Positions 1 to 32,500 of a DNA stretch of 32,500 bases are shown here, piece by piece (the first letter of the stretch is position 1; every line of letters starts with the position of its first letter). Where the stretch lies: contig JAABTH010000019.1 in the NCBI GenBank assembly GCA_011389985.1, forward strand, positions 1 to 32,500, read 5' to 3'. The stretch is from Bacillota bacterium (GTDB lineage Bacteria > Bacillota > Dethiobacteria > DTU022). The notes under the pieces were generated by a model. The model saw only the letters and a list, made by a program, of their open reading frames with translations. It was not told where the DNA came from and ran no database searches. The translations under genes were made by a program, and so were the position numbers.

Positions 1-333
1 CGGTTTCTCCCCCGCTCTTACGGCTTCATCAAAGCCGGCTTGAAGCACCAGGCCGGCATCAAAATCATGCTGTTCCACCTGCTCGAGCAGCAGATCTACG
101 TCATTAATTATAGTTACCTCAAAGCCTTCAAGTTCCTGCGCTGAGGCAGTAATACTCGAATCACCCATGTCAACGATGGCCAGGCGCGGTTTCGGTTCAA
201 AGAGTGAACCGAATGCAAACTGAAACAGCAGTGTCAAGACAAAGGGCAGAACCAGGGCCCAGATAAAGAAAGGTTTACGCGGCCCTACTGAAAAATCTTT
301 AAATAAAACGCTTAAGACTCGTTTGATGCTCAT
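1..333 (-). CDS. ABC-2 type transporter permease, N-terminal part (cut by window edge)
   Basis: About 111 N-terminal codons are visible, starting MSIKRVLSVLFKDFSVGPRK. A hydrophobic segment follows at roughly residues 22-42, then a soluble stretch (RLAIVDMGDSSI...) that resembles the extracytoplasmic domain of ABC-2 permeases. Its ATG overlaps the TGA of the upstream permease (ATGA, 4 bases), so the two are probably translationally coupled and form a heterodimeric membrane channel. The ATPase is the first gene of the same operon. The substrate cannot be read from the sequence; NatB/YhaP-like or drug/lipid exporters are possible. The family assignment rests on context and the partial topology. 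Confidence 0.75.
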   Translation of the reverse strand, partial: MSIKRVLSVLFKDFSVGPRKPFFIWALVLPFVLTLLFQFAFGSLFEPKPRLAIVDMGDSSITASAQELEGFEVTIINDVDLLLEQVEQHDFDAGLVLQAGFDEAVRAGEKP

Positions 334-1574
334 AATGTCGCCACCTTTCTCCTCAACACGAACAAACCGGCTCCATAAATAACTACAACCCAGAGCAAGG
401 CATAGAGCAGCGAATTTATTGAATCAGCCCAGAGGGCATTGTGAACTGTAACGTCATACAGCAGTCTGACGATTGGATAGCTGGGCAGTACTTTAACCCA
501 GGCGGCAACCGAGCCGGGAAAAAGCACAGCAAATGAAGGAATCATCAGCGGCACCAGGAAAAGCATACTGAACATAAGCTGGCCGATAAAATCTTTGCCG
601 GCAGCGCCCACAAGCATGGCTACCGCTGTAAAGAGCAGTGCCCCGAGAATGCTAGTTACGAGCAGCAGTGACCAGTTATCGGCAGTAAATGCCCTGACCA
701 GGGCAAGGACAATAAGCGCCTGTCCCAGGGCGAGAGCTGTGCCAAAAATAGTTTTGGCCAGTAAAAAATGTCCGACTCGCATCGGTGTAACAAGCAGGGC
801 AGTAACTGTGCGCTGTAGAACTTCATTTGATATTAGTGAAGCGAGGGCAAAGGTTTCCATCATCAGCATAAAAAAGGCAATTAACGGTCTCATCCTGGTT
901 TGCATGGAGATTTGAGCGCCCATTCGATCGACACCCAAAATAATTGTTTCTTCTTCGGGCATTTGAACGGGCAGTTCTCTCCCGGCCAGCTGATAGGTCA
1001 TTTCCCGGATAAAACCTTCCATTGCGCCTCGTAGTTCTTCGGGAACAGCGGCATCGGCATATACTGTTACTTTCGGTTTTTCACCACGTACCGCTTCACT
1101 TAAAAAAGAACCCGGAAAAGCGATACCGATCTGCAGGTTAACCCTGGATGAGTCATCCGGTTTTTTCTGATCGCCTTCAGAATCATGAAATACAAACCGG
1201 CCTTGATCAGTTTTATATACTTCCAGTTCACCACTGACAACCTGCTTCAAGAGTTCTTCATTTTCAAGCTCAACCAGCATCAGACCTTCGTCTTCAAAAG
1301 CGGTTTCAAGTTCATCCAGCTGTTCTAGCGCTTCGGCCGGAAAGCCAATGGCCAAAAGATCTTTCTGCCCTTCACTGAAAAGCGTTGACAGTGAAGGGCT
1401 GACAGCAAAGGTGATCTCTTCTTCAACTTTATCCGGGACCAGCCAAAAAATTGTGACGAAAACCGCCAGGCCGAGTATTGTCAGAAAAAGGTAGATCAGG
1501 TTACGGCTGTATACCTGTGCATCTTTCTTTAATATGGCGATTAATATTTCGCCGTTTGATATGTGCTTATTCAT
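330..1574 (-). CDS. ABC-2 type transporter permease (NatB-like)
   Basis: A 414-residue membrane protein. One N-terminal transmembrane helix lies at about residues 25-46. A large hydrophilic extracytoplasmic domain of about 180 residues follows, containing an acidic region and FPGSFLSEAVRGEKP. The C-terminal half has five or six hydrophobic helices, ending in the cytoplasmic tail LRRKVATL. This is the usual plan of ABC-2 permeases (ABC2_membrane_3/NatB type). The start codon sits inside the last codons of the ATPase gene (4-base overlap), and the stop overlaps the next permease. The three genes therefore form a tight operon in which this protein is one half of the translocation channel. The direction is presumably export; the substrate is unknown. 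Confidence 0.85.
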   Translation of the reverse strand: MNKHISNGEILIAILKKDAQVYSRNLIYLFLTILGLAVFVTIFWLVPDKVEEEITFAVSPSLSTLFSEGQKDLLAIGFPAEALEQLDELETAFEDEGLMLVELENEELLKQVVSGELEVYKTDQGRFVFHDSEGDQKKPDDSSRVNLQIGIAFPGSFLSEAVRGEKPKVTVYADAAVPEELRGAMEGFIREMTYQLAGRELPVQMPEEETIILGVDRMGAQISMQTRMRPLIAFFMLMMETFALASLISNEVLQRTVTALLVTPMRVGHFLLAKTIFGTALALGQALIVLALVRAFTADNWSLLLVTSILGALLFTAVAMLVGAAGKDFIGQLMFSMLFLVPLMIPSFAVLFPGSVAAWVKVLPSYPIVRLLYDVTVHNALWADSINSLLYALLWVVVIYGAGLFVLRRKVATL

Positions 1575-2806
1575 CCCGCCAGCCCCCTGCCGGTTAAGCG
1601 GATAAAGATTTTTTCGAGGGTGGCTTCTTCAGTATGTATGGTCATCAGATCGGGTGAAGCTGCCAGTTCACTCAGGCGGGCAGAAGACTTTTCTCCATCA
1701 AGGGGCAGTTCTTCTTCTTTTACGCTACCTCCGTCACGCAGCCTGACCAGCACTGATCTTTTACCATATTTCAGTTTGAGATTTTCAGCTGTATCAAGGG
1801 CAACGATCTCACCTTCATTGATAAAGGCGACCCGATCTGACAGCTCGTCAGCTTCAAACATATTATGGGTGGTAAGCAGCACTGCTGCTCCCCTTTCCGC
1901 CTCTTCCTTGATTGTTTTCCTGATTGCTGAAGCGGTAACCGGATCTAGCCCGTCTGTCGGTTCATCGAGAAAGAGCACACTGGGTTTGTTGATAAAGGCC
2001 CGGGCAACCATCAGCCTCTGCCGCATTCCTTTGGAATAATGTGAGACGCGATCCCTGGCCCGGTCGGCAAGCCCGACCCGCTTAAGCGCTTCCAGTGATT
2101 CAGGATTGCGAATACCAAAGAGTGAAGCGAAAAAGTTAAGGTTTTCGAGAGCAGTCATTTCCAGGTAAAGATTTTTTTCTTCAAAAGTAACTCCAATTTG
2201 GGCCTGCATTTCGGGATCGTCTCTGCCAATATCGTGACCGAGAATTTGCGCGCTACCGCCTTTTAGTGGTAATTGGCCGGTTAACACTTTAATTGTTGTT
2301 GATTTACCGGCGCCATTGGGACCGAGAAAACCAAGGATTTCCCCCGGGTAGACCTCAAAATTGATATCTTTTACAGCCTGAAGTTTGCCATACCAGTGAC
2401 TTAAATTATTAACATAGATGGCAGGCTCGCCTCTTCTGCCTTTACCAGAGGCGCTGTCTGCTGATGATTTTTTATATTCTCTGCCCTGCTGAAGTTCATC
2501 CAGCGGTTTTACCAGCTTACCCGTTTCCCATAACCCTTTTATTATTTTACCGTCGGGTTTCATAAAGCTGCCATAACCATTTCTTTTTCCCTTAACAAAT
2601 TCGCCCTTATATTTAGCTCCGCTGGCATATATGATCAGCCCCTTGCCTTGAGGCATACCTTCTTCCCATTCTCCGTCATATTTAGTACCATCCGGCATTA
2701 TAAAACGGCCCTGCCCATGAGGCTTGCTGTTCTTTAATTCTCCAGCGTACTTACCACCTTTCCAGGATATACTCTGCTGCGCCGGAGTTTTTTCATATTC
2801 AGCCAT
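1571..2806 (-). CDS. ABC transporter ATP-binding protein with N-terminal MORN repeats
   Basis: A 411-residue fusion. Residues about 20-98 hold three to four MORN repeats (YxGExxxGxxxGxGxxxxxxG pattern, e.g. YAGELKNSKPHGQGRFIMPD and YDGEWEEGMPQGKGL). A polar linker (about 100-126) leads into a complete ABC ATPase: Walker A GPNGAGKST at 162-170, signature YSKGM at 257-261 (the usual variant in NatA/CcmA-type ATPases), Walker B VLFLDEP with catalytic E282, and H-loop His314. It should power the two permeases that follow. The ATG has GAGGTG seven bases upstream. The MORN extension is unusual for this family, which normally begins right at the ATPase domain. It may anchor or position the ATPase, but that is inference. 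Confidence 0.9.
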   Translation of the reverse strand: MAEYEKTPAQQSISWKGGKYAGELKNSKPHGQGRFIMPDGTKYDGEWEEGMPQGKGLIIYASGAKYKGEFVKGKRNGYGSFMKPDGKIIKGLWETGKLVKPLDELQQGREYKKSSADSASGKGRRGEPAIYVNNLSHWYGKLQAVKDINFEVYPGEILGFLGPNGAGKSTTIKVLTGQLPLKGGSAQILGHDIGRDDPEMQAQIGVTFEEKNLYLEMTALENLNFFASLFGIRNPESLEALKRVGLADRARDRVSHYSKGMRQRLMVARAFINKPSVLFLDEPTDGLDPVTASAIRKTIKEEAERGAAVLLTTHNMFEADELSDRVAFINEGEIVALDTAENLKLKYGKRSVLVRLRDGGSVKEEELPLDGEKSSARLSELAASPDLMTIHTEEATLEKIFIRLTGRGLAG

Positions 2807-2988
2807 TCATGTTCACCTCTCCCGACCCGGAAATGTTATCTTACGCTTTAATATAAGAGCATTTCACCATATTACTATATTTTCCTGCTTATATGGAGTT
2901 AAATCTTAAAGAAAAGGAAGAAGAAATAGAAGTACGGATCACGGCAGTTTTTACGGACATAATTTTAGAATCAGTTCAAATTTTTTAT

Positions 2989-5205
2989 TTAGTAATCAAT
3001 TTCTTCAAATACCTGCATTAGAATATCAACAAGTTCCGCATTAAACTGATTTCCTGAGCACTTGATAAACTCGTTCATGATTTCGTGTTTGCTCATTGCC
3101 TGCTTATAAGGGCAGCCACTGCTCATAACCTCGTAGGCATCGGCAATTGCAACAATGCGGGCCAGTAAAGGGATTTCCTCACCTTTTAAGCCCCTGGGGT
3201 AGCCTGTGCCGTCCCAATGCTCGTGATGAGCTAATATCTCATCAGCTACCTGGGCAAAATCTTTAATAGCTTTTGCTATCCGGAACCCTATTTCAGGATG
3301 TTCTTTTACTTTATCCCATTCTGCATCGGTTAAAGGGCCATTTTTTGTAAGGATATCCTCAGCTGTGCTAATTTTTCCAATGTCATGCAGAACGGCCAGC
3401 AGCTTAAGTCGGCTTACTTCTGCTGTCGATAAATTCATTTTTTCTGCGATCTTTTTAGCTATTTCCTGAACACCCCTGAGATGCTTTTCAGTTTCATAAC
3501 CTTTATCGGCCAGGGTTTTGAGAAGGGTTTTTCCAACAGTATCGACTGTGCTTCTGGTATATTCCATTTTGTTCCTGTACATATTTCTTTCTGCTTCCTT
3601 AATCAGCTCAACCGTTTTTTGTTCGCTATCAGTCTTAACTGACAGACCAATGGCCATAGAAAGAGGTAAATCGTCAATCTTTATCTTAGAACAGCGGTTA
3701 ATAATTCTATCATATACTTTCTCGGCAGATTGCTTATCTGTTTGCGGCAGGAGCAATGCAAATTCATCGCCGCCCCACCGGGCAACAATATCTTCTTCGC
3801 GGCATGAGCTTTTCAGAACACGGGCAGCAGCTTTAATAAATTTATCTCCTGTCGCATGACCGAAAACATCGTTAGTCAATTTTAAGTTATTCAGATCGGT
3901 AACTATTACTGATAAAGGCAACTGCCTGCGTGTATCGAGCCTTTTAATTTCCTCTTCTATAAAACGCCGGTTGTAGAGACCTGTTAGTTGATCGTGGAAA
4001 CTAAGTTTTTCGAGGGTTTCTTCGAAATGCTTACGTTCTGTGATATCCATGATGTTGCCAATTACCCTGGTTATTACTCCGTCTGTGTATTCTGCCTCAG
4101 CAGTGGTTTTAACCCATTTTTTTCTTCCTTTAGCGCTTGTAAAAGGCACCTCAAAATCATAGGAAATACCTCCTTCTGCACAGTTGTTAAAAGCTTCTAG
4201 AATCATCTTGCGATCTTCAGGCCTGTAGCATTCAACACTTCGATCAATATGATGAGTTGGTATGGTTAAATTTATTTCCTCAGGTTCAATTTCGTGGATT
4301 CGATAGGTCCCATTAGTCCAGACCATTTCTTGCCGCTGAACATCCCAGGCCCATCCTCCTACTTTGCTTAGCTGTTCAGTTTTTTCTAAAAGCATCCGGC
4401 TTCTACGAAGTTCTTCTTCTATTGCAATACGCTCAGTAACATCTATGGAAATGCCACAGACAGCATGCACGGAACCGTTAACGTCAAGTAAGGGAAACTT
4501 TATGGTCAGGTAATTAAGTATGCCGTCGTCTGTCTCAACTGTTTCTTCAAGCTTAAGCAGTTTTTTCTCTTTAATAACTGCCAAATCGTTATTTCGATGC
4601 TGTTCAGAGGTAGCTTTTGTGAAATAATCGTAACTGTTTTTACCAACCAGATCAAAATGACTTTCCACTCCCAAAAATTCAGCAAGTGTTTGAGAAACTG
4701 TGATGAAACGTCCGTCCAAATCCTTAGCATAAATAAAGTATTGCGAGTGGTCAATGATGCCCCGCAACAGTTCAGTGTTATCCCTTAAATCTTCTTCTGC
4801 CTGCATTTGACTGGTTATATCAAGAGAGATATAAAGGACACCAAGCAGTTTTCGGTTTTCGATGTAAATTGGGATTCCGGAAACTTTAAGGTAAGCGCCA
4901 TCGGGTGTATGGAGAATTTCATTATAAGCAACTCCACTTTCAATGACCTCTAAAATCGGGCAATCCGGGCAGGGCTCATCCCTGTCATGAAATGCCTTAA
5001 AACATTTTTGTCCAATCAATGTTTTAAAAGACTGATCTTTTTTACTACGGGGTAATGAATTGTTCCATATTACATATAATTCAGGGCTTAAGAAAGTTAC
5101 CAGCTCATTTAGATTCTTAATTGCATGGGGGTTATTATCGGCTATACCATTATTACAAGAATAGCTTTCAGCTACCGGATACTTATCATGTTTTTGTAAG
5201 CCCAT
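2989..5205 (-). CDS. PAS-PAS-PAS-GGDEF-HD-GYP signalling protein
   Basis: A 738-residue soluble sensor with no transmembrane segment. Three PAS domains lie at about 30-135, 145-265 and 275-395. The first carries a CPDCP cysteine pair after CFKAFHDRDEP, which could bind a metal or cofactor or sense redox. The GGDEF domain (about 400-555) has an intact active site GGDEF at 478-482 and an RxxD inhibitory I-site (REED) five residues before it. The HD-GYP domain (about 575-738) has HDIGK near 607 and HHEHWDGTGYP at 660-670. Intact motifs predict both synthesis and hydrolysis of cyclic di-GMP, with the balance set by the PAS inputs. The start is ATG with GGAG upstream. It appears to be a single gene with its own promoter. 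Confidence 0.92.
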   Translation of the reverse strand: MGLQKHDKYPVAESYSCNNGIADNNPHAIKNLNELVTFLSPELYVIWNNSLPRSKKDQSFKTLIGQKCFKAFHDRDEPCPDCPILEVIESGVAYNEILHTPDGAYLKVSGIPIYIENRKLLGVLYISLDITSQMQAEEDLRDNTELLRGIIDHSQYFIYAKDLDGRFITVSQTLAEFLGVESHFDLVGKNSYDYFTKATSEQHRNNDLAVIKEKKLLKLEETVETDDGILNYLTIKFPLLDVNGSVHAVCGISIDVTERIAIEEELRRSRMLLEKTEQLSKVGGWAWDVQRQEMVWTNGTYRIHEIEPEEINLTIPTHHIDRSVECYRPEDRKMILEAFNNCAEGGISYDFEVPFTSAKGRKKWVKTTAEAEYTDGVITRVIGNIMDITERKHFEETLEKLSFHDQLTGLYNRRFIEEEIKRLDTRRQLPLSVIVTDLNNLKLTNDVFGHATGDKFIKAAARVLKSSCREEDIVARWGGDEFALLLPQTDKQSAEKVYDRIINRCSKIKIDDLPLSMAIGLSVKTDSEQKTVELIKEAERNMYRNKMEYTRSTVDTVGKTLLKTLADKGYETEKHLRGVQEIAKKIAEKMNLSTAEVSRLKLLAVLHDIGKISTAEDILTKNGPLTDAEWDKVKEHPEIGFRIAKAIKDFAQVADEILAHHEHWDGTGYPRGLKGEEIPLLARIVAIADAYEVMSSGCPYKQAMSKHEIMNEFIKCSGNQFNAELVDILMQVFEEIDY

Positions 5206-5272
5206 GAGGTACTCCTAAACCTTAGTTATTAATGCATACTTTATTTTTAATATTTAAATTATTAGTGTCTTA

Positions 5273-5301
5273 ATATTATTTCAATTATTTAGCGTTGTCA
5301 A
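5273..5301 (-). promoter_or_regulatory. Putative sigma-A promoter of the PAS-GGDEF-HD-GYP gene
   Basis: On the minus strand a TTGACA -35 is separated by exactly 17 bases from TAATAT, about 70 bases before the start codon of the signalling protein. The -35 is a perfect match and the -10 is weaker. Confidence 0.55.
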
Positions 5302-5340
5302 TTAGCTTCAAGCTACTCTTTTATTCGAAACATTTATTTA

Positions 5341-5454
5341 TTATCTGACTAGATAATTAATCAAAGTATACAAGCCAAATACTGCTCCCAGCAGTATATA
5401 GAGAAGCAGTCAGGGTGATATCTTTCTGTACCAGGGCTCTTTAAATTCACTCAT
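5341..5454 (-). pseudogene. Tiny single-helix membrane ORF interrupted by an in-frame TGA
   Basis: An ATG with GGAGGT seven bases upstream opens a frame reading MSEFKEPWYRKISP, then TGA (5410-5412), then LLLYILLGAVFGLYTLINYLVR and TAA. The continuation in the same frame is a textbook transmembrane helix, so the ORF looks like a 37-residue membrane protein in which a Trp TGG has become TGA. The ATG overlaps the stop of the preceding 71-residue membrane gene by eight bases, an arrangement typical of coupled small-subunit genes. It could be a recent nonsense mutation, a sequencing error, or TGA readthrough. No homologue is recognised. Confidence 0.5.
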
Positions 5455-5662
5455 AAAATTTACCTCCGTATTTTTTGTTGTCAACTAAAACAATGAGAAA
5501 TCCGATTAGCAGAAAATAGCATAAGGCAGGCAAGCCTTCAATACTTATTTCCGGGGAAAATATGCTTAAGTTAAATCCCGATAAGACAGCAGATATTAAA
5601 ACCAGCCCGTAGATTGATGCAAAGGGTTTACTGCCCAGATAATCTTCCTCGTCTACCTTCAC
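5447..5662 (-). CDS. Small hypothetical membrane protein
   Basis: A 71-residue protein with two hydrophobic segments, at about residues 16-32 and 44-61, and a short polar C-terminus (DNKKYGGKFYE). Its last codons contain both the ribosome binding site and the ATG of the next tiny ORF, so the pair is probably coupled. No family is recognised. Small paired membrane proteins of this kind can be accessory subunits of transporters, but no transporter is adjacent here. Confidence 0.55.
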   Translation of the reverse strand: MKVDEEDYLGSKPFASIYGLVLISAVLSGFNLSIFSPEISIEGLPALCYFLLIGFLIVLVDNKKYGGKFYE

Positions 5663-5716
5663 AATCTGTGGTAGTCATATTATATCATTTAGCACCGGGG
5701 AATAAGCTGTTTACAT

Positions 5717-5750
5717 GAAAAAGAAAGAGGGATAAATTTCATCCCCCTTC
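5717..5750 (-). terminator. Rho-independent terminator
   Basis: On the minus strand an 8-bp stem (AGGGGGAT / ATCCCTCT, one G-U pair) with a 7-base loop is followed by TTCTTTTTC. It lies about 35 bases past the stop of the secreted-protein gene and separates it from the small membrane genes. Confidence 0.75.
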
Positions 5751-5783
5751 TCAGTTAAAACAGTCCCTATTCTAAATTACATT

Positions 5784-6218
5784 TTAAAAAAGATCGAACC
5801 AGCTTGACGCTGAGTTTAAAGCTACCGGCAGGTTATCCATCGAAAATGAATCTGTGATTCTGGCCATACCGGTAACAGTAGCATCTTCATAAAGGTAACC
5901 GTGAGAAACGGGGCTGCTTATATCGATATGACGCCTGGTTTCTCCCGATGATACGTAAGTTTCCTGTTCTATAGTGCAATAGTTTCCCACGTAATCTTCA
6001 TCGTCTTCAGTCCCAGGCAATCCGTAAGCGGCCTGGCCACTCATGCTAGTAGATCCGGTATGTCCCGGGTCTGCAGAAACGCTGACTGCCCATACCTGAT
6101 CAGTAAGCGGCTCAAAACCGTCAAGAACAAATGCCTCAGAATCACTTGAAGTAAATCCTGTAGCAACAAATGCCATAACCAATACTAATATAACCATAAA
6201 TCCTACTTTTATTTTCAT
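5784..6218 (-). CDS. Small secreted protein of unknown function
   Basis: A 144-residue protein from the chosen ATG (MKIKVGFMVILVLVMAF...), picked because GAGGG lies eight bases upstream; a GTG 15 bases earlier is an alternative start. The N-terminus is a clear Sec signal peptide: a basic n-region, then a hydrophobic core to about residue 22. The mature part is acidic and Ser/Thr/Gly-rich with one cysteine (NYCTIEQETYV). There is no membrane anchor, lipobox or recognisable domain. It is flanked by its own promoter and terminator and so is monocistronic. The function is unknown. Confidence 0.7.
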   Translation of the reverse strand: MKIKVGFMVILVLVMAFVATGFTSSDSEAFVLDGFEPLTDQVWAVSVSADPGHTGSTSMSGQAAYGLPGTEDDEDYVGNYCTIEQETYVSSGETRRHIDISSPVSHGYLYEDATVTGMARITDSFSMDNLPVALNSASSWFDLF

Positions 6219-6257
6219 TATCATTACCCTCACTTAAGATCAATTAACAACATATTA

Positions 6258-6286
6258 ATCATAGCATGTTAATATTATTATGTCAA
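6258..6286 (-). promoter_or_regulatory. Sigma-A promoter of the secreted-protein gene
   Basis: On the minus strand a perfect TTGACA -35, a 17-base spacer and TATGAT as -10, about 40 bases before the start codon. This is the best promoter match seen in the window, which suggests strong expression of the small secreted protein. Confidence 0.75.
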
Positions 6287-6504
6287 CTTCAGGCAGAGCT
6301 TAGAAACTTTAAAATAATTGTTAAATGATGCTAATACAAGCATTTTCTTAATATATTGTCATTTATTTTATAAGCAATATTTCAGTGGCAAATATTTTAT
6401 GTTTACTTAACCAAGCTGTCATTGACTATTGACCAGTCCGTTTATGGCGGACAATTCCCTTTCAAGCTATACAACAAAAGGGTTCAGGCCTATAATCATT
6501 TCTA

Positions 6505-6533
6505 TTGCGATTTAATTGCCTTATCGATATTAT
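6505..6533 (+). promoter_or_regulatory. Putative sigma-A promoter of the tocopherol-cyclase-like gene
   Basis: TTGCGA and TATTAT are separated by 17 bases, about 60 bases before the start codon. A second -10-like TATACT overlaps the end of the site. Confidence 0.5.
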
Positions 6534-6592
6534 ACTATAGAGACAAAATATCAAATATTTCAGGTTAACTTAAACCAATACCGAGGTGATCT

Positions 6593-7576
6593 ATGAATAT
6601 CAGAAGCCTGCGAAATCCGGATTTGTATCACGGCCGAATCGGCAAAACATATTTTGAAGGATGGTACTTTAAGCTCGTAGATGCTGACATGAGAAATTCA
6701 TTTGCCTTGATTCCGGGGGTTTTCTTCAGTGCTGATCAGCTCTATTCCCATGCATTTATCCAGATAGTCGACGGCATGGAAAGAACATACCGTTATGAAC
6801 GCTTTCGGGCAGCAAGTTTTACCGCTGACAGACACATTTTCTCATTGGCTGTCGAAAAGAACAGTTTCGGTCGGGAAGGTCTTGATTTGAAAATGACAGG
6901 CGAAGACGCCAATCTGAAAGGACAAATAAGTTTTCTGAACCATAAAAGATGGCCGGACAGTTTTATTAACCCGGGTAGTATGGGTTTCTATAACTATATT
7001 CTGAAGATGCAATGCTACAGCCAGGTTTGTTCGATGGATTTTGATCTCAAAGGCAAGCTTGAATATAACGGGCGGATAATTGATTTTAGCGGAGGACGCG
7101 GCTATATCGAAAAAAACTGGGGCTCCGCTTTTCCCTATTCATGGGTATGGGTTCAATGCAACAACTTTTCCGGTAAAAGAGCGTCGCTCAGCTGTTCACT
7201 GGCCCATATTCCTCTTCTTTTTACCAGTTTCAGGGGCTTTTTAATCGGACTTTATGTTGGCGATATTTTTTATGAATTTTCCACGATTAACCAAAGCAGG
7301 GTTGAAGTAGTACAAACCGGTACAGATGTGGCTTTACAGGTTGAAAATAAAGACCACTTGCTGGTAATTGAGTGTAAAACTGAAAGCAATAACTTTATTC
7401 CGCTAAACGGACCGCGTGGAGGTGAAATGATTCCGTTAGTGCAGGAAAACCTTCAGGGCAATGTTTATGTTGAACTTACGGAAAAATCAACTGGGAAAAT
7501 TCTTTTTGCCGATAGCGGTAAATGCGCCGGAGTTGAGTACGGCGGCGAACAGATGCTGGTTTTAGATGATGCTTAA
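6593..7576 (+). CDS. Tocopherol cyclase-family (AttH-like) protein
   Basis: A 327-residue protein. The N-terminal RNPDLYHG...YFEGWYFKLVD and central GYIEKNWGSAFP..WVWVQCNNF blocks are characteristic of the tocopherol cyclase family (Pfam Tocopherol_cycl), a two-domain lipocalin-like fold. Plant and cyanobacterial members cyclise phytyl quinols. Bacterial homologues in non-photosynthetic anaerobes have no known reaction and may bind or modify a hydrophobic ligand. There is no signal peptide, so it is probably cytoplasmic. The start ATG has GAGGTG upstream. It is followed co-directionally by a DUF401 membrane protein about 140 bases away. The family assignment is good; the specific function is unknown. 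Confidence 0.8.
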   Translation: MNIRSLRNPDLYHGRIGKTYFEGWYFKLVDADMRNSFALIPGVFFSADQLYSHAFIQIVDGMERTYRYERFRAASFTADRHIFSLAVEKNSFGREGLDLKMTGEDANLKGQISFLNHKRWPDSFINPGSMGFYNYILKMQCYSQVCSMDFDLKGKLEYNGRIIDFSGGRGYIEKNWGSAFPYSWVWVQCNNFSGKRASLSCSLAHIPLLFTSFRGFLIGLYVGDIFYEFSTINQSRVEVVQTGTDVALQVENKDHLLVIECKTESNNFIPLNGPRGGEMIPLVQENLQGNVYVELTEKSTGKILFADSGKCAGVEYGGEQMLVLDDA

Positions 7577-7714
7577 TTATGTTCCGATTCTTCGCAGAGA
7601 TCCTTTGCGTCCTTTGCCGTTTATTGCAGCGGTTTTGAATCTGGGTTATTATATAAGCCATATTGACGCTGCAAACCAGTGATCTATAAATACAAACGAA
7701 TACAGGTGATTTCA

Positions 7715-8950
7715 GTGCCCTGGTATATTGCTTTAACCGGCTCAATTATTGTTATTCTTATTGGCATTTACAGAAGGCTAAACATCGGACTGACCATGCT
7801 TTTAGGATCTGTTGCTCTGGGGTTACTGGCCGGATTACCTCCACTTGATTTTTTACTGGTGCTGGTAAACGGACTCTGGAACAGCATTACAGTTATGCTG
7901 ATTATCAGTATACTGCTGCTGGGTGTTCTCGGATACATATTAAAGGCTACCGGAGCCCTGAAAGAAATAATAATTAACCTGCAGACACTGGTTGCAGATG
8001 TGCGTATTATTGCTGTGGCCATGCCGGCTCTGATCGGGATGCTAACCGTACCCGGCGGAGCAATTTTATCGGCGCCACTATGTGCCGAAGCAGGAAATAC
8101 GCTTTATTTGCCGCCGGACAGGCAGGCAGTCGTAAATATCTGGTTCAGGCATGTTTTATATTTCATGCTGCCTCTTTTTCCAAGTCTCATAATTGCTTCG
8201 CAGTTATCGGGAGTGCCCATGAGCCGTTATGTGCTTCATAATTTACCTCTAACTATCATCGGAATAGTTTTTGGCTTTTATTATCTATTCAGGGGTTATA
8301 AATCAGAATCTAACGGATTTTCTTTTTCCGGGCGAAAAATATGGCTTTTATTGAAAAGTATTCTGCCCCTGGTTTTGATCATGATCCTGGTGGTGGCGGT
8401 TGAACTTTATTTCCCCCTGGCTTTACTGTCCGGTATATTAGTTGCTCTGTTTAACTATCTGCCGGATGAAAATAAAATGGGCGAACTTTTACGAAGGATT
8501 AAAACGATGATTTTACCGGGCATTAAAATCCGTGTAGCTCTTGTTATTGCCGGAATTATGATCTACAAGGAAATGCTGACTCACTCAGAAGTTATATCTG
8601 ACCTGACCCTGGTTGTTCTTGATCTGGGTATACCGGTTATTGTGCTTATAGCGGTTATTCCATTTTTGGTTGGTATGCTGACGGGCGATAATTCGGCCAG
8701 CGTAGCTGTTATTTTCCCCATGTTTATGCCGCTTTTGCCCCAGGAACCGCTTGCTTACGGAGCATACGTTGCTTTTCTTTATGCCAGCTCAACCGCAGGA
8801 CATATTATATCGCCTGCGCACCCATGTTTTTCTCTAACGAAGGAGTTTTTCGTAGTTGAAATAAAAAGTGTAATTGCACCGATGCTGCCGATGCTGGCAG
8901 TTGTTATGGCTGCAGGTTTGATATTTACAATGTTTTTCGGAATTCATTAA
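7715..8950 (+). CDS. DUF401 family integral membrane protein
   Basis: About 411 residues from the chosen GTG, which has AGGTGA five bases upstream; an in-frame GTG 36 bases earlier lacks such a site. Roughly ten hydrophobic helices are visible. Two features mark the DUF401 (TIGR00529) family, which belongs to the broad ion-transporter group of putative permeases: the conserved re-entrant-like stretch MLTVPGGAILSAPLCAEAGN, and the C-terminal counterpart MLTGDNSASVAVIFPM followed by SSTAGHIISPAHPC. These inverted-repeat-like halves suggest a secondary transporter, but no substrate is known. A bidirectional terminator follows. Confidence 0.82.
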   Translation: MPWYIALTGSIIVILIGIYRRLNIGLTMLLGSVALGLLAGLPPLDFLLVLVNGLWNSITVMLIISILLLGVLGYILKATGALKEIIINLQTLVADVRIIAVAMPALIGMLTVPGGAILSAPLCAEAGNTLYLPPDRQAVVNIWFRHVLYFMLPLFPSLIIASQLSGVPMSRYVLHNLPLTIIGIVFGFYYLFRGYKSESNGFSFSGRKIWLLLKSILPLVLIMILVVAVELYFPLALLSGILVALFNYLPDENKMGELLRRIKTMILPGIKIRVALVIAGIMIYKEMLTHSEVISDLTLVVLDLGIPVIVLIAVIPFLVGMLTGDNSASVAVIFPMFMPLLPQEPLAYGAYVAFLYASSTAGHIISPAHPCFSLTKEFFVVEIKSVIAPMLPMLAVVMAAGLIFTMFFGIH

Positions 8951-8980
8951 GGCAACTAACCCATTTCTAATAAATGTATT

Positions 8981-9010
8981 AAAAAAGCGAGCTCGGAGGC
9001 TCACTTTTTT
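8981..9010. terminator. Bidirectional rho-independent terminator
   Basis: Six A residues, an imperfect 6-bp stem (GCGAGC / GCTCAC) with a 6-base loop, and six T residues. It lies between the convergent DUF401 and acyl-ligase genes and pairs best on the minus strand, where the mismatch becomes a G-U pair. Confidence 0.8.
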
Positions 9011-9036
9011 AAAAAATGTTTCCGGTATTCTGTACT

Positions 9037-10818
9037 TTATTCTCCACCCAGCGCCTTCAGTTCGTTATTTAAGTAATGACTGCGGCATAATGTTCTCTGT
9101 AACTTACCCGAACTTGTTTTAGGAAGCGTACCCGGCTGCACCAGGACGATATCCCTGGGAGGAAAACCGACTATACCAATCACCTGTTCACGAACTTCCC
9201 GCCTCACTGCTGAATAATCCTCGGTGCGCGCTTCTGCTACTACAACAATTGTTTCTTTGCGTTTGTTTCCTTCCACTCCAAAAGCGATAACATTACCGGC
9301 ACGCACACCTTGAACCTTACCTACTGCTCTTTCAATATCTTCAGGAAATATATTGCGACCGGCAATGATTATTACATCTTTAATTCTTCCACAAAGAATA
9401 AGCTCCGGATCTCCTCCACCGGGACCTTCAACAAAATAAGCCAGGTCTCCTGTACGCAGCCAATTGTCATGAAAAAGGTTTTCATTAAGATCTTCACGTT
9501 TATAATAGCCGGCCATTACTGAAGTTCCGCGTATTTCAAGTTCACCAACTTCACGCATACCTCTTAACTGGCCGGTAATGACATCACAGATGCGCATTTC
9601 AAGTCCCGGGATTGGGGTACCGAGCAGTGGAAAACGCCTGGTTCCTTCAGCTTGCGGATCTGCCGGGCGTGCTACCCTCTTCTCTTCGAGGACATTACGG
9701 TCAACTGCATCAGTGGCCATTCCACGTAATAGTGGCGGAAAAGTACCTCCCAGTGAAAGTTCAGCCATACCAAATGCACAAAATACAGCTTCTGCCTTAA
9801 AACCGTGAGGTTTGGCTGCTTCAATTAACGTTTCAATAACATTGGGATCAACAGGCTCGGCGCCATTTAAGGCAAGACGTACTTTGGATAAATCAAGGAT
9901 TTCGTCTGTATCTGTCATGCGGCGAAAAGCTCTGGCAGCGAGAACCCATGAAAAGTTAGGTCCGGAAGTTACTGTACCTTTATAATCATGCATCCAGCGC
10001 AGCCAGTCTGCAGGTCTCGAAAGAAAATCCTGTGGAGAAGCAAGAACCAGTGAGCATCCTATGACCATGGGAAGAATAAGCAGCCCTACCAGTCCCATGT
10101 CATGATAAAGGGGCAACCAGGATACAAATGTATCCCCGGGAACGACTTCTGCCGCTTCAATCATACCGCTTACGTTAGCTTCTAGAATTTTATGGGGAAG
10201 CATTACCCCCTTTGGGCTTGATGTAGAGCCTGATGTGAATTGTAGTATAGCCAATCGTTCGGGATCATAAGATATTTCACGGTAATCATCAACAGAGGGG
10301 CGATCCTGCCCGGATTCCAATTCGTTCAGCAGCATCACAGGGGGATCCCCCGGCTTGGTTTCATGAAAAGCAGCCAGAGCAGGATCTAAAAGCAATAGGC
10401 TTATATCACCATGCAGCATAAGTGATCTTGTTTGGTTGGCAAATTCTTCAATTGAACTGAATCGCATTGGTATAGGCATCATGCTAACACTGCCTCCTGC
10501 CAGCCAAACCGCCTGTATGGCGGTAACAAGATTACGCGTAGTTGGGCCTAAAAGAGCAATATGATCTCCTTCTTTTACCCCTTTATCCTGAAGGATTGCG
10601 GCCATGCGCACTGCATCCCTGTGAAGCTCTCCCCAGGTTATTGTTACAGGTTCCTTGTTGTCATTCCCGGCCGCAGATCCAACAAATGTTATTGTGTTAG
10701 ACCCTTCAGAAACCTGACGAATACGCGAAAGCAAAGATTCCGGCTTAATGTTATGATCCGGTTTGCTTATAATTACCGGCTCCTGATGTGTAACTTCCTG
10801 ACTGTTTGTGTTGTTCAT
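9037..10818 (-). CDS. Fatty acyl-AMP ligase / acyl-CoA synthetase (ANL superfamily)
   Basis: A 593-residue adenylate-forming enzyme. The P-loop-like A3 motif FTSGSTSSPKGVML lies near residue 195, followed by SWLPLYHDMGLVG, a block typical of FadD/FAAL-type long-chain fatty acyl-AMP ligases. Also present are the A7 region WLRTGDLAYF, the hinge GRIKDVIIIAGRNIFPEDIE, and the C-terminal catalytic lysine in LPKTSSGKLQR. It activates a fatty acid as acyl-adenylate. Whether it then makes acyl-CoA or loads a carrier or partner enzyme cannot be told by eye. The start ATG has AGGAGG seven bases upstream. It lies 24 bases after the YghO-like acyltransferase and so is co-transcribed, which suggests that enzyme uses the activated acyl group. 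Confidence 0.88.
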   Translation of the reverse strand: MNNTNSQEVTHQEPVIISKPDHNIKPESLLSRIRQVSEGSNTITFVGSAAGNDNKEPVTITWGELHRDAVRMAAILQDKGVKEGDHIALLGPTTRNLVTAIQAVWLAGGSVSMMPIPMRFSSIEEFANQTRSLMLHGDISLLLLDPALAAFHETKPGDPPVMLLNELESGQDRPSVDDYREISYDPERLAILQFTSGSTSSPKGVMLPHKILEANVSGMIEAAEVVPGDTFVSWLPLYHDMGLVGLLILPMVIGCSLVLASPQDFLSRPADWLRWMHDYKGTVTSGPNFSWVLAARAFRRMTDTDEILDLSKVRLALNGAEPVDPNVIETLIEAAKPHGFKAEAVFCAFGMAELSLGGTFPPLLRGMATDAVDRNVLEEKRVARPADPQAEGTRRFPLLGTPIPGLEMRICDVITGQLRGMREVGELEIRGTSVMAGYYKREDLNENLFHDNWLRTGDLAYFVEGPGGGDPELILCGRIKDVIIIAGRNIFPEDIERAVGKVQGVRAGNVIAFGVEGNKRKETIVVVAEARTEDYSAVRREVREQVIGIVGFPPRDIVLVQPGTLPKTSSGKLQRTLCRSHYLNNELKALGGE

Positions 10819-10842
10819 AATCTGCCTCCTGTAAATATATAT

Positions 10843-11982
10843 TTATAATTGCATCTGGTAAATACGATATGTCTTGTAGAGTTCTCCACCGGCTTTTCGG
10901 GCATCAAGATTCATGCGGCGGTTAAATTCATGAATGGTTGAGCCTTCACCATGTGTATAACCCATTTTGTAAGCATTGATCATTGTATGATAATAAAGAG
11001 CAGCCGAAACTCCTCTTCGGCGTCCCTTTGCGGTTACGAAGAGAGCAAAAAGACGCACCCCTTTAATTTTATTTTTAAGCCAGAGGAATTTAATAAAACC
11101 GGTCGGAAAGAGGCGCCCGTTGAGATGAGCAAGAACCTCGTTATAATCGGGCAGGGTCACTGAAAAACCAAGGCATTCTTTGTCACTGTTTTCAACAAAT
11201 AATACAAGATCGGGAATCGCAAACTGCTTAAGCTTTTCCGCTTCTGCTGCCAGCTCTTCATCACTGGGAGGAATCATATCAGGCCAATCTGGCATCGACT
11301 GGTCAACTACTTTTTTAATAATTTGAATCTCCCGATCAAGTTTTTTCAGATTCAATGGGCGAACGGTAAATTTATACCGTTTTTTGGCGAGAGCAACTCC
11401 TCTGGCCAGTCTTTCACTTGGACCCTCGCTGATGTCGTAATAGTAGGCAAAACGATCGAACTGCTTACTAAAACCGTATTTGTTAATATATTCAGCATAA
11501 TAGGGGGGATTATAAGAATTAAATAATATAGGCGGCGTATTGAAGCCATCTATCAAGAGCCCCCTGTAATCATCTCCGTTACTTGGCGATTGGGGACCGG
11601 TCACAACTTCAGCACCCTGTTCGCCAAGCCAGCTGAGCACCTCATCAAAAAGGGCCGATGTAACCTTATAATCTTCAACACTTTCAAAAAGAGTAAAGTA
11701 AGCAAGGCTCTTACTCTTTGCTTCATTCAAACGTAAATCCATTCCCACGCCAAGCCGGCCAACAGTTTCACTATTTTGGCAGGCAATGATATATCTATAA
11801 GGTCCCAGCCTCAGGAGAGCATTTTTATCAGGATTCATAGTGTTATACATGTCGACCAACAAAGGAGGAATCCAGTTGGGATTATCCCGGTAAATTTTCC
11901 AGGGAAGCTCAACAAATTCTTTTTGGTCTTTATGGGTTAGTACTGGTTTGATTACTATTTCTTTATTCAAATATGCATCCAA
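10843..11982 (-). CDS. YghO-like GNAT-fold N-acyltransferase
   Basis: About 379 residues. The order FVELPWKIYRDNPNWIPPL, then VTGPQSPSNGDDYRGLLIDGF, PPYYAEYINKYGF and the GNAT-like GRRRGVSAALYYHTMINAYK matches the YghO family of acetyltransferase-fold proteins. Close relatives often sit beside acyl-CoA or acyl-AMP ligases, as here. It probably transfers an acyl group to an amine, possibly in lipid or signal synthesis; the substrate is unknown. The start is uncertain: the most upstream candidate is a TTG directly after AAAGGG, and another TTG 12 bases later has a better spaced site. No ATG occurs near the 5' end. Confidence 0.75.
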   Translation of the reverse strand: MDAYLNKEIVIKPVLTHKDQKEFVELPWKIYRDNPNWIPPLLVDMYNTMNPDKNALLRLGPYRYIIACQNSETVGRLGVGMDLRLNEAKSKSLAYFTLFESVEDYKVTSALFDEVLSWLGEQGAEVVTGPQSPSNGDDYRGLLIDGFNTPPILFNSYNPPYYAEYINKYGFSKQFDRFAYYYDISEGPSERLARGVALAKKRYKFTVRPLNLKKLDREIQIIKKVVDQSMPDWPDMIPPSDEELAAEAEKLKQFAIPDLVLFVENSDKECLGFSVTLPDYNEVLAHLNGRLFPTGFIKFLWLKNKIKGVRLFALFVTAKGRRRGVSAALYYHTMINAYKMGYTHGEGSTIHEFNRRMNLDARKAGGELYKTYRIYQMQL

Positions 11983-12136
11983 CCCTTTCAGTGCAACAGC
12001 AACTAGTACCTTTGAAACTCACCCTTGTTAAAGGCCGGAGTTCATTTCTTACTATATCATGAAGGAGATAATAATCTAATATGTATTTGCTATAATAACG
12101 CAAAATTCCTTTTTCGAGCTGCCGAGAGCACACATA

Positions 12137-12168
12137 ACACGACCCCGGTTTATAAGCCGGGGTCATGT
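12137..12168 (-). terminator. Strong hairpin downstream of codY
   Basis: A 12-bp stem (ACATGACCCCGG / CCGGGGTCGTGT, one U-G pair on the minus strand) with an 8-base loop, about 30 bases past the codY stop. No U-run follows, so it may act as a pause site or 3'-end stabiliser rather than a classical terminator. Confidence 0.6.
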
Positions 12169-12197
12169 AGATTATTTTTCAATTTACAAAGCTTTTA

Positions 12198-12995
12198 CTA
12201 TTGATAAGGCTTTGATTTTTTTGCCAGGTAGTCAAGCAGGAAGGGATTTAGAACCTTGATATAGGTTCCTTTCATTCCAAGAGAGCGTGATTCAATTACC
12301 CCGGCGCTTTCAAATTTACGTAAAGCATTGACAATAACCGAGCGGGTAATGCCAAGTTGGTCAGCTATTTTGCTGGCAACAAGCAGACCTTCAGTGCCGC
12401 CCAATTCTTCAAATATATGCTCTACTGCTTCAAGTTCGGAATAAGAGAGGGTCGCCACGGCAAGCTGTACTACAGCTTTATTGCGGGCATCTTCTTCAAC
12501 TTTATCCGAATGTGCGCGTAGAATTTCCATACCAACAACCGTTGCCCCTGTTTCAGCCAAAATTAAATCTTCGGCATCAAAGAGCTCATTAAAGCGTGCA
12601 AGCAATAAAGTCCCTAATCTTTCGCCACCACCTACAATTGGAACTATAGTGGTTATTTTATTGGCAAAAAGACACCTTTCGGAATCGAGGAAAACACAGT
12701 CATTGGTTTTCTGACGCAGGTTTACCCGCGACTCATCATCTCTTAAGAGAAAACCATTATATTTCTCAGGGAAATAACCATCCTCAAGCACGTTGTTAAC
12801 CATTAATTCACATTCAAATTCATCAACCAAAGACCAACCCAAAATTACGCCCTCTTTATCGGCGATATAGACATTGGCATGGATGACGTTTTTAAGGACT
12901 TCTGCTACATCCTTAAAATCGACATGCTGGCCTGCGGTTTTCTGTAAAATTTTGTTGATTCGACGAGTTTTCTCAAGTAAAGGAGAAGAAATCAC
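12198..12995 (-). CDS. codY: GTP- and branched-chain amino acid-sensing repressor CodY
   Basis: About 265 residues. The N-terminal GAF-like ligand domain ([13 protein letters not shown]... to about 155) senses isoleucine, leucine and valine in known CodY proteins. The C-terminal winged helix contains [20 protein letters not shown] followed by [21 protein letters not shown], the highly conserved CodY DNA-binding segment. A GTG with AGGTGG nine bases upstream was chosen; another GTG nine bases earlier directly abuts that site. It lies last in the xerC-hslV-hslU-codY block, the same order as in Bacillus. Upstream in the same run is cimA, an isoleucine-pathway gene and a plausible CodY target, though no clear CodY box was found by eye. 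Confidence 0.96.
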
Positions 12996-13027
12996 GTCAT
13001 TCACCCACCTTTCATTCAGTTATGTTT

Positions 13028-14446
13028 TTAGAGAATATACTTGCTTAAATCTTTATCTTTAACCACTTTTAGCAACTTGCTCTGCACGTAATCCCGATCG
13101 ATCGTAATCTCGCCTTGCTCTTCGTTATCGGGAAGATCAAAGGACAAATCTTCCAGAATTTTTTCCATTATTGTGTGCAATCGACGGGCTCCGATATTTT
13201 CCATTTCCTGGTTCAAAAAGCAAGCTGTTCGAGCGATCTCTTCAATCGACTCACTGTTAAAGTTCAATTTCACTCCTTCCGTTTCCAGCAGTGCCTTATA
13301 TTGCTTAATTAAAGCATTATTTGGTTCGGTCAGGATTTTTTTAAAGTCATCCTCAGTGAGGCTTTTAAGCTCAACCCTGATCGGAAACCTGCCCTGAAGT
13401 TCGGGAATTAAATCAGCCGGTTTGGCCGTATGAAATGCCCCTGCTGCAATAAATAGGATATGATCCGTTTTCACCGGACCGTATTTTGTAACTACCGTGG
13501 ATCCTTCAACAATAGGCAGTATGTCCCTTTGGACCCCTTCTCTTGAAATATCAGGACCAGATCCATGATAATCTTTACCGGCAATTTTGTCAATTTCGTC
13601 TAAAAATATTATTCCCAACTGTTCTGCTCTTCGCAAAGCTTCACCAGTTACGGCATCCATGTCAATTAAACGCTGCGCTTCTTCATGCTCAATTATTTTC
13701 CGGGCTTCTTTAACATTCATTCTACGCTTTTTCTTTTTTGTAGGAATAATGTTACCCAATACATCCTGCAGGTTGATACCCATTTCTTCCATACCCTGCC
13801 CACTGAATAGCTCAAGCATCTGCGGCCGCTTTTCTTCCACTTCAATTTCTACAACATGTTCTTCAAGCTCGCCATTATTCAGGCGTTCTTTTACTTTTTT
13901 CTGTTCTTCTCTGGCCTGCTGGAGCCTTTCATGAAAATTAAGGTCTTCAGTATTATTTTCTTCAGGCACAGGAGCCGTCTGGAAGAGAAAACCCAGGGGG
14001 TTGGCCGAGCGCCTTTTTTTCTGAGGCAGAGGAGCTATAATTTCAACCAGTCTTTCAGTAGTGTTTTTTTTAGCTTTATCCTGCACACCCAGCATTCTCT
14101 CGTTCTGGACAATTCTAATTGCAGTTTCAACGAGATCACGGACCATCGATTCAACATCGCGCCCCACATAGCCAACTTCGGTAAACTTGGTAGCCTCTAC
14201 TTTAACAAATGGAGCATTGACCAGGCGGGCAAGCCTTCTTGCAATTTCTGTTTTACCAACACCTGTTGCACCGATCATTATTATGTTCTTCGGAATTATT
14301 TCTTCTTGCAGGTCTTCGGCCAGTTGTTTTCGTCTGTACCTATTTCGCAGTGCAACTGCTACACAGCGTTTTGCATCTTCCTGGCCTATTATAAATTGAT
14401 CAAGTTCTGATACTATTTCTCTGGGAGTTAGCTCTTCTGTTGACAT
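13028..14446 (-). CDS. hslU: ATP-dependent protease ATPase subunit HslU
   Basis: About 472 residues, the usual HslU/ClpY length. N-terminal [20 protein letters not shown], Walker A GATGVGKT, the pore-loop signature [17 protein letters not shown], Walker [13 protein letters not shown], sensor/arginine-finger region [13 protein letters not shown], and C-terminal [16 protein letters not shown]. The intermediate (I) domain from about 110 to 240 is charged and variable, as in other members. It unfolds substrates with ATP and feeds them to HslV. ATG is preferred over a GTG one codon earlier. It starts 23 bases after hslV and ends about 30 bases before codY, so all are probably one transcript. Confidence 0.97.
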
Positions 14447-14469
14447 CACTTACAGACAACCCTTCTATT

Positions 14470-15000
14470 CTATAATTCTTCAACTATGATATGATCATTT
14501 GTATATACACATATTTCTGAAGCAATTTTTAAGGCATCACCGGCAATTTTCCCGGGTGGCAGATCTGTGTTGCGCATGAGCGCCCTGGCCGCCGCAAGAG
14601 CGTAAGGTCCCCCTGATCCGACCGCTGCAATACCGTCATCGGGCTCAATTACTTCTCCGGTTCCAGATATCATCAGCAAGCCGTCACTGTTTGCTGCAAT
14701 AAGCAGAGCTTCAAGCTTTCTTAAAACGCGATCTGTGCGCCAGTCTTTGGCAAGTTCCACGGCAGCCCTCATCAGGTTGCCCTGATAACTTTCCAGCTTG
14801 CCTTCAAATTTTTCACAGAGAGTTAGAGAGTCTGCAGCAGAACCGGCAAATCCTGTTATCACCTGATCATTGTAAAGCCGGCGTACTTTTCTGGCGCCGT
14901 GCTTAATAATTGTGCTATCACCGAAGGTAACCTGCCCGTCACCGGCAACTGCAACCCTGTCACCTTTTTTTACACCCAGTATGGTTGTAGCGTGAAACAT
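14470..15000 (-). CDS. hslV: ATP-dependent protease peptidase subunit HslV
   Basis: A 176-residue N-terminal nucleophile hydrolase. The start [12 protein letters not shown] is chosen because HslV family similarity begins here; the longer frame upstream overlaps the end of xerC. After removal of the four-residue propeptide the N-terminal Thr would be the nucleophile, followed by [11 protein letters not shown] and the conserved catalytic lysine region [10 protein letters not shown], then [11 protein letters not shown] and [14 protein letters not shown]. It forms the double-ring proteolytic core with HslU. It lacks the Ser-containing leader of Bacillus ClpQ, so it should be a threonine protease. 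Confidence 0.96.
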
Positions 15001-15022
15001 AAGGCATCCGTCTTTTCTAAAT

Positions 15023-15925
15023 TTATTTTCTTGGAAAAGCTGATCTGTATACTTCACTAAGCCTTTCCTTGGTAATGTGCGTATAAATTTGGGTGGTCGA
15101 AATGCTAACATGACCTAATAATTCCTGAACCACCCTTAAATCAGCGCCGCCTTCAAGCAGGTGTGTTGCAAATGAATGCCTTAGTGAATGCGGAGTAATA
15201 CCTTCTTTGTGCGAAACCTGCATTATATATTTTTTAAAAATATAGCGCACGCCCCGATCGCTAAGCGGCTTACCCCACTTGTTCAAGAAAAGTTCGTTTT
15301 GGGTTTCGCCGTTCTTATTTAAGGCGGCCAGCACTGGACGCACTATTTCGATGTACTCTTCGATCATAGCTGTTGCTACTCTGCCGACGGGAATTATCCG
15401 TTCTTTTCTGCCCTTGCCAAAAACTTTTATTAATCTTTCGCTTGCCTGCAGAGATTCAATTTTCAGACCAACCAGTTCGCTTACTCTAAGACCCGATGCA
15501 TAAATAAGTTCGAGCATGGTTCTGTCTCTGAAACCTAGCGGTTTTTTTGTATCAGGTGCTTCGAGCAGGGCAATTACTTCGTGGTAATACAGGAATTTTG
15601 GAAGTCCTTTTTCCTGCTTGGGACGGGCTACTGCCGACCATTTCCCGCCACTGATCAAACCTTCTTTCTGTAAAAAAAACAAAAAAGAACGCGTCGCAGA
15701 TAATTTACGCGCAACCGATCGACGTGAATATCCTTTGTCTTTCAGCCAGGCAAGAAAGCGACGCAGCGTAAGGTGGTTAACCTCTTTGAAGCCGCCAGGA
15801 TCGTCACCTTCAAGCTCAAGAAACTGCATTATATCATTCCTGTACGCCTGAAGGGTCAGCGGTGATGCGTTTTTTTCAACAAACAGGTAGGCCATGAAAC
15901 GTTCAAGCCATTCGTATACTATCAC
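15023..15925 (-). CDS. xerC: Tyrosine recombinase XerC
   Basis: About 300 residues. The GTG start is chosen because AAGGG lies eight bases upstream; an in-frame ATG 45 bases upstream has no such site. The N-terminal SAM-like core-binding domain includes [15 protein letters not shown]. The catalytic domain includes [13 protein letters not shown] (Arg), [10 protein letters not shown] (Lys), [15 protein letters not shown] (His-x-x-Arg), [15 protein letters not shown] (His and nucleophile Tyr). It resolves chromosome dimers at dif with a partner Xer protein. It lies 22 bases before hslV. In many Firmicutes trmFO separates topA from xerC; it is absent here. Confidence 0.93.
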
Positions 15926-16026
15926 ACACAACACCCTTAACATCCTAACATAAGTAATCTCCGGTTGCAAGCAAATAGCATCTTTTTTTTAAAAATTCCA
16001 CCTATTCAAATTCAAATGATATGATC

Positions 16027-16040
16027 GTTATTCGAATAAC
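16027..16040. repeat. Perfect 14-bp palindrome between topA and xerC
   Basis: GTTATTCGAATAAC reads the same on both strands and lies just past the topA stop, about 100 bases before xerC. It could be an operator for the xerC-codY genes. It does not match the CodY box consensus as known from Bacillus. Confidence 0.4.
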
Positions 16041-16051
16041 TATGTTCAGAT

Positions 16052-18148
16052 TTAACTTTTTGCAACAACATTTTCACCCGAAATATTTTTTTCATAGCCG
16101 CAATCCTTATTGGTACAAAGAGCCGATTTACTGCGGGCTTTCCATTTTTCGGACATCAGTGAACCGCATTTCGGGCATGGCTCGGGAAGCGGCTTGTTCC
16201 ACATGGAAAATGTGCATTCAGGGTAGTTGCTGCAACCATAAAACAGGCGTCCCTTTTTGCTGCGCCTTTCAATAATTTTGCCATCGCAGCCTTCGACCGG
16301 ACATTTGACGCCCGTCTCTTTAACAACTTTTTTCGTATACTTACATTCAGGGTAAGAAGGGCAGGCGAGAAAACGACCAAAACGGCCGTGTTTATATACA
16401 AGTTGCTTGCCACAGTTAGGGCAGGTTTCATCACTGATTTCCGGCGCCATTTCAACCTTTTCGATCTTCTCATCAGCTACTTCAAGCCTATCCTTAAAAT
16501 AACCATAGTAGAATTCTTTTATGACCTTCAACCGTTCCAGTTTACCTTCCTCAATTTCATCAAGCTGCTGTTCAAGCCCCGCGGTAAAATCAATATTGAT
16601 CACCTCGGGAAAATAATTCCTCATCATATCAACAACAATGAAACCAAGTTCAGTCGGCATAAAGGCTTTCTTTTCTTTTATGACGTAACCACGCCCCTGA
16701 ATGGTTTCTATGATAGGGCTGTAAGTACTGGGACGGCCAATGCCTTTTTCTTCAAGCGTCTTAATCAATGAAGCTTCATTATACCGGGGAGGCGGTTGGG
16801 TAAAGCGTTGCTCTGGAATCAGTTCACAAAGATTAAGTTTTTGATTCTCTTCCAATTTAGGCAGCACTGTATCTTTTTCAGATTCATCTGCCTGGTAAAG
16901 AACCAGAAATCCCGGGAAAAGAAGGGTTGACCCGGTTACCTTAAAAGTATAATCTGCCGCAGCTATTTTCACTCTAACCTGGTCGTATAACGCAGGGGCC
17001 ATCTGGCTGGCAACAAAACGATCCCAGATTAATTTGTACAAGCGATTCTGATCTCTTGAGAGGTACTGTTTTATAACCGAAGGTTCGCGGCCTACAAAAG
17101 TAGGGCGAATAGCTTCGTGAGCTTCCTGGGCGCCCTTGCGTGATTTGTAGAGAGGAGGCTTTGCCGGCAGGTAATCAGCTCCGAATTTTTGATTGACCAG
17201 GGTTCTTGCTTCTTCCTGAGCCTGGTTGGATATTTTGGTTGAGTCAGTTCTGATATAGGTTATAAGACCAACAGTTTCACCGCTGCCAACGTTTATTCCC
17301 TCATAAAGCTGTTGAGCTAAACTCATTGTTTTACGGCTGGTAAAGCCCAGTTTTGAAGAAGCTTCCTGCTGCAGGCTGCTGGTGGTAAATGGTGCCCATG
17401 GACGCCTTTTTCGCTGTGAACGGGTTATTTTCTCAACGATAAACTGCTCATTCTTAATAGCTTCCAGAACCTCGTTTGTTTCGGCTTCTGTTTTCAACTC
17501 GATTTTTTTCTTTTTATACCGGTCAAGAGCAGCCTTGAACTTTGTTTTTGAAACATCATCTTCGAGCAGAGCATCCAATGTCCAGTATTCTTCAGATTTA
17601 AAGTTGTTTATCTCTTCTTCGCGTTCACAGATGAGGCGCACAACAACCGACTGTACCCGTCCGGCGCTTAATCCGCTGCGTATCTTTCGCCATAAGAGCG
17701 GGCTGATCTTGTAGCCAACAAGACGATCGAGAACGCGTCTTGCCTGCTGGGCGTCAACCCGGTTTGTATCAATAACACGGGGAGTTTTAAATGCCTCTTT
17801 TACAGCAGCTTTAGTAATTTCATTAAATTCAACCCTGCAGGGTTGATTGAGATCAAGTTTAAGAGCACGGCCGATGTGCCAGCATATAGCCTCCCCTTCA
17901 CGGTCGGGGTCAGCAGCCAAAAATATTTTATCGGCCTTTTTGCCGGCTTCTTTCAGCTCTTTAAGTATTTTACCTTTACCGCGAATAGTAATATACTGGG
18001 GCTCAAAATCGGCGTCAATATCAACCCCCAGCTTACTGCGGGGGAGATCTATGAGGTGCCCCTGGGAAGCCAGAATTTTATATTTTTTACTCAGGAATTT
18101 ACTAATGGTACGCGCTTTGGTTGGTGATTCAACAATAACCAAATTCAT
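16052..18148 (-). CDS. topA: DNA topoisomerase I
   Basis: A 698-residue type IA topoisomerase that relaxes negative supercoils. N-terminal Toprim domain MNLVIVESPTKARTI with AADPDREGEAICWHI; RVQSVVVRLICEREEEI; catalytic tyrosine in GLITYIRTDSTKIS near residue 305; the region IGRPSTYSPIIETIQGRGYV. Three C-terminal zinc ribbons follow, marked by CPNCG...CPSYPEC, CPVEGC...CSNYPEC and CPKCG...CTNKDC. The start ATG has GGAGGAGG upstream. It follows dprA by about 55 bases, the usual Firmicute order, and may have its own promoter inside the dprA 3' end. Confidence 0.97.
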   Translation of the reverse strand: MNLVIVESPTKARTISKFLSKKYKILASQGHLIDLPRSKLGVDIDADFEPQYITIRGKGKILKELKEAGKKADKIFLAADPDREGEAICWHIGRALKLDLNQPCRVEFNEITKAAVKEAFKTPRVIDTNRVDAQQARRVLDRLVGYKISPLLWRKIRSGLSAGRVQSVVVRLICEREEEINNFKSEEYWTLDALLEDDVSKTKFKAALDRYKKKKIELKTEAETNEVLEAIKNEQFIVEKITRSQRKRRPWAPFTTSSLQQEASSKLGFTSRKTMSLAQQLYEGINVGSGETVGLITYIRTDSTKISNQAQEEARTLVNQKFGADYLPAKPPLYKSRKGAQEAHEAIRPTFVGREPSVIKQYLSRDQNRLYKLIWDRFVASQMAPALYDQVRVKIAAADYTFKVTGSTLLFPGFLVLYQADESEKDTVLPKLEENQKLNLCELIPEQRFTQPPPRYNEASLIKTLEEKGIGRPSTYSPIIETIQGRGYVIKEKKAFMPTELGFIVVDMMRNYFPEVINIDFTAGLEQQLDEIEEGKLERLKVIKEFYYGYFKDRLEVADEKIEKVEMAPEISDETCPNCGKQLVYKHGRFGRFLACPSYPECKYTKKVVKETGVKCPVEGCDGKIIERRSKKGRLFYGCSNYPECTFSMWNKPLPEPCPKCGSLMSEKWKARSKSALCTNKDCGYEKNISGENVVAKS

Positions 18149-18189
18149 AAATTAGTCCTCCTCCGGGTTTAGAAGGTGCTCCGGAAGGT

Positions 18190-18217
18190 ATTCTATCACA
18201 TTTGTCAAGTGCGACAA
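18190..18217 (-). promoter_or_regulatory. Possible sigma-A promoter of topA
   Basis: On the minus strand TTGTCG and TAGAAT are 16 bases apart, overlapping the end of dprA and about 40 bases before the topA start. It would allow topA to be expressed separately from the cimA-dprA genes. Confidence 0.35.
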
Positions 18218-19299
18218 AAATATTTACCCGGAGTCTGATGTATTTTCTTTTTAATTTCAAGGGAAAGCAGCGTTGCGACTGTTTCTGCAGCGCCTGCGCC
18301 GGTTAGTTGAATGATCCTGTCAATATGCATCGGTTCATAAGGAATAACTTCTAGGACAGCCTTTTCGCTTGCAGACAGTACTTCTCCAGTGATTTCAATT
18401 GTAAGCTGCTCTTCCGGTTCAATATATAACTCTTCAAGAATATCTTCAACCGACTCAACCAGCCTGGCGCCGTCTTTGAGCAAGCGGTGGCAACCACGAC
18501 TGTATGGGCTTCCGATATTACCGGGCACAGCAAAGACTTCACGATTTTGCTCCAAGGCATAATTTGCAGTAATTAAAGCCCCACTCTTCGCTGTCGCCTC
18601 AACTACAACGGTACCAAGGGACAGTCCACTGATAATGCGGTTTCGCTGTGGAAAGTTAAATGAGACTGGCTCGGTATAGAGTGAAAACTCACTGATAACC
18701 GCACCATCTGCAGCGATCTGTTCCATCAGATCCTGGTTGCGGGGAGGATAGCAGCGGTCAAGGCCGCAGCCCAACACAGCAACGGTATAACCTCTGTTTT
18801 GTAATGCACCGTTGTGCGCAGCCGTATCGACACCGAGAGCCATGCCACTAATGACCCCGACCCCTGCTGAGGCGAGTTCACCGGCTATGCGGCCGGCAAC
18901 TTCGCGCCCATAGAAAGTACAACGGCGACTTCCAACAACTGCGACAGAAGGATTGTTTATTTTTTCAAGACTGCCCCTGTAATAGAGAATCGGCGGTGGG
19001 TAAGGAATTTGACTGAGCAGCTTGGGATATTCCGGGGACCCCGGTGAAATAGATTTAATTTTATTTTTTCTGAGTAAATCCCATTCATGGCGGGGATCTA
19101 TGGAGGATTTTTCTTGTATAAGTTTATCAAGATGCCCTTTTAGATCTACTGCAGATTGATATTGATCTTTCGAAGCGTTCCACGCTGCCTCTGCTGATCC
19201 GAAATGATCAGTCAGGGCGGAAATTCTTCTTGCACCGAGAACAGATATTCTATTTAAAGCGTTCAGATAAATAAGTTCACTTCCGGACTCACGACTCAT
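18205..19299 (-). CDS. dprA: DNA processing protein DprA
   Basis: About 364 residues. An N-terminal helical region (ISVLGARRISALTDHFGSAE) is followed by the Rossmann-fold core with VAVVGSRRCTFYGREVA, SAGVGVISGMALGVDTAAH, AVLGCGLDRCYPPRN, SEFSLYTEPVSFNFPQRNRI and GALITANYALEQNREVFAVP, and a C-terminal winged-helix segment. DprA loads RecA on incoming single-stranded DNA during transformation. The ATG is chosen because it overlaps the TGA of the preceding M42 gene (ATGA), with GGAGGA upstream. The frame also opens 30 bases earlier but without a sensible site. Confidence 0.95.
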   Translation of the reverse strand: MSRESGSELIYLNALNRISVLGARRISALTDHFGSAEAAWNASKDQYQSAVDLKGHLDKLIQEKSSIDPRHEWDLLRKNKIKSISPGSPEYPKLLSQIPYPPPILYYRGSLEKINNPSVAVVGSRRCTFYGREVAGRIAGELASAGVGVISGMALGVDTAAHNGALQNRGYTVAVLGCGLDRCYPPRNQDLMEQIAADGAVISEFSLYTEPVSFNFPQRNRIISGLSLGTVVVEATAKSGALITANYALEQNREVFAVPGNIGSPYSRGCHRLLKDGARLVESVEDILEELYIEPEEQLTIEITGEVLSASEKAVLEVIPYEPMHIDRIIQLTGAGAAETVATLLSLEIKKKIHQTPGKYFCRT

Positions 19300-20318
19300 C
19301 TTAAATTTATCTCCTCCATTTGCGGCCAACTGCTTAACAACATTTTTTCAAGGAGCAAAACGGCATAATCAAGATCACTTTTATCAACAATTTCTGATGC
19401 TGTGTGAACATAACGGCAGGGAATGGAAAGTGCTCCCGAGGGAACTCCTTCGCGGGAGAGATGTATCGCTCCGGCATCAGTTCCTCCGCGGGTCAATACC
19501 TCATACTGGAATGGAATTTTGTTTTTCTCTGCCACATCAACCATAAAGCGGCGGATCAGAGGATGACAGAGCACCGAGTTATCTTTAACTTTTATCGCCG
19601 GCCCTTTGCCAAGACTTACTTCCATTGTTGCCGCTTTAGGAGTATCACCAACCGTGGTAACATCTACTGCCAGGCCAAAATCGGGCTCATAGCGGTAAGC
19701 GGCTGTTTTAGCTCCTCTAAGACCAAGTTCTTCCTGTACTGAGAAAACAAAGCAGACTTCGTGGGGAAGTTCTGCGGGCAGCCGGTTGATTACCTCAACC
19801 AAAATGGCACAACCGGCACGATCGTCCATTGCTTTGGCCAGGTAACGGCCTTCCCGCTGTTCCTTAAATGGTTGGTCAAGGCAGGCGAGGTCACCAATTT
19901 TGACAAGCTTTTTGGCTGTTTCTAAATCATCTGCGCCAATATCAAGATATATTTTGGGCCAGTCCAGCTCTTTCAGCTCTTTTAGTTTTTCATGGTATAC
20001 AGTACCGATTAATTCATTGTTAAAGCGCAAACGCTGCCCGATAAGCAAGCGGGGAGAGATACCGCCTACCGGCGCTATTCGTAAAAAACCGTTTTCATCA
20101 ATATGGGTGACGATGACACCGATTTCATCCATGTGGGCGGAAACCATCACTTTCAATTTCTGCCCCTTCCTGATCGCAAAGAGGTTGCCCAGGTTATCTT
20201 CAAAAATTTGGTCAACTTGATCATTTAACATATCCCTGATCATTGAGCGCACATTTTCTTCCTCACCTGAGGGTCCATAAGCTTCTGTAAGTTTCTTAAG
20301 AGTATCTCTTATAGCCAT
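19296..20318 (-). CDS. M42 family metallopeptidase (third of three tandem copies)
   Basis: 340 residues, YpuA/FrvX/PepA-like deblocking aminopeptidase family. Metal ligands are seen in VSAHMDEIGV (His), AMDDRAGCAILVEV (Asp), VQEELGLRGAKTAAY (Glu-Glu) and CRYVHTASEIVDKSDL (His), and in the Asp of LAVDVTTVGDTP. The family forms dodecameric cytoplasmic peptidases with two metal ions. It overlaps dprA by four bases and lies 14 bases after the second copy. Which residues it prefers at the substrate N-terminus cannot be read from sequence. Confidence 0.9.
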   Translation of the reverse strand: MAIRDTLKKLTEAYGPSGEEENVRSMIRDMLNDQVDQIFEDNLGNLFAIRKGQKLKVMVSAHMDEIGVIVTHIDENGFLRIAPVGGISPRLLIGQRLRFNNELIGTVYHEKLKELKELDWPKIYLDIGADDLETAKKLVKIGDLACLDQPFKEQREGRYLAKAMDDRAGCAILVEVINRLPAELPHEVCFVFSVQEELGLRGAKTAAYRYEPDFGLAVDVTTVGDTPKAATMEVSLGKGPAIKVKDNSVLCHPLIRRFMVDVAEKNKIPFQYEVLTRGGTDAGAIHLSREGVPSGALSIPCRYVHTASEIVDKSDLDYAVLLLEKMLLSSWPQMEEINLR

Positions 20319-20332
20319 ATGATCACGCCTTT

Positions 20333-21334
20333 CTACTGCCTCTGCTCAAGCCAGGCCCTGACAAGACCGAGAGTGGCATTTAAATCACTTTCTTTCATTA
20401 CACTATAAGGCGAATGAATATACCGGCAGGGTACGGCTAAAATTGCAGTATCTACACCCCCACGCGATGAGGCTATAACACCGCCTTCTGTGCCAGCACC
20501 GGTAAAGTGTCTATATTGGTAAGGTAACGATGCTTTTTCAGCAACCTCAGCCAGTTCTTCACGCAGCTTGCGGCTGACCATAATGGTGCGGTCCATTATG
20601 CTGATTGCAGGACCTTTCCCTAAATTTGTTCCTGCAGCCTCTTCATCTGTTTCGGGTGTATCAGAAGCCGCAGTGGCTTCAACAACGAGGGCAACATTTG
20701 GCTCTATTGTGTATGCAGCTACAGCTGCTCCACGTGTACCAACTTCTTCCTGTACTGTAAAGGCGGCATTAAATGCAAGGCCATTATTTTCCATAAGCAG
20801 CCTGAGAAGGATCAGGCACCCGGTCCGATCATCAAAAGCTTTGCCGCGGTAATAACCATCGCCGATTTCAGTGCAAAAAGAATCAAAAGCGGCATAATCG
20901 CCGACCGAGATATACTGTTTAGCTTCATCACTGTTTTTAAAACCGGCATCGATGCAGAGCGATTCTTCATCGAAAGGTTTTTTCTGTTCATCCTTTTTCT
21001 GTAAATGCACCGGTTTGACGCCAATCACACCATCTATTCCAGCTGTGCCAATACGCACTCTTTTACCGGGTAGAATACGGCCGTCTATTCCACCAACAGG
21101 GCTAAATTTTAAAAAGCCGTTTTTTTCAACAGCCATGATCATCAACCCTACTTCATCCATGTGCGCGGAGAGCATAATAGTGCCATTTTTGCTCTTACCC
21201 TTACTTACCAGCAGATTACCCATTGTATCGACACGGGTTTCTACAGCAGTGCCTACCAATTTTTCAAGCAGGTATTTGCGAACATTTTCTTCATTGCCCG
21301 AAACGCCTCGTAGATCGCAGAGTTCAGCTAGCAC
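20333..21334 (-). CDS. M42 family metallopeptidase (second of three tandem copies)
   Basis: 333 residues with the same motifs as its neighbours: LSAHMDEVGLMI, AFDDRTGCLILLRL, VQEEVGTRGAAVAAY, VEATAASDTPETDEE and CRYIHSPYSVMKESDL. The GTG start lies inside the last codons of the first copy (7-base overlap), with GAGGAG eight bases upstream, so the two are translationally coupled. Where its neighbours have the Asp-Val-Thr metal-site triad it reads VVEATAASDTP, a Glu-for-Asp change that may alter metal use or specificity. Confidence 0.9.
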   Translation of the reverse strand: MLAELCDLRGVSGNEENVRKYLLEKLVGTAVETRVDTMGNLLVSKGKSKNGTIMLSAHMDEVGLMIMAVEKNGFLKFSPVGGIDGRILPGKRVRIGTAGIDGVIGVKPVHLQKKDEQKKPFDEESLCIDAGFKNSDEAKQYISVGDYAAFDSFCTEIGDGYYRGKAFDDRTGCLILLRLLMENNGLAFNAAFTVQEEVGTRGAAVAAYTIEPNVALVVEATAASDTPETDEEAAGTNLGKGPAISIMDRTIMVSRKLREELAEVAEKASLPYQYRHFTGAGTEGGVIASSRGGVDTAILAVPCRYIHSPYSVMKESDLNATLGLVRAWLEQRQ

Positions 21335-22398
21335 TTTTTCAGCTCCTCGAGGTAAGAATTTGTCACTTTAGCGGCCAGACGAGCCAGCAGTCTGCTGCCT
21401 GTAACAAGATCTTCCAGACAGAGCATTTCTACTGTTGTATGCATGTAACGCAATGGAATTGAAAGCAGGGCTGTAGGAATACCTTCACGAGACACCTGAA
21501 AAGCCCAGGCATCAGTACCGCTGTGTGCAGGGATAGGCTCAACCTGGTAAGACAGGTTAAATTCCTGTGCAATTTGCTGCATGGCAAAACTCAAGGAAGG
21601 GTGAAAATTAGGGCCGACGCCCAGGGCAGGCCCTGCGCCAAGTTTATAAGTTTTTTTATCGTCGGTTCCCGGCGTATCACCATGAGTGACATCTACGGCA
21701 ACAGCAAGATTTGGTTTCAAACCGTATGCTGCTGTTACTGCTCCTCTGAGACCTACTTCTTCCTGCAGGGAAGCAATAAAACAGATATCCGCCTGATGGC
21801 GTAGACCGGCCAGTTCGGCAGCACAGAAAATAAGTGCGGCAATTCCGGCCCGATTATCGAGCGCTTTACCGGTAATCATTTTTCGATTCTTAAGAAGTAT
21901 GGGCTTCTGCCCAAATGAAATAGTGTCTCCAACTCCGGTTATTGTTTTCAGGGTATCTGCGTCATAACCTGTATCAATAAAAAGCTTCTCTACAGGTATG
22001 GATTTTTCCCGGTCTTGCATAGATAAGTGGTGAGGCGCAGTTGCGCCTATTACCCCTTCTATTGCTTTTTTACCATGCACCACTACTCGCTGACCGGGTA
22101 AAACACGGGGATCCAGACCGCCAAGAGGGGTAAAACGTAAAAAACCAGCCGGTTCAATTTTTGTCACCATGGCTCCTATTTCATCTACGTGAGCAACCAG
22201 GGCCACGGTTATTTTTTCAGCGGCAGACGCTTCACCCTTTTTTAGGGCAATCAGGTTGCCGAAGCGGTCAAGTTTAACCTCATCTGTGTATAGATCGAAG
22301 TAGCTGCGGACCGCTTCTAGAGCAGCTGTTTCATTACCTGAAACACCTGCTACTGATGAAAGCTCAAGGAGGATATCAATCAGGTTTTCTTTGTTCAA
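21328..22398 (-). CDS. M42 family metallopeptidase (first of three tandem copies)
   Basis: 356 residues: VAHVDEIGAMVTKI, ALDNRAGIAALIFCA, LQEEVGLRGAVTAAYGL, AVDVTHGDTPGTDDK and LRYMHTTVEMLCLEDL cover the five metal-binding positions of M42 aminopeptidases. The start is a TTG with AAAGGAG eleven bases upstream. It follows cimA by about 37 bases, making it the second gene of the cimA-M42-M42-M42-dprA run. The three copies differ in length and sequence enough to be old duplications with possibly different substrate preferences. Confidence 0.9.
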   Translation of the reverse strand: MNKENLIDILLELSSVAGVSGNETAALEAVRSYFDLYTDEVKLDRFGNLIALKKGEASAAEKITVALVAHVDEIGAMVTKIEPAGFLRFTPLGGLDPRVLPGQRVVVHGKKAIEGVIGATAPHHLSMQDREKSIPVEKLFIDTGYDADTLKTITGVGDTISFGQKPILLKNRKMITGKALDNRAGIAALIFCAAELAGLRHQADICFIASLQEEVGLRGAVTAAYGLKPNLAVAVDVTHGDTPGTDDKKTYKLGAGPALGVGPNFHPSLSFAMQQIAQEFNLSYQVEPIPAHSGTDAWAFQVSREGIPTALLSIPLRYMHTTVEMLCLEDLVTGSRLLARLAAKVTNSYLEELKKC

Positions 22399-22435
22399 GC
22401 AGAGGCAATCTCCTTTGCAATTTCAATGTAGTTGA

Positions 22436-24058
22436 TCAACTAATTCCTTCGCCTTTTAACTGCTCAAGTATATCACGTGCTTCGGTAAACTCGGGCAGTT
22501 TACGGCAGAGCAGTCCGTATTCAATACTGTCAACAAGCGCTATCCAGCTTGCTTCAATGATGTTGGGAGAAACGCCAACAGTACCCCATGTTTTTTCTTT
22601 GTCGCTTGTTTCGATGAAAACACGAACCTGTGCACCGGTTCCGTCGACACCATCAATTACACGCACCTTGAAATCAGTCAGCTTAATTTCTTTAAGGGCC
22701 GGATAGATACCTTCCAAAGCTTTTCGCAAGGCATTATCGAGAGCGTTTACCGGACCGTTTCCTTCAGCCGCCGTATGGACCTGAACATCGCCGACGCGCA
22801 CCTTAATTGTGGCCTCTGAGTACATATGACCGTCCTCCCGCTTTTCGATAATCATCCTGAATCCTTCCAGCTGGAACAACGGCTGGTAGGCTTTCATCAT
22901 TTTAAGGATTAAAAGCTCAAAGGAGCCTTCGGCACCTTCAAACTGGTAACCATAGTGTTCCATTTCCTTTATACGTTGCAAAACCGATGCTGTTTCCGGC
23001 CTGCTTTTATCAAGTTTAAAATTATTCTGGTGCGTTTTAAGGGTTATTGTGCTGCGTCCACCCAGTTCAGATACAAGAATTCTTCTTTTATTGCCTACTT
23101 CGCTCGGATCGGCATGTTCATATGTAGCAGGCATTTTGCTTACTGCATCTATATGAATTCCGCCTTTATGGGCAAAAGCGTTGTAACCTACATAGGGCTG
23201 CTGATCGGCAGGGGCAATATTGGCCAGCTCAGCGATAAAACGGGAAAGTTTGGTTAACCCTTTTAATTGCTCAGGTGTAACCGATTCGATACCCATTTTT
23301 AAACCCAGGTTTGGAATTATCGTACACAGATTGGCATTGCCGCAACGTTCGCCATAACCGTTTATGGTACCGTGAATTTGAGTGATTCCTTCTTTAACGG
23401 CAAGTAAAGAATTCGCCGTCGCCATACCAGCGTCATCATGGGTATGAATGCCAAGGGGTGTTTTGATTCGCTCTTTTACTGCCGAGAGTATGGGTACAAG
23501 TTCCCAGGGCATCAACCCGCCATTGGTATCACAGAGAATAACAACATCGGCCCCGCCTTTTGCCGCCGCTTCAATAGTGGCCAGGGCAAATTCAGGGTTG
23601 GCTTTATAACCGTCAAAAAAGTGCTCAGCATCAAAGAAGACCTCCCGGCCTTTTAATTTCAAAAATGATATGCTGTCACGAATCATATCAAGATTTTCAT
23701 CAAGAGTGGTTTTTAGGGCATCGTGAACATGAAAATCCCAGCTCTTGCCGAATATGGTCACTGTATCTGTACCGGCTTCTATCAACGCTTTAATATTGTT
23801 ATCTTCTGCAGCCTGAATACCCGGCCTGCGGGTACTGCCGAATGCGCAAATGCGGGCATTCTTAAATTTAACCTTTTTTGCTCTTCTAAAAAATTCAATA
23901 TCTTTCGGGTTTGATCCGGGCCAGCCCCCTTCGATGTAACTGATGCCGAAATCATCAAGTTTCTGGGCTATCTTCAGTTTATCGGTTACCGATAAGGAAA
24001 CCCCTTCCCGTTGTGAGCCATCCCGTAGTGTTGTATCGTAGATATCTACCTTTTTCAT
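22436..24058 (-). CDS. cimA: (R)-citramalate synthase
   Basis: 540 residues, DRE-TIM metallolyase. N-terminal [19 protein letters not shown] (metal and catalytic residues), [29 protein letters not shown] (metal-binding HxH) and [12 protein letters not shown] are present. The C-terminal region carries the LeuA-type allosteric domain. The GWPGSNPKD form and length mark the CimA/LeuA2 type rather than LeuA. It condenses acetyl-CoA and pyruvate to citramalate, the first step of the threonine-independent isoleucine pathway. The start ATG has AGGAGG six bases upstream. It has its own promoter and a leader hairpin and heads the long minus-strand run. Confidence 0.93.
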
Positions 24059-24092
24059 GATAGTCCTCCTGCTGAGCGTGTTATAAGTATAA

Positions 24093-24116
24093 AATAATCC
24101 CGAAGTCAGGATTATT
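24093..24116 (-). terminator. Leader hairpin upstream of cimA (terminator- or attenuator-like)
   Basis: A perfect 8-bp stem (AATAATCC / GGATTATT) with an 8-base loop, followed on the minus strand by TTATACTT. It lies between the predicted cimA promoter and the cimA start, so it is within the transcribed leader. It may be an attenuator, or a terminator for the helicase gene upstream. Confidence 0.5.
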
Positions 24117-24144
24117 GCTGTATCACATTAAATTATTAACAGGT

Positions 24145-24175
24145 ATTATACTACAGTTGTTTTAATTGTGTCCAA
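24145..24175 (-). promoter_or_regulatory. Putative sigma-A promoter of cimA
   Basis: On the minus strand a perfect TATAAT -10 with TTGGAC (19-base spacing) or TGGACA (18-base spacing) as -35, about 90 bases before the cimA ATG. Confidence 0.6.
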
Positions 24176-24213
24176 TAGTTTAATAAATCAGGAAAGAGAA
24201 TTGACGATTCAGG

Positions 24214-24248
24214 AGACAGCATAAAGGTTAAGCGATTTTATGCTGTCT
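24214..24248. repeat. Perfect 12-bp inverted repeat after the helicase gene
   Basis: AGACAGCATAAA and TTTATGCTGTCT flank an 11-base loop immediately after the stop of the UvrD-like gene. There is no U-run on either strand, so termination is possible but not typical. Confidence 0.6.
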
Positions 24249-24249
24249 G

Positions 24250-26229
24250 CTAGTAGCCTTCGTCCATGTCAAGCAGTTGGTAGCATTCAGGAGGCAGTTC
24301 ACGAAGGAAAAGCGACGGGCCTTCTGATATTGCCCCGTAATTACGGTAATCTTCCCTGTATGTAGTCATGTAGAGGTATCGGCGGGCCCGGGTGGACGCC
24401 ACATAGAACAAGCGACGTTCTTCATCAAGAGTTCTGGAATCGCTCTGACCGCTTGGGAAATGGCCCTGATTCATACCGATAATGAAAACGGCATCCCACT
24501 CTTTTCCCTTGGCACTGTGAATAGTCGAAAGGGTTAGCTGACCGTCATTATATGAAGAGGCGGAAGCCGTGTCTGCAAAAACCGATTCTTCCAGGGCAAG
24601 CGATTCGAGAAAAAGATCAAGAGTTTCAAAGCGTTCAGCATAGATAGCCAATCGTTCAATACCTCTTAACCTGTCTTCATACTGATCAGGATAGTTTTGC
24701 TTTAAAATGTGATCATAATTTAAATCCATCACGGTCGTAAGTAGTTGGGGCACATGTCCCGGCCCCATCTTCTTAACGGCATCAAGTGTGCTGACAAGTG
24801 ACAACCAGCCATCTTTGCCCCTGGCCGGAGCTATATCTCCTTTCAAGGCAGCATTTAAAGGTTCAGGCTGCTGCCTGAGATTAAGCCACATTTTATCGAA
24901 TGATGCCGGCCCCAAACCCTGCTGCATGGTGGCGATTCTACGCCATGAGTTTTCATCCAAAGGGTTGTAGATAACCTTAAGATAAGCAAGCAGATCTTTG
25001 ACGTGCGCTTTCTGAAAAAATTTAACTCCACCATAGGTGCGGTAGTTTATTCCTTTACGGGCCAGTGCAAATTCAACTTCCGGTGTTAAATAGGAACTGC
25101 GATAAAGCACTGCTATATCGTTAAGAGATATACCGTTGTGTTGTATTTCCCATATATTCTGAAGAACAAATGAAGCTTCCTGGCGAGCATCATATACTTT
25201 GGCTACCAGCGGTTTTGGACCGGTCGGGTTCTTCGAAAAGAGCTTTTTGGGCAGCTGTTCCCGGTTGTAGCCAATTGAACAGTTGGCCAATTCGACAATT
25301 TCGGGAGTGCTGCGGTAATTCTGTTCCATACGAACCAGGCAACAACCGCTGTACTTCTCGGGGAAGGATAAGATATTACCAATATGGGCATAGCGAAATG
25401 CATAAATTGACTGGGCATCGTCACCAACCACGCAGATCGTCGAACTTCCTGAAAAAAGTTCAATAATGCGGGCCTGGATTACGTTTGTATCCTGGAATTC
25501 ATCAACCAGAACATGCCTGAAACGTTGGCGGTACTGCTCTCTAACTTCGGGATGATTCTCAAAAAGCTCAAGCCACTGAAGCAGCAGATCGTCAAAATCA
25601 AAGGCATTGCTTTCTCGTTTCTTTTGTTCATATTGCTCCGCCGTATTTGTAACCACCTCAAGATATTCAAGGCGGTAGGGATAATCTTCTTCCATTACAC
25701 TTTTGATTGAAAGCCCCGAATTGCGTGACTGGCTGATAATGCGACCCAGGAGCCCCCGCTTCATAATTATTTTACGTTCTTCGTCGCCTATTGACAGAGA
25801 CTTCAGAATTTGCTTAAGCAGTACCCTGCTGTCGTCTTCATCAAGGATCGTAAAGTTGGGAGTACGGCCGGCCAGGTGAGCATGGCTGCGCAAAATTCTT
25901 GCCCCAATGCTGTGAAATGTGCCGGCCCAAAGGTAATGGGGCAGAAAGCCAAGCAGGTTTTCCAGGCGATCTTTCATCTCACCTGCCGCTTTATTGGTAA
26001 AAGTTAAGAGCAGTAGTTCCTCGGGCCTGACACCACATTTAACCAGATGGGCAGCCCTGTAGATCAATGCTCTTGTTTTACCCGAACCGGGACCGGCCAA
26101 ACCAAGCAAGGCCGGATCTTCAGAAGTAGCAAATTCAAACTGGGCCTCGTTAAGTTCATTTTTAAGTGAAGCCAACCATTGAAGATCTGCATTGCTGCCA
26201 ATTGGCCCGTATAATTTATGATCACTCAT
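24250..26229 (-). CDS. UvrD/PcrA-like superfamily 1 DNA helicase
   Basis: 659 residues. Q-motif LNEAQFEFA, Walker A GPGSGKT at 46-52, motif Ia LLLLTFTNKAAGEM, TFHSIGARILRSH, motif II VLVDEFQDTN, motif III VVGDDAQSIYAFRYA, motif IV EQNYRSTPEIV, motif V STIHSAKGKEWDAVFIIGMN, motif VI EERRLFYVASTRARRYLY. These are complete SF1A helicase motifs, so it should unwind DNA 3' to 5'. It is shorter than PcrA/UvrD (about 720-750) and lacks the usual C-terminal RNA polymerase-binding tail, so it is probably a paralogue rather than the main PcrA. A nearby hairpin follows the gene. Confidence 0.9.
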   Translation of the reverse strand: MSDHKLYGPIGSNADLQWLASLKNELNEAQFEFATSEDPALLGLAGPGSGKTRALIYRAAHLVKCGVRPEELLLLTFTNKAAGEMKDRLENLLGFLPHYLWAGTFHSIGARILRSHAHLAGRTPNFTILDEDDSRVLLKQILKSLSIGDEERKIIMKRGLLGRIISQSRNSGLSIKSVMEEDYPYRLEYLEVVTNTAEQYEQKKRESNAFDFDDLLLQWLELFENHPEVREQYRQRFRHVLVDEFQDTNVIQARIIELFSGSSTICVVGDDAQSIYAFRYAHIGNILSFPEKYSGCCLVRMEQNYRSTPEIVELANCSIGYNREQLPKKLFSKNPTGPKPLVAKVYDARQEASFVLQNIWEIQHNGISLNDIAVLYRSSYLTPEVEFALARKGINYRTYGGVKFFQKAHVKDLLAYLKVIYNPLDENSWRRIATMQQGLGPASFDKMWLNLRQQPEPLNAALKGDIAPARGKDGWLSLVSTLDAVKKMGPGHVPQLLTTVMDLNYDHILKQNYPDQYEDRLRGIERLAIYAERFETLDLFLESLALEESVFADTASASSYNDGQLTLSTIHSAKGKEWDAVFIIGMNQGHFPSGQSDSRTLDEERRLFYVASTRARRYLYMTTYREDYRNYGAISEGPSLFLRELPPECYQLLDMDEGY

Positions 26230-26409
26230 TCTTAAGGATCACTCCTTAAAATAATTAACTAAGGCGGATCATAACATAAATATTTTACCACGGCCAGAGT
26301 TCAAAGCCTCTTAAAAACCTCAATTCCATCGACTGAAGCTACCATAAACCAGAATCTGTCATTAATATACAAGCAAATCCGGCGTTGGAGAAATAAGTGA
26401 CAGGAGCGT

Positions 26410-26439
26410 AAAAAAAGAATAGGAGGAAATAATCCTCCC
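26410..26439 (-). terminator. Rho-independent terminator of the rubredoxin gene
   Basis: On the minus strand GGAGGA and TCCTCC pair across a five-base loop and lead into TATTCTTTTTTT, about 35 bases past the rubredoxin stop. Confidence 0.75.
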
Positions 26440-26472
26440 ATCCTTTAAATATCAAGTTGTTATCGAGTCAGT

Positions 26473-26631
26473 TTACAGTTTGGTGAACTCATCTTTGCCA
26501 ACACCGCAAACCGGGCAAACCCAGTCATCGGGGAGATCTTCAAAAGAAGTGCCTGGAGCGATCCCTCCGTCACTGTCTCCTTCTGCCGGATCGTAAACAT
26601 AGCCGCATACCTGACATTCCCACTTGTCCAT
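26473..26631 (-). CDS. Rubredoxin
   Basis: 52 residues from the chosen ATG, which has GGGAGG nine bases upstream. The two CxxC knuckles [14 protein letters not shown] and [13 protein letters not shown] bind one iron; [16 protein letters not shown] is the conserved middle. It is a small cytoplasmic electron carrier typical of anaerobes, often serving rubrerythrin, oxygen-detoxifying flavodiiron proteins or superoxide reductase; none of these is adjacent. It is a single gene with its own promoter and terminator. Confidence 0.97.
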
Positions 26632-26711
26632 GAATAATTCCTCCCTTACTATAATAATATTCTTTACTTCCGTCTCAAATAGACTGCTTCCGATATTACT
26701 AAACACTTTGA

Positions 26712-26739
26712 ATTATACCACAAATTGACGCTGCTTTAA
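26712..26739 (-). promoter_or_regulatory. Putative promoter of the rubredoxin gene
   Basis: On the minus strand an extended -10 (TGGTATAAT) with TTAAAG 16 bases upstream, about 80 bases before the start codon. Confidence 0.6.
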
Positions 26740-26882
26740 AACATCTATAAACTATTCAGTCATAAATTGCTGCAGGATATTATTCATCTCCCGTAGAAAT
26801 ATTAGAAATATTAATTGGCCATTTTAGTGATCAACTTAAATTTATTCGCAGTTAAATTGTAGAAATGAAAGGGGCAAATAAA

Positions 26883-28418
26883 ATGCTGGCCAGTGTTTCC
26901 TCATGCACAGTTTTAGGTATTAAAGGTATCCCCCTTAAAATCGAAGTTGATATCTCCGACGGACTCCCTGCATTTGACATCATTGGTTTGCCCGATGCTT
27001 CAGTCCGCGAAGCAAAAGAAAGGGTAAGAGCTGCTGTGCGCAACAGCGGCTTTGATTTTCCCTATTCCAGGATAACCGTAAATTTAGCCCCGGCCGATCT
27101 GAAAAAAGAAGGCTCTGCCTTTGATCTGGCTATTGCCGTAGCTCTTCTGGCAGCTACCGGACAGCTGCAAATAAATGATGTTCCCGATAATGCAGTTTTT
27201 GTCGGGGAGTTATCACTCGACGGCAACTTACGGGGAATAAACGGCACCCTGGCCATGACATTATCACTAAGCGAACTTAAAGATTATCAGAACTGCATAT
27301 TTTATCTGCCCCTGGCAAACAGCGCCGAGGCATCTCTTGTTAAAGGTATAAATGTGCGGGGTATTGAAACATTGACTCAACTTGCAGGACACCTGCAAAA
27401 CATTGTTGAACTACCCGCAATTAAGACTCTGCCGGGAGAGTTTGAAGATATAAAGAACTATGAACATGACTTCAGCGAAGTCAGAGGCCAGGAAACGGCC
27501 AAACGCGCTTTGGAAATAGCTGCAGCAGGCGCTCATAATGTCCTGCTTTATGGTCCGCCGGGCAGTGGTAAAACAATGCTGGCCAGGAGGATACCTTCTA
27601 TTTTGCCTTCACCAACAATGAATGAAATCCTTGAGATAACCAGAATTCACAGCGTGGCCGGGCAGCTTAAACCCGACAGCCCTCTGATGAGCAGCCGACC
27701 CTTTCGAAGCCCACATCACACTGCATCCACAGCAGGAATTATCGGCGGAGGTAAATCTCCCCGGCCGGGTGAGGTGAGCCTGGCCCATCATGGAGTGCTC
27801 TTTTTTGATGAGCTACCTGAATATAATCGGGAGGTTTTAGAAGCTTTAAGGCAGCCGTTGGAAGACAGGATAGTGACAGTTACCCGCTTGGCCGCCACAG
27901 TTACTTACCCTGCCGATTTTATGTTTATCGGTTCAATGAACCCGTGCCCCTGCGGTAACTACGGCGACCCGAGGCGTGAATGCCGCTGCAGTCCAAACCA
28001 AATATTCAGGTACCGTTCAAAACTATCCGGCCCACTAATCGACCGGTTCGACATTCAGGTGGAAGTACCCGGAATTAAGTATGAGCAGCTGCAGGAAAAG
28101 ACCATCAGTGAGAGTTCAGAAAAGATTCGAACAAGGGTTGAAGAGGCTCGTCTGCATCAGCATAAGAGATATACCCATATAAAAATAAACAATAATGCAC
28201 AGTTACGGTCACGTCATTTTGAGAAGCACTGTCAGTTAAGCCAAGAAGCACGCCAGCTGCTGCACCAGTCATTTCAAAGCCTTAAGCTATCAATGCGCGC
28301 CCACGACAGAATCATCAAAGTAGCCAGAACTATTGCCGATCTTAATAGAGCAGAGGTTATCGAGGCTAATCATATTGCCGAGGCAGTGCAGTATAGAAGT
28401 CTGGACAGGCGGGAGTAA
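26883..28418 (+). CDS. YifB/ComM family magnesium chelatase-like AAA+ ATPase
   Basis: About 511 residues from the ATG that begins MLASVSSCTVLGIKG, the usual family start, with AAAGGGG eight bases upstream; an ATG 18 bases earlier overlaps that site. The N-terminal ChlI-like domain contains VEVDIS..LPAFDIIGLPDASVREAKERV. Walker A GPPGSGKT is near residue 224, Walker B LFFDELPEYNREVLEALRQP follows, then the four-cysteine motif MNPCPCGNYGD...CRCSP, and the C-terminal lid domain with LSMRAHDRIIKVARTIADL. ComM proteins are hexameric helicases promoting branch migration in natural transformation. With dprA nearby this points to DNA uptake or recombination. Confidence 0.93.
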   Translation: MLASVSSCTVLGIKGIPLKIEVDISDGLPAFDIIGLPDASVREAKERVRAAVRNSGFDFPYSRITVNLAPADLKKEGSAFDLAIAVALLAATGQLQINDVPDNAVFVGELSLDGNLRGINGTLAMTLSLSELKDYQNCIFYLPLANSAEASLVKGINVRGIETLTQLAGHLQNIVELPAIKTLPGEFEDIKNYEHDFSEVRGQETAKRALEIAAAGAHNVLLYGPPGSGKTMLARRIPSILPSPTMNEILEITRIHSVAGQLKPDSPLMSSRPFRSPHHTASTAGIIGGGKSPRPGEVSLAHHGVLFFDELPEYNREVLEALRQPLEDRIVTVTRLAATVTYPADFMFIGSMNPCPCGNYGDPRRECRCSPNQIFRYRSKLSGPLIDRFDIQVEVPGIKYEQLQEKTISESSEKIRTRVEEARLHQHKRYTHIKINNNAQLRSRHFEKHCQLSQEARQLLHQSFQSLKLSMRAHDRIIKVARTIADLNRAEVIEANHIAEAVQYRSLDRRE

Positions 28419-28459
28419 TAATTAGAACATAAACATGCCAGCTTTTTGATTGTGTTTTA

Positions 28460-29063
28460 CTATTTGTCATTTTCCGCCCGTATAAGCTTGACCATATTGC
28501 CGAATAGTGTCTCACTGGTGACATTGGCAAATCCAGCTGTGCTAGTAAATGCTTCGGTATTCTGTGCAATCTGTTCGCCGGTAATAAGGTAAAGAGGTTC
28601 TGAAAGGGAACTGATAACTCCCTCCAATCTGCCCTGAGGTCGGACATGCTCCAGCATTAATAAAATTCCATTTGGCTTTAAAACCCTCTTAATTTCCTTT
28701 AGACCCGGCATAGGATCGGGCAATTGACAGAAAAGGAATGTAGATACAGCACTATCAAAGGTATGATCAGGAAAAGGAAGGTTTTTCACATCGGCCAGAA
28801 TAAATTCTACCTTGACCGGCTTCCCTCTTGCCTTTCTATATGCCCTCCACAGGAAGCTTTCGTTCAAATCAATGGCAGTTACATGATATTCCGAACTATA
28901 ATGGGCAATATTCAGACCGGTGCCTACCCCTGCTTCAAGTACACGTGGTCCTTTGACACCTTCCCAGAGCTGTCGACGCCATTTCTGAATGAGCAAAGAC
29001 TCAAAAGGCCTCAGGAAGAAGTCGTATAGCGCTGCCGTGAACGCAGAATCTCTAATCGCGCAT
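28460..29063 (-). CDS. Class I SAM-dependent methyltransferase with a disrupted 5' end
   Basis: The body (about 180-195 residues) contains the SAM-binding motif RVLEAGVGTGLNIAHY, the acidic loop ITAIDL-like VTAIDLNES, FILADVKNLPFPDHTFD and EIKRVLKPNGILLMLEHV, a Methyltransf_11/UbiE-type fold; the methyl acceptor is unknown. Family similarity extends upstream through LYDFFLRPFESLLIQKWRR, but that stretch has no ATG, GTG or TTG in frame. An ATG with GAAAGG five bases upstream (29061-29063) reads ATG CGC GAT TAG. Removing one T from GATTAGA joins it to the body as MRDRDSAFTAALYDFF. So either a 1-base frameshift has occurred or an ATT codon is used. A late TTG (28994-28996) would lose conserved residues. 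Confidence 0.75.
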
Positions 29064-29217
29064 CGACACCTTTCTTTGAAATATATAACTACTAATCCTG
29101 ATCTTAATTATATATTAATGTTGTGAAGCTTACAGTTCCTCCTAGAAGCTGAAATAAACTGCTGCAACCGGTCACATTTTTGGCTGAAAAACAGCCATTT
29201 AAGCTTTCGTAGCACAA

Positions 29218-29263
29218 AAGAACTGTCCCCCTGTGTACACATAAGAACCGTCCCCCTGTGTAC
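29218..29263. repeat. Two tandem copies of a 21-bp REP-like element
   Basis: AAGAACTGTCCCCCTGTGTAC and AAGAACCGTCCCCCTGTGTAC repeat with a 25-base period and one mismatch, directly after the STAS-like gene. The GTCCCC-TGTGT core resembles repeated extragenic elements seen in many Clostridia, some associated with IS200-type transposases. No transposase lies here. Confidence 0.7.
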
Positions 29264-29270
29264 TATTTAA

Positions 29271-29624
29271 TTATTTCATTAACCATCTTAATGCCATTTC
29301 TTTTTCATCAACATCAAAATGCATTATTTCCATTGGCAGAACAGCTCCAAGCTTTGATACCCACTCAGTCCACTCTTTGCCACTTACTATAGCCATCTTT
29401 TCCATTTTGTCATAATACTTGGCAAACAGTTTGAAATCAGAGAGAATTGCTTCGGCCGTTAGGCCAGAGAACTCTATAATACTGCAATACATATTTACCT
29501 TTTCTGATTCATTTAACCTTTTTTCGATTGCTTTTTCCAGGCGATCATAATCGTCTTTCGTCACCTCGCCTTTGACCTCAATTTCAAGCACCGACTTATC
29601 GACTGTTTCCATAATTTCAAGCAT
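29271..29624 (-). CDS. SpoIIAA-like (STAS/SEC14 type) small protein
   Basis: About 117 residues from ATG with AGGAGG six to seven bases upstream; a TTG one codon earlier is possible. The pattern VLEIEVKGEVTKDDYDRLEKAIEKRL, a central SGLTAEAILSDFKLFAKYYDKMEKMAIVSG and C-terminal MEIMHFDVDEKEMALRWL matches the SpoIIAA-like family (PF11964), small alpha/beta proteins of uncertain role, some of which may bind lipids. It follows the LigD polymerase gene by about 120 bases on the same strand. No link to DNA repair is implied. Confidence 0.75.
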   Translation of the reverse strand: MLEIMETVDKSVLEIEVKGEVTKDDYDRLEKAIEKRLNESEKVNMYCSIIEFSGLTAEAILSDFKLFAKYYDKMEKMAIVSGKEWTEWVSKLGAVLPMEIMHFDVDEKEMALRWLMK

Positions 29625-29746
29625 CAAATTTCCTCCTCGTAAGACTGCCTGGCAGTAGCCTTAATTTATTTTAACCTTCTCTTCTAACTTTTTTTGCATC
29701 TTTGTCATTTCTTAAACCAATAAAGCTCGGATGGAGGGCTCATAGT

Positions 29747-30628
29747 CTATTCTCCGCTCCTGATTAAAACAGCGCTGCTGTCCATTTCCTTCCAGGGGTC
29801 TTCTTTCTGCGCGAGGCGCCTGAAAACATTTTTCAAATTATACTGCTGCGCACTAACAACCTTTCCCCGCTCTATTTCATCCCAATCAAGGGGAACGGCC
29901 ACAGGAGCGTCTTTAAGAGGTCTTATGGCATAAGGGGCCACTGCTGTCTGTCCATAAGCATTTCTGGAAATATCAAGATATAAACGGTTCCCCCGTTTAT
30001 CTTTTCGCTGTTCGGTTGTAAATTCTTCCGGATTATGCGAAGCAACCTGATCAGCAGTATGCCGGGCAAATTCCCGGACTGTATCAAAATCTGGGCTGCC
30101 TTTTAGTGGGACAACCAGATGAAATCCCCGGGAACCTGTAGTCATCACAAAGGAGGGTAAATCGTATGATTGCAGAATTTTTCGCAAAGCCAGGGCTCCA
30201 TGGCAGGCAATTTTAAAGCCTTTTGTCCGGGGAGGGTCAAGATCAAATATCAGGCGATCAGGATTGTTGAGTTTTCCCTTTCGGCTGAGCCAAATATGGG
30301 GAGTTATACAACCCTGATTGGCCAGATAAACCAGATCTGCCGTCTTGGTGCAAATAATGCGGGTAGCATTGCCTCCCTCCTTTTTTTCTGCATTAACCCT
30401 TTCAAACCAATCCGGGAAATAATCGGGCATTTCCTGTTGGTAGAAACCGCTTTTATTGATCCCATCGGGAAACCGATGCATGGTAATCGGGCGATCATAA
30501 ATCAGGGGAATCATTGTACTTCCGATCCTCTGATAGTAATCAATCAGTTCACCTTTTGTTATATTAGCTTCCGGAAATATAACCTTGTCCCGGTTAGAAA
30601 TCTCTATGTCATAAGAATCTACCTTCAT
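29747..30628 (-). CDS. Stand-alone LigD-type polymerase domain (archaeo-eukaryotic primase fold)
   Basis: 293 residues covering only the polymerase domain of LigD. The start YDIEISNRDKVIFPEANITKGELIDYY is the family beginning. Catalytic aspartates lie in IFDLDPP, then VMTTGSRGFHLVVPL (nucleotide-binding) and RGNRLYLDISRNAYGQTAVAPYAIRP. It adds nucleotides, often ribonucleotides, during non-homologous end joining. The start ATG has GGGAG upstream. The 3'-phosphoesterase gene lies about 80 bases upstream in the same direction. The ATP-dependent ligase and Ku are not in the window, so the system is split or completed elsewhere. Confidence 0.9.
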   Translation of the reverse strand: MKVDSYDIEISNRDKVIFPEANITKGELIDYYQRIGSTMIPLIYDRPITMHRFPDGINKSGFYQQEMPDYFPDWFERVNAEKKEGGNATRIICTKTADLVYLANQGCITPHIWLSRKGKLNNPDRLIFDLDPPRTKGFKIACHGALALRKILQSYDLPSFVMTTGSRGFHLVVPLKGSPDFDTVREFARHTADQVASHNPEEFTTEQRKDKRGNRLYLDISRNAYGQTAVAPYAIRPLKDAPVAVPLDWDEIERGKVVSAQQYNLKNVFRRLAQKEDPWKEMDSSAVLIRSGE

Positions 30629-30706
30629 CTGATCCAGCTCCCGAATGCAATTGAATATTTAATCCTGAATAATGTATGCTCGATCTTATTGCGGTTCATT
30701 ACTGCT

Positions 30707-31309
30707 TCAGTCCACTGTTTTATCCTGTTCGATTTCTTGCAGTGTTCTTCCTGACAGGACCGATTTGTTTTCTGTGCTGGTGGGATTTCGTCGAGCATCA
30801 GCTCCTTGATCATCCATCTTGATTAAAAGCCATCGTTCATTATTTCCGCTGTCTGTTTTGATCAGGGCATAACCGCCTTTAATCTTTTCGCCCTTTAACC
30901 AAACTTCAATTTTACCGTCATCGTATGCCTGCTTCATCGAAACACCGTCATCTTCTTTTTCGGCTCGCAAATTACGGTAATAGCCATTATCCCAGACCAT
31001 CACGGTCCCGGCACCATATTCATCTTCCGGGATAACTCCTTCAAAATTTGCATAGTCAAGAGGGTGGTCTTCGGTAGGTATTGCCATCCGGCGCTCCGAA
31101 GGATCAGTAGAAGGACCTTTGGGTACAGCCCAGGATATCAGGACCCCCTCTATTTCAAGCCGTAAGTCATAGTGCAGGTTTGAGGCACTATGCTTTTGAA
31201 TAACAAATATTTTATCCCGACCTGATTCTTGTTTTTTTCCGGTGGGCTCCGGCGTTTCGGAAAAATTTCGCTTGCTTGTATAATCTTTAAGCAGTTCTTC
31301 TTTAGAAAT
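30707..31309 (-). CDS. Stand-alone LigD-type 3'-phosphoesterase domain with a non-canonical start
   Basis: About 200 residues. The phosphoesterase signatures are complete: FVIQKHSASNLHYDLRLEI, VLISWAVPKGPS, EDHPLDYANFEGVIPEDEYG and TVMVWDNGYY, with catalytic His and Asp in HYDLRLE and EDHPLDY. It removes 3'-phosphate or ribonucleotide ends before ligation. The domain begins about 45 residues upstream of the first in-frame ATG (31085-31087), which would delete the catalytic histidines. No ATG, GTG or TTG occurs between the domain start and the upstream stop. ATT codons follow AAGGGG (5-base spacing) and are the best candidates, with CTG at 31292-31294 as an alternative. A C-terminal extension is charged and low-complexity. 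Confidence 0.8.
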   Translation of the reverse strand: MSKEELLKDYTSKRNFSETPEPTGKKQESGRDKIFVIQKHSASNLHYDLRLEIEGVLISWAVPKGPSTDPSERRMAIPTEDHPLDYANFEGVIPEDEYGAGTVMVWDNGYYRNLRAEKEDDGVSMKQAYDDGKIEVWLKGEKIKGGYALIKTDSGNNERWLLIKMDDQGADARRNPTSTENKSVLSGRTLQEIEQDKTVD

Positions 31310-31391
31310 AATTACCCCTTCTTTCGAATGAAAAATATTGATGTATCCGGGTTATTTTTCAAATCCGGCGGTCATGATTTGCAAAGCTGCT

Positions 31392-31422
31392 AAAAAAAGC
31401 CCGAAGGCTTACAGGCCTCCGG
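31392..31422 (-). terminator. Rho-independent terminator (minus strand)
   Basis: An 8-bp stem (CCGGAGGC / GCCTTCGG, one G-U pair) with a 6-base loop followed by GCTTTTTTT on the minus strand. It stands upstream of the LigD-phosphoesterase gene rather than after an obvious minus-strand gene end. It may terminate the distant LOG-family transcript or act as an attenuator. Confidence 0.7.
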
Positions 31423-31601
31423 ACGATAGCTTCATTCGGTGTTTTATAGTATTGTTAAATCGCCGCTTAACAGCCTGGCCAATTATTCAAACTGGTGTTA
31501 CCATTGTAACATAACAGGCATCATTTTTGTTAAATCGGAGGGGTAGAAAGGTCCAAATATTCGGAATCAATTATGATTAGCAGCAGAAATTTAACAAGTG
31601 C

Positions 31602-31630
31602 TTGTAATTTTTAATTATTAGGAGTATGCT
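31602..31630 (+). promoter_or_regulatory. Putative sigma-A promoter of the lysine-rich protein gene
   Basis: TTGTAA and TATGCT are separated by exactly 17 bases, about 30 bases before the ATG of the small gene. Confidence 0.55.
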
Positions 31631-31659
31631 AAGCGTGTAAGCAATAGGAGGTTTTTGAG

Positions 31660-31773
31660 ATGGGAGATAAAAGCCCCAAGAACAAGGAAAAAAAGAAGAA
31701 AAAAGCGGAGAAGAAAGTTGTCGTTCCGCCCCAGACACCTGTATCTGTTGTAAATAAACCTAAAAAAGGATAG
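31660..31773 (+). CDS. 37-residue lysine-rich protein of the MGDKSPK type
   Basis: A very small basic protein beginning MGDKSPKNKEKKKKKAEKK and ending with a proline/valine-rich tail and KPKKG. It has a perfect AGGAGG eight bases upstream, its own promoter and a following terminator, so it is a real gene despite its size. Short proteins starting MGDKSPK with a poly-basic body occur in many bacteria. Their role is unknown; the charge suggests nucleic-acid or ribosome association, which is inference. Confidence 0.75.
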   Translation: MGDKSPKNKEKKKKKAEKKVVVPPQTPVSVVNKPKKG

Positions 31774-31785
31774 TTTAATCTTGTT

Positions 31786-31834
31786 AAAAAAACTTAACGT
31801 ATCGGCCTAATGGCTCAAGCTGTTAGGTTTTTTT
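31786..31834 (+). terminator. Rho-independent terminator of the lysine-rich gene
   Basis: A 13-bp stem formed by AAAAAAACTTAAC and GTTAGGTTTTTTT (one wobble pair) around a 23-base loop, ending in seven T residues. It begins 12 bases past the stop codon. It is A-T-rich and its loop is long. Confidence 0.6.
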
Positions 31835-31860
31835 ATGGCACAATGAGGCTTGGCTAAATT

Positions 31861-32331
31861 TTAACCGGTGATTGAAGAAAAAGCCCGTTCGACTGCTTCG
31901 GCCGAAGTGGCAGCAACGAACATCGAAGTTTCGATGGAATACGGCGGGGTTAAATGCCAGCTCTTGAGACCGACAACCGGTTTATTCATCTTAAGGGCCA
32001 GGGCTATTTCAGAAAGTGTGCCATATTCACCGCCAACAGCGATAACTGCATCGGCAGTACGGGCAACAATTGCGTTTCGGGCTTCACCAATACCCGTAGC
32101 TATCGCCGCTGTAAGGTGGCTGTTGCCTTCGTGGGAGCTCTCTCCGGGTAAAATTCCGAAAACCATTCCACCGGCTTCCTTCGCGCCGCGGGAAGCTGCT
32201 TCCATAACTCCTGAACCTCCCCCACAAACAACTGTTCCGCCCCTGCGGGCAATTGCAGCGCCCACTTCATAGGCTAATCTGCTTTCCTCAGCAGAACATT
32301 TGGAACCGCCAACTACCGCGATATAAATCAT
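31861..32331 (-). CDS. TIGR00725/LOG-family Rossmann-fold protein
   Basis: About 156 residues from the ATG preceded by AGGGGG seven bases upstream, giving MIYIAVVGGSKCSAEESRLA. The conserved nucleotide-binding blocks GGTVVCGGGSGVMEAASRGA, the GEARNAIVARTADAVIAVGG and GEYGTLSEIALALKMNKPVV mark the TIGR00725 (cytochrome/LOG-like, 'lysine decarboxylase' superfamily) fold shared with phosphoribohydrolases and DprA-like proteins. It likely binds a nucleotide. Its exact reaction is unknown, and it lacks the PGGxGTxxE motif of true LOG cytokinin enzymes. Confidence 0.85.
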   Translation of the reverse strand: MIYIAVVGGSKCSAEESRLAYEVGAAIARRGGTVVCGGGSGVMEAASRGAKEAGGMVFGILPGESSHEGNSHLTAAIATGIGEARNAIVARTADAVIAVGGEYGTLSEIALALKMNKPVVGLKSWHLTPPYSIETSMFVAATSAEAVERAFSSITG

Positions 32332-32412
32332 TATCATACCCCCTGCGATAATTAAACTGTCTTTAATGCCCGGTTCTGCCCAAACAATAAATGCTCTAAA
32401 ACTAAATTCCAT

Positions 32413-32500
32413 CTAGCCGGAAAGAATTCCCTTAATATGCCTGATACTTTGAACTTCAAGACTTTTCTTATCGAGCATAACTGCCAGGAGATCAATTCTT
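32413..32500 (-). CDS. C-terminal end of a probable YraN-family (UPF0102) nuclease
   Basis: The last 28 codons are visible, reading RIDLLAVMLDKKSLEVQSIR and then HIKGILSG before TAG. The order R-[IF]-D-[LV]-[LV]-A-V followed by an I-R-H-I-K/P ending matches the C-terminus of YraN/UPF0102 restriction-endonuclease-fold proteins. YraN commonly neighbours yifB, dprA and topA, which are all nearby here. Too little is present for certainty. Confidence 0.5.
   Translation of the reverse strand, partial: RIDLLAVMLDKKSLEVQSIRHIKGILSG

What the first reader, a model, noticed from the sequence alone, without database searches (positions are those of the whole stretch)
1571..2806. MORN repeats fused to an ABC exporter ATPase
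The first 100 residues are three to four MORN repeats and the rest is a complete NatA-type ABC ATPase with intact Walker A, signature, Walker B and H-loop. The operon also encodes two ABC-2 permeases. MORN repeats in front of an ABC-2 ATPase are not a standard arrangement. They could tether the ATPase to the membrane or to a partner, making a regulated exporter. That role is inference.
Basis: partly seen in the sequence, partly recalled or inferred. Interest (0 to 1): 0.55.

Follow-up and report, generated by a model that had tools for sequence, protein, structure and literature searches.

The report
MORN-tagged ATPase of a bacterial exporter
An otherwise ordinary bacterial membrane exporter carries an extra, separately folding MORN-repeat domain on its ATP-burning subunit; the same kind of domain recurs beside or on other exporters and once on a light-sensing protein in this bacterial family, which hints at a shared docking part whose partner is unknown.

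Summary
Confirmed, on the minus strand: window 2806..1571 encodes a 411-residue protein with four MORN-type hairpins (residues ~12-101), a disordered ~25-residue linker and a complete ABC-2 exporter ATPase. It is no assembly error: 17 of 43 genomes of the same family carry it, from several sequencing projects, and two ABC-2 permeases follow in 58 of 59 loci with room.

The exporter itself is ordinary: MORN-less orthologs occur in many phyla. MORN was gained once in this lineage and lost once. A related module was fused, apparently independently, to a second exporter ATPase only 33% identical, stands alone beside a third exporter, and was once transplanted onto a heliorhodopsin. It is under purifying selection, its linker much less so. 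In the window's genus its synonymous history differs from the rest of its gene, as if swapped.

Best reading: a modular cytosolic docking domain on exporters, probably protein-protein; the partner is unknown and the function inferred. No fixed domain contact is predicted. MORN-heliorhodopsins and unspecified further MORN fusions in this class are published (PMC8612252), so this is a new variant of a known kind.

The parts
1571..2806 (-). MORN-ABC gene (411 aa): MORN module plus linker plus ABC-2 exporter ATPase
2504..2773 (-). MORN module, residues about 12-101, four hairpins
   Evidence: Pfam PF02493; model strands and pLDDT about 90-95
2423..2503 (-). linker, residues 102-128; residues 104-122 have pLDDT under 50; dN/dS about 0.3-0.6 where it could be computed
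1574..2422 (-). ABC ATPase domain, residues 129-411
   Evidence: PF00005; alignment of 52
330..1574 (-). ABC-2 permease 1 (414 aa), overlaps the ATPase gene by 4 bases
   Evidence: ABC2_membrane_3 E 4e-20
1..333 (-). ABC-2 permease 2, first 111 codons only, cut by the contig end
   Evidence: sequence, translated; intact ortholog L028:8490-9539

Best explanation
A conventional ABC-2 exporter (one ATPase gene, two different permeases, presumably an ATPase dimer) whose ATPase bears a separately folded four-repeat MORN sheet on a flexible linker. The sheet is a cytosolic docking module that brings the exporter to a protein partner, or clusters exporters with each other, and so sets where or when export happens; it is not needed for transport itself. 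Shown: the fusion, its single gain and one loss, selection on the module, recurrence of related modules at two other exporters and one heliorhodopsin, and the lack of a predicted fixed contact with the ATPase. Inferred: docking, its partner, and any effect on activity. The substrate is unknown.
For: Related 'exporter-type' modules occur on ABC1 (17 of 43 family genomes), on a second ATPase ABC2 (8 of 43), and as a stand-alone 103-aa gene after an ATPase-permease pair in 3 of the 14 genomes with that permease. ABC1 and ABC2 ATPase cores are 32.5% identical but their modules 58%, and ABC2 has MORN-less relatives at 62-66% in other families, so the fusions look independent. Exporter-type modules separate from the usual heliorhodopsin, membrane-protein and lipoprotein MORNs in a 43-row tree (support 90/86). 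Selection: module dN/dS 0.06-0.16 in the 6 of 7 pairs where it could be computed, linker 0.27-0.57 in 6 of 7, ATPase 0.04-0.06 in 7 of 7 (synonymous sites near saturation). The model folds both domains well with a disordered linker. MORN1 proteins of known structure form dimers (PMC7725318, passages).
Against: No partner was found. The invariant module residues are mostly the generic glycine/tyrosine/tryptophan MORN positions, so no specific binding patch is shown. The module is dispensable: of five MORN-less close orthologs in the class four lie in family f1 (G017, G018, G019, G024), and L040 (=G018) sits inside the MORN clade. The stand-alone gene is adjacent in only 3 of 14, 76 bases after the permease, so co-transcription is not shown. 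The split of module types is only moderately supported (90/86).
Confidence: 0.5

Rival explanations
1. Membrane tether: the MORN sheet binds inner-leaflet lipids and holds the ATPase at, or steers the exporter to, a membrane region.
For: The name and older work on plant PIP kinases and junctophilins, as cited in PMC8612252 (passages). All fusion partners of the exporter-type module here are membrane systems.
Against: The ATPase is already held by two permeases. TbMORN1 showed no binding to membranes or vesicles (PMC7725318, abstract). A stand-alone 103-aa module without a membrane segment is kept.
Confidence: 0.2
2. Passenger domain: MORN repeats spread easily in this MORN-rich lineage and the fusion has little function.
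For: The genome holds 35 MORN repeats at seven loci. The module was lost in L040 and evolves faster than the ATPase.
Against: dN/dS well below 1 and below the linker's. The frame is open in 15 of 15 aligned orthologs. Independent recurrence on two exporter ATPases.
Confidence: 0.17
3. Light coupling: MORN-heliorhodopsin and MORN-ABC contact each other through their MORN sheets, so light controls export.
For: MORN-HeR occurs in 10 of 17 genomes with MORN-ABC1 and 3 of 26 without (Fisher p 0.0018; relatedness not corrected). One HeR (L173) carries a module of exporter type, 80% identical to an ABC1 module. PMC8612252 proposes interaction among MORN proteins.
Against: Near-complete genomes carry MORN-ABC without any HeR match: G003 (97%), G007 (99%), G028 (95%), G013 (93%). 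HeR modules are usually of the other type.
Confidence: 0.1
4. Assembly or annotation artefact.
For: Nearly all genomes are draft metagenome assemblies and the window ends at a contig end.
Against: 17 of 43 family genomes share it, in records of several naming series; identity runs through both domains.
Confidence: 0.01

Closest known systems
MORN-heliorhodopsin fusions of Dethiobacteria (Bulzu et al. 2021, PMC8612252; passages read)
   Same: Same group of haloalkaliphilic Syntrophomonadaceae/Dethiobacteria assemblies; N-terminal cytosolic MORN repeats on a membrane system; the paper also mentions further MORN-protein fusions in these genomes.
   Different: Partner is a rhodopsin, not an exporter ATPase. 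'ABC transporter' and 'ATPase' have 0 occurrences in the main text; the list of other fusions (Table S15) was not readable here.
ABC-2 exporter ATPases of the DrrA/ABCA/NosF kind
   Same: ATPase fold and motifs; closest solved chains 4yer, 1vpl, NosF and ABCA proteins; ABC2_membrane_3 permeases.
   Different: None of these matches covers the MORN part; DrrA score 253.9 is below the cut-off 312.45.
MORN1 proteins of trypanosomes and apicomplexans (6t4r, 6t4d and others)
   Same: Best match of the module among solved structures by sequence (E 3e-35); MORN beta sheet.
   Different: Proteins made of MORN repeats only, more repeats, eukaryotic, no ATPase.

Membership tests
ABC-2 exporter ATPase | Walker A, signature, Walker B, H-loop and the ABC_tran profile | tested here: met
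   PF00005 E 7.1e-33; residues conserved in 52 sequences. Motif names recalled.
ABC-2 exporter ATPase | adjacent ABC-2 permease genes | tested here: met
   both permeases in 58 of 59 loci with at least 2600 bp downstream
DrrA (TIGR01188) | score above the curated cut-off | tested here: not met
   253.9 against 312.45 bits
NatAB sodium exporter | sodium export | not testable with these tools
MORN repeat | PF02493 above cut-off and beta-hairpin sheet | tested here: met
   65.1 bits against 22.5; model
MORN repeat | membrane or partner binding | not testable with these tools
   no binding assay
MORN-heliorhodopsin | heliorhodopsin domain | tested here: not met
   no PF18761 in P0001; it is met in L113 and L173

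The most novel reading that the evidence does not exclude
Dethiobacteria-like bacteria use a family of swappable cytosolic MORN modules as a docking code: exporters and heliorhodopsin sensors wear modules of one kin so that they gather on one scaffold, and swapping modules rewires which sensor governs which exporter. The transplanted module in L173 and the synonymous-history break in the window's own gene are traces of such rewiring.
Probability: 0.1. Interest if true: 0.75.

Novelty: new variant of a known kind. Interest (0 to 1): 0.45.

Why it matters
MORN repeats are common, but their function in bacteria is little studied (recalled; the paper searches listed little). A module that has been put on two distantly related exporter ATPases, kept as a separate gene beside a third and moved onto a rhodopsin gives natural comparisons (fused, split, lost, swapped) that make its role testable. 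If it docks exporters to a partner, it is a way of controlling ABC export after the protein is made.

Tried and rejected
Assembly error: rejected. Fixed MORN-ATPase packing: not supported; disordered linker and pTM 0.62. Heliorhodopsin as obligatory partner: rejected by genomes with MORN-ABC and no HeR. One fusion followed by duplication of the whole gene: disfavoured, because ABC2 has closer MORN-less kin than ABC1. A conserved flanking regulator: none general; an HTH gene lies upstream in 4 of the 14 MORN loci and in L118, not in the window. Two search rows that ran into MORN-side residues with stops inside (G030:C61, G042:C21) were fetched and are ordinary ABC genes without MORN. Dropped rows: the first module tree failed in display and had badly trimmed rows; L112 was dropped as too short, L178 was left out and L197 removed as a duplicate of L173, and a script pattern had missed the HeR loci L183 and L192, so 10 of the 12 usual-type MORN-HeRs are in that tree. 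In the ATPase tree 5 of 80 loci were dropped for lack of the Walker motif searched for. In one search, 5 of the 17 MORN-less loci given were missed by the script. Limits: one search scored 4 candidates per genome and ten, so weak fusions elsewhere may be missed; one search used only residues 1-180. Paper searches listed no report of a MORN-ABC fusion as far as titles and abstract starts show; beyond the three papers opened nothing was read; supplementary files could not be read.

Full report
What is there. Window 2806..1571 on the minus strand encodes a 411-residue protein. Residues about 12-101 are MORN repeats (PF02493, 65.1 bits, three stretches over threshold) and 129-411 an ABC ATPase (PF00005, E 7.1e-33). 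The gene overlaps permease 1 (1574..330) by four bases; permease 2 starts at 333 and is cut by the contig end. One search identifies the intact ortholog of permease 2 as ABC2_membrane_3.

Structure. A model from 52 aligned sequences has mean pLDDT 85, MORN part about 90-95, residues 104-122 under 50, pTM 0.62. It predicts a four-hairpin MORN sheet and a normal ATPase joined by a flexible linker; no placement of one against the other can be claimed. Foldseek's best matches are ABC ATPases (TM_1403, TM0544, NosF, ABCA). By sequence the module is nearest to MORN1 structures.

How widespread. Of 43 family (f1) genomes, 17 have MORN-ABC1: 14 matched over essentially the full length, G013 and G023 with longer linkers, and G021 cut by a contig end. 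Four f1 genomes and one of f4 have the close ortholog without MORN. No fusion was seen outside f1 among 97 genomes of the class, 398 of the phylum or 346 around an Actinomycetota locus, within the limits told under Tried and rejected. In public GTDB genomes 14 of 80 loci carry MORN, all from Syntrophomonadaceae or Bacillota/Firmicutes assemblies; MORN-less orthologs come from records titled Actinomycetota, Fermentibacteria, Myxococcales, Spirochaetales, Chloroflexota and others.

History. In a 77-row ATPase tree 15 MORN rows plus MORN-less L040 form one set (100/98); the label needs two changes, best read as one gain and one loss. Both permeases follow in 58 of 59 loci with at least 2600 bp downstream, the exception being archaeal L107. 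Of the 14 MORN loci, 12 show both, L034 shows permease 1 before its contig ends, and L031 ends at the ATPase.

The module elsewhere. The own genome has 35 MORN repeats at seven loci. Three involve exporters: the window gene; a 413-aa MORN-ABC2 with a 266-aa ABC-2 permease; and a 103-aa stand-alone MORN protein following ATPase ABC3 and permease 3. MORN-ABC2 occurs in 8 of 43 family genomes. ABC1 and ABC2 ATPase parts are 32.5% identical, their modules 58%; ABC2 has 62-66% identical MORN-less relatives in families f6-f8. So the module was joined to two exporters separately, or moved from one to the other. The stand-alone gene lies beside permease 3 in 3 of 14 genomes with that permease (G000, G001, G015).

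Heliorhodopsin. One of the seven loci is a MORN-heliorhodopsin (L113; PF18761 E 7.5e-101). MORN-length HeR frames occur in 13 of 43 genomes. In G063 the HeR (L173) carries an exporter-type module, 80% identical to the ABC1 module of G004. DNA similarity to that locus is 82% over 349 bp, covering the module and 38 bases before the start codon and nothing further, while the HeR core is 86% identical to the MORN-less HeR of G018. In the module tree L173 sits among ABC1 modules (99/95 for the five-row set). I read this as a domain transplant between exporter and rhodopsin genes, seen in one draft genome.

Selection and swapping. Module dN/dS is 0.06-0.16 (6 of 7 pairs computable), linker 0.27-0.57 (6 of 7), ATPase 0.04-0.06 (7 of 7). 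Between the window and its genus relative G001 the module has pS 0.80 +/- 0.05 against 0.37 for the ATPase and 0.32 for permease 1, whereas the stand-alone protein (0.45) and the HeR module (0.37) match their neighbours (0.42-0.48 and 0.40); the ABC2 module differs less (0.77 against 0.63). I read this as replacement of the module in one lineage; no donor was found, and other pairs show smaller or no differences, so it is suggestive only.

Literature. PMC8612252 (passages read) reports 36 MORN-HeRs in haloalkaline Syntrophomonadaceae/Dethiobacteria, suggests roles in dimerisation or contact among MORN proteins, and mentions multiple other MORN fusions in these genomes. That the window's organism is a Dethiobacteria relative is inferred from this and from record titles. 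PMC7725318 (abstract and passages) finds no membrane binding by TbMORN1.

Verdict. A real, conserved, lineage-specific fusion; the exporter is ordinary, the MORN part a recurrent module under selection. Its role as a docking domain is inference.

Noticed in passing
L113:4530-5708(+) (own genome C44:52529-53707): MORN-heliorhodopsin in the window's own genome, 392 aa, with an apparent coiled-coil stretch between MORN and rhodopsin (by eye).
   Followed up: partly
L173:2131-3264(-), L196:1489-2316(-): HeR with a transplanted exporter-type MORN module; relative to G018 about 3.8 kb extra DNA lies between the HeR core and a neighbouring SDR-like gene.
   Followed up: partly
L109:5027-6550(+): 507-aa protein made of MORN repeats throughout, just after a gene that looks like tatC (tatC by eye).
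   Followed up: no
L110:3864-4721(+): MORN protein with a lipoprotein-like signal, so MORN repeats are probably also outside the cell.
   Followed up: no
L112:4260-4934(+): MORN repeats fused to DUF4282 (PF14110 E 3e-17), a membrane protein kept in relatives.
   Followed up: no
window 29747-30628(-) and 30707-31087(-): Two adjacent genes that look like the polymerase and phosphoesterase parts of a split LigD (by eye).
   Followed up: no
window 19296-22398(-): Three tandem, related M42-type aminopeptidase-like genes (by eye).
   Followed up: no
window 6593-7576(+): Tocopherol-cyclase-like protein (PF14249 E 2.6e-32) next to a DUF401 membrane protein.
   Followed up: no
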